A stretch of 39,824 nucleotides of DNA from the IMG/VR virus record IMGVR_UViG_3300012010_000001, positions 1 through 39,824 of that record. The stretch is one strand, 5' to 3'. The notes beneath the pieces were generated by a model, which did no database searches, had not been told where the DNA came from, and worked only from the letters and a program-made list of their open reading frames with translations. Below, in pieces: positions 1 to 39,824 of the stretch. A program made the translations under genes and the position numbers. The first letter of the stretch is position 1. Each line of letters starts with the position of its first letter. This DNA is from a virus.

Positions 1-1
1 C

Positions 2-301
2 CCCATCGCCTCCAGCGCGGCGCGTGCTCTCGCGAGGGCGCGGCGCTCGATCGCGGAGATCATGGCGGCCAAGCAGGAACGCGAAAAGCTGCAGGTGGGC
101 GAAGTGGCGGCTGTCGCTGATCACGATCTGCTCTGGGAGGCCGTCACTACGGTGTCGATGGACGTCCTCGACGTGAAGGACACGATATCCGATATCGCCG
201 GTGACCTACGCTTTATCGCCCGCATCTTCCGGGTTCTAGCGGTCGCGGCGCCGACGCTGGCAGCGGTGGCCGCCTTCCTCTCCTACACTGGGATCATATG
301 A
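2..301 (+). CDS. XhlA/hemolysin-like small membrane protein (5' partial)
   Basis: The frame is open to the left edge, so the gene probably starts outside the window; the first in-frame ATG (position 62) has no clear ribosome binding site. The product has an Ala/Arg-rich N-terminus, a helical segment predicted to form a coiled coil (VLDVKDTISDIAGDLRFIARIF) and one C-terminal transmembrane helix (about the last 25 residues). This order, helix then single membrane anchor, resembles XhlA-type proteins that accompany phage holins. It opens a chain of ATGA-coupled small genes: its TGA overlaps the ATG of the next gene. A lysis accessory role is inferred from topology and from its place after the endolysin if the genome is circular. 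Confidence 0.6.
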   Translation, partial: PIASSAARALARARRSIAEIMAAKQEREKLQVGEVAAVADHDLLWEAVTTVSMDVLDVKDTISDIAGDLRFIARIFRVLAVAAPTLAAVAAFLSYTGII

Positions 302-564
302 TCCGATGCGTTCGGCCACACTGCGGCGGGGCGCTACGGACCGACTCGACGGACCCGGAGTCGGAGCTGCTTCGCTGCAATCTTTGCACGCGAGCGTTTG
401 CCGTTGTCTTCGGCGAGGCGGTCGAGATGACCCCGCAGGTGGGGACGAAGGCGGACGACGGCAAGGACGGCCAACACCGCGACAAATATAGCCCTCGAAA
501 GTCGCACGCTAATCCGCATCCAAACTGGCTCCGCGGTCCAGGCCGACCGCCGATCTACCGATGA
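298..564 (+). CDS. Small zinc-ribbon-like protein in the lysis chain
   Basis: An 88-residue protein whose ATG overlaps the preceding stop by ATGA. The N-terminal third has paired cysteines (C-x4-C near residues 4-9 and C-x2-C near 27-30) that could bind zinc. The C-terminal half is polar and basic, with HRDKYSPRKSHANPHPNWLRG and a final GRPPIYR. No membrane segment is visible. Function not recognised. The overlap on both sides supports it as a true gene in one transcript with the membrane proteins. Confidence 0.6.
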   Translation: MIRCVRPHCGGALRTDSTDPESELLRCNLCTRAFAVVFGEAVEMTPQVGTKADDGKDGQHRDKYSPRKSHANPHPNWLRGPGRPPIYR

Positions 565-626
565 TTTGGCGCTGGCTGGCGTGGATCTTCGTCGCAGTCA
601 AGTTCAGAAGGAGGAAGAAGAGATGA
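561..626 (+). CDS. 21-residue membrane micro-protein
   Basis: A 21-codon ORF that begins in the ATGA shared with the previous stop and ends in a TGA that overlaps the ATG of the next gene (again ATGA). The peptide has a Trp-rich hydrophobic half (MIWRWLAWIFVAV) and a basic tail (KFRRRKKR). That is the shape of a short membrane-inserting peptide. The basic tail is encoded by the purine-rich ribosome binding site of the next gene (AGAAGGAGGAAGAAG), so part of the tail could be a by-product. The double overlap is the main support. A toxic or lysis role is only inference. Confidence 0.45.
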   Translation: MIWRWLAWIFVAVKFRRRKKR

Positions 627-793
627 CAAAGTTAGCACCGGAAGAACTGGCCGTTCTGGGCATCGGCGGCGCGTTCATCTTCGCGACGCTGTTCCCCGGC
701 GCGACCAACGAATACGTGCCGAGGCTCGTTGGCTGGCTGGTCGGGCTGGTCATGCTGGCCGTGGCGCTTATCGTGATCGCGCTGAACCGATGA
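623..793 (+). CDS. Small two-TM protein, holin candidate
   Basis: The ATG at 623 is chosen over an upstream in-frame ATG at 566 because AAGGAGGAAGAAG lies just before it. The 56-residue product has a short acidic start (MTKLAPEEL), one hydrophobic segment around AVLGIGGAFIFATLF, a short polar loop (PGATNEYVPR) and a second segment (LVGWLVGLVMLAVALIVIAL). Two membrane helices in under 60 residues fits a class II-like holin or antiholin. Its stop overlaps the next ATG. Confidence 0.6.
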   Translation: MTKLAPEELAVLGIGGAFIFATLFPGATNEYVPRLVGWLVGLVMLAVALIVIALNR

Positions 794-876
794 GCACGTA
801 CATTCGTTTTTACGTGCGCTGCTATACCGGCAAGCACGTCCACCTTCTTGGCGAGAACCATTGGTGCTCAGCATGA
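790..876 (+). CDS. 28-residue micro-protein of unknown role
   Basis: A 28-codon ORF that starts in an ATGA overlap with the preceding gene and ends in an ATGA overlap with the following one. It begins MSTYIRFYVRCYTGKHVHL and contains two cysteines, two of its three histidines in HVH, and several aromatic residues. It has no membrane helix. No family recognised. Support is only the exact overlap at both ends and its place in an unbroken chain. Confidence 0.4.
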   Translation: MSTYIRFYVRCYTGKHVHLLGENHWCSA

Positions 877-947
877 GCGCGGGCGGCCTGATCGTCGCCA
901 TCCTGGTCATTCTTCTGATTCTCTTCCTGATTGGAGCGATTCGATGA
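873..947 (+). CDS. 24-residue single-TM micro-protein
   Basis: A 24-codon ORF coupled by ATGA on both sides. The peptide is almost wholly a transmembrane helix: a short MSAGG start, about 18 consecutive hydrophobic residues rich in Leu and Ile, and a GAIR end. This resembles very small phage or toxin membrane peptides. Three neighbours in the same chain also have membrane segments, so a lysis or membrane-modulating role is plausible but unproven. Confidence 0.5.
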   Translation: MSAGGLIVAILVILLILFLIGAIR

Positions 948-1171
948 ACATTTCCTCGAACGTACACAGATGGCTCGTCGGCCTGGCCGGCGCGCTAACA
1001 GTCGTTAGCGGCGGCTGGGCGGCGATCAATTCGACGACGCTGGGCATCCCGCCGACAGCCGGGGCGGTGATCGCAGCGCTGGCGGGCCTGCTGACGCTGT
1101 TGGCGACTGCGCTGCGCATTGCGACCGACCCACAGCCCGCGCCGCCGTCAACAAACCCGCCGGCCGTCTAG
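944..1171 (+). CDS. Holin-like two-TM protein
   Basis: A 75-residue protein starting at the ATG that overlaps the previous stop (ATGA). It has a short N-terminus (MNISSNVHR), hydrophobic helix 1 (WLVGLAGALTVVSGGWAAI), a loop with GIPPTAG, hydrophobic helix 2 (AVIAALAGLLTLLATAL) and a polar Pro-rich tail. This is typical of small phage holins. It ends the micro-gene chain and is followed by the integrase leader region. The 56-residue protein at 623-793 is the alternative holin; the two may form a holin/antiholin pair. Confidence 0.65.
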   Translation: MNISSNVHRWLVGLAGALTVVSGGWAAINSTTLGIPPTAGAVIAALAGLLTLLATALRIATDPQPAPPSTNPPAV

Positions 1172-1181
1172 CGTATACTGT
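1171..1181 (+). promoter_or_regulatory. Candidate -10 element (TATACT) before the integrase leader
   Basis: GCGTATACTGT contains TATACT, one base from the -10 consensus. No good -35 is visible. The same 11 bases occur in the reverse orientation upstream of the minus-strand dockerin-like gene (36361-36371), also just before a gene start. This supports a shared promoter-type signal, but the match could be chance. Confidence 0.35.
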
Positions 1182-1338
1182 GGCCAGCGCCAACACAGTA
1201 GGACTGTCTGGGGGTGATTCCCCGGCTACCGGCCTGATCAGCCGGGAACGGACACCACTTGCGGCGCTATTCCTTTGTGGAAAGCTGACCTGACGGACTG
1301 TAAAGCTAGCCTTACGCGGTGCCACAATCGGCCCTACA
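1182..1338 (+). other. Non-coding leader with hairpins before the integrase (possible attP region)
   Basis: No ORF is credible here. GGGG-TGATT-CCCC (1211-1223) and CCGGCT...AGCCGG (1222-1245) form adjacent hairpins that share two C bases, and TGTC (1205-1208) can pair with GACA (1251-1254) around them. A further small hairpin is GTAAAG-CTAGC-CTTAC (1300-1315). The stretch lies between the holin-like gene and the integrase, the usual place for a phage attachment site, but no core repeat can be identified without the host sequence. It may instead be a 5' leader that controls integrase expression. Confidence 0.4.
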
Positions 1339-1965
1339 ATGGCCGTCGCCGCACGCCAGCCGCTTCTCTTCTTTGTACCGCCGAGCGTCGTTGAGCCCGT
1401 GAAGGGCCGCAAGCTCCCAAAGTTCCTCTCAGAGGCCGAGCAGGAGCGGCTGGAAGCCGTAGCGGAGCACTCGGGCCCGCGCGACCTGGCGCTGGTGCTC
1501 TGCACGACACGCGCCGGGCTGCGTTGCTCTGAGGTCTGCGCGTTGCGCTGGAAGCACGTCGAGGACGGGCGCGTCCAGGTGGAGCAGGGCAAGGGAGGCA
1601 AGGACAGAGTTATCCCCATGCACGCGCGGCTCTCTGGGGCTCTCGAAGCAGTGCGATTTCTATTACAAAATCGCACTCAGATAGACCGCGAGGGCTACAT
1701 CTTCGCCGGCCGCGGTCCCGGCTCGCACCTGACGGTCAGCGGCGCCGAACGCATCATGGCGCGACTGGGCCGCGCCGCCGGTCTGCCGGGAGAGAAGCGC
1801 CATCCACACGCCGGACGTCACGGCTTCGCGGTGTCGCTCTTGGAAGCCGGCAACGACGTCCGGCGCATCCAGCAGCTGCTCGGGCACTCGTCGCTGGCGA
1901 CCACGATGGTCTACCTCGACCTCACCGCCGAACACCTGCGGTCCGCGGTCGATTCGCTGCGGTGA
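1339..1965 (+). CDS. int: Tyrosine recombinase / integrase (catalytic domain only)
   Basis: Catalyses site-specific integration and, with partners, excision. The 208-residue protein carries the catalytic set in order: Arg62 (AGLRCSE), Lys88 (GGKDRVIP), His157 and Arg160 (HPHAGRH), His183 (LLGHSSLATT) and Tyr192 (MVYLDLT). It lacks the N-terminal SAM-like core-binding and arm-binding domains; most phage integrases are 350-400 residues. The frame is closed upstream by a TGA at 1291-1293, so no longer start is available. ATG 1339 has no Shine-Dalgarno. It is followed by a perfect palindrome that separates it from the convergent minus-strand genes. It could be an XerC/D-like minimal recombinase. 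Confidence 0.9.
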   Translation: MAVAARQPLLFFVPPSVVEPVKGRKLPKFLSEAEQERLEAVAEHSGPRDLALVLCTTRAGLRCSEVCALRWKHVEDGRVQVEQGKGGKDRVIPMHARLSGALEAVRFLLQNRTQIDREGYIFAGRGPGSHLTVSGAERIMARLGRAAGLPGEKRHPHAGRHGFAVSLLEAGNDVRRIQQLLGHSSLATTMVYLDLTAEHLRSAVDSLR

Positions 1966-1983
1966 TATAACAATTTTGTTATA
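1966..1983. terminator. Perfect palindrome between convergent genes
   Basis: TATAACAA-TT-TTGTTATA is an exact inverted repeat of 8 bp arms. It starts directly after the integrase stop and contains the TAA stop of the minus-strand gene (1979-1981). Its position and symmetry suit a bidirectional terminator, although the stem is AT-rich and weak. Confidence 0.45.
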
Positions 1984-2545
1984 ACGCACCCCGCTCCCTC
2001 AGCCAGTCCAGGGCGTCGAAGTTGACCTCCGCCCGCGCCTTGATGGCGTCCTCTATCGCCTTCGCTGGGACTACCACTAATCCCACGAACCCCCACCCAA
2101 TCTCTAACCACTTGTGCAGTGTCCGCTTGTCCAGAATTCCGTGAAGCATCATAAAACGCTCCTCAGCCGGGCCGATGTGGCGCCAGCCGTGCTCGGCCTC
2201 AAACCGGGAACGGCCACGGACGCAGATATCGTCAATCGCGCGGGCGTAGAGCTCGCCGCCCAGACAAAAGTCCGGCAAGAGCGCGAAGCCGCGGCGCAGT
2301 TGCGCCAGCAGCTCGGCGACGGCCGCCCTGTTTTCGAGCTGATAGTCGGCCTGCCCGGCGTTATGATCCCATGCAGCGACCTGCCTATCGGTGGGACCTG
2401 ACTCCGGCCTCGCATGGCCGACCTGCATAAACGACGTGCTGGACAAGTCGGGGTCGGGCACCCGCCGGCGGCTGTCGTGGCGCAGGGCGAGCGTGATGTG
2501 AGTTTGGTGGTGAGCGGCGGCAGCGATCGACGGAAAGACCGGCAC
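1979..2545 (-). CDS. Conserved-looking lysogeny-region protein, unknown function
   Basis: Read on the minus strand from a GTG at 2545, one base after the stop of the upstream gene, giving 188 residues; an internal ATG at 2428 would give 149. The C-terminal 150 residues look like a folded protein (ENRAAVAELLAQLRRGFALL, then ICVRGRSRFEAEHGWRH and MLHGILDKRTLHKWLEIG). No catalytic motif is recognised. It is the last gene of the minus-strand group headed by the repressor, so it is probably expressed in the lysogen. Function unknown. Confidence 0.6.
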   Translation of the reverse strand: MPVFPSIAAAAHHQTHITLALRHDSRRRVPDPDLSSTSFMQVGHARPESGPTDRQVAAWDHNAGQADYQLENRAAVAELLAQLRRGFALLPDFCLGGELYARAIDDICVRGRSRFEAEHGWRHIGPAEERFMMLHGILDKRTLHKWLEIGWGFVGLVVVPAKAIEDAIKARAEVNFDALDWLRERGAL

Positions 2546-2546
2546 G

Positions 2547-2768
2547 TCAGGCCGCGTGGTCGGCGAACGCGGCAAAGAGCGCGAGCAGCAAATCCGGCTC
2601 GCCCCAGACGAGGAGATTACGGGCGCTGTAGGAGCGCTCGAAGCCGCCACAGTCGCAGACAACGGAGAGTCGGTCGCTGTGCTTACGGCGATAGATGCCG
2701 ATGGTGTGGCCGTTGACCGGCTCCTCGTCGGCCCAGGCCACTGTCCAATCGTCGTCCGTCGCGCCCAT
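2547..2768 (-). CDS. Hypothetical 73-residue protein
   Basis: Minus-strand ORF starting at ATG 2768 (MGATDDDWTVAWADEEPVN). The middle contains CDCGGFERSYSARNLLVWG, with a C-x-C-G-G pair; the last third is helical (LLLALFAAFADHAA). No Shine-Dalgarno is seen, so it may be leaderless or read from a promoter in the AT-rich stretch just upstream (2769-2850). The next gene begins one base after its stop. Function unknown. Confidence 0.55.
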   Translation of the reverse strand: MGATDDDWTVAWADEEPVNGHTIGIYRRKHSDRLSVVCDCGGFERSYSARNLLVWGEPDLLLALFAAFADHAA

Positions 2769-2809
2769 AACTGCGTATACATTATCGGGCCGCAGGTAGG
2801 ATTTAGATA

Positions 2810-2835
2810 GTAGCTATAGACGGCTTCTATGCTAC
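2810..2835. other. AT-rich hairpin between minus-strand genes
   Basis: GTAGC-T-ATAG...CTAT-GCTAC forms a 9 bp stem with one bulged T and a 7 base loop. It lies in an AT-rich island within otherwise GC-rich DNA, between the stop of the 72-residue gene and the start of the 73-residue gene. It may be a terminator or an operator. Confidence 0.35.
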
Positions 2836-2852
2836 ATAAGAAATGCCCGGGC

Positions 2853-3071
2853 TCAGTGGTAGAGCTTCGAAGCCTCCAGGAGCAGCGCCGCCTCGTGGCC
2901 GGTGATGCCGGGGATGCGCCGCTTGAGGATCGCCACCGAGAGGGTAGCGGGGTGGGCCTGGCGCAGCGCACAGGCGCACAGCACGAGGCAGGCGGGGCAG
3001 AACGGCATCAGCCCGTCGCAGATGCAGTCGAGCGGACGCGGTTGCCAGTTCTGGGGCGACTTCACTCCCAT
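2853..3071 (-). CDS. Cys-rich hypothetical protein
   Basis: A 72-residue minus-strand ORF from ATG 3071. The N-terminal half is cysteine-rich (LDCICDGLMPFCPACLVLCAC) and could form a small metal site; the C-terminal half reads ILKRRIPGITGHEAALLLEAS. The closest purine-rich sequence (GGGGGAG) lies about 16 bases before the ATG, too far to be ideal. It sits downstream of the repressor on the same strand. The last codons overlap a stretch that matches a tRNA D-arm by chance or descent. Function unknown. Confidence 0.5.
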   Translation of the reverse strand: MGVKSPQNWQPRPLDCICDGLMPFCPACLVLCACALRQAHPATLSVAILKRRIPGITGHEAALLLEASKLYH

Positions 3072-3151
3072 AGCGTTCTGGTAGATGCTCCCCCGGTCGG
3101 TTCGTTGCAGTGGGCGGGAAATGTGTTCGAACTATAACTGATCCGTGTAAA

Positions 3152-3177
3152 GTCCGGCGTCTTTTTCAGACACGGAC
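3152..3177 (-). terminator. Hairpin after the repressor gene
   Basis: Read on the minus strand, GTCCG...CGGAC forms the outer stem and a further short pairing closes a loop of A residues, followed by CTTTAC. It begins 14 bases after the repressor stop and could end or attenuate the repressor transcript. The U-run is poor. Confidence 0.4.
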
Positions 3178-3190
3178 CTCACATTATGTT

Positions 3191-3424
3191 TCAGCCAGCG
3201 CGAGCACCTTGGCGGGCTTCCTTGCGCACCATCCCTACTATGTCGGCAATCGGTTTACCGGTCGCCTCTGAGATGAGACCACAGCGCTCCACGTCGGGCA
3301 GGCGCGACCCACGTAGATAGTGAGCTATCGTGGACTGCTTCGTCCCGAAAGCTACTGCCATCTGTTCCTGGGTTTCGTACACGCTGTCCTCCAAGAGCGA
3401 CCGCAGCCATTCGCGGAAGCTCAT
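3191..3424 (-). CDS. XRE-family repressor (CI-like)
   Basis: Helix-turn-helix protein of 77 residues from ATG 3424 (MSFREWLRSLLEDS). The HTH is visible in ETQEQMAVAFGTKQSTIAHYLRGSRLPDVER, with the usual Q...A...G..QSTI..YL pattern; the C-terminus (ISEATGKPIADIVGM) is short, so no dimerisation/autocleavage domain is present. An upstream in-frame start at 3454 exists but lies in the promoter. No ribosome binding site precedes ATG 3424 and a -10 sits about 9-14 bases upstream, so the message is probably leaderless, as in many prophage repressors. It is divergent from the Cro-like gene and is the likely lysogeny switch. Confidence 0.8.
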   Translation of the reverse strand: MSFREWLRSLLEDSVYETQEQMAVAFGTKQSTIAHYLRGSRLPDVERCGLISEATGKPIADIVGMVRKEARQGARAG

Positions 3425-3431
3425 AACACTA

Positions 3432-3462
3432 GCAATATTGCACGCGGCATGCATAGCGTCAA
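3432..3462 (-). promoter_or_regulatory. Repressor promoter with palindrome over the -10
   Basis: On the minus strand TTGACG (3462-3457) and AATATT (3439-3434) are separated by 17 bases, matching -35 and -10 consensus at 5 and 4 positions. The -10 lies inside the perfect palindrome GCAATATTGC (3432-3441), which could be an autoregulatory operator. Expected transcription start is at or very close to the repressor ATG. Confidence 0.55.
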
Positions 3463-3513
3463 CAATTCTATTCCAAAAGCAATAAATTAACCATTATTTA
3501 GTCAAGCAGGGGG

Positions 3514-3553
3514 TTGCATTCGCAATTTAGGTAGGCTATCGTTGCGAGTGCAA
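3514..3553 (+). promoter_or_regulatory. Early promoter flanked by two TTGC-N4-GCAA operators
   Basis: Two 12 bp palindromes, TTGCATTCGCAA (3514-3525) and TTGCGAGTGCAA (3542-3553), share the half-site TTGC and lie 28 bp apart centre to centre. The first covers a -35-like TTGCAT; TATCGT (3537-3542) is 17 bases downstream. Binding to either site would block the early promoter. The 3554-3588 stretch to the start of the Cro-like gene forms the leader. The AT-rich spacer 3460-3510 completes the divergent control region. Confidence 0.6.
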
Positions 3554-3588
3554 TGGACATGGCGAAGGCAATAGGAAGGAGCGCGCGA

Positions 3589-3789
3589 GTGGTCGTGGAC
3601 TTGAATTTCACCCCGCAGAGAATCAAGGCCCTCCGCGAACGGATGGGGCTGAACCAGACGGATTTCGCGAAAGAGGTAGGCGTAGACCAGAGCACGTTGT
3701 CGCTGTGGGAGTCCGGCGGTCGCAGCCCCGTAGGCCAGCGCGTCCTACAGCGCCTCTTCGAGCTGGACGCGGAGCCCGCCGGTGCCTGA
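3589..3789 (+). CDS. Cro-like XRE regulator
   Basis: A 66-residue HTH protein: FTPQRIKALRERMGLNQTDF then AKEVGVDQSTLSLWESGGRSP, a textbook XRE domain with the recognition helix at QSTLSLWE. The start is set at GTG 3589 because GGAAGGAG (3574-3581) lies 7 bases before it; the upstream ATGs at 3553 and 3559 have no ribosome binding site, and the first overlaps an operator. It is divergent from the repressor and the first gene of the early operon, so it probably acts as Cro. It overlaps the next gene. Confidence 0.8.
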   Translation: MVVDLNFTPQRIKALRERMGLNQTDFAKEVGVDQSTLSLWESGGRSPVGQRVLQRLFELDAEPAGA

Positions 3790-4015
3790 TCGATTCGACT
3801 GGGGACGCGATCCGGTGAAGAACCGCGCACATCAAGCGGTATTGCGTGCCGTCAAAGCTGGCCGGCTAGTCACTCCCGACACGTGCTCGGAATGTAGTCA
3901 GGTCGCGTGGGTAGTTGCTCACCATGATGACCACTCGAAGCCTCTGGACGTGCGCTGGCTCTGCCGCCGCTGCCACGCGCTGCACCACTTCGCGCTGCGA
4001 CAGGCGGCAGCGTAG
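3782..4015 (+). CDS. Zinc-finger / HNH-like small phage protein
   Basis: 77 residues from GTG 3782, overlapping the Cro-like gene. The central motif C-SE-C (TCSECSQ), then VVAHHDDHSKPLDVRWLCRRCHALHH, shows two Cys pairs and a run of His/Asp residues that resembles an HNH-type zinc fold; catalytic activity is uncertain. It may be a DNA-binding or nuclease accessory of early replication. Its TAG overlaps the GTG of the interrupted gene that follows (TAGTG). Confidence 0.65.
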   Translation: MPDRFDWGRDPVKNRAHQAVLRAVKAGRLVTPDTCSECSQVAWVVAHHDDHSKPLDVRWLCRRCHALHHFALRQAAA

Positions 4016-4104
4016 TGGGTAGGCTTCCCGGCGGCCAGAACGGCGAGGGCGCGCCGACGTACAACGCGAAGCTGGACGGCTGCGAGGTCGCGCCGACCTG
4101 CCTG
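4015..4104 (+). pseudogene. 5' fragment of an HTH gene cut by an HNH cassette
   Basis: GTG 4015 overlaps the previous stop (TAGTG), as expected of a working operon gene. Thirty codons follow, ending GCEVAPTCL. The intact-looking gene at 4670 has the parallel string GCEISKLCQLCPLPRCRYE after a similar start (GxNGxxxxY). Here the reading changes exactly where the minus-strand HNH stop codon begins (4105). The most economical reading is an old 5' end left behind when the cassette inserted. The frame stays open to 4677, so a chimeric product is possible but meaningless in sequence. Confidence 0.5.
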
Positions 4105-4641
4105 TTAGACGAAAGCGCCTTTCACTCGATGCCTATGGCGCTGCGAATGCTTGTCAAGAAACTGCCGGGGTCTCCCGCTCGCGTCGTACTTCAGCAACTG
4201 TTTACCACAACCACACGCGCACGCTATTTGTTCGTTTGGCTCGCCAGATTTGCGGCGGCGCGAGTCGGCGGTGCGATGCGCAGCCTTGTGTTCTTGCTCA
4301 GTGAGCAACAGCAAGTTCTCGGGGCGATTATCCGTCTTGTCATGGTTCACGTGGTGGACGTGTTCGCCGGCCAGGGGCCGACCAACAATCTGTCGCATGA
4401 CCCACACGTGCTCCCGCATCCGGCCTTCTGGCGTCCAGATGCGCACGTAGCCGCCGCTATCAATGCGTCGCTCCCCGCCACGCCATTGAGGATGAGTCGG
4501 ACCGGAGCGCGTTGGGCGAGTGGCGGCATTGGCGCATCTGACACTGCAGAACCGGCGCGGCTGACTGACTCGTGCTTGCGTGAAATCGCGACCGCACGAG
4601 GCGCAAGTAACAATCGGGCGGGTCAGCATGGGGCGTCCCAT
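4105..4641 (-). CDS. HNH homing endonuclease with N- and C-terminal zinc fingers
   Basis: 178 residues from ATG 4641; an upstream GTG (4692) would overlap the plus-strand HTH gene. The domains in order are: zinc finger CASCGRDF...RRFCSVRC (residues about 11-36), NUMOD-like stretch (GGYVRIWTPEGR) and the HNH core EHVHHVNHDKTDNRPENL with EHKAAHR. A C-terminal cysteine motif (ACACGCGKQL...GRPRQFLDKH) follows. This is the layout of free-standing phage homing endonucleases of the HNH_3 type. It is on the strand opposite to the early operon and splits it. Lower GC than its neighbours suggests separate origin. Confidence 0.85.
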   Translation of the reverse strand: MGRPMLTRPIVTCASCGRDFTQARVSQPRRFCSVRCANAATRPTRSGPTHPQWRGGERRIDSGGYVRIWTPEGRMREHVWVMRQIVGRPLAGEHVHHVNHDKTDNRPENLLLLTEQEHKAAHRTADSRRRKSGEPNEQIACACGCGKQLLKYDASGRPRQFLDKHSQRHRHRVKGAFV

Positions 4642-4744
4642 ATAGCTACATTCTACAGAGGGCACGGTTATGCCTAAAGGCCCAAATGGCACACCGGTTT
4701 ACTACCAAGATACCGGGTGTGAAATCTCGAAATTGTGCCAACTT
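4105..4744 (-). mobile_element. Putative homing-endonuclease cassette carrying a replacement 5' gene end
   Basis: Boundaries are inferred. The left edge is where the interrupted gene loses similarity (4104/4105). The right edge is where the downstream copy changes from AT-leaning codons (AAA, AAT, ACA, GAT, GAA, TTG, CAA, CTT) to the GC-rich codons typical of the phage (CCG CTG CCC CGC), near 4744. The cassette would contain the HNH gene plus about 25 codons that restore the target gene. Confidence 0.4.
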
Positions 4745-4921
4745 TGCCCGCTGCCCCGCTGCCGCTACGAGGAGCCGAACGGCATCCGGTCAGCCGTCAA
4801 CGCCCCCCGCAACGCGCAGATCATCGAGGCTCGCTCTCTCGGCGTACCGACGTACCTGCTGACCGAGCACTTCGGGATCAGCCTGCGGCAATTCCGGCAC
4901 ATCACGCAGGTAACCGCTTGA
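4670..4921 (+). CDS. Cys-motif HTH protein (rebuilt after insertion)
   Basis: 83 residues from ATG 4670. The N-terminus has a cysteine cluster (GCEISKLCQLCPLPRCRYEE) and the C-terminus a helix-turn-helix (NAQIIEARSLGVPTYLLTEHF, then GISLRQFRHI) like those in sigma region 4 or resolvase tails. It probably binds DNA and may regulate the early operon. The first 25 codons use more A/T than the rest, consistent with replacement by the endonuclease cassette. From 4922 to 5104 I see no convincing gene, apart from a weak 65-codon frame from TTG 4918. Confidence 0.65.
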   Translation: MPKGPNGTPVYYQDTGCEISKLCQLCPLPRCRYEEPNGIRSAVNAPRNAQIIEARSLGVPTYLLTEHFGISLRQFRHITQVTA

Positions 4922-5060
4922 ACGTTTCGACGCCCAACGCCGCTAGAAGCCGTACCCCCCGCGTGCTTGGCGGCATAGTTCCATATCGCGCCGCTCCCGG
5001 AATCGGCTCAGCCTCCTTTTCCGGGGCAGCGTTGGACGTCGAAGCATGTGAGCGAATAAC

Positions 5061-5087
5061 AAAAAGCCCGACGTGGAAGCGCCGGGC
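5061..5087 (-). terminator. Hairpin upstream of the 5105 gene (minus-strand terminator-like)
   Basis: AAAAA then GCCCG...CGGGC with a 12 base loop. On the minus strand this reads stem-loop followed by TTTTT. No minus-strand gene lies to its right, so it may instead be a protective hairpin in the plus-strand leader, directly before the ribosome binding site GGAAGGAG at 5088-5095. Confidence 0.35.
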
Positions 5088-5104
5088 GGAAGGAGAACAG
5101 CAAA

Positions 5105-5569
5105 ATGACTGCTGAACCCATTCGGATACAGCATACAAGTTCTCGCCTCGACGGCAACGGCGCGCTGGCGGTAGACGTCGAGGCCCAGGCGCGCGCCGCG
5201 TTCATTCGTGAGGCGAAGTGCATGGGTGAGGCCGCGACCTGCACCTCGCTCCCGCTGGACCGCAACATGGAGTACCAACGACACCGCTGGGCAACGTTTG
5301 TGCTCCGCGATGTGCTGCGTGGCGAGATAGCCGAGCCCGACGAACTGCCCGGCGCTGAACGGCTGCTCGACTTCATGGCGCTGGACGGGCCGGACTACTC
5401 CTGCGATCACATCGCGGGCGTCAACTGTTGCGGCGATTGCGTCTGCGAAACGAACCTACCGCGCGCCTGCGACCCCGACGGCCCCTGCGTCCACTGGTTC
5501 GACGGCCCGAATCGCCCCTGCGGCTGCACTAGGGCCACGGGTGCCAGCCGGGAAGAGCGTGACGCATGA
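5105..5569 (+). CDS. Early protein with Cys-rich C-terminus
   Basis: 154 residues; ATG 5105 follows GGAAGGAG by 9 bases. The N-terminal two thirds are mixed helical (VEAQARAAFIREAKCMGEAA; YQRHRWATFVLRDVL). The C-terminal 50 residues hold ten cysteines (NCCGDCVCE, ACDPDGPC, RPCGCTR), suggesting zinc or other metal binding. Family not recognised. It is the first of a long run of overlapping early genes; its TGA overlaps the next ATG. Confidence 0.7.
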   Translation: MTAEPIRIQHTSSRLDGNGALAVDVEAQARAAFIREAKCMGEAATCTSLPLDRNMEYQRHRWATFVLRDVLRGEIAEPDELPGAERLLDFMALDGPDYSCDHIAGVNCCGDCVCETNLPRACDPDGPCVHWFDGPNRPCGCTRATGASREERDA

Positions 5570-5688
5570 CGCCCGAGACCGGTATCTGCGAGCACTGCCC
5601 ACGGCGCGCAGCGCCTCAGCGCCTGTACGTAACGTCGGCGGGCAAGCTGTGCCTGGGCTGCATCACGAAGGCGGAGGCGTCGCGATGA
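5566..5688 (+). CDS. 40-residue zinc-ribbon mini-protein
   Basis: ATGA overlaps join it to the genes on both sides. It starts MTPETGICEHCPRRAAP and ends LCLGCITKAEASR, giving two C-x2-C pairs 20 residues apart, a minimal zinc ribbon. Function unknown; several similar mini-ribbons occur in this operon. Confidence 0.6.
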   Translation: MTPETGICEHCPRRAAPQRLYVTSAGKLCLGCITKAEASR

Positions 5689-6155
5689 CGCCCGAAGTAA
5701 AGGCTGCTAGCAAGGCGCTCAACGACGAGATGGCGGCGAACGCATTCTTCGACGACATGGACGAGGACGCGCTGGCCGAGATCGCCGACTCGATGGCGAA
5801 GGAAGCGCAGCGGTTGTCGCAGGTGTCCGGCAAGGCGCGGTTCATGCTCGCGCAACGTCTCTCGGAGCGCGGCGCGACTGTACTGGACACTGAGCACTGG
5901 ACGGGGAAGGTCGAGGCGGGCGCATGGCAGATCGTGAACGAATCGGCGTTGTATTCCTGTCCTGGCATATCCGAGCGGTGCTTCATCATCCCCGATCCAA
6001 AGCCGCCCGTAGGCCGCTGGGACAACCGAGCGCTGAACGAAATGCACAAACTCGGCGGGGTAATCGCTGAGGCGATTGACGCCAGCAGGGAGCGCGGCGA
6101 AGGGGCGCTCGTGCTGAAGCGCAAAGAGCCCGCCAAAGAAGGGATAACGCAATGA
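5685..6155 (+). CDS. Hypothetical early protein
   Basis: 156 residues from the ATG overlapping the previous stop; a longer in-frame start at 5541 is rejected because it would cover two other genes. The N-terminal half is acidic and helical (ALNDEMAANAFFDDMDEDAL; EIADSMAKEAQRLSQ), the C-terminal half basic (DASRERGEGALVLKRKEPAKEG). It precedes the annealing protein and may belong to the recombination module. No family recognised. Confidence 0.7.
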   Translation: MTPEVKAASKALNDEMAANAFFDDMDEDALAEIADSMAKEAQRLSQVSGKARFMLAQRLSERGATVLDTEHWTGKVEAGAWQIVNESALYSCPGISERCFIIPDPKPPVGRWDNRALNEMHKLGGVIAEAIDASRERGEGALVLKRKEPAKEGITQ

Positions 6156-6400
6156 GGGACTTGGTGAAGATCGAGACGCGCGTCGTCTCCGTGACCTCGA
6201 AGGAAAAGGTAGTCAAGCACGAGAAGACGAAGGAGACGCCAGCTTACTACGAGGCGGTGAAGATCGGACGGCTGACGCTGGAGTTCGACGCCGACCACGT
6301 GGACATCCAAGCGCTTAACGAGTTTGTGGGCATCGAGGGCGTAGCGCTGGGGCTCGCGGAAACACAGATGGGCCTCGGGGGCGGCTTCAATGGTCGCTGA
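6152..6400 (+). CDS. Hypothetical early protein, beta-rich
   Basis: 82 residues, ATGA-coupled to the gene before it and overlapping the ERF gene by 11 bases. It alternates charged and beta-prone residues (MRDLVKIETRVVSVTSKEKV; VKIGRLTLEFDADHVDI). Its position directly before the single-strand annealing protein suggests a recombination accessory. Not recognised. Confidence 0.65.
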   Translation: MRDLVKIETRVVSVTSKEKVVKHEKTKETPAYYEAVKIGRLTLEFDADHVDIQALNEFVGIEGVALGLAETQMGLGGGFNGR

Positions 6401-7250
6401 ATCAACACGGCCTATCGCGCTGCCGGCCACAAAGGCCGTGCCTGCGAAGGATATCCATGCAGCCATCGCCGAGGTCTACGGGAAGGTGGGGTACGTGCAG
6501 AAGTCGCGCTCGAAAGAGGGCGGCGTACCGTACAGCTTCGCGGGCGAGAAGGCGCTCATTGAGGCGATCCGTCCGGCGATGGTGGAGGCTGGCATCTACA
6601 TGCACGTGCTCGAATGTGATCTGCCATTCCGGGAGACGTATACCACAAAGAACGGCACGATTATGAACAGAACCGCCGTTGGTATGACGGTGCGGTTTAC
6701 CCATGCCGCCTCCGGGACGTTCATTGACGTCCAGTCCATCGGCGAGGGCAGCGATGCGGGGGACAAGAGTCATGCCAAGGCGCTCACGATTGGGTTCAAG
6801 TATGCGTTGCGTCAAACGTTCTGTATCGAGACCGGCGACGATCCCGACGACGGCGCGAGCCAAAAGCAGGAACGGGCGCCGCAACCCGCTACGCCTGCGA
6901 AGGCCGCGGCGCGATCGGCTGCGCCAGTTAGGCCACCAGCGCCGCCAATTCCTGACCCCCGAGAGGGCGGTCCCGCCGGCGACAAGGCCCAGCGGGAACT
7001 CTACCGGCTGGCGAAGGAGATGTGGCCTGACGGCGACGCGCACCTGAACATCTGCCGCGCCCTGAGCCTGCCCAACTCCGAGGAAGGCGTGATTCGGGGG
7101 TACTGGCTGGGCAACGGCGGGACGTACAAGCAGGCACAGGCCTACTGCGCGGAGGTGCGGCGCATTCAGGTGAAGGATGGCCTGCGGCTGGACGAAGCGG
7201 CGCTCAAGGTCAACGCCTACGCGAAGATCAGCAGGAAGTTCGGCGAGTGA
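6390..7250 (+). CDS. erf: ERF-family single-strand annealing protein
   Basis: 286 residues. Promotes annealing of complementary single strands in phage recombination. The ERF signature is clear: IHAAIAEVYGKVGYVQKSR near residue 25, EALIEAIRP-type helix, and GEGSDAGDKSHAKALTIGFK followed by YALRQTFCIETGDDPD. A Pro/Ala-rich linker (about 160-195) leads to a C-terminal helical domain (AKEMWPDGDAHLNICRALSL), likely for protein contacts. No exonuclease partner is found nearby. The next gene overlaps its stop (TGATG). Confidence 0.9.
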   Translation: MVAESTRPIALPATKAVPAKDIHAAIAEVYGKVGYVQKSRSKEGGVPYSFAGEKALIEAIRPAMVEAGIYMHVLECDLPFRETYTTKNGTIMNRTAVGMTVRFTHAASGTFIDVQSIGEGSDAGDKSHAKALTIGFKYALRQTFCIETGDDPDDGASQKQERAPQPATPAKAAARSAAPVRPPAPPIPDPREGGPAGDKAQRELYRLAKEMWPDGDAHLNICRALSLPNSEEGVIRGYWLGNGGTYKQAQAYCAEVRRIQVKDGLRLDEAALKVNAYAKISRKFGE

Positions 7251-7567
7251 TGGCCGCGGCGACGCTGCCCTGCGCTGACCCGCTGTGGGAACCGCACGAC
7301 ATCGCGCGATGCACCGAACGGACAACGCGCAGGACGTGCGCCGACTGCCGCGCGGAGGGCGCGCTGCGGTGGGCTGAGTGGCGGGCGCGGCAAGACCCGT
7401 GGCGAGCCGTGCCGATGCTGTTGTCGCTTTCGCTGCGCATCGAGGTAAAGTTCTGCGCCTGCGAGGAGCCGCACACCGACCGTCGTCTCATAGACGAGAC
7501 AGAGCACACACTGCAAGCCCTCGACCGCGAGGGTGCGCTGGCGGCGATCCGGGAGCGGTTGTCGTGA
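7250..7567 (+). CDS. Cys-containing early protein
   Basis: 105 residues from ATG 7250 (GTG 7247 is an alternative one codon earlier). Cysteine pairs lie at CTERTTRRTCADCRAEG and FCACEEPH; between them is a Trp/Arg-rich helical part (WAEWRARQDPWRAVPML). Probably a zinc-binding protein of unknown role. Overlaps neighbours on both sides (TGATG, GTGA). Confidence 0.65.
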   Translation: MAAATLPCADPLWEPHDIARCTERTTRRTCADCRAEGALRWAEWRARQDPWRAVPMLLSLSLRIEVKFCACEEPHTDRRLIDETEHTLQALDREGALAAIRERLS

Positions 7568-7716
7568 GCGACTACTATCCTGTGGCCAAGGTGCGCTGTG
7601 AGCGTTGTGAAGCGCGCGGGACACCTCGCAGTATGGCGCTCCTCAGGGGCATCTGTATCTATTGCCGGAGAGAACGCAAGCAACGCAAGGCGGCGATCCG
7701 GGAGCGACTGGCGTGA
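7564..7716 (+). CDS. 50-residue zinc-ribbon mini-protein
   Basis: Starts at a GTG that overlaps the previous TGA and ends in a GTGA overlap with the next gene. It holds VRCERCEARGTPRSM and ICIYCRRERKQRKAA, i.e. two C-x2-C pairs followed by a basic helix, consistent with nucleic-acid binding. Longer in-frame starts overlap the gene before and are rejected. Confidence 0.65.
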   Translation: MSDYYPVAKVRCERCEARGTPRSMALLRGICIYCRRERKQRKAAIRERLA

Positions 7717-7970
7717 CCGGCCCCACAAGACGCGATCTGGTCCTCGCTGTACTCCCTGGTTATCTGGGGCTACTACTCGTTGGCGCGATGGCTGTTGTGG
7801 TTGGCGCGACCGTGAGTCTTTGGTGGACTCCCCTCTTTCTAATCTCATCTGGTTTCCTCGGCAGCAGTCTGTGGTTCGGGGCAAGCGCGATGTATTGGAA
7901 AGGCCGATTGGCCGAATCAGATCACATCGCTGCCAAGAGTTGGGCCTACTGGGAAGAGGTGGCGCGGTGA
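7713..7970 (+). CDS. Small two-TM membrane protein
   Basis: 85 residues from a GTG overlapping the preceding stop. Two hydrophobic segments, LVLAVLPGYLGLLLVGAMAV and TPLFLISSGFLGSSLWFGAS, suggest an integral membrane protein with a polar tail (SAMYWKGRLAESDHIAAKSW). It is unusual inside an early recombination/replication operon; superinfection exclusion is one possibility, not shown by sequence. Confidence 0.65.
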   Translation: MTGPTRRDLVLAVLPGYLGLLLVGAMAVVVGATVSLWWTPLFLISSGFLGSSLWFGASAMYWKGRLAESDHIAAKSWAYWEEVAR

Positions 7971-8173
7971 GCGACTGGGCACCGGACCCGGCTCGCGTGT
8001 ATCTCGATCGCGTCGAGGCGATGCGCTTTCTGAACGTGGAGCCGGAGTGGTGGAACGCCAACCGGCCGCAGAGGATGCGCAGCGCGGGCGGACGCGGCAA
8101 CGCGGCGCTGTACCGCCTGGCGGACCTGCTGCCGGTGCTGGCCAAGGCACCCGCGCGGCTGGGGGCGGCGTGA
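7967..8173 (+). CDS. Small winged-helix-like protein
   Basis: 68 residues from a GTG that overlaps the previous TGA. The pattern RVEAMRFLNVEPEWWNANRP followed by NAALYRLADLLPVLAKA resembles MerR/excisionase-type winged helices, so an accessory DNA-binding role such as excisionase is possible. Its TGA overlaps the ATG of the helicase-methyltransferase (TGATG). Confidence 0.6.
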   Translation: MSDWAPDPARVYLDRVEAMRFLNVEPEWWNANRPQRMRSAGGRGNAALYRLADLLPVLAKAPARLGAA

Positions 8174-10425
8174 TGGCGTACGCCGACTTCCTCGCACAGA
8201 AGATCGCCATCAACCATGGCGACGGGATCACAGTCGAGGACGCCGACATCAACCCCATCCTGTTCCCGTTCCAACGCGACCTGACGCGATGGGCGCTCCG
8301 GAAAGGACGAAGCGCCATCTTCGCCGACACGGGGCTCGGCAAGACGTTCATGCAGGTGGAGTGGGCACGGTTGACCGGCGAGCGAGTTCTGATAGCTGCC
8401 CCGTTGTCCGTGGCGCGTCAGACGGTGGCTGAGGCCGCAAGGCTCGGCGTCAGGGTGACGTATGCGCGGGGTCAGGTCGACGCAGGGCAGTTGACGATTA
8501 CGAATTACGAGATGCTCGACCACTTCGATGCCTCACAGTTCGGAGCGGTCGTGCTGGACGAATCGTCAATACTCAAAAGCTACGACGGCAAGACACGCAC
8601 AAAGCTAATCGAGCAATTCGGCAGGACTCCACTGAGACTGTGCTGCACGGCAACTCCGGCGCCCAACGATATCGCGGAGCTCGCCAACCATGCCGAGTTC
8701 CTGGGCATCCTGACGCGTGCCGAGATGCTCGCTTCGTTCTTCGTTCACGATGACGAGGGGTGGAGGCTAAAGGGCCATGCTCGGGAGCCGTTCTATCAGT
8801 GGCTGGCGTCGTGGGGGATGACGCTGAAAACGCCGAGCGACTTGGGATACTCCGACGACGGCTACATTCTGCCCGGCCTCGAGATCGTGCCGCACATCAT
8901 CAAGGTTGACTACGCTCCTCCGGGGCAGATGCTGTTCACGAAACTGAAGGGCATCGGCGACCGTTCGGCGGTCCGGAGAGAGACGCTTGCGGAGCGCGTT
9001 GAACGAGCGGCGGGACTCATCAATGAATCAGACGAGCCGTGGATAGCGTGGGTGGGGCTGAATCAGGAGGGAGTCGACCTAGCTGCGCTGATTGAGGATT
9101 GCGTTTTAATCGAAGGCTCGCAGTCGCCCGAGAGCAAGGCCGAACGGCTAGAGAAATTCCTTGACGGCAAGGTGCGCGTCATGGTGAGCAAAGTGGCCAT
9201 AAGCGGATATGGATTGAACCTGCAGCGCTGCGCGCGCATGGTGTTCGTCGGCCTGTCGGACTCGTACGAGCAGTATTACCAGGCGATCCGCAGATGCTAT
9301 CGCTTCGGCCAGACGCAGAAGGTCGAGGCGCACATCGTCATCACAGAACCAGAGGAGGCAGTCTATGAGAACGTGCTACGCAAAGAACGCGAAGCCGACG
9401 AGATGACCCGCAAGCTAGTCCGTGAAGCGGCGAACTACGAGAAGGCCGAGATAGCGGATGGACGTCAGACGTTCACGTACCAGGAGCGCGAAGAGACAGG
9501 CGATGGCTGGCGGATGATGCTGGGCGACTCTGCAGAGCGCTTGAAGGCTCTCCCGGACGACTCCGTTGATCTGAGTGTGTTCTCGCCGCCGTTCATGTCT
9601 TTGTACACGTACTCGGCGACGGAGCGCGATCTCGGCAACGCCCAGAACCCGGCCGAGTTTTGGGAGCACTTTAATTACATCATCCCCGAACTTCTGCGGG
9701 TCACCAAGCCGGGACGGAATGTCGCCGTCCACGTCGCACAAGTGACAACGACTCTAGCAAGTCAAGGAGTTATCGGGCTGGTGGATTTCCGGGGCGAGAC
9801 GATCCGTGCGTTTATCGATCAAGGGTTCGTCTATCACGGCGAGGTATGCATCGACAAGAACCCGCAGGCGCAAGCAATTAGGACTCATTCCAAGGCGCTT
9901 CTGTTCGCGCAACTCCGCAAAGATTCGGCATGGCTCCGGCCCGCGCTGGCGGACTACATTCTCGTGTTCCGTAAGCGGGGAGAGAACCTCGTAGTGATTC
10001 ACCCAGACCTCACGAACAACGAATGGATTGAGTGGGCGCGCCCTATTTGGTACGGCATCAAGGAATCCGACACGCTGAGCGTGGCTGAGGCAAGGTCGGA
10101 GGAAGACGAGCGCCACATGTGCGCGCTGCAACTGGGCACAATCGAGCGCTGCGTCCGGCTCTGGTCGAACAAGGGCGAGACGGTGCTCAGTCCGTTCGCG
10201 GGCATCGGCTCAGAAGGATATGAGGCGCTACGTCATGGCCGAAAGTACATCGGGATCGAACTCAAGCCGGAATACTGGGAAGTCGCTATCAGGAACCTCA
10301 AGCGAGCCGAAGCCAACAATCGCGACCTCTTCTCCTACGCCAACGGAGACGTGCCAGTCGTGCCCGCTAACGGAGCGGTTCACGATATCCCTGACCGGCG
10401 AGCAGGTCGTGATCTGCGTGTGTGA
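8173..10425 (+). CDS. SNF2-like helicase / DNA methyltransferase fusion
   Basis: 750 residues. Helicase half: Walker A ADTGLGKT (51-58), DES in VVLDESS (129-132), TATPAPND (159-166) and motif VI QAIRRCYRFGQ near 370, all as in SNF2-type translocases. Methyltransferase half: SPPF near 469 (catalytic motif IV) and SPFAGIGSEG near 674 (AdoMet motif I), followed by GRKYIGIELKPEYWEVA. The order IV before I points to a beta-type N6-adenine or N4-cytosine enzyme. No nuclease domain is present, so it is not a full type ISP restriction enzyme. It may modify phage DNA while translocating; resemblance to phage anti-restriction helicase-methylases is inference. Confidence 0.85.
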   Translation: MAYADFLAQKIAINHGDGITVEDADINPILFPFQRDLTRWALRKGRSAIFADTGLGKTFMQVEWARLTGERVLIAAPLSVARQTVAEAARLGVRVTYARGQVDAGQLTITNYEMLDHFDASQFGAVVLDESSILKSYDGKTRTKLIEQFGRTPLRLCCTATPAPNDIAELANHAEFLGILTRAEMLASFFVHDDEGWRLKGHAREPFYQWLASWGMTLKTPSDLGYSDDGYILPGLEIVPHIIKVDYAPPGQMLFTKLKGIGDRSAVRRETLAERVERAAGLINESDEPWIAWVGLNQEGVDLAALIEDCVLIEGSQSPESKAERLEKFLDGKVRVMVSKVAISGYGLNLQRCARMVFVGLSDSYEQYYQAIRRCYRFGQTQKVEAHIVITEPEEAVYENVLRKEREADEMTRKLVREAANYEKAEIADGRQTFTYQEREETGDGWRMMLGDSAERLKALPDDSVDLSVFSPPFMSLYTYSATERDLGNAQNPAEFWEHFNYIIPELLRVTKPGRNVAVHVAQVTTTLASQGVIGLVDFRGETIRAFIDQGFVYHGEVCIDKNPQAQAIRTHSKALLFAQLRKDSAWLRPALADYILVFRKRGENLVVIHPDLTNNEWIEWARPIWYGIKESDTLSVAEARSEEDERHMCALQLGTIERCVRLWSNKGETVLSPFAGIGSEGYEALRHGRKYIGIELKPEYWEVAIRNLKRAEANNRDLFSYANGDVPVVPANGAVHDIPDRRAGRDLRV

Positions 10426-11276
10426 TCTATGACCCGTTGGAGAGATGGCGGAGACAGCCGCGGCGGCGAGCAAAAGTAAGGCGGTGGATATTGAAATGGA
10501 CACTGATAGCGCTGATCGCGCTGGCGATCACGGCGGGAGCGAAAGCTGATGGTCAGGACGTGCAAATCGTGCGGGCAGATCGACTGGTACTGGACGCCCC
10601 TGTGCAAGCGGTGCGGGGTCCCGTACCCGGTGAGGACGGCCTAGATGGCGGTCCTGGTGACCCTTACCGAGGCGGAGGCCGAGCTGGCGTTGCGGGCACT
10701 TGGGAGCCAGATTGTTCAGTGCCATTCCGCGATTGCGACCTGCCTGAATTGTCAACGGCTGCAGCGAATGATGACCAAAATACGGCGGGCCATGGTGGCA
10801 GCCTAGATGGCTACCCTTCTCGACTGGTCGCCCATGCTGCTCCTGATACCGACGCTGTGGCTGCTACGCCTGACGCTACCTCAACTTCGCCGCCCGTCGT
10901 CCCGGACGCTGGTGGAGCGGCCACCGCGACGCCTGACCCCGGAGGCACGGACGCCGGCGGCGTGGTTTCCGGCGCGTTCGAGGCGATCATCTGCTCCGAG
11001 CCCTGGCCTTGTGGTGAAGCGATTTCCGTGGCTCGATGCGAGTCTGGAACCGACGTTCGAGGCCGTCTCGACGGGAACTTCGCTAGCAACGGAGACAACT
11101 ACGGGCTGTTCCAGCTCAACAGCATCCACGCCGGACTCTGGCCCGACTTCTGGGCAGCCTGGAGCGACCCCGTGAGGAACACCGCATGGGCCTTCGAGAT
11201 CTGGTCAGAAGCTGGTGGCACGTTCTGGCCCGACTGGCGCGGCTCCTCGGCCTGCTGGCAGGGGTGGACGCCGTGA
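10422..11276 (+). CDS. Secreted lysozyme/transglycosylase-like protein
   Basis: 284 residues from a GTG overlapping the previous stop. A signal peptide is visible: basic start (RRRAKVRRW), hydrophobic core (TLIALIALAITAG) and an AKA cleavage site near residue 43. A Gly/Asp-rich part, then a Pro/Thr/Ala linker (about 130-185) leads to a lysozyme-like domain: ARCESG (probable catalytic Glu), DNYGLFQLNSIH, and a WAFEIWSEAGGTFWPDW end. It sits among early DNA genes, not with the lysis module. The middle (10549-10806) overlaps two small ORFs whose codon usage looks stronger, so either dual coding or a different start must be considered. Confidence 0.6.
   Translation: MIYDPLERWRRQPRRRAKVRRWILKWTLIALIALAITAGAKADGQDVQIVRADRLVLDAPVQAVRGPVPGEDGLDGGPGDPYRGGGRAGVAGTWEPDCSVPFRDCDLPELSTAAANDDQNTAGHGGSLDGYPSRLVAHAAPDTDAVAATPDATSTSPPVVPDAGGAATATPDPGGTDAGGVVSGAFEAIICSEPWPCGEAISVARCESGTDVRGRLDGNFASNGDNYGLFQLNSIHAGLWPDFWAAWSDPVRNTAWAFEIWSEAGGTFWPDWRGSSACWQGWTP
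10549..10644 (+). CDS. Nested 31-residue zinc ribbon (alternative frame)
   Basis: MVRTCKSCGQIDWYWTPLCK then RCGVPYPV: C-x2-C-G twice, 15 residues apart. By my count 30 of 31 codons end in G or C, against 19 of 31 in the lysozyme frame. Its ATG overlaps the TGA of a 34-codon ORF (10445-10549) and its TAG is followed immediately by the next ATG. Composition says this frame is coding; the conflict with the lysozyme frame is unresolved. Confidence 0.5.
   Translation: MVRTCKSCGQIDWYWTPLCKRCGVPYPVRTA
10645..10806 (+). CDS. Nested 53-residue protein (alternative frame)
   Basis: Starts directly after the TAG of the zinc ribbon and ends with TAG followed directly by another ATG (10807). It reads as a helical protein with three cysteines (LTEAEAELALRALGSQIVQC; ATCLNCQRLQRMMTKIRRAM). 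About 74% of codons end in G/C here against 47% in the lysozyme frame. A further frame from 10807 starts with a membrane helix (MATLLDWSPMLLLIPTLWLL) before losing coding character. Confidence 0.5.
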   Translation: MAVLVTLTEAEAELALRALGSQIVQCHSAIATCLNCQRLQRMMTKIRRAMVAA

Positions 11277-12646
11277 GGCATTTCGCAGCGATGTACCGCA
11301 ATAAACCAACTTTCCTGTCACTCTTTTCGGGGGTAGGCGGCTTTGATTTAGGTCTTGAGCAAGCGGGTTGGCGTTGCGTTGCCCAGTGCGAGATCGACCC
11401 GTTCCGGCAGCGGGTGCTTGAGCATCACTGGCCGGGAGTGGAGAGGTTTGACGATGTGCGAGCACTCAGTTTTCCACGAGAACATCGACGGGAAGATATA
11501 CGAATCGCCAGAGGTGCCAGCGTTGCGGAACTTCCAGAAGGACGCACCGCTAGTGATGGCGGTCAGCGAGAACCAGCGCGGCGAAATCGTGACAACGGCG
11601 CAAGCGCATCAACTGACGACGGGCGGCGGCAAGCCGGGCCAGGGCTACGCGGCGGTGTTGACCTCATCTGCGGCGGGTTCCCGTGCCAAGACCTTAGCGT
11701 CGCCGGAAAGCGGGCTGGGCTTTCTGGCGCCCGATCCGGCCTCTTCTGGGAGTTTGCCCGAATCGCTGGCGAGGTACGGCCCACGTGGCTCCTCATCGAG
11801 AATGTTCCCGGACTCCTTAGCTCAAACGGAGGGGGCGATTTTGCGCTCATCCTTGGCGCGCTGGATGAACTCGGGTATGGGTGGGCCTACCGGATACTCG
11901 ACTCTCGATTCTTCGGAGTCCCCCAGAGGCGGCGTCGCGTCTACGTTGTCGGACATTCTAGCGGACGCATCGACTATCCCGCCTCGGTACTATTTGAGCG
12001 CGAGAGCGGCGGCGGGGATACTGAGGCGAGTGGCCAGACGGGGGAAGATGTTGCCTACGCGCTTGGCGCAAGCGTTGGACGCTCTAGCAAGGGGAACCGA
12101 ATCGGCAACGCCTGGAATAGCACCTACGTCTCCCACTCGCTCAGGGCGCAGCCGAACAGCAGCCACCGCGAAGACAGCGAGACCTACGTCCCCGAAGTCT
12201 CGCCAGCCGTCACGTCGAAGTGGCGCAAAGGCAGCGGAGGCCCGAGCGGCGACGAAGCGCAGAACCTCATCGCCGGAACCGTCACAGGTTCGGAAGCGCA
12301 CAACGGCAACTCGCGGCCCATCCCAGACAACTACGTGACGGCGATCCAGGACGCGCGCGGTCATCGGGAGAAGGCGCAGAACGGTATCGGGATTACGGAG
12401 AACGCCGACGCCATGTACACGATAGACAAGGTGAGCCGCCACGGCATCCAGCACGCCCAGACGGTGCGCCGCCTCACGCCTACGGAGTGCGAGCGGCTAC
12501 AGGGCTTCCCTGACGGCTGGACGGACATACCGGACGCGAAGGACGGGCCGCGCTACGCCGCGATGGGCGATGCGGTCACGGTGCCGGTGATTCGCTGGTT
12601 AGGCGAACGGATGACCCTTGCACAGCGATCGGAGGTGCGCGTATAG
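11273..12646 (+). CDS. dcm: DNA (cytosine-5) methyltransferase with insert
   Basis: 457 residues from GTG 11273, overlapping the lysozyme-like stop; ATG 11291 is an alternative. Methylates C5 of cytosine. Motif I FSGVGGFDLGLEQAG (about 17-31), motif IV GGFPCQDLS with the catalytic Cys near 135, ENVPG (motif VI) near 174, QRRRRVYVVGH (motif VIII), a variable target-recognition stretch, RRLTPTECERLQGFPDGWT (motif IX) and AMGDAVTVPV (motif X). Between DVRAL and VDLICGG there are about 60 extra residues (SFPREHRRED...GPGLRGG) where about 10 are usual. That part has poor codon usage in this frame. It may protect phage DNA together with the helicase-methyltransferase. Confidence 0.85.
   Translation: MRHFAAMYRNKPTFLSLFSGVGGFDLGLEQAGWRCVAQCEIDPFRQRVLEHHWPGVERFDDVRALSFPREHRREDIRIARGASVAELPEGRTASDGGQREPARRNRDNGASASTDDGRRQAGPGLRGGVDLICGGFPCQDLSVAGKRAGLSGARSGLFWEFARIAGEVRPTWLLIENVPGLLSSNGGGDFALILGALDELGYGWAYRILDSRFFGVPQRRRRVYVVGHSSGRIDYPASVLFERESGGGDTEASGQTGEDVAYALGASVGRSSKGNRIGNAWNSTYVSHSLRAQPNSSHREDSETYVPEVSPAVTSKWRKGSGGPSGDEAQNLIAGTVTGSEAHNGNSRPIPDNYVTAIQDARGHREKAQNGIGITENADAMYTIDKVSRHGIQHAQTVRRLTPTECERLQGFPDGWTDIPDAKDGPRYAAMGDAVTVPVIRWLGERMTLAQRSEVRV
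11454..12338 (+). CDS. Overlapping ORF inside the methyltransferase gene
   Basis: ATG 11454 follows GGAGAGG by 7 bases. In 11454-11670 about 80% of codons end in G/C in this frame against about 42% in the methyltransferase frame, so this frame was selected there. The product includes VSENQRGEIVTTAQAHQLTT then GGGKPGQGYAAVL, which recalls the variable region of phage cytosine methyltransferases. Further on it has SGMGGPTGYSTLDSSESP, then TLSDILADASTIPPRYYLSA and AAAGILRRVARRGKMLP. From memory, the latter motif recurs in small phage proteins near methyltransferases. The last 80 residues are low-complexity and look non-coding. Confidence 0.4.
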   Translation: MCEHSVFHENIDGKIYESPEVPALRNFQKDAPLVMAVSENQRGEIVTTAQAHQLTTGGGKPGQGYAAVLTSSAAGSRAKTLASPESGLGFLAPDPASSGSLPESLARYGPRGSSSRMFPDSLAQTEGAILRSSLARWMNSGMGGPTGYSTLDSSESPRGGVASTLSDILADASTIPPRYYLSARAAAGILRRVARRGKMLPTRLAQALDALARGTESATPGIAPTSPTRSGRSRTAATAKTARPTSPKSRQPSRRSGAKAAEARAATKRRTSSPEPSQVRKRTTATRGPSQTTT

Positions 12647-12778
12647 TCTGACTCCGCACGTTCCCCCCCTAGCCCGGCGGGCCTCGAGGTCGCCTGGCAA
12701 TCGCATCCCCCAGTTTCGACAACGCCGATCACATCGGGCCGTACGTCTGCGCGCCCGCCATTAGGGAGGGACTTCGCC

Positions 12779-13030
12779 GTGAAGAACTCGCAGCGCCTCG
12801 CGCGCTCTTCTTCTACCTACCTGAATCACGTCTTAAAAGGCTCCAAGAACGAAGAGAACGAAAAGATAGATAGACAGAAGAGCGCGCGCGAAATTGCGCG
12901 AACGGCGGGTGTGCTGCGCCGTGAGCGATACGGCTCGGTGGCGGCGCTGCGTAGAGAGCGTGACGGGCATCCCGCCTACGCGATGGCGCACCGTGATCCG
13001 CCCATCGTGCGTCAGATGGCGCAGGTATGA
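12779..13030 (+). CDS. Small basic early protein
   Basis: 83 residues from GTG 12779, with GGGAGGG (12764-12770) 8 bases upstream. It is basic and helical (GSKNEENEKIDRQKSAREIA; AGVLRRERYGSVAALRRERD). No motif recognised. The 12647-12778 gap before it holds no standard gene; an open frame from 12700 to 12873 (reading ASPSFDNADHIGPYVCAPAI) lacks an AUG/GUG/UUG start. Its own stop overlaps the next ATG (ATGA). Confidence 0.6.
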   Translation: MKNSQRLARSSSTYLNHVLKGSKNEENEKIDRQKSAREIARTAGVLRRERYGSVAALRRERDGHPAYAMAHRDPPIVRQMAQV

Positions 13031-13416
13031 CGCGCCGCGACAACCTTGCGCGAATCGGGCCGCCGGACGTGCTTCGCTGGGCCGCGGACGCGCCAGACCT
13101 GGCCGTGAAGCTGGGCGCCGAACTGGGGCTGGACCGCGTGCAGGTCGTGCAGGCGATGCGCTACCCGCCCGGCGACGTCGAGGGCGCGGCGCTGAAGACG
13201 TTGTTCATGGCGCGGCAGATCAAGGTCGAGTCTGCGCCGGCGTACTTCTTCTCGACGCTGTTCAAGGGCAAGGGATTCGGGCCGGAGGAGATTGCGGCGT
13301 ACCTGGAGGACATGGCGTACTTGAAGGACATGGCGGCGATTGAGGCGATAGAGACATCACACCCATCGGTGGATTGGCTGCAGCGGCGATACCAAGAAGC
13401 AAAGGGGGCGCGATGA
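13027..13416 (+). CDS. Hypothetical early protein
   Basis: 129 residues, ATGA-coupled on both sides. Mostly helical: DAPDLAVKLGAELGLDRVQV, then ALKTLFMARQIKVESAPAYF and EEIAAYLEDMAYLKDMAAIE. It ends with a basic stretch (WLQRRYQEAKGAR). Could be a small replication or helicase-loader accessory; no signature supports a specific role. Confidence 0.65.
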   Translation: MTRRDNLARIGPPDVLRWAADAPDLAVKLGAELGLDRVQVVQAMRYPPGDVEGAALKTLFMARQIKVESAPAYFFSTLFKGKGFGPEEIAAYLEDMAYLKDMAAIEAIETSHPSVDWLQRRYQEAKGAR

Positions 13417-13559
13417 CTGAGGTACGGCCACAGCCGGCGAACGTCCCGCTGGGAGGATGGCGAAGGCTGGACGCGGCGACGGTCAAGGCGGACTGGGCGT
13501 GGTATCGGAAGTGGTTGAAGGCCGAGCAGGCCGCCCTCGCCGAGCCGAAACATACGTAA
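13413..13559 (+). CDS. 48-residue protein at the end of the early operon
   Basis: Starts in an ATGA overlap (MTEVRPQPANVPLGGWRRLD) and has a Trp-rich helix (WAWYRKWLKAEQAALAEP). It is the last gene before the terminator/promoter region at 13560-13706. Function unknown. Confidence 0.55.
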   Translation: MTEVRPQPANVPLGGWRRLDAATVKADWAWYRKWLKAEQAALAEPKHT

Positions 13560-13640
13560 ACCTCACGCGAATGCACCTCGTTGCGGTGCGTGAGTTGACA
13601 TGTCGGCGGGACCGGCGTAATCGTATAGGTTGACCTACCG
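13560..13640 (+). promoter_or_regulatory. Intergenic hairpin and promoter candidate
   Basis: A bulged hairpin (CTCAC...GCACC-tcgttgc-GGTGC-GTGAG, 13562-13594) follows the early operon. Next is a perfect -35, TTGACA (13595-13600), with TAATCG 17 bases on (13618-13623) and TATAGG directly after. TAGGT-TG-ACCTA (about 13626-13637) is a small palindrome where a regulator could bind. This may start transcription of the sigma-like gene and beyond. Confidence 0.45.
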
Positions 13641-13668
13641 CGCCGAAGAGGTGCGGGGAGACCTCCCA

Positions 13669-13700
13669 GAGGCCACGTCAGGGGCGTGGCCTCTCTCTTT
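13669..13700 (+). terminator. Rho-independent terminator
   Basis: GAGGCCACG-tcagggg-CGTGGCCTC, a perfect 9 bp GC-rich stem followed by TCTCTTT. It lies downstream of the promoter candidate and just before the sigma-like gene, so it may act as an attenuator that a late-gene antiterminator or sigma factor has to overcome. Confidence 0.75.
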
Positions 13701-13706
13701 GTCCGA

Positions 13707-14186
13707 ATGCTTACCGCCGTAGTCGAGTACGCCGCCGCCAACTGGCATCGGTCGTGCGGGCTCGTGTACAGCATGGGAGCTCCCGGCAACGAGGCCGGGG
13801 ACATCGTTAACGACGCCGTCGTTAACTGCTGCGAGACGCCGGACCACGAGGTCCGGAACGTGGCGGGCTATTGGCATGTCTGCCTGAAGAATGCGCTGGC
13901 CGATTACATCCGCAAGCAGACGGGGGAGCGGCGCGATCGTCCGGCCATCATCGTTTCAGACGATTTCATACGAATCGAGAGAGAGCGTAAGCGGAGTTTC
14001 GCCGGCGACCCGGAGGACGAAGCGCTCGCCGCCGAATTGGCCAAAGAGATCGCCGGAGCGCTCACGCCGGGGGAGCGGCGGGGTCTCGCGCGTTACCTGG
14101 CGACGGGGACGACCGGGGGATCCACAGAACGCGCCGCTCTAATGCACGCCCGCATCCGCGTCAAGAAGCTGCTGGCGTGCGCATGA
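13707..14186 (+). CDS. Sigma-70-like regulator
   Basis: 159 residues from ATG 13707; an earlier in-frame GTG (13686) lies inside the terminator stem and is rejected. The N-terminal half resembles sigma region 2 (NEAGDIVNDAVVNCCETPDH; VAGYWHVCLKNALADYIRKQ). The C-terminal half resembles region 4 (ELAKEIAGALTPGERRGLAR; RAALMHARIRVKKLL). Such short sigma-like proteins in phages switch on late genes. Its place between the early operon and the structural genes fits a late activator. Similarity is by pattern only. Confidence 0.6.
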   Translation: MLTAVVEYAAANWHRSCGLVYSMGAPGNEAGDIVNDAVVNCCETPDHEVRNVAGYWHVCLKNALADYIRKQTGERRDRPAIIVSDDFIRIERERKRSFAGDPEDEALAAELAKEIAGALTPGERRGLARYLATGTTGGSTERAALMHARIRVKKLLACA

Positions 14187-14209
14187 GGGCTCAGTTCAAG
14201 GAGGCATCT

Positions 14210-14875
14210 GTGAAGATCGCTCTCGTCGCCCTCATCCTCGCTGCCTTAATCGGCGGCGGCATGGTTGCAGAGGCTAGCGGCTGCCACGGTGTCGCCGGGT
14301 GCCACCGTCCTAGCCCAACGCCTACGGCACTCCCGACTGTGCAACCAACGCCTACTCCTGTCCCGTCGCCAACTCCGGCGCCGACTCCTACCCCGTCGCC
14401 GTCATCGACTCCCAGCTCGGACGGCTCCTACGACTACGGGGCTATCGACAGCACCGAGGCGCAGTTCCTCGTGCTGATAAACAACTATCGGGCACAGAAC
14501 GGCCTCGGCGCACTCACCCTCGATACCCGCCTTAACGCCGCCGCTGACTGGAAGAGTAACGAGCTAGGCCTGCTCTACAACTACTTCGATCACAACGAGC
14601 CCGCCTGTCCGTCCATTGACCCCAAGTGTGGGGAGAGCTGGACGCAGGTGTTCTGCGATTTCGGCTACTGCTACAACACATGGCTAGCGCAGAACCTCGC
14701 CGCGGGATACATCACCGCGCAGCAAGCGTTCGACGCATGGCATGCATCACCCGGCCACGACGCCAATATGCTTGGCCCGAATTACCTGGTGATTGGCATC
14801 GGGCGCGTGTACGTGCCGGGCAGTTACTACTCCTGGTACTGGACTACTGACTTTGGCGGTGTGAGGACGCAGTGA
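14210..14875 (+). CDS. Secreted CAP-domain protein
   Basis: 221 residues from GTG 14210, with AAGGAGG (14198-14204) 5 bases before it. A signal peptide (MKIALVALILAALIGGGMVA) with an AxA-like site precedes a Cys-containing start and a Pro/Thr/Ser linker (about 35-75). The CAP (SCP/PR-1) domain follows: FLVLINNYRAQNGLGALTLD, DHNEPACPSIDPKCGESW, AQNLAAGYITAQQAFDAWH, and HASPGHDANMLGPNYLVIGI. CAP proteins are common secreted bacterial proteins but rare in phages. It may act on the host envelope or be expressed from the prophage. Confidence 0.8.
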   Translation: MKIALVALILAALIGGGMVAEASGCHGVAGCHRPSPTPTALPTVQPTPTPVPSPTPAPTPTPSPSSTPSSDGSYDYGAIDSTEAQFLVLINNYRAQNGLGALTLDTRLNAAADWKSNELGLLYNYFDHNEPACPSIDPKCGESWTQVFCDFGYCYNTWLAQNLAAGYITAQQAFDAWHASPGHDANMLGPNYLVIGIGRVYVPGSYYSWYWTTDFGGVRTQ

Positions 14876-14881
14876 CGCACG

Positions 14882-15001
14882 ATGACCGCCGAAGAGACGC
14901 CCCCGGTCAGTCTGTGGTGGGTCCGGCGCGGCAGCCGCGAGTGGCGCTGGCTCACATATCTGCGGTGGCTCTATTTGAATTACGATCCGCGGCTTCTATA
15001 A
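14882..15001 (+). CDS. 39-residue Trp-rich protein
   Basis: ATG 14882 lies 7 bases after the CAP gene stop. The peptide is rich in Trp, Arg and Leu (SLWWVRRGSREWRWLTYLRW). It may be a short amphipathic or membrane-associated peptide. No ribosome binding site is obvious, so support is modest. Confidence 0.4.
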   Translation: MTAEETPPVSLWWVRRGSREWRWLTYLRWLYLNYDPRLL

Positions 15002-15044
15002 TGATGAATCGGAGGTATAGATAACATTGAAGGAGGCGAGCGAT

Positions 15045-15569
15045 GTGAGTAAACCTTGGGAGCATTGGGGCGACCAGGAGCACCGCGACATCCGGGAGAC
15101 GCTCAATCGCCTCGAAGCGAAGACCGATTTCATCAATGATCAGCTATTCGGACTAGCAATGCAGGAGGAAGAAGAAATGGCGACAGAGCAGGAAACACTA
15201 GCCCAGATCGCAACGCTGAACACGGCGTTCGACAACAACACGAAGAGCATCTCGGCCATCGCGACGGAGACGGCGGCAATCCGCGCCGGCCAGACGCCCG
15301 GAGCCATCCCCCAGTCCGTGACCGATGCACTGACGGCGCTGGGCGCAAAGGACGCAGCCATCCAGGCCGCCCTTGACGCTGAGGTGGCCGCTGACGCCTC
15401 GACGGTTCCGGCCTCCACGCCCACGCCTGTCGCGACGCCGCCCGCGCCCGTCGTGACAAACGACCCGGCCACCGGCAACACCACGACGGCGACCACGAAC
15501 GCCGACGGCACGACAACGACCGTCGTCACCGACCCGAGCGGGACCGTGATCTCGAACACAACGGCGTAA
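15045..15569 (+). CDS. Coiled-coil protein with Thr-rich tail
   Basis: 174 residues. GTG 15045 is chosen because AGGAGG (15031-15036) lies 8 bases upstream; the TTG at 15027 lies before that site. Residues 1-45 are polar helical (DQEHRDIRETLNRLEAKTDF), 50-120 are a likely coiled coil (TLAQIATLNTAFDNNTKSIS) and the tail is Thr/Ala/Pro-rich (about 125-174). A second, in-frame ATG at 15178 has its own purine-rich site, so a shorter form may also be made. Possibly a structural or fibre-like protein. Confidence 0.65.
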   Translation: MSKPWEHWGDQEHRDIRETLNRLEAKTDFINDQLFGLAMQEEEEMATEQETLAQIATLNTAFDNNTKSISAIATETAAIRAGQTPGAIPQSVTDALTALGAKDAAIQAALDAEVAADASTVPASTPTPVATPPAPVVTNDPATGNTTTATTNADGTTTTVVTDPSGTVISNTTA

Positions 15570-15581
15570 TTCCCACAAGAG

Positions 15582-15622
15582 GCGAGGGCGGGAGCCGTGG
15601 GGCGCGGTAAGCCCGCCCTCGC
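15582..15622. repeat. 11 bp inverted repeat after the coiled-coil gene
   Basis: GCGAGGGCGGG...CCCGCCCTCGC, an exact stem of 11 bp around a 19 base loop. No T-run follows, so it is not a classic terminator. It could be a factor-dependent terminator or an RNA-stabilising hairpin between two genes. Confidence 0.5.
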
Positions 15623-15651
15623 TGCGATCGTAATGAAGGGAGGGCATGGGC

Positions 15652-15903
15652 ATGACTACTCAACGGACGATCTCGCTCGGTTCAAAAGTCCGCGACCGAG
15701 TCACGGGATTCGAGGGGATAGCGACCACGCGCTCTTCGCATATCAGCGGCTGCGATACCTACTGGGTGACGCCTGGACTCACGAAGGAGGGCAAGCCCGG
15801 AGATAGTCAGGCTTTTGACGTCAACCGTCTCGATGTCCTGAAGACGGGAGCGATCGAGCTTCACGTAGACACCGAAGTCTCAGGCGTGATCTCGGCGGGT
15901 TAG
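15652..15903 (+). CDS. Small beta-rich phage protein
   Basis: 83 residues. ATG 15652 is preferred to 15646 because GGGAGGG is then 8 bases away. The pattern GSKVRDRVTGFEGIATTRSS, HISGCDTYWVTPG, and FDVNRLDVL recalls a common small phage protein with a beta-barrel-like profile. Function unknown. Its TAG is directly followed, in the same frame, by the HNH coding region. Confidence 0.65.
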   Translation: MTTQRTISLGSKVRDRVTGFEGIATTRSSHISGCDTYWVTPGLTKEGKPGDSQAFDVNRLDVLKTGAIELHVDTEVSGVISAG

Positions 15904-15906
15904 AGG

Positions 15907-16227
15907 ACGCCAAACGCTGTTAGCACTCCCTGCCTCGCGCCAGGTGGCTGCTCTGCGGCCAGCGTGAAGAACGGTCGCTGCGCGGCCCACAACAGGGCAG
16001 CGGACAGGGCACGCGGCACGGCGGCACAGCGCGGCTACGGCGAGGCGCACAGGCGATGGCGCGCAGTCATCCTGGCGCGCGATCCGTACTGCGCGTGCGG
16101 TGCGCCGGCCACGGTAGCGGATCACATTACCCCACTGCGCAAGGGCGGATCGTGGGACGTATCAAACGGTCAGGGCATGTGTCGACACGATCACGATGTC
16201 AAGCGAGCAACGGAGGACAAGCGATGA
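15907..16227 (+). CDS. HNH endonuclease near terminase (non-AUG start?)
   Basis: The HNH core is clear: QRGYGEAHRRWRAVILARDP, CACGAPATVADHITPLRKGG and GMCRHDHDVKR. Phage HNH proteins next to terminase genes help DNA packaging. The first standard start is GTG 15964 (87 residues), but coding similarity continues upstream as TPCLAPGG and a Cys/His finger ending GRCAAH, typical of the family N-terminus. The only plausible start there is ACG 15907 (106 residues) after AGAGG. The usual second cysteine pair (CxxC) reads C-RHD-H here, so zinc binding may be weakened. ATGA overlap with the next gene. Confidence 0.75.
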   Translation, partial: TPNAVSTPCLAPGGCSAASVKNGRCAAHNRAADRARGTAAQRGYGEAHRRWRAVILARDPYCACGAPATVADHITPLRKGGSWDVSNGQGMCRHDHDVKRATEDKR

Positions 16228-16469
16228 GCCAACCACAGGAACCGCCAATCACGCAGGAAGCGCCGATCGCGCAACTGGTTATCAACCTGATGCCGAACAG
16301 GCAGGTGTTGGTCAGCGGCCCGATCCAGGACGATCTGTTCTGTTATGGCCTCTTGGAGAAGGCTAACGACGCCATCCATGAGTGGCACGCCGAAGCGCAG
16401 AAGCAAGCGGCGGGCGGACTAACGATCGTGCGCCAACCACTGAACAACAACGGCGGCAACGGGGCATGA
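16224..16469 (+). CDS. Hypothetical 81-residue protein
   Basis: ATGA-coupled to the HNH gene and to the following gene. It is polar, with a Pro/Gln-rich start (MSQPQEPPITQEAPIAQLVI) and a helical centre (GLLEKANDAIHEWHAEAQKQ). Resembles small proteins that sit before terminase in many siphophages; no function assigned. Confidence 0.65.
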   Translation: MSQPQEPPITQEAPIAQLVINLMPNRQVLVSGPIQDDLFCYGLLEKANDAIHEWHAEAQKQAAGGLTIVRQPLNNNGGNGA

Positions 16470-16855
16470 CGGCGAAGAAGACACCGCCGCTTCGGGAGCC
16501 GTTGAGGTATGCGACTCGCCGCGCTTACGATTCGCCCAGTGAGGCCCGCAAGAAGAAGGCAGCGGCGCGGGCGAAGGTCGTACCCACGACGATACGGGTG
16601 ACCGCCCTATCGGATGTCGCCATCCTTGCCATCGAGGGACTGATCACCGCGAGACTCGATCTGCATTTCGCCAACTGCCACACGCTCACCACGGCGGCAG
16701 ACACATCCGGCTACGACGGCCTCGGCCCCGGCGCGCAGGCGCACAAGCCTACGCGCTGGCGGCTCAGGCTCGGCTTCGTCCTGCGCGTGCTGGTCTACGC
16801 GGCGCTCTTCGTGCTATTGCTGGCTGCTGGCTTCGCTGCCGGGCGGCTGGCGTAG
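16466..16855 (+). CDS. Basic protein with C-terminal membrane helix
   Basis: 129 residues. The first 45 are strongly basic (SPSEARKKKAAARAKVVPTT); a central folded part follows (LSDVAILAIEGLITARLDLH), then a final transmembrane helix (VLVYAALFVLLLAAGFAAGR). A tail-anchored inner-membrane protein is likely. No family recognised. Confidence 0.65.
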   Translation: MTAKKTPPLREPLRYATRRAYDSPSEARKKKAAARAKVVPTTIRVTALSDVAILAIEGLITARLDLHFANCHTLTTAADTSGYDGLGPGAQAHKPTRWRLRLGFVLRVLVYAALFVLLLAAGFAAGRLA

Positions 16856-16864
16856 CTGACGGGC

Positions 16865-17089
16865 ATGTTCCCTGAAGGCTTTGGCAAGGCAGGTCACGAG
16901 TGGGCACGCCTGCAAGCCGGTCGTTCCGGTCGCCGTCGCTCCGGCCTGCTGTATGTAGACCGCTACTGCGCCATCCTGTCACAGCGTCCGCCCGGTTGGA
17001 CGTGGTCACCAGCGGAAGGATTAGAGATCATGGCCCAGCCGTGGACGTGGAAGGTGCGGACGCCAATCGGCTGGCAGGAACTCGCGTGA
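16865..17089 (+). CDS. Hypothetical 74-residue protein
   Basis: ORF from ATG 16865 (MFPEGFGKAGHEWARLQAGR), basic in the middle and Trp-rich at the end (PPGWTWSPAEGLEIMAQPWT). No good ribosome binding site. An internal ATG at 17031 follows GGAAGGATTAGAG and would give only 19 residues. Modest support. Confidence 0.4.
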   Translation: MFPEGFGKAGHEWARLQAGRSGRRRSGLLYVDRYCAILSQRPPGWTWSPAEGLEIMAQPWTWKVRTPIGWQELA

Positions 17090-17092
17090 CCC

Positions 17093-17155
17093 CCACCCCC
17101 TCCAAATCTCTGCCGGGGGTGGCCCGCCAAGACCGGTCACAATCCCTTTTTTTGT
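17093..17155 (+). terminator. Hairpin and T-run before the terminase genes
   Basis: CCACCCCC (17093-17100) pairs with GGGGGTGG (17115-17122), an 8 bp stem with a 14 base loop. A CCTTTTTTTG run lies about 25 bases downstream, so it is not a standard terminator. The area 17090-17175 is otherwise non-coding. Confidence 0.4.
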
Positions 17156-17175
17156 TTGTACGAAATTGGTGACTT

Positions 17176-17622
17176 TTGAAGGGCCGTAGGCCCAAGTCCG
17201 AGGAGATGCGTCAGCGCCGCAACATAGCGCCTACGAGGGCCGTGCTGAAGGCTTCGGCCATGAAATTGAAGCCCCCCACGTTGCCAAAAGGACGCCGGTG
17301 GGACGCCCTGACGAAGCAATGGTGGGCGGATATCTGGGCCAGTCCGATGGCGCCCGAGTACCTGAAGGCCGACACCGGCGGACTCTTCCGCCTGGCGCTC
17401 CTTGTCGATGCGTTCTGGGCGGGTTCGATGGACGTGAGGCTAGCGGCTGAGATACGCCAAGAGCAAGCAGCCTACGGGTTGAGTCCGCTGGACCGGCGCC
17501 GGTTGGAGTGGACGATCGAGAAGACGGAGCAAGAGAAGGCGCGGCGAAAGAAGCGAGCGCCGAGGGCCGTGAAGGGCGACGATCCCCGCAACATCCTGCG
17601 GCCGGAGTTTAAGAGTGCGTGA
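17176..17622 (+). CDS. terS: Terminase small subunit (P27-like)
   Basis: 148 residues from TTG 17176 (reads KGRRPKSEEMRQRRN after the start), as usual for P27-type small terminases that open with GRxP. Recognises phage DNA for packaging. Helical core (WDALTKQWWADIWASPMAPE; FRLALLVDAFWAG) and a basic tail (EKTEQEKARRKKRAPRAVKG). It ends in a GTGA overlap with the large subunit, which supports the assignment. Confidence 0.8.
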   Translation: MKGRRPKSEEMRQRRNIAPTRAVLKASAMKLKPPTLPKGRRWDALTKQWWADIWASPMAPEYLKADTGGLFRLALLVDAFWAGSMDVRLAAEIRQEQAAYGLSPLDRRRLEWTIEKTEQEKARRKKRAPRAVKGDDPRNILRPEFKSA

Positions 17623-19268
17623 CGACCCTTATCGTGCCGCCGATGGAGGAAGCGCCCTGGCCGACACTGGGGCCGGGGGTCTGCGCGTTCATCGAGGAGT
17701 ATCTGATCTACGGGCCGGGCGACCTCCGGGGCAAGCCTTACGTCCTGGACGACGAAACACGCGGGCTGATTTATCGCATGTACGAGGTCTACCCCCGCGG
17801 GCATGCAATGGAAGGCAGACGGCGGTTTAAGGAAGTCGGAATCTCCATGCCGAAGGGCACGGCGAAGACTGAGAAGGCGGCGCTGATCGCGGCGGTAGAA
17901 CTCCACCCGGACGGCCCCGTTCGGACTGTCGGCTGGGGCGTGCGCGGCGATCCAGGTGTGCCGGTTGGCGGGGGCGTTAACGACCCCTATATCCCAATGG
18001 TGGCGTACACCGAAGAGCAGACTGAAGAGCTGGCCTATGGGGCACTGTACGTGATGATCTCCGAGGGGCCGCTCGCCGACGACTTCGATATCGGGCTGGC
18101 TCGGATCATGCGCTTGCAGGGCGGCGGCAAGGCTGAGGCGTTGGCTAATGCGCCGGATTCCGCTGACGGCATGCGCACCACGTTTCAGCACCTCGATGAG
18201 ACGCACCGTTTTATCCTGCCCCGCATGAAAGCGGCGGTACAGACAATGAAGCGGAACATCCCGAAGCGCTACGCCGCCGACGCCTGGACGCTCGAAACGA
18301 CGACGGCATTCGCCAGCGGCGAGGGGTCGGTCGCCGAAGCGACTATGGACTACGCGAAAGCCGTGGCGTCTGGCGAGATCAAGGACTCGCGCCTCTTCTA
18401 CTTCCACCGCCAGGCGCGCGAGGACTTCGACCTCGCAAAATGCGACCTGTCCACCGATGCCGGGCCTGAGATGCTACGGCAGGCAATTACTGATGCTCGT
18501 GGCCCGAGTTCGGCTTGGGCTGATATTGAGTCAATCGTCGCTCAGTTCATGGACCCCGGCGCGGATACTGAATACCTGCAACGGGTATGGCTGAACCTCT
18601 CGCGCAAGGGCGCGGGCAAGGCGTTCGATATCGAGACGTGGAAGGCATTGGCGCGGGACCGCAAGCCTAAGCGCGGCGCGCTTATAACCATCGGCTTCGA
18701 CGGGGCGCGTTACTTTGACAGCACGGCGCTGATCGCGACGGAGATCGCCTCGGGCTGGCAGTGGCCGCTGGGGATCTGGGAGCGCCCGGAGCATCGCGCT
18801 GACTGGGAAGTGCCTGAGGGTGACGTCGACGCCGTGCTCACTCAGGCGTTTGAGACGTTCGACGTGTGGCGCATGTACGCCGATCCTCCGTTCTGGGAAT
18901 CCACGCTTGCCATGTGGGCCGGAAGATGGGGGCTGGATAAGGTGTGGAAGTGGCCGACGAACCGCTGGTCAGTCATGGGGCCATCCGTCCGAAGCTACGC
19001 CAACGCGATCGCCGCCGGTCAGGTCACGCACAACGGAGACGAGGCGTTCGCCCGGCACATCGCGAACGCAGTCAAGCGCCCCCTGTCGATCCGCGATGCT
19101 GAAGGCGTGCCGTTCTGGGTCATCGAGAAGGAGCGAAAAGGCTCGCCCTTCAAGATTGACGCTGCCGTGGCGGGCATCCTCTCGTGGGAGGCGCGGACGC
19201 TGGCGATATCAGAGGGAATCAAGAAAGAGCAAAGCCCATATGCACACAGGGGGATCATTTCGATATGA
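17619..19268 (+). CDS. terL: Terminase large subunit
   Basis: 549 residues. ATP-driven DNA packaging motor plus nuclease. The Walker A is degenerate, MPKGTAKTEKAALI near 77; Walker B with catalytic Glu is QHLDETHRF near 190. RNase-H-like nuclease Asps appear in GFDGARYFDSTAL (about 360), MYADPPFW, and SPFKIDAAVAGILSWEA near the end. Length fits the phage HK97-type class. It overlaps the small subunit (GTGA). Confidence 0.9.
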   Translation: MTTLIVPPMEEAPWPTLGPGVCAFIEEYLIYGPGDLRGKPYVLDDETRGLIYRMYEVYPRGHAMEGRRRFKEVGISMPKGTAKTEKAALIAAVELHPDGPVRTVGWGVRGDPGVPVGGGVNDPYIPMVAYTEEQTEELAYGALYVMISEGPLADDFDIGLARIMRLQGGGKAEALANAPDSADGMRTTFQHLDETHRFILPRMKAAVQTMKRNIPKRYAADAWTLETTTAFASGEGSVAEATMDYAKAVASGEIKDSRLFYFHRQAREDFDLAKCDLSTDAGPEMLRQAITDARGPSSAWADIESIVAQFMDPGADTEYLQRVWLNLSRKGAGKAFDIETWKALARDRKPKRGALITIGFDGARYFDSTALIATEIASGWQWPLGIWERPEHRADWEVPEGDVDAVLTQAFETFDVWRMYADPPFWESTLAMWAGRWGLDKVWKWPTNRWSVMGPSVRSYANAIAAGQVTHNGDEAFARHIANAVKRPLSIRDAEGVPFWVIEKERKGSPFKIDAAVAGILSWEARTLAISEGIKKEQSPYAHRGIISI

Positions 19269-19280
19269 AGGAGCGCGACT

Positions 19281-19472
19281 ATGGAGCATGACCTCGAAGA
19301 GTGCGTAAAACGCTTGCGCCTCGAACCCGGTGACGTGCTCATTCTGCGAACTAAAAGACTAACGCGGGACGCCGAAGAGCGTATCCGTCGCACCATGGCA
19401 GGGGCGTTCCCCGATCACAAATGCGTCGTCCTTGAAGATATAACTCTTGAAGTGACGCGGGCGACGCCATGA
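19281..19472 (+). CDS. Small charged protein after terminase
   Basis: 63 residues; GAAGGAG (19267-19273) is 7 bases before ATG 19281. The sequence alternates charged helix and strand (LEECVKRLRLEPGDVLILRT; TRDAEERIRRTMAGAFPDHK). It resembles small proteins found between terminase and portal in several phages; unassigned. ATGA overlap with the next gene. Confidence 0.65.
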   Translation: MEHDLEECVKRLRLEPGDVLILRTKRLTRDAEERIRRTMAGAFPDHKCVVLEDITLEVTRATP

Positions 19473-19609
19473 CGAAGCTCACGGCGGGTCTGTTCGGCGT
19501 AGGGACGCTTCTGGTAGCAATTGGCGCAGGCCTGATCTATCTCCCCGCTGGGATCATCACGCTAGGTGCCCTGGCGGTGGCGGCGGCAGTAGCTGAGGTG
19601 TACGGATGA
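19469..19609 (+). CDS. 46-residue membrane protein
   Basis: ATGA-coupled on both sides. Two hydrophobic segments (LTAGLFGVGTLLVAIGAGLI; ITLGALAVAAAVAEV) around a YLPAG turn indicate a small two-helix membrane protein. Function unknown; its location between terminase and portal genes is unusual for a membrane protein. Confidence 0.55.
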   Translation: MTKLTAGLFGVGTLLVAIGAGLIYLPAGIITLGALAVAAAVAEVYG

Positions 19610-19746
19610 GCACCTTATACGGCGTGACGACCCACCGCGAGCGACGGTGGACGTCGATTTCAAACCTGGACGGCACCCTCAATTACAAGCGGATAGCACC
19701 AGATCCAGCACCCTTTCTGGGGCTTCTAGTACTTGCCAATTGGTGA
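19606..19746 (+). pseudogene. ORF truncated by the DUF559 insertion
   Basis: Starts in an ATGA overlap (MSTLYGVTTHRERRWTSISN). After about 25 codons it runs into the minus-strand DUF559 gene, where its frame continues into sequence of the other gene (RIAPDPAPFLGLLVLANW) before a TGA. It is probably the leftover 5' end of a former operon gene. Confidence 0.4.
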
Positions 19747-20068
19747 ACCGCACCAACTTAAAACCATGTGCCGTGAGGAAGTGTTCTTTCTTTGAGTCTC
19801 GGCGCCTTACTTGCCTATTGAGCAGGTGCGGTAGGCCATCAATCTCAATCGCCAGCCGATATTCAGGGATGACGAAATCAATGATGTATATATTGGTGGC
19901 AACCTGTCGCTTGACGCGGCGTGGGGCCAGCCGTGGGGCGAGCTCCTCCCAGAATGTCGCTTCCGCAGGCGTTGGCGCAAACTTCATCTCTCCTGCGTAT
20001 TCTTCGATGCGCCGATGGCGGGCCCGGGGAAGTCGCGGCGGGAAGCCACTCTTTAGGATGAGGTCCAT
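19679..20068 (-). CDS. DUF559/Vsr-like endonuclease
   Basis: 129 residues from ATG 20068, with GTGGAG 8 bases upstream on its strand; a GTG at 20089 is an alternative. The fold is shown by FAPTPAEATFWEELAPRL, VATNIYIIDFVIPEYRLAIE, IDGLPHLL, KKEHFLTAHGFKLVRFTN and WQVLEAPERVLDLVL, i.e. the D...E-x-D catalytic pattern of the PD-(D/E)xK/Vsr-like DUF559 family. It sits opposite to all surrounding genes and has lower GC, consistent with a mobile free-standing nuclease. The 20069-20133 gap holds the portal ribosome binding site. Confidence 0.8.
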   Translation of the reverse strand: MDLILKSGFPPRLPRARHRRIEEYAGEMKFAPTPAEATFWEELAPRLAPRRVKRQVATNIYIIDFVIPEYRLAIEIDGLPHLLNRQVRRRDSKKEHFLTAHGFKLVRFTNWQVLEAPERVLDLVLSACN

Positions 20069-20133
20069 AAGTTCCGCTCCACTTATCACGTCCTCATTCT
20101 ATGTCGCGGCGATTCGCGGAGGTATATGCATAG

Positions 20134-21627
20134 ATGGTTAAATTGTTGACCAACCTCCTAGCCCCGAGGGCCAGCGTCGGCCCCGCCGGCGCCGCTGACG
20201 ATATGTGGTACAGCCAGATCGGGCGCTATTCTGGGGCTGGCATCGAGATCACACCTGATAGCGCGATGACGTTCGGCGCCTTCTTCGCCGGGGTCCGAGT
20301 GCTCAGCGAGGGCGTGGCCCAATTGCCGCTCAAGATGTTCCGCGTTCGGCCCGACGGCGGCCGCGACGAGGCACGCAACCATCCTCTGTACGACGTGCTG
20401 CACGACCGGCCCAATCGTTTCCAAACCTCTTTCGAATGGCGCGAGATGGGCGAGGGACATTTGATTCTTCGCGGCAACTTCTACAACCAGATCATGCCGG
20501 GTCCGCGCGGGCCGGTAGATCAGCTCATCCCGCTAAACCCCGACAAGATGCTTCCCAAGATGGGCGACGACGGGATACTGCGATACTTCTACACGCCGAA
20601 GCCGGGCGTGCAACAGATATTCCTTCAAGACGAGATTTTCCACGTCCGGGGGATGTCGAGTGACGGGATCGTCGGGATGTCGATGCTGACCGCCGCACGG
20701 GAAGCGCTCGGGATCGGGATGGCCGCCGAGCGAATGGCCTCGAGCCAGTTCTACCAGGGGACGAAGCTCTCCGGCGTCCTGCAAACCGATAAGACGTTGA
20801 ACCGCTCGCAGGCCAAGCGTATCTCGGCGTCGTGGCAGTCCGCGCACGCGGGCGTCAACAACGCCAACAAGATCGCGGTACTAGAAGACGGCTTGAAGTG
20901 GCAGGCGATGGGCATGACCAACGAGGACGCCCAGTGGTTGCAGACGCGAAAGTTTCAGGTGACAGAAATCGCGCGCATTCTGAGGCTCCCGCCGCATATG
21001 CTAGGCGATCTTGAGCATGCCACCTTCACTAACATCGAACATCAGGGGCTGGAGTTTGTGATCTACAGCCTGATGTCCTGGCTCGAGCGATGGGAGCAGC
21101 GCATCTCGGCCGACCTGATCCTGGCACCGCAGACGTATTACGCCGAGTTCTTGGTTGATGGCCTGCTTCGGGGCGACATGGCGGCCCGTTATGCCGCCTA
21201 CCAGATCGGCTTTCTCAACGGCTGGTTGTGCGATGACGAGATTAGAGGATTGGAAAACATGAATCCGATCCCCGGCGGAATCGGCCAGCGATATTTCCGG
21301 CAAGCCCACACGATCCCGCTGGACTCGCCGGGCGCGGAGATGGGCAACGTCCTGCCTCCAATAGACAAGCCGAACGCTAGGGCGAAGGCGCTGGCGCTTG
21401 CCGCGGCTCAGCGGATCATCCGCAAGGAAGCGGCGGCGCTGGCGAAGGCGCCCGACGTCGCGGCGTTCTACGCGGACCACGCCGCTTTCGTGGCCTCCGT
21501 CCTGTCGATCCCGGAAGACTCGGCGCGCGCCTATACTGATCGGCAGGCGAAGGCCGAACGCGGCGACACGTGGGAAGAAGATTCGATCATAGCGCTGGCG
21601 AGGCTGGCGCTAGAGGAGGCAGCATGA
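20134..21627 (+). CDS. Phage portal protein (HK97 family)
   Basis: 497 residues. Forms the ring through which DNA enters the head. Typical sequence: AMTFGAFFAGVRVLSEGVAQ, LPLKMFRVRPDGGRDEARNH, PLYDVLHDRPNRFQTSFEWR, IARILRLPPHMLGDLEHATF and LVDGLLRGDMAARYAAYQIG. GCGGAGG lies about 12 bases before ATG 20134. The C-terminal 90 residues are Ala-rich and helical. Overlaps the next gene by ATGA. Confidence 0.93.
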   Translation: MVKLLTNLLAPRASVGPAGAADDMWYSQIGRYSGAGIEITPDSAMTFGAFFAGVRVLSEGVAQLPLKMFRVRPDGGRDEARNHPLYDVLHDRPNRFQTSFEWREMGEGHLILRGNFYNQIMPGPRGPVDQLIPLNPDKMLPKMGDDGILRYFYTPKPGVQQIFLQDEIFHVRGMSSDGIVGMSMLTAAREALGIGMAAERMASSQFYQGTKLSGVLQTDKTLNRSQAKRISASWQSAHAGVNNANKIAVLEDGLKWQAMGMTNEDAQWLQTRKFQVTEIARILRLPPHMLGDLEHATFTNIEHQGLEFVIYSLMSWLERWEQRISADLILAPQTYYAEFLVDGLLRGDMAARYAAYQIGFLNGWLCDDEIRGLENMNPIPGGIGQRYFRQAHTIPLDSPGAEMGNVLPPIDKPNARAKALALAAAQRIIRKEAAALAKAPDVAAFYADHAAFVASVLSIPEDSARAYTDRQAKAERGDTWEEDSIIALARLALEEAA

Positions 21628-21875
21628 TACGTCGTTTCTTGAAGGGATTGGCGGGGTCAGACGAATTTCGATTCGGTAAGGGCATTAGTTATATGACCTC
21701 TCCCGGTCGCCCACTGAATCCACCGACGCCGACGATTAGGCATGGCGAAACGGAAGGCGGCCGACCGATACGATCGGCGGAAGGGCAACACGAACACCGC
21801 TGGGGGCCATGGGGTCAGCCCGTCAAGGCTCGTTGCTGCCATACATGCATGGATAGAGAAGAGGTGACGGCATGA
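21624..21875 (+). CDS. Small Cys/His protein between portal and protease
   Basis: 83 residues from the ATGA overlap. Basic N-terminus (MIRRFLKGLAGSDEFRFGKG), Pro-rich middle, and a C-terminal Cys/His group (GQHEHRWGPWGQPVKARCCH then TCMD) that could bind a metal. Coupled to the protease gene by ATGA. Function unknown. Confidence 0.6.
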   Translation: MIRRFLKGLAGSDEFRFGKGISYMTSPGRPLNPPTPTIRHGETEGGRPIRSAEGQHEHRWGPWGQPVKARCCHTCMDREEVTA

Positions 21876-23221
21876 CGCATCGCTACGAACACACGGCAAA
21901 CCATGTCTTCAACCAGCCCTGGGCGATCCTGCCGTCAACGATGGGGCTAATCGTCGAGGTGCTCCGCTACCGGATGGCCGGCGGCAAGTACACCCCGGAA
22001 GAGATCGAGGAGCGCACAGACGGGCGGGTAGCGCATCTCGCCGCCGAGATCATCACGCCGGAAGCGGCAGGCGTGGGCAGCGTCGCCGCCGGCGGCAGTG
22101 TCGCGGTGCTCCAGCTTTACGGCGTCATCGCTCAGCGCATGAACGTCGTTATGGACATGAGCGGCGGCACGTCAACGGAGATATTCGGGCGGCAGTTTCA
22201 GATGGTGCTTGTCGATCCGACGATCTCGGCGATCGTGATGCAGGTCGATTCCCCCGGCGGCTCGGTGTTCGGCGTCGAAGAGCTGGCGACGATGATCTAC
22301 AAGGCGCGCGGCCAGAAGAAGCTGATCGCCGTCGCCGATTCGATGGCGGCGAGCGCGGCTTTCTGGATCGCGACTGCCATGGACGAGGTGTGGGTGACGC
22401 CGGGCGGCATGGTTGGCTCGGTGGGAGTCATCGCCGAGCACTACGATATGTCGCAAGCCTACGCGCAAGAGGGCATCTCACCGACGTTGATAACCTTCGG
22501 TGAGCACAAGGCCGAAGGGAATGACACCGCTCCACTGACCGACGAGGCGACTACCGAGATCCAGCGGATGGTGGACAGCTACGGCATGTCGTTCGTGAAG
22601 GGGTTGGCGCGGCAGCGGGGCGTGTCCACCGTGAAGGTGATGAACGACTTCGGCCAGGGACGGGTATACCGCGCTGACGAGGCCGTACAGCGGGGGATGG
22701 CCGACAAGGTTGGCACGCTGACTGAGGCGATCCGCTCGGCGCTGGGTCCAGGCGGACGCGGCGGCGGCCGCAAGGCGCAGTATACCGGCACATTGGAGTC
22801 GGCATTGGCGGCAGAGCGAGAGGCATTAGCGCAAGCATCGCCGGAAGCAAGGCAGGTTGCAACGCGCTTGGCGTCTTACGCCGGGCCTCTCGCACAGCGG
22901 CAGCCATACGAGGCCGATCCGGGCGAGACGGTGAAGTGCCCGGCGTGCGGCGAAATGAACTCGCCCGACGCCAATTACTGCGACCAGTGCGGGGTTGCGC
23001 TGCCCGATTCGGCCTTCCTTGACGGGCGCGAGCCGTACAAGGCGCAGCCTGACGAGACCGTGGAGTGTCCCGCGTGCGGGGCCATGAACGAAAACGACGC
23101 GAAGTATTGCGACCAGTGCGGCGAACTGTTGCCGGACTCTGCGTTCGCGGCTGCTCTCGTGCCGCCAGTGAATGCTGAAGCCGAACGGCTCCGGCGCGAA
23201 TTGGATATACTGACCGCTTAG
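21872..23221 (+). CDS. S49-type prohead protease with two C-terminal zinc ribbons
   Basis: 449 residues. The protease domain spans about 70-290: VAVLQLYGVIAQRMN, MQVDSPGGSVFGVEELATMI, ADSMAASAAFWIATAMDEVW with the catalytic Ser in AASAAF near 160, and PGGMVGSVGVIAEHYD. This is the SppA/protein C-like class that cuts scaffolds and capsid in heads. After a helical linker come two nearly identical zinc ribbons: CPACGEMNSPDANYCDQCG (about 356-374) and CPACGAMNENDAKYCDQCG (about 399-417), each followed by LPDSAF. Tandem ribbons are not usual in this family and look like a recent duplication. Confidence 0.88.
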   Translation: MTHRYEHTANHVFNQPWAILPSTMGLIVEVLRYRMAGGKYTPEEIEERTDGRVAHLAAEIITPEAAGVGSVAAGGSVAVLQLYGVIAQRMNVVMDMSGGTSTEIFGRQFQMVLVDPTISAIVMQVDSPGGSVFGVEELATMIYKARGQKKLIAVADSMAASAAFWIATAMDEVWVTPGGMVGSVGVIAEHYDMSQAYAQEGISPTLITFGEHKAEGNDTAPLTDEATTEIQRMVDSYGMSFVKGLARQRGVSTVKVMNDFGQGRVYRADEAVQRGMADKVGTLTEAIRSALGPGGRGGGRKAQYTGTLESALAAEREALAQASPEARQVATRLASYAGPLAQRQPYEADPGETVKCPACGEMNSPDANYCDQCGVALPDSAFLDGREPYKAQPDETVECPACGAMNENDAKYCDQCGELLPDSAFAAALVPPVNAEAERLRRELDILTA

Positions 23222-23234
23222 AAATGGAGGCGCG

Positions 23235-23570
23235 ATGAACCCGATAACGGACATCCAGCGGCAACGCGACCAGTTGGCGGAGTGGGCATCGCGGATAACA
23301 GTCGCTGCTCAGGATCTTGTCGCCGCCGTGAAGACGATCGTTGAGCAGATCGGCAAGGTGCTTACGCCGGTCGTAAAGGCTTTCGTGTCCATAATGCGTG
23401 CGCACATGGTCATCCAGCATTACGGCGAACCAACGCTCACATGGAAGGTGGCGCGGTATCCCCGGCGACTCTGGCACTGGGCCTTCGGGCACAGCGGATG
23501 GGTGTCGCAACTAGGGGGATATTGCCGCCCTTGCGATCTGTGGGTAGATGAGCCCTTGACCGCGTCCTGA
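23235..23570 (+). CDS. Hypothetical head-region protein
   Basis: 111 residues, GGAGG a few bases before ATG 23235. N-terminal helix with heptad-like pattern (QRQRDQLAEWASRITVAAQD; LVAAVKTIVEQIGKVLTPVV), then a Trp-rich basic part with CRPCDLW near the end, similar in feel to phage proteins with a C-x2-C finger. It could be a scaffold-like protein given its site before the capsid gene, but this is a guess. Confidence 0.6.
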   Translation: MNPITDIQRQRDQLAEWASRITVAAQDLVAAVKTIVEQIGKVLTPVVKAFVSIMRAHMVIQHYGEPTLTWKVARYPRRLWHWAFGHSGWVSQLGGYCRPCDLWVDEPLTAS

Positions 23571-23702
23571 CATCCTGACCACTTGATTCGGCCCCGGCTT
23601 GGGCCTACGCTTTAACTAATCGAATAACGTTTCGTCCGTGACGCGACCGGCTCCGTTGAGCCCGGAGGCGCTACAGATTAGACACCGAACACGTACTCCG
23701 TA
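23571..23702 (+). other. Intergenic region before the capsid operon
   Basis: No gene is visible. TTGATT (23583-23588) with TACGCT 17 bases downstream is a weak promoter candidate, and GGCCC-cggctt-GGGCC (23591-23606) a short hairpin overlapping it. Nothing else is recognised. Confidence 0.3.
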
Positions 23703-23742
23703 GAGGCCGTGAACTGTGAAAAGTTCACCCGGCCTCTTTTTT
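23703..23742 (+). terminator. Strong rho-independent terminator before capsid genes
   Basis: GAGGCCG then TGAAC...GTTCA and CGGCCTC form a long stem closed by a short loop, followed by TTTTTT. It would stop most readthrough from the protease operon and adjust capsid gene dosage, so the capsid genes likely have their own promoter or rely on antitermination. Confidence 0.85.
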
Positions 23743-23767
23743 GTACCCCGGAACCAGGAGGAAACAG

Positions 23768-23908
23768 ATGGCATACGACCCCGAACCGAAGCCAGACGAC
23801 GAGACCACAACCACAACAACGACCACTCAGCCTGACCCGGAACCGGAACCGACCACCACCACGACCACCACGACCGGGTCCGACGACGACGACACATCGG
23901 AGGAGTAG
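23768..23908 (+). CDS. 46-residue Thr/Asp/Glu-rich peptide before capsid
   Basis: AGGAGGAAACAG precedes ATG 23768, one of the best ribosome binding sites in the window. The product has no hydrophobic core: MAYDPEPKPDDE, eight Thr, QPDPEPEP, eight Thr, then GSDDDDTSEE. Its stop is directly followed by the capsid ATG. The acidic, disordered composition suggests a capsid-associated accessory, a scaffold-like peptide or a translational leader for capsid. Two T8 runs could also promote ribosome slippage. Confidence 0.6.
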   Translation: MAYDPEPKPDDETTTTTTTTQPDPEPEPTTTTTTTTGSDDDDTSEE

Positions 23909-25192
23909 ATGAACCGATACAAGACACTCCTTCAGAAGAAGGCCGACCTCGGCATAGAGGCCGAAGCCCTGCTGGCAATCGCAGAGCCGTCCGCCGAGCA
24001 GCGGTCGCGCATGGGCGAGATCATCGGCGCACTCAAGGAGACGAACGCCGAGATCGCGACGCTCGAGGCGCTCCGCGAAGAGATGCGCGGCGGGCCAACC
24101 CCCGCAGAGCAGCCGCTACAGACCGAAGCGCCGGCCTCGGCGATCCCCACGCCGTTCAAGTCCATCGGTGAGCAGCTAGCCGCTGTCGCCGGCGCGGCTC
24201 AGAACCCGATGCGCACGCATCAAGGGCTGTCGGACATCCAGGCGGCGCTGGGATCCAGCGAGGGCGTCGCCTCAGATGGCGGCTTCCTGGTTCAGCCCGA
24301 TTTCGAGCAGGAGTTGCTCGTTGAGACGTACAAGACGGCGCTCCTGGTCGGCAAGACGGACCGCCGGCCGATCAGCGCCAACGCCAACGGCCTCAAGCTC
24401 AACGCCGTTGACGAGACGAGCCGTGTGGATGGCTCTCGCTACGGCGGGATGCTGGCCTATTGGACGGCAGAGGCGGCCGCTTTCATCGCCACGAAGCCCA
24501 AGTTCCGCCAGATGGAGCTGATCCTCCAGAAGCTGACCGGCCTCTACTACGCCACCGACGAGGAGCTCAAGGACATCACGGCTCTCGGGGCGAACATCAC
24601 GGCCTGGTTCGCCGAGGAGTTCGGCTTCAAGCTCGACGACGCGCTGATCCGCGGCGGCGGCGCTGGTATGCCACTCGGCGTTCTGGGACACCCTGGCACC
24701 GTGAGCGTAGCGAAGGAGGGCGGCCAGACGGCGAAAACGATCACCAAGGGAAACATTGAGGCGATGTATGCCCGTATGCGGGCCAACTCGCTGTCGAACG
24801 CGGAGTGGGACATCAACCAGGACGTCTGGCCCGCGCTCTTTGGGCTCTCGCAGATCGTCGGCGTCGGCGGTGTTCCGGTCTACGTTCCGGCGGGCGGCAT
24901 GTCCATGGCGCCCTATGGGACGTTGCTTGGCAGGCCGGTTGTGCCGATCGAGCAGGCGCAGACGCTGGGCACGGTCGGAGACATCATCTTTGCGGATTGG
25001 AATCAGTACCTGATGATCGAAAAGGGCGGCATTGAGGCAGCCTCATCGATCCACGTGCAGTTCCTCACCGATGAGACGGTCTTCCGTTTCATCTTGAGGA
25101 CAGACGGTCAGCCAAAGCGCATCAACACGCTGACCCCGTTCAAGGGTTCCAACACGCTCTCCAGCTTCGTAACGCTGGACACAAGGGCATAG
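23909..25192 (+). CDS. Major capsid protein (HK97 fold)
   Basis: 427 residues. Builds the head shell. The N-terminal delta-like domain is coiled coil (LLQKKADLGIEAEALLAIAE; MGEIIGALKETNAEIATLEA), removed by the protease in HK97-like phages. The mature part follows a Pro/Ala stretch near 80: SSEGVASDGGFLVQPDFEQE, MELILQKLTGLYYATDEELK, EFGFKLDDALIRGGGAGMPL, IFADWNQYLMIEKGGIEAAS and TDETVFRFILRTDGQP are all standard for this fold. It starts one base after the upstream stop. Confidence 0.94.
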   Translation: MNRYKTLLQKKADLGIEAEALLAIAEPSAEQRSRMGEIIGALKETNAEIATLEALREEMRGGPTPAEQPLQTEAPASAIPTPFKSIGEQLAAVAGAAQNPMRTHQGLSDIQAALGSSEGVASDGGFLVQPDFEQELLVETYKTALLVGKTDRRPISANANGLKLNAVDETSRVDGSRYGGMLAYWTAEAAAFIATKPKFRQMELILQKLTGLYYATDEELKDITALGANITAWFAEEFGFKLDDALIRGGGAGMPLGVLGHPGTVSVAKEGGQTAKTITKGNIEAMYARMRANSLSNAEWDINQDVWPALFGLSQIVGVGGVPVYVPAGGMSMAPYGTLLGRPVVPIEQAQTLGTVGDIIFADWNQYLMIEKGGIEAASSIHVQFLTDETVFRFILRTDGQPKRINTLTPFKGSNTLSSFVTLDTRA

Positions 25193-25201
25193 GAGGCACA
25201 C

Positions 25202-25696
25202 ATGACTGTCATGCTCGAAAAACTGAAATTCGCCAAGGGAATCGACCCCGTCGCCAACGGATTTGCGGGCACAGTGAGGTCGGACGTCTACAACCTGGCG
25301 CAGCACGGGCGCGTCCTGTTCGTGGTCTACTGCGGCGTCGGCACGACCGGCACCTCGACGATCACCGTTAACGCCTGTGACGACATCACGCCGTCGAACC
25401 GCACGGCTATTCCCTTCTGGTATCGGGAAATCCTGACAACTGACGTTGACGGCGCAATCACGCTTGCCACGACGGCCGGATTCACAACCACGGCTGGCTC
25501 TTCTCGGCTCGCGCTGGTCGAGGCGGATGCTCGACTGGTGGGCGCCGCATCGGTAAACGGCGTCTATGGCTGCCACTTCGTTGAAATGACCATGATCGAG
25601 TCCGCTGCCTCGGCAGTGCTGGGCGGCGTCATGGCCATCCTCGGCGGGTTCCCGCTGCGCTACGCCAAGCAGGTCAACACAACGGTGCTCGCGTAA
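25202..25696 (+). CDS. Head-region protein, Thr/Ala-rich
   Basis: 164 residues with AGGAGG before ATG 25202. Strand-rich sequence (RVLFVVYCGVGTTGTSTITV; GGVMAILGGFPLRYAKQVNT). It is followed by two similar-sized strand-rich genes. A capsid decoration or spike role is suggested by position directly after the capsid gene. Family unknown. TAATG overlap with the next gene. Confidence 0.65.
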   Translation: MTVMLEKLKFAKGIDPVANGFAGTVRSDVYNLAQHGRVLFVVYCGVGTTGTSTITVNACDDITPSNRTAIPFWYREILTTDVDGAITLATTAGFTTTAGSSRLALVEADARLVGAASVNGVYGCHFVEMTMIESAASAVLGGVMAILGGFPLRYAKQVNTTVLA

Positions 25697-26181
25697 TGCC
25701 TAACCAGGGACAGATCGGCATCGCGACGCGCCAGGTGGTGTACGGCGTCACCGTACCGCGTGCGGCGGCCGTGCTGCCCGCTACAGCCACGACGACACCC
25801 TACTGGACGGTCGCGGGCGGCCTGGTCTGGGTGACGGGCCTCGTCGGCATCTGCACAGCAGCGGGCGACGCCACGGCCACCACACTCCTGTTTGAGGCAG
25901 TGCCCACAGTAGGCGCAAAGAACAATATGTGCGGCGCTTCGGCCTCGCTGGCCTCAATGGTGATCGGCGGCCTGGTGTCGCTGGACGGCACGGCAATTAC
26001 TACCGCCTTGCAGGCAAGCGGCGTCACCGTCGGCGGCAACATCGGCGGGCAGGCTAAGCCCGTCATGGTCGGCGTCGGCACAATCAACGCCCTGACAGCG
26101 AACACCAACGCCACGCTGGCTTTCCGATTTGTGCTGATGTACGTCCCGATCGATGACGGCGCCAGCATCGCGGCGGCATAG
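25696..26181 (+). CDS. Head-region protein, Gly/Ala/Thr-rich
   Basis: 161 residues starting inside the previous stop (TAATG). Hydrophobic, strand-rich, with ATATTTPYWTVAGGLVWVTG, VGGNIGGQAKPVMVG and FRFVLMYVPIDDGASIAAA at the end. The last strand resembles the end of the next protein, so the two may be related. Possible decoration protein; unrecognised. Confidence 0.6.
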   Translation: MPNQGQIGIATRQVVYGVTVPRAAAVLPATATTTPYWTVAGGLVWVTGLVGICTAAGDATATTLLFEAVPTVGAKNNMCGASASLASMVIGGLVSLDGTAITTALQASGVTVGGNIGGQAKPVMVGVGTINALTANTNATLAFRFVLMYVPIDDGASIAAA

Positions 26182-26189
26182 GAGGACCC

Positions 26190-26849
26190 ATGGCAATTGT
26201 TACAGGCCCCATCAACACACCAGACGGAACGGTAGACATTACCGGCACGGCGACGAGCCGCCGGGACCGAACCGGAGCGAGCGTCTTCCAGCAACTCCAC
26301 GGCAGGCTCTATGAGCAAGCATCGCGCGGCAATGTCTACACCGCCAGCACGGCCTCGGCGGGCATCGCACTGATCGTCCCGGCGGTCACCGGCAACCATC
26401 CGACGCTCTGGAACCCGTCCGGCAACGGCTTCAACTTCAGCATCGTTAAGCTGATCCTGGGCTGGGTATCAGGCAACAACGCGCCGGGCACGCTCGAATG
26501 GTGCCAGACGAACAATGCGGGCACCTCAATCGTGGCGGTCACCGGGCCGATCATCACCTTTACGGCCGCCGCTGTGGTCAACGCGGCGGTTGGCAATACC
26601 AATACCGGCACGGCGAAGTGGGCTCCAGCGGTCAATACCTTCGTGGCGGTCCCGGCATTCTTCCGCACCACCGGGCTCTCGCTCTTTACGGGCGTCGCGG
26701 CAACCGCCGTCGCCCCGTTCCAGTTGGAAGCTCGCTACGAGGGGGACTTCATCGTTGCGCCCGGTAACGCGATCTCGCTCTGCTCGCAGGCCGCGACAAC
26801 CACAGCCGTCTTCCAGGTCACCGTCGTCTACGAGGAGATTCCAATTTAG
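26190..26849 (+). CDS. Head-region protein, beta-rich
   Basis: 219 residues with AGGAGG 5 bases before ATG 26190. Many Thr/Val/Ala strands (VNTFVAVPAFFRTTGLSLFT; QAATTTAVFQVTVVYEEIPI). Its end (FQVTVVYEEIP) parallels the end of the previous protein (FRFVLMYVPI). Third of a set of strand-rich genes after the capsid. Possibly decoration or head-fibre protein. Unrecognised. Confidence 0.6.
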   Translation: MAIVTGPINTPDGTVDITGTATSRRDRTGASVFQQLHGRLYEQASRGNVYTASTASAGIALIVPAVTGNHPTLWNPSGNGFNFSIVKLILGWVSGNNAPGTLEWCQTNNAGTSIVAVTGPIITFTAAAVVNAAVGNTNTGTAKWAPAVNTFVAVPAFFRTTGLSLFTGVAATAVAPFQLEARYEGDFIVAPGNAISLCSQAATTTAVFQVTVVYEEIPI

Positions 26850-26852
26850 GCG

Positions 26853-27677
26853 ATGAACCTGTACGCGAGACTTAGCACGGTCAAGTCAGACTTGAAGATT
26901 AGCGGCGTCTCCGAAGACGCCGCTCTTCTTCGGTTGCTGGACGCCATCAGCCGGGCCATCGACAACGAATGCAACGTCCACTTCTACAGCCAGATCGATA
27001 CGCGGTTTCTCGACGGTAACGGTCAGCGGTCTCTGTGGCTCTCCGAGGACAACGACAACGACCTGATCTCGGTGACGGCGATTCTCTGCGACTGGAACGG
27101 TGACGGGGTGTACGAGACCACGCTTATCTCGCAGACCGATTACTGGCTCTGGCCCGCCAACGAGACGCCAAAGCTACGCATCGACCTGAACCCCTACGGC
27201 AGCCACTTCCTGGTCTTCCCAGCCGGCCGGCTCCGGGTCCAGATTCAAGGCCTCTTTGGGTATTCCAACGAGACCGAGTTGACCGGGGCGACGCTGAACG
27301 CAGCGATCGCAGCTGGCGACACTTCCGTTGTGCTGACCGCCGGCGACGGGTTGTTTGTGGGCGTCGGCGAGACGCTGGTGCTCGATAGCGAGCAGGTTTA
27401 CGTCTCGGGGCTCTCGATCGACACGCTGACGCTCGTGCGCGGCATCAATGGCACCACAGCCGCGTCTCACTTGATACTCGCGCCCGTCTCTCGCAGGCGG
27501 TATCCACGCGAGGTTGAGCTGGCGGCGACGATGCAGGCGTCCCGCTTCCTGCGTGAGATGCAGACCGGCTACAGCGGCACCGCAGGGGACAGCGGAGAAG
27601 GCGGCTACATTTTCAGCCACCTTTACCCCGCGATCCGCGACCTGCTCGCGCCTTTCAGGCGGTACGTGCTGGCATGA
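26853..27677 (+). CDS. Head-tail connector (adaptor-like)
   Basis: 274 residues. The N-terminus has the typical connector pattern of short helices: LYARLSTVKSDLKISGVSED, AALLRLLDAISRAIDNECNV, HFYSQIDTRFLDGNGQRSLW. A central beta part follows (TLVRGINGTTAASHLILAPV), and the C-terminus has helices (YPREVELAATMQASRFLREM). HK97 gp6-like connectors are normally about 100-200 residues, so this form is long. Position before the gp10-like gene agrees. Confidence 0.7.
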   Translation: MNLYARLSTVKSDLKISGVSEDAALLRLLDAISRAIDNECNVHFYSQIDTRFLDGNGQRSLWLSEDNDNDLISVTAILCDWNGDGVYETTLISQTDYWLWPANETPKLRIDLNPYGSHFLVFPAGRLRVQIQGLFGYSNETELTGATLNAAIAAGDTSVVLTAGDGLFVGVGETLVLDSEQVYVSGLSIDTLTLVRGINGTTAASHLILAPVSRRRYPREVELAATMQASRFLREMQTGYSGTAGDSGEGGYIFSHLYPAIRDLLAPFRRYVLA

Positions 27678-28156
27678 CGCAGCAGGCGAAGGTCAGCATC
27701 CAGGTCACGGGCGCGACGGCGCTTAAGCGCGCTCTCAAGGCCGTAGGCGAGACGGACGCGCCGTTTCTCCGTCAGGCGGTGGAGGAGGGCGGGCGCCTGC
27801 TCGAGGTAGCCGTCCGGGGCATGGCTCCGGGGGCTATGGCGCAGACGGTGCAGTTTGTCGCGGTGCGCGGGTCGGGAGCCAACGTCAAGGCTCTGGTCCG
27901 GGTGACGCATCCAGGAGCGAAGGCGATGGAGTTCGGGCGGCACAAGTATTACCGCGACTTCACTCGCCCGCTGCGCAAGGGCGGCATGAAGGCCACGGGG
28001 ACGCAGTTTACGGCCAGCCGCGGACAGAAGGCCAAGCCGTTCGTCGGCGTCCGCAACCTCGACCAGGCCATCGGCTCAGTCAAGGACGAGATCAAGGACA
28101 AGCTCAGCCAGGCCGTCGTCAAGGAGTGGGAGCGGCTGGCAGGAGCGCCGGACTAA
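27674..28156 (+). CDS. Neck protein, HK97 gp10-like
   Basis: 160 residues, ATGA overlap with the connector. Characteristic are VQVTGATALKRALKAVGE-type start, RVTHPGAKAMEFGRHKYYRD near the middle and a C-terminal helix (IGSVKDEIKDKLSQAVVKEW). gp10-type proteins join head and tail and shape the tail attachment. Stop overlaps the next ATG (TAATG). Confidence 0.8.
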   Translation: MTQQAKVSIQVTGATALKRALKAVGETDAPFLRQAVEEGGRLLEVAVRGMAPGAMAQTVQFVAVRGSGANVKALVRVTHPGAKAMEFGRHKYYRDFTRPLRKGGMKATGTQFTASRGQKAKPFVGVRNLDQAIGSVKDEIKDKLSQAVVKEWERLAGAPD

Positions 28157-28602
28157 TGGCGCTGTCAATGACAACCGTTATCGCTCAGGTCCGCGATCTC
28201 GTGGCGACCGTGAGCGGCATCAACCGCGTCTATGCGGCCTCAGAGACGGACGATAACGCCATCCCGCCAGCGATTAACGAGTTCCCCGCTGCGATGGTCA
28301 TACCTGGGGCGTCTCAGGCGTTCATCACCACAACGGGACGCCACACCTACGAAGTCAAAATCCAAATCTTCGAGAGCGGCATGGAGATCGGGCAGCGCGC
28401 CGCGACCGTCCTGCCGTTCGTGGACGCGCTGATCGCGCTTTTCGTGGAGAATACGACGCTGGGCAACCGCTGCAACTCCTGTGTGTTTCAGAGTGCCTCG
28501 GGGCTCATCGGATTAACCTACGGCGGCGTCGAGTACACGGGCTACGAAATCGGGCTCGAAGTATCGGAACAGGCATACACCCAGCCAGCGATAGGAGCGT
28601 GA
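28156..28602 (+). CDS. Tail completion / terminator-like protein
   Basis: 148 residues from the ATG that overlaps the previous stop; an earlier frame start at 28126 lies in the gp10-like gene and is rejected. The pattern MTTVIAQVRDLVATVSGINR, FPAAMVIPGASQAFITTTGR, HTYEVKIQIFESGMEIGQRA and GYEIGLEVSEQAYTQPA resembles tail terminators, which cap the tail tube at the head end. The order after gp10 and before the tube protein agrees. Confidence 0.7.
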   Translation: MALSMTTVIAQVRDLVATVSGINRVYAASETDDNAIPPAINEFPAAMVIPGASQAFITTTGRHTYEVKIQIFESGMEIGQRAATVLPFVDALIALFVENTTLGNRCNSCVFQSASGLIGLTYGGVEYTGYEIGLEVSEQAYTQPAIGA

Positions 28603-28603
28603 G

Positions 28604-28798
28604 ATGGCGAAATTGATCTACTGCGGGCCGGAGGTTGTGCCAGGCGCGGGCATCCCGCTGCCGGAAGGCTGGCCGATGGCTTCACATTCGGAAGACGACC
28701 CGGAGGTTCTCGCCGCGAAGCTGAAGTCCGGGAACTATAAGCAAGACGTCGAAGTGGCGACGGCCCCCGTCAATGCCGCGCCAAAGGAAGGTGAATAG
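28604..28798 (+). CDS. Small tail-region protein
   Basis: 64 residues; a weak GGAG precedes the ATG. Acidic and Pro-rich (GPEVVPGAGIPLPEGWPMAS; ATAPVNAAPKEGE), with no clear fold. Similar short proteins often precede the tail tube gene. Function unknown. Confidence 0.6.
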   Translation: MAKLIYCGPEVVPGAGIPLPEGWPMASHSEDDPEVLAAKLKSGNYKQDVEVATAPVNAAPKEGE

Positions 28799-28800
28799 CC

Positions 28801-29823
28801 ATGGCCTCTGCCATAGTCCCCTTTAACCGTTTGCAACTAGGGATGTCCGTCATCACAACCAAGGGCACGCTGGTCCCCGCGACACGCCAGATCATCGGCG
28901 ATCACACCATGCTGGAGGAGGAGGACTTCTACCGCTCTCCTTACCCGGCGGGCGTGCGGTCTAACGTCGGCGGGGCCGGCGTCATCATCCGTCAGGGCAC
29001 GAAGGTCACGGCCTCCACCGAGCTCACCGCCGAGGAAATCCTCTGGGCGCTTTTGACCGGCGTTAAGGGCGGCATCACGCCCTCGACCGTCGACACCCTC
29101 GCCAAGAACTGGCTGTTCACGCCGGAGCTAACGACGGGCGTCGTGACGATCGACACGGCGAGCCTTGAGATGGCGCGCGGCGACGGCACGACGAACCACT
29201 ACACCGGCCTCGCCGCTTACGGGATGACGGAGTCCTTCAAAATCGACTGGGCATTCAATCAGATCGCCAAGCTGACGATCAACATGTTCGCCCGCGCCAG
29301 AGCGGCCGGCGCCATCACCGGCTCAATCGTGCAATACCCGAGCCGCGAGGCGCTGACCTCCAACCAGATGGCCGTCTACTGGGACACGGCTTACGCCAAC
29401 CTGGGCAACACGGCGCTGGCGGGGCTCGTGCGCAGCGCGTCCTTCACTTGCACCACCGGCTACGCGCCGGACTACACGCTCGATGGCAGAACCACGGTTG
29501 ATTTCACGATTCACAAGGTTGGCAACATCAGCGGCGATCTATCGCTGGTCATGGAGTTCGACGCCGTCGCCGCCACGAAGTTCGCGCTATATCGCAGCGA
29601 CTCGCTGGTCTACATCCGGCTGCACACTACTGGGTCGCTGATCGGCTCTGTAAACGCGCTCAAGTTCGTGCGGATCGACGGGGCGTACCGCTTCAAGGCG
29701 GCACCAACGTTCGCGCCGGACGGCAACCAGATCCTCTGCACGATGAACCTGGAGAGCGTGTACGACACCACCGGCACGAAGACGCTGGAGTTCTCGGCCC
29801 AAAACCTGCTCTCAGTCATCTAG
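28801..29823 (+). CDS. Major tail tube protein
   Basis: 340 residues, among the largest structural proteins here. It is strand-rich with long conserved-looking segments: MSVITTKGTLVPATRQIIGD, AYGMTESFKIDWAFNQIAKL, TINMFARARAAGAITGSIVQ, FTCTTGYAPDYTLDGRTTVD, VGNISGDLSLVMEFDAVAAT and LSVI at the C-terminus. Position before the frameshifted chaperone pair is diagnostic. Starts one base after the preceding stop region with AAGG nearby. Confidence 0.8.
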   Translation: MASAIVPFNRLQLGMSVITTKGTLVPATRQIIGDHTMLEEEDFYRSPYPAGVRSNVGGAGVIIRQGTKVTASTELTAEEILWALLTGVKGGITPSTVDTLAKNWLFTPELTTGVVTIDTASLEMARGDGTTNHYTGLAAYGMTESFKIDWAFNQIAKLTINMFARARAAGAITGSIVQYPSREALTSNQMAVYWDTAYANLGNTALAGLVRSASFTCTTGYAPDYTLDGRTTVDFTIHKVGNISGDLSLVMEFDAVAATKFALYRSDSLVYIRLHTTGSLIGSVNALKFVRIDGAYRFKAAPTFAPDGNQILCTMNLESVYDTTGTKTLEFSAQNLLSVI

Positions 29824-29838
29824 CACGGAGGCTTCCAT

Positions 29839-30270
29839 ATGCCACTTCTCAGGGATAACGACCTGGTGCGTATCGACCTGCCCGCCGAGGGCGAGTACGT
29901 CATGGCCAAGCGCAAGCTGAGCCGGGGCGACCGCATTAGAATCGCGCAGGCGATCTTCAAGGATGGCCGCATCAGTGCGGAGTCTACGCTGGGCTCCGTC
30001 GAGCTGGGCGCCCCTGACGTCCTGGAGGCGATGACCTTCGCCACCCTCGACATCGCGGTCCGACAATTGCATGTCCGCATCGGCGAGGGCGAGTTCGAGA
30101 CGCTGGACGCCACGCCGGAAGCGATCCGTGAATTGGATGGAGACTCGATCGATCACCTCGTTGAGCAAATGGGCAAGCTGTATCCAGTCAGGAGCGATGC
30201 AGACCGCGCAAATTTAAGCGTGAATGGTCGGGGTTCGCTCAAGGCAAGGGCCAGCCGCCCGCAGAGCTAG
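29839..30270 (+). CDS. Tail assembly chaperone (gpG-like)
   Basis: 143 residues; GGAGG precedes ATG 29839. It helps fold the tape measure. Helical, charged sequence: LRDNDLVRIDLPAEGEYVMA, IRIAQAIFKDGRISAESTLG, EALDGDSI-type C-terminus. The gene ends at a TAG after a slippery AAATTTA at 30210, where about codon 126 is reached; the -1 product is longer. The order chaperone, frameshift, tape measure is that of lambda G/GT. Confidence 0.8.
   Translation: MPLLRDNDLVRIDLPAEGEYVMAKRKLSRGDRIRIAQAIFKDGRISAESTLGSVELGAPDVLEAMTFATLDIAVRQLHVRIGEGEFETLDATPEAIRELDGDSIDHLVEQMGKLYPVRSDADRANLSVNGRGSLKARASRPQS
30210..30216 (+). promoter_or_regulatory. Programmed -1 frameshift site (A AAT TTA)
   Basis: The heptamer has the canonical X-XXY-YYZ form relative to the chaperone frame (GCA AAT TTA AGC). 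Slipping back one base re-pairs both tRNAs (AAA TTT) and leads to an open frame to TAG 30417-30419. Its site just before the tape measure gene is where siphophages place the G/T shift. Confidence 0.85.
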
Positions 30271-30419
30271 CGTGGACGCTCATCATGCGGTACGTCGGTA
30301 GCTTCAAATCATACCTGGCGCTGTGCGAGGACGACCGCGCCCTTGAGGACGTCGAGATCGTGATGATGGGCGAGGCCGACGCGCGGAAGATCGAGGAGAT
30401 GAAGCAGCGTGGCGGCTAG
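30216..30419 (+). CDS. gpT-like extension made by -1 frameshift
   Basis: 67 codons after the shift give a fusion of about 193 residues in all. The extension reads KREWSGFAQGKGQPPAELAW, TLIMRYVGSFKSYLALCEDD, RALEDVEIVMMGEADARKIE, EMKQRGG. This acidic helical tail is expected of gpT partners, which bind the tape measure during tail assembly. It has no strong separate start. Its end overlaps the tape measure start (30409). Confidence 0.8.
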   Translation, partial: KREWSGFAQGKGQPPAELAWTLIMRYVGSFKSYLALCEDDRALEDVEIVMMGEADARKIEEMKQRGG

Positions 30420-32970
30420 TCTTTCGTTCGCGATTGAGGCCGTCAATAAGGCAAAGGAGACGCTGGCCGAGGTCGAGGGCGAACTGGGCGGCGTTGAGGG
30501 CAAGGCCAATAGCTCGGGCAGCGCGCTCGAAGGGATGGGCGGCAAGATGGCCGCAGCGGGCGTCCTCGCTGCGGGGGCCGGTATCGCAATCGGCGGCATG
30601 ATCGCCAAGGAGAGCATCTCGGCGGCTTCTGAGCTCGGCGACGCGGTCAATTCGCTGTCTATCGCCACGGGAATGTCCGATACGAAGGCGTCGGAATGGA
30701 TCGGCGTCGGTGAGCACTTCGGGCTGACCGCCGAATATATGCAGAAGTCGATGGATAAGGCGTCGAAGGCGATCTTCGGCGGAATCGATCCGACAACGGG
30801 GCTGATGGTCGCGGGCGGGGTTCTCGATACCACGCTGGAGCACTACGGCATCACGACGAAGGATGTCTCGGGCAAGGCGCTCGACATGAACACGATCATG
30901 TTGTCCACCTCCGACGTCTTCCAGAAGATGCCGGACGGGCCGGAGAAGACGGCGCTGGCGCTCAAGCTCTTCGGCAAGGCCGGCGTGGACATGATCCCGA
31001 TGCTCGATCAGGGCTCGGCGGGCGTCCAGAAGCTAATGGGCACGGTTGACGATATGGGCTTGACGCTGGACGCATCGGGCGTACAGAAGACCAAGGATTT
31101 CGCTTTCGCGCAGCGCGATATGAGCGAGGCCCTGAAGGGGGTCGAGGTTCAAATTGGCATGGCGCTGATGCCGATTCTGACGACCATGTTTACCTTCATG
31201 TCCACGACGGCGATCCCGGCGATCCATGACCTTGCCGTGACCTGGCTGCCCAAGATCAAGCAGGGGTTCAACGACTTTCTGACAGCCGTTCAGCCCGTCG
31301 CCGCTGCCATCATGCCGATCATCGGAGCGCTGGCAGGCAACAAAGAGGCGCTCGAAGCCGTAGCTATCACGATCGGCGTGGGGCTGGTTATCGCCTTCGG
31401 CGCGCTGGCAGTGTCCGCGGGCGCAGCCGCCGTGGGCGTCATCGCCGCGACCTGGCCGCTCCTCGCGATTGCGGCCGCCGTCGCCGGGGTCACCTTCGTA
31501 ATCCTTGAGCTAATCAACCACTGGGACGACCTCACGGCGGCGGTTCCAGGCCTGCAAACGGCCATATCAGCCGTCACAGATTTCTTCACACAGCACGTCG
31601 TGCCGATCATTGGCACGGTCAAGGCGGCGCTGCAGTCCGTGATCTCGTTTGCGACAGACATCTGGCCAGCGATTAAAGAGAAGCTCAGCGGACCATTCCA
31701 GGCAGCGTTCGACAACCTCAAGCTGATCGCGACGACTGAGTTTGGATACCTGAAAGGCATCTTTCAGACGCAGATCGATCTGGTCAAGGGCATCATCAAG
31801 CTCGTGCTCGACCTGATCCACGGCGATTTCGGCAAGTTCTGGGCTGATCTGAAAACGCTGGTCGGGTCGATGTTCGAGGACATCAAGGGCCTGTTCTCGA
31901 CTCAGCTCGGGCTGGTCGAGGGGCTGGTCTCGACGGCGCTGACCGCATGGATCGGCGTGATAACGGGAGCCGTGCCGCTGTTCCTCGACGCGGGCACGGC
32001 GATCCTGACCGGGCTCTACCAGGGCGCGATGAACGTCGCTGTGACGATCTTGACGTGGATCGCCTCGCTGCCGGGGCAGTTCGTTTCGATGCTGGGCGAT
32101 CTGGGCGGGCTGTTGGTACAGAAGGGCGATGATCTGATCCACGGTCTGCTGCGCGGCGCTATCGGGGCCGCGCTGTATTTCGCGACGTGGGTTATCAGCT
32201 TGCCCGGCCAGATCATCGGTTGGCTCGGCGATTTAGGCACCCAGTTATACAACTACGCTTACGACGCGATAGGCCGTATGGCTCAGGGTGTGATAGATGG
32301 AGCATCAAAGGTTATCGACGCCGTTAGCGGCGTAATCGGCGATCTTAATCCGTTCCACTCGCCGCCGGGCGCGCACGAACTGCCTGGGAAGTATTACGAC
32401 TACGGTGTTAGTGTCGCCGGTAAGTTCGCCAGCGGCCTTGCAAGCGGTGCGGGCAAGGTCACAGTGGCGGCCTCTGCTCTGGTGACCGCAGCGGCACCCG
32501 TAGCAGCCACGACGGGCACGCCAGCGCCCACGCCTACGGGCACGATCACGACGGGCGTGACCGCATCGCCTACCTGGTTCCAGACAATGGGCAACAACTC
32601 AAGCTGGGCCTATTACACGGCGAAGGCGCTGAGCGAGAGCACCAACGCGCTCAACTTCAGCCCAATAATCGATGTCATCGCCGCGCTCAATAAGTTTGGC
32701 AGTCTCCAAGCGTTTCAGACGGCGGGCGGCGTGTCCTATCCCGATATGATGACGTTGCTACGCGCTAAGGGCCTCTCCTTCGACCAGGGCGGCTGGCTGC
32801 CACCGGGCCTGACGATGGCCTACAACGGCACTGGCTCACCAGAGCGCGTCTCGCCGGGTCACGGCGGCGACATCACCATCAACTTCTACGGCCTCGACGT
32901 CATCAACGACCCGATAGCGCGGCGCAAGGTCGCGACCGTGCTGCGTGACGAGATGCTGGCGGTAGCATGA
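30409..32970 (+). CDS. Tail tape measure protein
   Basis: 853 residues from GTG 30409, so a tail of moderate length. It is helical and Ala/Gly/Lys-rich: AIEAVNKAKETLAEVEGELG, GGVEGKANSSGSALEGMGGK, MAAAGVLAAGAGIAIGGMIA, PDGPEKTALALKLFGKAGVD; hydrophobic helices occur about residues 310-370 (ITIGVGLVIAFGALAVSAGA). The end (PGLTMAYNGTGSPERVSPGH) resembles the usual tape-measure C-terminus. A GAGGAG lies about 12 bases upstream. Confidence 0.92.
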   Translation: MAASLSFAIEAVNKAKETLAEVEGELGGVEGKANSSGSALEGMGGKMAAAGVLAAGAGIAIGGMIAKESISAASELGDAVNSLSIATGMSDTKASEWIGVGEHFGLTAEYMQKSMDKASKAIFGGIDPTTGLMVAGGVLDTTLEHYGITTKDVSGKALDMNTIMLSTSDVFQKMPDGPEKTALALKLFGKAGVDMIPMLDQGSAGVQKLMGTVDDMGLTLDASGVQKTKDFAFAQRDMSEALKGVEVQIGMALMPILTTMFTFMSTTAIPAIHDLAVTWLPKIKQGFNDFLTAVQPVAAAIMPIIGALAGNKEALEAVAITIGVGLVIAFGALAVSAGAAAVGVIAATWPLLAIAAAVAGVTFVILELINHWDDLTAAVPGLQTAISAVTDFFTQHVVPIIGTVKAALQSVISFATDIWPAIKEKLSGPFQAAFDNLKLIATTEFGYLKGIFQTQIDLVKGIIKLVLDLIHGDFGKFWADLKTLVGSMFEDIKGLFSTQLGLVEGLVSTALTAWIGVITGAVPLFLDAGTAILTGLYQGAMNVAVTILTWIASLPGQFVSMLGDLGGLLVQKGDDLIHGLLRGAIGAALYFATWVISLPGQIIGWLGDLGTQLYNYAYDAIGRMAQGVIDGASKVIDAVSGVIGDLNPFHSPPGAHELPGKYYDYGVSVAGKFASGLASGAGKVTVAASALVTAAAPVAATTGTPAPTPTGTITTGVTASPTWFQTMGNNSSWAYYTAKALSESTNALNFSPIIDVIAALNKFGSLQAFQTAGGVSYPDMMTLLRAKGLSFDQGGWLPPGLTMAYNGTGSPERVSPGHGGDITINFYGLDVINDPIARRKVATVLRDEMLAVA

Positions 32971-35096
32971 CCGCGCCCTCCCGGCAGTACGAGGCGGGCT
33001 TCAACTGGTCTGGCATAACCACGCCCACGCTCGGCGCGACGGAGAGCGTCGGTTCCGACAACAACGGCGCGGACAACCCAGCGTTGGCTACGCTTTATAA
33101 AGACTATCCGACGAATACCGTCCCTCATTCGCTGGATGCAGGCACAACCTGCCTGGTCGTCTTCGTGGGCGCGGCTGACGACAAGGATGTGGCGAGCATC
33201 ACATGGAACGGCATCGTCCTGACTCAGGTCGTTGACTACTACCCGAACCTCATCAGCGCTCAGCGCGTGGTTGTATATAAACTGGACAGCCCGACTGGAT
33301 CTGGCGCGCTGGTTGTGACGATGGCGACCGGGGCCTCTGGGCGCTTCGGGGCCGTCGCCATGAACCTGATCGGCGGCACGCTCGGCACGCCCGACACTGC
33401 CTCAGCCAGCGCCGTTGGCCATGTGACTTCGGGGTCAGTCTCGGGCGATCTACTCATCAACTTTATGATCCAGGGCGGTTCCACCGCTGGCCCTATCGTC
33501 AACGCCGGACAGGTCGCCGACGATGGGCGCGATGTCAACGATACCGATGGCAGCATCTCTGCCTCCGGCTTTGGCGCGAGCCACAAGGCCGGCCCCGGCC
33601 CGACGACTCTTGGATGGACGAACGCCGGGGCTTTCCGAACGTGGGCGATGGTCACGATCCCCGTCACTGCCTCATTCACCGATGAGTCGGCCTCCCTCAA
33701 GCACTTCTCCACCCAGACCGGGCGCTCCGAAGAGTTGGGCCGCGTGCAGCCAAGCACGGCCATCGTGGTTCTCGATAACATGCTCGGGCGCTTCACCCCC
33801 GAATACGTCGCCGGGCCGCTGTACGGCACGCTCGAGCTGGAACGCCGGGCGCGCATCCGGGGCTACCTGGCCGACGCCACGACGCGCGATCTCTTCTACG
33901 GCTTCATCACCGACATCGTGCCCGACTCGCTCGCGCAGCGCACGACGATCACCCTGCAAGACTGGTCGCTCTTCCTGCAGCAGTTCGACCTCAACCTGGG
34001 CCCGCTGATCTCCTACACGACCGGCGCCATCATCGGAGCCATCCTCGACGCGGCGGGCTTCCCGGCTGGCGGCACGTGGCGCACCCTTGATACCGGCCAG
34101 ACGACGCTGCCCTACTGGTTCGCTCGCAACATCAACGCCTGGGACGCGATTCAAGAAGTCGCCGAGCACGAGCTGGGCGGCATGTTCTACTTCGACCAGT
34201 CGGGGAAGGGGATCTTCGAGGACCGCTTCAACCGGCCGCTCCGGGCTGTCGTCAACACCTGGACGAACACGATTGGAAACCTGATTTACCAGCGCCGGAG
34301 CACGCAGGTCTATTCGCACGCCAAGATCATCCTGGGCGGGTTCACGCTGGGCACTGCGGGGTCAGTCATCTTCCAGTACTCCCCGTTGCCTCTGGCCGTT
34401 GCGCCGGGGGCCTACGTCGGCAATCCGGTGGACGGGATGTCGATCAACTACCCACAACCGGCAAGGTCAGTGATAACGCCCGTGGCCACGACTGATTACG
34501 TGGCCAACTCGCTCTCGACGGGGCTGGGGACTGACCGTACGGCTGGCATGACGCTGGTCTCGTTCGCCGACTATGGGGGCGGCGCTAAGTGGCTGCTCCG
34601 CAACGACAACCTTTCGACGGTCTACATGCAGACGCCCCTGCAGATCCGGGGGACGCCGCTGGGGCTGCCTTCCAGCCTTCGCACTGTGGAGCGCACAGGG
34701 ACGCCGCTGGGGACAATCGTGCGGACGTTTGAGAAGACGTACCGCTTCCTCGATGACGCCGTGCTGGCGGGCTCCTGGGCTGACTACATCGTCGGCCACT
34801 ACGCCAAGCCGCAACCGCTCCTGCAGACGCTGATCCCGGTGGACGATTCGGTCATCCAGCAGCAGATGTACGAGAGCCGGGCCAGCGACCGGCAGACGAT
34901 CACGGACACGGTGTTCCCGTGGCGTTCGCAGGTCAACAGCGACTTCTTTATCGAAATGCTGAAGCACGAGGCCGAGGTCACAGGCGAAGGGCCGGGAGTA
35001 CATCGCACGAGTTGGACGCTGACCGACCAGGGCGCGGACATCGTTTGGATTCTGGGCACGTCCGCACTCGACACCACCACGATTGCAGGTTACTGA
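32967..35096 (+). CDS. Tail hub protein with N-terminal beta-sandwich
   Basis: 709 residues. The first 230 look like a lectin/Ig-type sandwich: HSLDAGTTCLVVFVGAADDK, DVASITWNGIVLTQVVDYYP, GSGALVVTMATGASGRFGAV. The rest is a tail tip/hub protein: STAIVVLDNMLGRFTPEYVA, DLFYGFITDIVPDSLAQRTT, WDAIQEVAEHELGGMFYFDQ and RTFEKTYRFLDDAVLAGSW. Placement right after the tape measure fits a distal tail or baseplate hub. The added sandwich may bind carbohydrates on the host surface; this is inference. Confidence 0.75.
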   Translation: MTAPSRQYEAGFNWSGITTPTLGATESVGSDNNGADNPALATLYKDYPTNTVPHSLDAGTTCLVVFVGAADDKDVASITWNGIVLTQVVDYYPNLISAQRVVVYKLDSPTGSGALVVTMATGASGRFGAVAMNLIGGTLGTPDTASASAVGHVTSGSVSGDLLINFMIQGGSTAGPIVNAGQVADDGRDVNDTDGSISASGFGASHKAGPGPTTLGWTNAGAFRTWAMVTIPVTASFTDESASLKHFSTQTGRSEELGRVQPSTAIVVLDNMLGRFTPEYVAGPLYGTLELERRARIRGYLADATTRDLFYGFITDIVPDSLAQRTTITLQDWSLFLQQFDLNLGPLISYTTGAIIGAILDAAGFPAGGTWRTLDTGQTTLPYWFARNINAWDAIQEVAEHELGGMFYFDQSGKGIFEDRFNRPLRAVVNTWTNTIGNLIYQRRSTQVYSHAKIILGGFTLGTAGSVIFQYSPLPLAVAPGAYVGNPVDGMSINYPQPARSVITPVATTDYVANSLSTGLGTDRTAGMTLVSFADYGGGAKWLLRNDNLSTVYMQTPLQIRGTPLGLPSSLRTVERTGTPLGTIVRTFEKTYRFLDDAVLAGSWADYIVGHYAKPQPLLQTLIPVDDSVIQQQMYESRASDRQTITDTVFPWRSQVNSDFFIEMLKHEAEVTGEGPGVHRTSWTLTDQGADIVWILGTSALDTTTIAGY

Positions 35097-35098
35097 TT

Positions 35099-35431
35099 AT
35101 GCCCTTCATTCGCACGCGGGCAACTCACTTCCAGGCGGACAAGACAGACGAGGACAAGCGCGGCCGCGTTCAGCGGTTCCTTGTCACCCACGGCCTGCCG
35201 ACGATCTCGGACTGGACGCCAACGGAAACGGTCGAGGCGTACATCAACGATGGCCGCTGGATCGCGGAATGCCCGCATCACTGCGGCGGCGCTGAGCTCG
35301 TCGACCCTGACTGGCCGTTCTTCGTCTGCTCGGCGGGTTGCGGCGGTGGGCCATACGAAGTCGTGTTTCCGAAGCAGCGGGCAAAGGTTGAGGCCGCCTA
35401 CATCAAAGCCTATTGGAAGGGGCCGGAATAA
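35099..35431 (+). CDS. Tail-associated protein with zinc-ribbon motif
   Basis: 110 residues starting two bases after the previous stop. It contains CPHHCGGAELVDPDWPFFVC then SAGCGGG, a double C-x2/3-C pattern likely to bind zinc, with a charged helical region before (TDEDKRGRVQRFLVTHGLPT). Small Cys-containing proteins sit here in other siphophage tail modules. Function unknown. Confidence 0.65.
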   Translation: MPFIRTRATHFQADKTDEDKRGRVQRFLVTHGLPTISDWTPTETVEAYINDGRWIAECPHHCGGAELVDPDWPFFVCSAGCGGGPYEVVFPKQRAKVEAAYIKAYWKGPE

Positions 35432-35452
35432 TGGACCTAGGGATGGTGTGTC

Positions 35453-36043
35453 ATTAGCTGGACCGATCCCGCCGCACACGTTTTTACCACCGGAGAAATC
35501 GTTACGGCGGCCACACTGAATACCTATATTCGGCTGAACCTACAGCAGCTCTCGACGGCGCTGCTGATCCCGCCATATCAGAGTGGGCAGCTCTACGGCT
35601 CGCAGGGGCGCGTATCTTCACCCGGACAGACGGCCGTAATTGGGCGTCTGTGTGCGTTGCCCTTCCACGTTCCAGCTACATTCACAACCAGCAATTACAA
35701 ACTGAATACCAGCGCCCTCGGAAACATGCGTGCGGGAATTTATAACGACAATGCGGGAGTGCCCGGATCGCTCCTGACAGGATCGGCTTCAACAGCCTGT
35801 GCTAGTCCCATAACAACAATTGCTGTGAGTCAGGCACTGACTGGCCCCGCGCTATATTGGCTTGTCACCCTCTTTGACAGTGCAGCAACCGTTACAGCCG
35901 TGACCACCAACAGCCTAATTGGCAACGGTCTTGGTGGCGTGTATCGAACATTCGCTTACGCTGCATTGCCTGATCCCTTTGGGGCTGCTAGCTGGCCCGC
36001 CACAACCGATGTAATGCCTAACCTGACTGTGCAGGCCGTTTAA
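35453..36043 (+). CDS. Tail fibre-like protein (ATT start proposed)
   Basis: 196 residues if translation begins at ATT 35453. The frame then reads SWTDPAAHVFTTGEIVTAAT and LNTYIRLNLQQLS, the recurrent start of phage tail-fibre N-termini, and continues into strand-rich sequence (PFHVPATFTTSNYKLNTSAL; GIYNDNAGVPGSLLTGSA). The only standard start is TTG 35657, which would remove that domain. A stop (TAG 35438) closes the frame upstream. A short 8-codon ORF from ATG 35431 overlaps in another frame. Confidence 0.6.
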   Translation: MSWTDPAAHVFTTGEIVTAATLNTYIRLNLQQLSTALLIPPYQSGQLYGSQGRVSSPGQTAVIGRLCALPFHVPATFTTSNYKLNTSALGNMRAGIYNDNAGVPGSLLTGSASTACASPITTIAVSQALTGPALYWLVTLFDSAATVTAVTTNSLIGNGLGGVYRTFAYAALPDPFGAASWPATTDVMPNLTVQAV

Positions 36044-36339
36044 TGAATCGGGTCTTGCAACATTTGATGGATCGTCACGCGATACTCCCGCCCAATCCCA
36101 CAGCCCGGCCACGGGTTGGCGGTGCTAGATTGCAGTCCGTCCAGCGCTTGCAGGATCGCCAAAGCGTCGGCACTCGTAAGCGCGCCGTCGCAATTGGCAT
36201 CGCCCCACGGCCCGAGCAGGGTATTCGTGAAGTACAACGGCGCTGGCGTCGGCGCTGGCGTTCCGCTCGGCCCGTCCGCGACGGCGACACCAAGCGCCAG
36301 CGTCAGGGCGAGCGCGAAGCCGAGTACAAAGCCTCTCAT
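36040..36339 (-). CDS. Secreted dockerin-like protein (moron)
   Basis: 99 residues on the minus strand; AAGGAGG lies 5 bases before ATG 36339. A signal peptide (MRGFVLGFALALTLALGVAV then ADG) is followed by a Pro/Thr spacer and a dockerin-type calcium-loop repeat: GDANCDGALTSADALAILQA with the D-x-N-x-D-G pattern. Only one repeat is clear, where cellulosomal dockerins have two. Its stop overlaps the plus-strand fibre gene stop. Opposite orientation inside the tail operon marks it as an accessory gene, likely expressed from the prophage. Confidence 0.75.
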   Translation of the reverse strand: MRGFVLGFALALTLALGVAVADGPSGTPAPTPAPLYFTNTLLGPWGDANCDGALTSADALAILQALDGLQSSTANPWPGCGIGREYRVTIHQMLQDPIH

Positions 36340-36360
36340 GTGAACCTCCTTCTAGCGGGG

Positions 36361-36371
36361 ACAGTATACGC
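36361..36371 (-). promoter_or_regulatory. Promoter-type element of the dockerin-like gene
   Basis: Read on the minus strand, GCGTATACTGT carries a TATACT -10, 22 bases before the gene's ATG. The identical 11-mer precedes the integrase leader at 1171. No -35 stands out. It would let this gene be transcribed on its own from the prophage. Confidence 0.4.
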
Positions 36372-36388
36372 CCGCCCGGAGGGGCGCC

Positions 36389-38203
36389 ACGCCTAGACTT
36401 CCGCGTTCTGACCCGCTCGCCCGCCGCGAGAACCCGACGCGGCCGCCGGTCAGCCTCGAAGAGCACCAGCGCATCGTCGGCGCGCACGGCTATTCGCAGG
36501 GCGCGATCTCGGTCATCAAGGCCGCGAACCAGAACGTCGTCAACAACAGCACGGTCTTGGCCAATGTCACCAATCTCGGCTTCGCCATCGCCGCCAATGA
36601 GACGCTCATATTTCAGATGTTCATCGAGGCGTCGGGAGTGACGGGAGCTGAGGGAAAGGCGCAGTTCACGGCTCCGGTGGGCTGTACCGTGACGTGGGCT
36701 TTGATGGGGACTGACCTGGCGGTGACGAGCCCCTACAATCAAAATGAGCAATTCCGAGCCGGGGCCGGACAATCGACTCAGAGCGGCGCAATCGGCATCG
36801 GCACAACGTCCACATACATTGTGATCTGGGGGCTGGCCGTCAACGGGGCCAACGCGGGCACGGTGCAGCTACAGATGGCGCAGAACACGGCGCAAGTCGG
36901 CAACCTCACCGTCTACGCCGACTCGTGGCTGGCATTCATGGGGGGTGTGGGCGCGCCCGGAGCAACTGGTGCGACAGGACTCACTGGCGCGACGGGCCTG
37001 ACGGGGTCAACCGGCCCCGCTGGCACAACTGACCACGCCCTGCTAACCGACCTCAGCTTCGCGGCCAGCGCTCACACGGGGCCGCTGAGCGCGGCGCAGC
37101 ACGGCACGGTGACCACTGACCTTCACACCGACGTAGCGTTCCTCGCCGGGCGCTCCGGCGGGCAGACGCTCACCGGCGGCACGGCGGCGGGCGACGTGCT
37201 CACCCTGCAAGGCACGGCGGCGAACCTGACGCAGCCCGTCGTGCTGGCCTCGCCGCTGCAGATGGCGGCCAGCCCGAACAACGTGATCCAGGACTCCGGC
37301 GGCACGGCGCGGCACACGATCGCGACGGCCTCGCCGCATCACACGCTGGCCGGCGACGTGCAGGGCGGCACCAGCGGCGTCACGTGGGGCGTCAACGCTG
37401 CGGTGACGGCGAACAACGGGCTGTCGATCGGCGGCTACGACCTGGCCCCTACAGCCAGCCAGAGCATCCTCTCCTTCCCCGGGGCTTCGTCCACTTTCGT
37501 CGTCTCCACCAACGGCATCACGGTGCTTGGCCTCAACGCGACGGTCACTTACCAGCCTTCGAGCGTGGTCACGTCGGGCAGCTTCCGGGGGATGTCGTTC
37601 TCGGCGGCGGTCGCGTTCAACAACCTCGCCGACAGCGCCGCGGCCACGATGGCGGTCGTGGAGGGCGCGAAGGTCACGGGCACGGCGGGCTCGCTCGTCA
37701 CGTCGTCCAGCAACCGCACGCTCAACATCACCACGTACAACGGGTGGGACGCCGCTCTCAACTACCAGTGTGGGGGCACGTCCTCCACGAACGAAGCCTT
37801 CAACGTGGGCACCCACGCCGCCTACAATGTCGTCGCCCCGGTCTTCACAACCACGGGAACCAACCCACTAATCACGGTCACCAATTTCGTCCTGGGCCTT
37901 AATGTCCCCGCCCTGGCTCTCAGCAAGGCGTCGGTGGTAATCACCAACGCGTTCGGCGCACGTATAGGGGACCTGACCGGAAGTTCCTTCACGTCTCCCC
38001 GCATCGTCCAGTTCGGCTCGGCCACCCCCACCACCACCAGCGGCCTCTTCGAGATCATGGGCAACTTCACCGCAGGAGCCAATCTGACCCCCATCTTCTT
38101 CTCTGAGGGGGCAACGCCAACCCGCCGCCAGATGAAGACATTCGACCCCGGTAACGCCGGGGTGAACTTCGTGGCGGGTCAGCTAGTTTTGGTTGCAGTC
38201 TAG
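36389..38203 (+). CDS. Tail fibre with collagen-like repeats (ACG start proposed)
   Basis: The frame extends upstream of the first standard start (TTG 36557) and reads PRLPRSDPLARRENPTRPPV, SLEEHQRIVGAHGYSQGAIS before joining the fibre body, so the ORF seems to begin at ACG 36389, 4 bases after GGAGGGG. Total about 604 residues. A short Gly-X-Y array (GAPGATGATGLTGATGLTGS) follows near residue 190, then strand-rich repeats (TGGTAAGDVLTLQGTAANLT) and a C-terminal domain. Such fibres bind host receptors. The N-terminus lies next to the inserted dockerin-like gene, so an ancestral start may have been lost. Confidence 0.7.
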   Translation, partial: TPRLPRSDPLARRENPTRPPVSLEEHQRIVGAHGYSQGAISVIKAANQNVVNNSTVLANVTNLGFAIAANETLIFQMFIEASGVTGAEGKAQFTAPVGCTVTWALMGTDLAVTSPYNQNEQFRAGAGQSTQSGAIGIGTTSTYIVIWGLAVNGANAGTVQLQMAQNTAQVGNLTVYADSWLAFMGGVGAPGATGATGLTGATGLTGSTGPAGTTDHALLTDLSFAASAHTGPLSAAQHGTVTTDLHTDVAFLAGRSGGQTLTGGTAAGDVLTLQGTAANLTQPVVLASPLQMAASPNNVIQDSGGTARHTIATASPHHTLAGDVQGGTSGVTWGVNAAVTANNGLSIGGYDLAPTASQSILSFPGASSTFVVSTNGITVLGLNATVTYQPSSVVTSGSFRGMSFSAAVAFNNLADSAAATMAVVEGAKVTGTAGSLVTSSSNRTLNITTYNGWDAALNYQCGGTSSTNEAFNVGTHAAYNVVAPVFTTTGTNPLITVTNFVLGLNVPALALSKASVVITNAFGARIGDLTGSSFTSPRIVQFGSATPTTTSGLFEIMGNFTAGANLTPIFFSEGATPTRRQMKTFDPGNAGVNFVAGQLVLVAV

Positions 38204-38211
38204 GAGGATAA

Positions 38212-38436
38212 ATGGCCACTTCAGTAACCTTCAATTTCACGGATGCTCAGATCACGCGGATACAGGCGGCGACCGACAGCTACAACGCCCGCAACGGGAT
38301 GGCGCTGAGTGCCAAGGAATACGTGATGTACCTGCTCCGGGCCGGGATACAGAGCGAAATCATCAACAGCAACGCTGCACAGGCGGCGCAAACGCTGGCC
38401 GCCGCCGTAGCTACTGATCTTGCGCCAACGGCTTAG
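38212..38436 (+). CDS. Small tail-associated protein
   Basis: 74 residues; AGGAGG lies 6 bases before ATG 38212. Helical sequence (TDAQITRIQAATDSYNARNG; SAKEYVMYLLRAGIQSEIIN) with an Ala-rich tail. Short proteins of this kind follow fibre genes in other siphophages, possibly as fibre chaperones. Not recognised. Confidence 0.65.
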   Translation: MATSVTFNFTDAQITRIQAATDSYNARNGMALSAKEYVMYLLRAGIQSEIINSNAAQAAQTLAAAVATDLAPTA

Positions 38437-38445
38437 GAGGGATTC

Positions 38446-38892
38446 ATGACCCGAAGTCTGATGCTGAAGGCGTTGCCGAACCCGGACACAGCGGCGATCA
38501 AGAAGGCGTTGGCCGAAGCGACGGCGCTGCTCGCCGGCCTCGAGCCGAAGGACGCACGGCGCAGCGCGGCGCAGGCGAACGTCAAGGCGCTGGAGGAGGC
38601 CCGCAAGCCGTTCTCCTACGCCGACAGCCTGCGGATCCTGCTACGCACGCAGGTCGTCAAGGCGCAGGGCGGCGACGGCGTCTCGGTGGGCCAGATGATC
38701 GACCTGATGCGCTGCTGGACAGCGGTCGAGAAGGCCGAGGACGGGCAACTGCTCGTGCTTGATGAGGACGTCTGGAAGGCGCTGGTCGCGCACCTCAAGC
38801 GTCTGGACTGGATGAGCTTCTCACCGCAGATGGGGGAGTTCCTGACAGACGTGACGACGGCGCAGAAGACGAAGGAAGGTGCGAAGGCATGA
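38446..38892 (+). CDS. Helical protein before the endolysin
   Basis: 148 residues, GGAGG before ATG 38446. Helical and charged (AIKKALAEATALLAGLEPKD; DSLRILLRTQVVKAQGGDGV; VGQMIDLMRCWTAVEKAEDG). ATGA overlap joins it to the endolysin, so it may help lysis or fibre assembly. Function unknown. Confidence 0.6.
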   Translation: MTRSLMLKALPNPDTAAIKKALAEATALLAGLEPKDARRSAAQANVKALEEARKPFSYADSLRILLRTQVVKAQGGDGVSVGQMIDLMRCWTAVEKAEDGQLLVLDEDVWKALVAHLKRLDWMSFSPQMGEFLTDVTTAQKTKEGAKA

Positions 38893-39743
38893 GCCTCTTT
38901 ACCGTCTACGACACCTGGCAGCCTATCACTGACGCTTGGGCGGCCGGCCGGATGCAGGCTCACGACGGGCACGTTGGCTTCTCTCAGGGCGCGTTTCCCG
39001 GCGGTTACGCGGCCCCGCTCTACCCTACGATGCAGGCATGCGCCCGGAACAACCTACGGATCGTGCGTCTCGCCGGCTTCGAGTACAGGGACTTCTACGC
39101 GAACGCCGCGCCGTGGCGGACGCCCCAGGTCTGGTTCGACGAGACGATGAAGGCAGTCGGGGACGAGTGGGACAAGGTGACGCGGACCTGCATTGACTAC
39201 GAGATCGCCGACCCGCCCAACTTCATTCAGGACGCCGATATGCACGCGTTTATTGCTCTCCTCCAAACTCTCGGCCACCCAGTTGACGGCTACAGCGGCA
39301 CTTGGTTCCTCGACGTGCAAGAGCTGGCACTGAGGCGGCCGACGCCAGCTTGGGAGATGGATGGCGACTGGTACGCCGACTACAACGCGCGGCAGGAGAT
39401 CGTGACGCCCGCGAAGGTGCTCTGCCTGCCGGTTGTGGGCCATCAGCACACGGGCTCGGTGATGGTGGACGGCGTTTCCTGCGACATCAGCGTTTATGAC
39501 GACAGCGTGATTCCCGCGCCACCAGCACAACCAGCAGCAACACAGGAGGACGATATGGTTATACAGTTCGAGGGCAACGGCTCGGTCTACTCGACGAACG
39601 GCTCGACGAACCAGCACGTCGATAACGTAGCGATGCTGGCGCAACTGCCGCCCGCGAAGGTGCTCAAGAAGGGTTCGCCCGAGTACGACCTCTTCGCCGG
39701 GCTGCCGACGACGTTCACAGAGCTACCGCAGGAGATGCGTTGA
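38889..39743 (+). CDS. Endolysin, GH25 muramidase-like
   Basis: 284 residues, ATGA-coupled. Cleaves peptidoglycan at the end of infection. The barrel pattern of GH25 is seen in YDTWQPITDAWAAG, VRLAGFEYRDFY, TCIDYEIADPP (probable catalytic acids), HPVDGYSGTWFLDVQELALR and GHQHTGSVMVDGVSCDISVY. After a Pro/Ala linker (about 212-220) comes a 62-residue C-terminal domain that starts at an internal ATG with its own ribosome binding site. The match to GH25 is by pattern and is divergent. The next frame overlaps its stop (TTGA). Confidence 0.75.
   Translation: MSLFTVYDTWQPITDAWAAGRMQAHDGHVGFSQGAFPGGYAAPLYPTMQACARNNLRIVRLAGFEYRDFYANAAPWRTPQVWFDETMKAVGDEWDKVTRTCIDYEIADPPNFIQDADMHAFIALLQTLGHPVDGYSGTWFLDVQELALRRPTPAWEMDGDWYADYNARQEIVTPAKVLCLPVVGHQHTGSVMVDGVSCDISVYDDSVIPAPPAQPAATQEDDMVIQFEGNGSVYSTNGSTNQHVDNVAMLAQLPPAKVLKKGSPEYDLFAGLPTTFTELPQEMR
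39555..39743 (+). other. Internal in-frame start: separate endolysin C-terminal domain
   Basis: GGAGG (39545-39549) precedes ATG 39555 by 5 bases within the endolysin gene. The in-frame product (MVIQFEGNGSVYSTNGSTNQ, then MLAQLPPAKVLKKGSPEYDL) is the likely cell-wall-binding domain. Several Gram-positive phage endolysins use such a start to make free binding domain that assembles with the full enzyme. Confidence 0.55.
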
Positions 39744-39824
39744 CCTCTCCAACCAACGGCGGGCGGAACGGCGGGCGGGAGGGCCCGCGGGGCTCGGTCG
39801 CGGGGATCATGGCGGGCAAAGAGG
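39740..39824 (+). CDS. 3' partial gene at the right edge
   Basis: A frame from TTG 39740 (TTGA overlap with the endolysin stop) stays open to the edge and reads TSPTNGGRNGGREGPRGSVA then GIMAGKE. Its last residues resemble the start of the left-edge gene (AEIMAAKQE). If the window ends are neighbours in a circular genome this could be the beginning of that gene, but the direct join is off by one base. Confidence 0.4.
   Translation, partial: MTSPTNGGRNGGREGPRGSVAGIMAGKE

Follow-up and report, generated by a model that had tools for sequence, protein, structure and literature searches.

A putative HNH homing cassette that replaces the 5' end of its target gene in a phage

Several mobile endonuclease genes are known to bring with them a replacement for part of the gene they enter. 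With each entry, the WHO elements of Torulaspora and Lachancea yeasts give FBA1 a new 3' end (PMC7282813), and mitochondrial mobile ORFs (mORFs) of Allomyces (atp6) and Glomus (atp6, atp9, cox2 and nad3) bring a new C-terminal part of the gene (PMC3630166). In Tremella, mitochondrial genes contain introns with N-terminal duplications (PMC7315562). Among phages, the nrdA gene of Aeh1 entered by mobE stays split into two polypeptides that reassemble (PMC2988022). The methylase insert of mycobacteriophage ShiLan contains an out-of-frame HNH gene (195 aa) whose GTG start lies 18 bases inside the insert and whose end reads TAAC; the first 11 residues of the insert resemble those just after it, which the authors weighed as a possible intron signature, and in uninvaded methylases the first residue at the site is proline (PMC11855218).

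Here we describe a phage locus in which an endonuclease gene is flanked on one side by a displaced remnant of a target gene and on the other by a full, rebuilt copy of that gene. We consider it probable that positions 4105 to about 4742 constitute an HNH homing cassette, composed of a minus-strand endonuclease gene and a diverged replacement 5' end of the target.

The divided gene and its family

The window (the whole stretch of DNA analysed) is an IMG/VR virus record of 39,824 bases, with an XRE-type gene at 3553 within the early-gene operon of its 5' part. The following features of this operon are relevant here:

3782 to 4015, plus strand: small endonuclease gene resembling phrog_2340 (1.3e-20), the upstream operon neighbour
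4015 to 4104, plus strand: head A, the native 5' end of the split Cys/HTH target gene and displaced remnant (R2); GC3 0.93
4105 to 4692, minus strand: HNH endonuclease ORF, 195 aa from the GTG at 4692 (Pfam HNH_3, 2.6e-11; phrog_20891, 7.7e-20)
4657 to 4662, plus strand: AGAGGG, Shine-Dalgarno-like on reading the sequence, 7 nt before the ATG at 4670
4670 to 4744, plus strand: head B, the putative replacement 5' segment (copy R1); GC3 about 0.5, change point at 4745
4745 to 4921, plus strand: tail, the native remainder of the target gene (PLPRCRYE..., HTH), by GC3 (0.86) and family similarity

An earlier note on this DNA had described the gene at 4015 as beginning in an operon overlap and breaking off after codon 30 at the HNH stop. 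Both statements hold, and the coordinates are all correct: the TAG stop of the 3782 gene overlaps the GTG at 4015, head A (translation VGRLPGGQNGEGAPTYNAKLDGCEVAPTCL) ends at 4104 right after its "CL", and the TTA directly 3' of it (4105-4107) is the reversed TAA stop of the minus-strand HNH ORF. The ORF at 4670-4921 reads MPKGPNGTPVYYQDTGCEISKLCQLCPLPRCRYE, followed by the HTH region. Its head B runs from the start codon through the second Cys of the motif and the linker and, if imported, carries its own predicted ribosome-binding site, AGAGGG.

Two further genes of the window may be mentioned. The ORF at 8047-10425 (plus strand) joins SNF2/DEAD-type helicase parts to an N6/N4 DNA methylase domain, an arrangement conserved in about 50 IMG/VR loci, and the protein of 11186-12646 (plus strand) has FLSLFSGVGGFDLGLEQA, which by eye resembles motif I of C5-cytosine DNA methyltransferases and makes it a candidate.

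The target gene belongs to a well-defined family. A degenerate DNA scan of IMG/VR for CxxCPLPxCxY[DE] gave 66 loci, nearly all of which share the layout D-x-GC-x5-CL-x-CPLP-x-C-x-Y-[DE] followed by an HTH; a profile from the IMG/VR family loci matches ORF 4670 at 3e-20. The best 80 matches in bacterial genomes are almost all from Chloroflexota, with a single copy at each locus, and across about 145 loci examined there is one family copy per locus and a tandem pair in none. Since the bacterial matches of the target family are almost all from Chloroflexota, the host of the phage is, judging from sequence similarity, probably a bacterium of this phylum. Proteins with D-x-GC-x5-CLxCPLPxCxYD and an HTH are very common in Chloroflexota (Dehalococcoidia, SAR202, Tepidiforma, Thermoflexus and others) and in their viruses. 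Typical members contain Pfam HTH_23/HTH_7 domains, and the Cys part of the members scanned matched no Pfam or NCBIfam model of its own; the family is a candidate lineage-specific regulator. An AF2 model of ORF 4670 (pLDDT 83) has helices at residues 39-56, 61-68 and 72-82, forming a three-helix C-terminal domain, for which Foldseek found no significant match in PDB. Neither ORF 4670 nor the window DNA had a match in a phage collection, and searches of IMG/VR for close relatives of ORF 4670, of the HNH protein and of the fused protein found none.

The identity of head A was assessed with a PSSM of the family head (12 columns), scored on all six-frame 12-mers of the window. The stretch LDGCEVAPTCLL (4072) ranked first of 79,578 12-mers with 22.3 bits, followed by the motif of ORF 4670 itself (18.0 bits), the third place having 11.1 bits. 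Over all the loci gathered, about 3.6 million 12-mers, head A was the sole convincing head without a CPLP half; of the four other matches above 14 bits, three were family members containing a small insertion and the fourth was a chance match of 14.4 bits. These scores confirm, at the level of predicted protein sequence, the identity of 4015-4104 as the 5' end of a small Cys-cluster/HTH gene. The length of head A, only 30 codons, was counted against the cassette reading.

Composition separates the parts of the locus: GC3 is high in head A (0.93) and the tail (0.86), intermediate in the HNH gene (0.67) and lowest in head B (0.50). The earlier note had read the 4670 gene as an AT-leaning equivalent start followed by the GC-rich family remainder, and had proposed codon and GC analysis around the break. 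The values for head B and the tail bear this reading out, and the best GC3 change point within ORF 4670 lies at codon 25/26 (4745; permutation p=0.0036), which is also the homologous break position. Over the first 24 codons, GC3 is lower in ORF 4670 than in any other of the 40 window genes (0.46; mean 0.75, sd 0.10). Heads A and B are identical at 10 of 24 aligned amino acids (about 42%) and 37 of 72 nucleotides, and either one resembles other family members more than its counterpart. Because of this low identity and these closer ties elsewhere, head B is a diverged version and not a fresh duplication, and to judge from its codons it was probably imported. The divergence was counted against an immediate common ancestry of the two heads. 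Microhomology at the junction was also considered and dropped, as it amounts to just 5 nt, a chance-level length.

The state of the locus in the absence of the nuclease gene can be seen in IMGVR_UViG_3300026273_000001 (43,294 bases), which shares several genes with the window (5685 at 66%, 36557 at 56-58%, 38889 and 10807). In this record a homologue of the 3782 gene (50% identical, 72 aa) stands directly upstream of one intact Cys gene with an overlapping start, MTVTSHDAIDWVYPDNGCPDVSDSCFTCPLPICRYDVPGG..., with no HNH gene between the two. Head A is syntenic with the start of this gene, and no second Cys gene was found anywhere in the record. A single, uninterrupted gene therefore appears to be the native arrangement at this place in the operon. 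The similarity detected by blastn to this gene begins at window position 4744, which is consistent with the proposed break but weak, because the matched stretch is the conserved motif. In the relative, the Cys module (L071, 308-796, minus strand; also L220) is joined to an HTH of the DnaA domain IV type (DnaA_C, PF08299, 1.2e-9) and not to the usual HTH_23 type. The relative's gene therefore cannot be taken as a plain empty allele of the divided one, and the Cys module also appears to recombine without HNH, swapping its DNA-binding partners.

The earlier note had proposed that the cassette split the gene and restored its 5' end, and that HNH-free relatives should be compared. Much of this stands: there is one family with no tandem loci, the break falls at a homologous codon, and a distant relative has one intact gene at the operon position. 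The part which did not find a counterpart is the reconstructed gene, given the DnaA_C tail of that relative and the fact that the exact fusion of head A with the tail (PLPRCRYEEPNGIRSAVN) occurs nowhere in the collections searched; a near-identical empty allele was not found in them either. A weak tblastn match of the fused query in one locus, from a comparison of window genes with ERF and helicase loci, proved to lie in another gene, in an antisense frame, and was discarded. Among 400 Chloroflexota genomes there was no relative of the adjacent 5685 gene.

The nuclease and its phage relatives

In the HNH ORF, zinc fingers flank an intact HNH motif, EHVHHVNHDKTDNRPENL. Translation is more likely to start at the ATG at 4641 or 4629 than at the GTG at 4692. 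Rfam revealed no intron around the ORF even at E<=1, and a group I intron-encoded endonuclease was rejected, as no self-splicing RNA structure was detected. An ORF without intron or intein splicing parts fits a free-standing phage homing endonuclease gene of the mob type. The nearest annotated relatives are gp74 of phiH (41% over 81%) and the HNH proteins hidden in methylases of the mycobacteriophages ShiLan, Mantra, Bipolar and others (35% over 89-93%); relatives also occur in 6 of 400 Chloroflexota genomes. No convincing target copy was present at the three Chloroflexota loci (of the six) with a readable HNH frame, nor beside the relatives in phiH, Soul22, YMC P54, ctDrO704 and Navo.

When repeats flanking HNH genes were sought blindly, the window scored 29 (null fraction 0.30), short of significance by score alone; the best pair in the window was exactly head A and head B. 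In a stricter scan Mantra separated best and ShiLan marginally. An all-frame version of the scan was swamped by low-complexity matches and was abandoned. Another hidden HNH frame is present in Mycobacterium phage Hannaconda (Omegavirus; locus L232, 2240-2875), out of frame in an annotated DNA methylase (1758-3281) of a different type, with no flanking copy obvious by eye.

Re-examination of the ShiLan-type inserts revealed a feature which connects them with the window. In ShiLan, Mantra (mycobacterial phages) and Cr-LKS3 (cyanobacterial), all with inserts at the same methylase site, the first 12 amino acids of the insert match the 12 that follow it (BLOSUM62 scores of 34, 43 and 23, respectively), the next best position in each whole protein scoring 13, 13 and 15. 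The inserts (methylase genes of L224, 2900-3505, L226 and L227) therefore start with a diverged copy of the methylase segment lying 3' of the insert. Along the nuclease gene's own direction, flank and copy (R1) come first, then the HNH gene, whose start is within or beside R1, and last the displaced original (R2); flank plus R1 rebuilds the native junction. R1 starts with P in all three, and the displaced copy starts with T in ShiLan and with S in Mantra. The order in the window is identical: tail, head B, HNH gene, head A.

Possible histories of the locus

On the reading that we favour, the cassette would have inserted itself into a regulator gene of the Cys-cluster/HTH type, at the codon that precedes CPLPxCxY. 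We infer that the uninterrupted gene is the substrate of the HNH enzyme, with cleavage near the CL/CPLP codon, and that repair from an invaded genome would copy the nuclease gene together with the adjacent replacement head, using homology in head and tail. On the left the exchange would fall within the resident head and leave it behind as a remnant; on the right it would fall within the tail, linking this to the new head. In this way the cassette head (start codon, ribosome-binding site and 25 codons) would join the resident tail in frame to give the full gene at 4670-4921, and the original head of 30 codons would be left beyond the nuclease gene as the remnant at 4015-4104. The rebuilt junction might resist cutting because the codons of head B have diverged, and the event would have little cost to the phage because the regulator would still be made.

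Other histories might also account for the layout. There may once have been two tandem paralogues, the first deprived of its tail by the HNH gene or by an indel, and the second being an ordinary complete gene with AT-rich 5' codons by chance. Gene starts in the window are often slightly poorer in GC3 (mean 0.75 vs 0.79), and the quite strong divergence of the two heads would suit old paralogues. This explanation is nevertheless unlikely, considering that two copies occur in none of the roughly 145 family loci, that IMGVR_UViG_3300026273_000001 has a single gene at this place, and that the AT-leaning stretch, the most extreme of the 40 genes, ends exactly at the homologous break codon. Alternatively, the HNH gene, as a passenger, might have been imported in one block with a whole foreign Cys/HTH gene beside the resident gene, whose tail was later deleted. 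The occurrence of the Cys module with different HTH modules, such as DnaA_C in the relative, indicates that such genes move and recombine, and the GC3 of the HNH gene (0.67) is also unlike that of the phage. However, by GC3 the tail (0.86) matches the resident codon bias, as does head A (0.93) but not head B (0.50), and a separate deletion ending exactly at the nuclease stop would be required, which makes this history very improbable.

We give the least credence to the idea that 4015-4104 encodes a small truncated protein, or a leader, with a function of its own, that no insertion was involved and that the layout is coincidental. Formally, the plus-strand ORF of 4015 runs on to 4677, for 220 aa in all, and its 8-base overlap with the 4670 start makes translational coupling conceivable. 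A special open frame across the antisense HNH gene was rejected, however, since openness there is expected with a probability of about 0.25. Moreover, no other convincing orphan head was present in the 3.6 million 12-mers, and the syntenic relative has the full gene.

Returning to the cassette reading, a wider proposal can be put forward tentatively: one class of phage HNH genes may move as "nuclease plus replacement target segment", swapping one end of the target, restoring the gene and leaving a remnant, with the ShiLan-type inserts and the window cassette as two stages or forms of this process. We hold this to be possible but somewhat doubtful; a second complete phage example of a rebuilt target was not found.

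Comparison with known homing systems

A close parallel in organization is provided by the WHO elements (PMC7282813), which likewise combine an endonuclease gene with a replacement target segment, and whose entry rebuilds the target and displaces the old segment beyond the nuclease gene. They differ in belonging to the yeast nuclear genome, in encoding an intein-derived protein of the LAGLIDADG type, and in replacing the 3' end of their target, FBA1, whereas the window cassette is a phage element with an antisense HNH gene and a replaced 5' end. An HO-homologous, intein-derived endonuclease of the LAGLIDADG type is absent from the window cassette, in which only Pfam HNH_3 was detected. Because the type of nuclease differs, the cassette is not a member of the WHO family. 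The fungal mORFs also resemble the window, with an endonuclease ORF in the gene and a diverged foreign copy of the gene end giving a hybrid gene, and in the Tremella cases it is the N-terminal part that is replaced, as in the window. Unlike the window cassette, these elements are mitochondrial and involve LAGLIDADG or GIY-YIG nucleases (Glomus) or predicted introns (Tremella).

Within phages, the T4-type mob genes are comparable as HNH homing genes which split a coding region, but insertions such as mobE carry no replacement segment (PMC2988022). The ShiLan domain shares several features with the window: a homologous HNH protein (35% over 89%) with flanking zinc fingers, an ORF of 195 aa, a GTG start, a TAA stop followed by C, and insertion at a conserved codon of a phage gene, the break in the window lying directly before CPLPxCxY. 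Unlike the antisense gene of the window, the ShiLan HNH gene lies on the sense strand of its target, out of frame, and the target reads through the insert in frame. In the window, the frame of 4015 is not that of the tail and ends at 4677. Moreover, the copied segment of the ShiLan-type elements has about 12 recognisable residues and yields no separate restored gene; in the window R1 reaches back to the start codon and ribosome-binding site, and a complete gene therefore results. The statement of the earlier note that no phage case of this form was known must accordingly be narrowed, as the homologous ShiLan-domain elements have the same order with a short target copy; it stands with regard to the rebuilding of a separate gene, for which no published phage case was found in the freely accessible literature.

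If the cassette reading is true, a rare and mainly fungal mode of homing, in which part of the target is replaced and the gene is kept working, extends to phages and to HNH enzymes. It would explain how a homing gene without an intron can occupy a coding region without killing the gene, would point to a source of chimeric phage regulators, and would offer a different reading of the ShiLan-domain inserts. It also predicts that a displaced target remnant lies beside the stop codon of the nuclease gene and that the restored gene contains a composition break.

To conclude, the homology of its nuclease suggests that the window cassette belongs near the ShiLan-type elements. The nearest known kinds are fungal, and a partial version is present in known mycobacterial and cyanobacterial phages.
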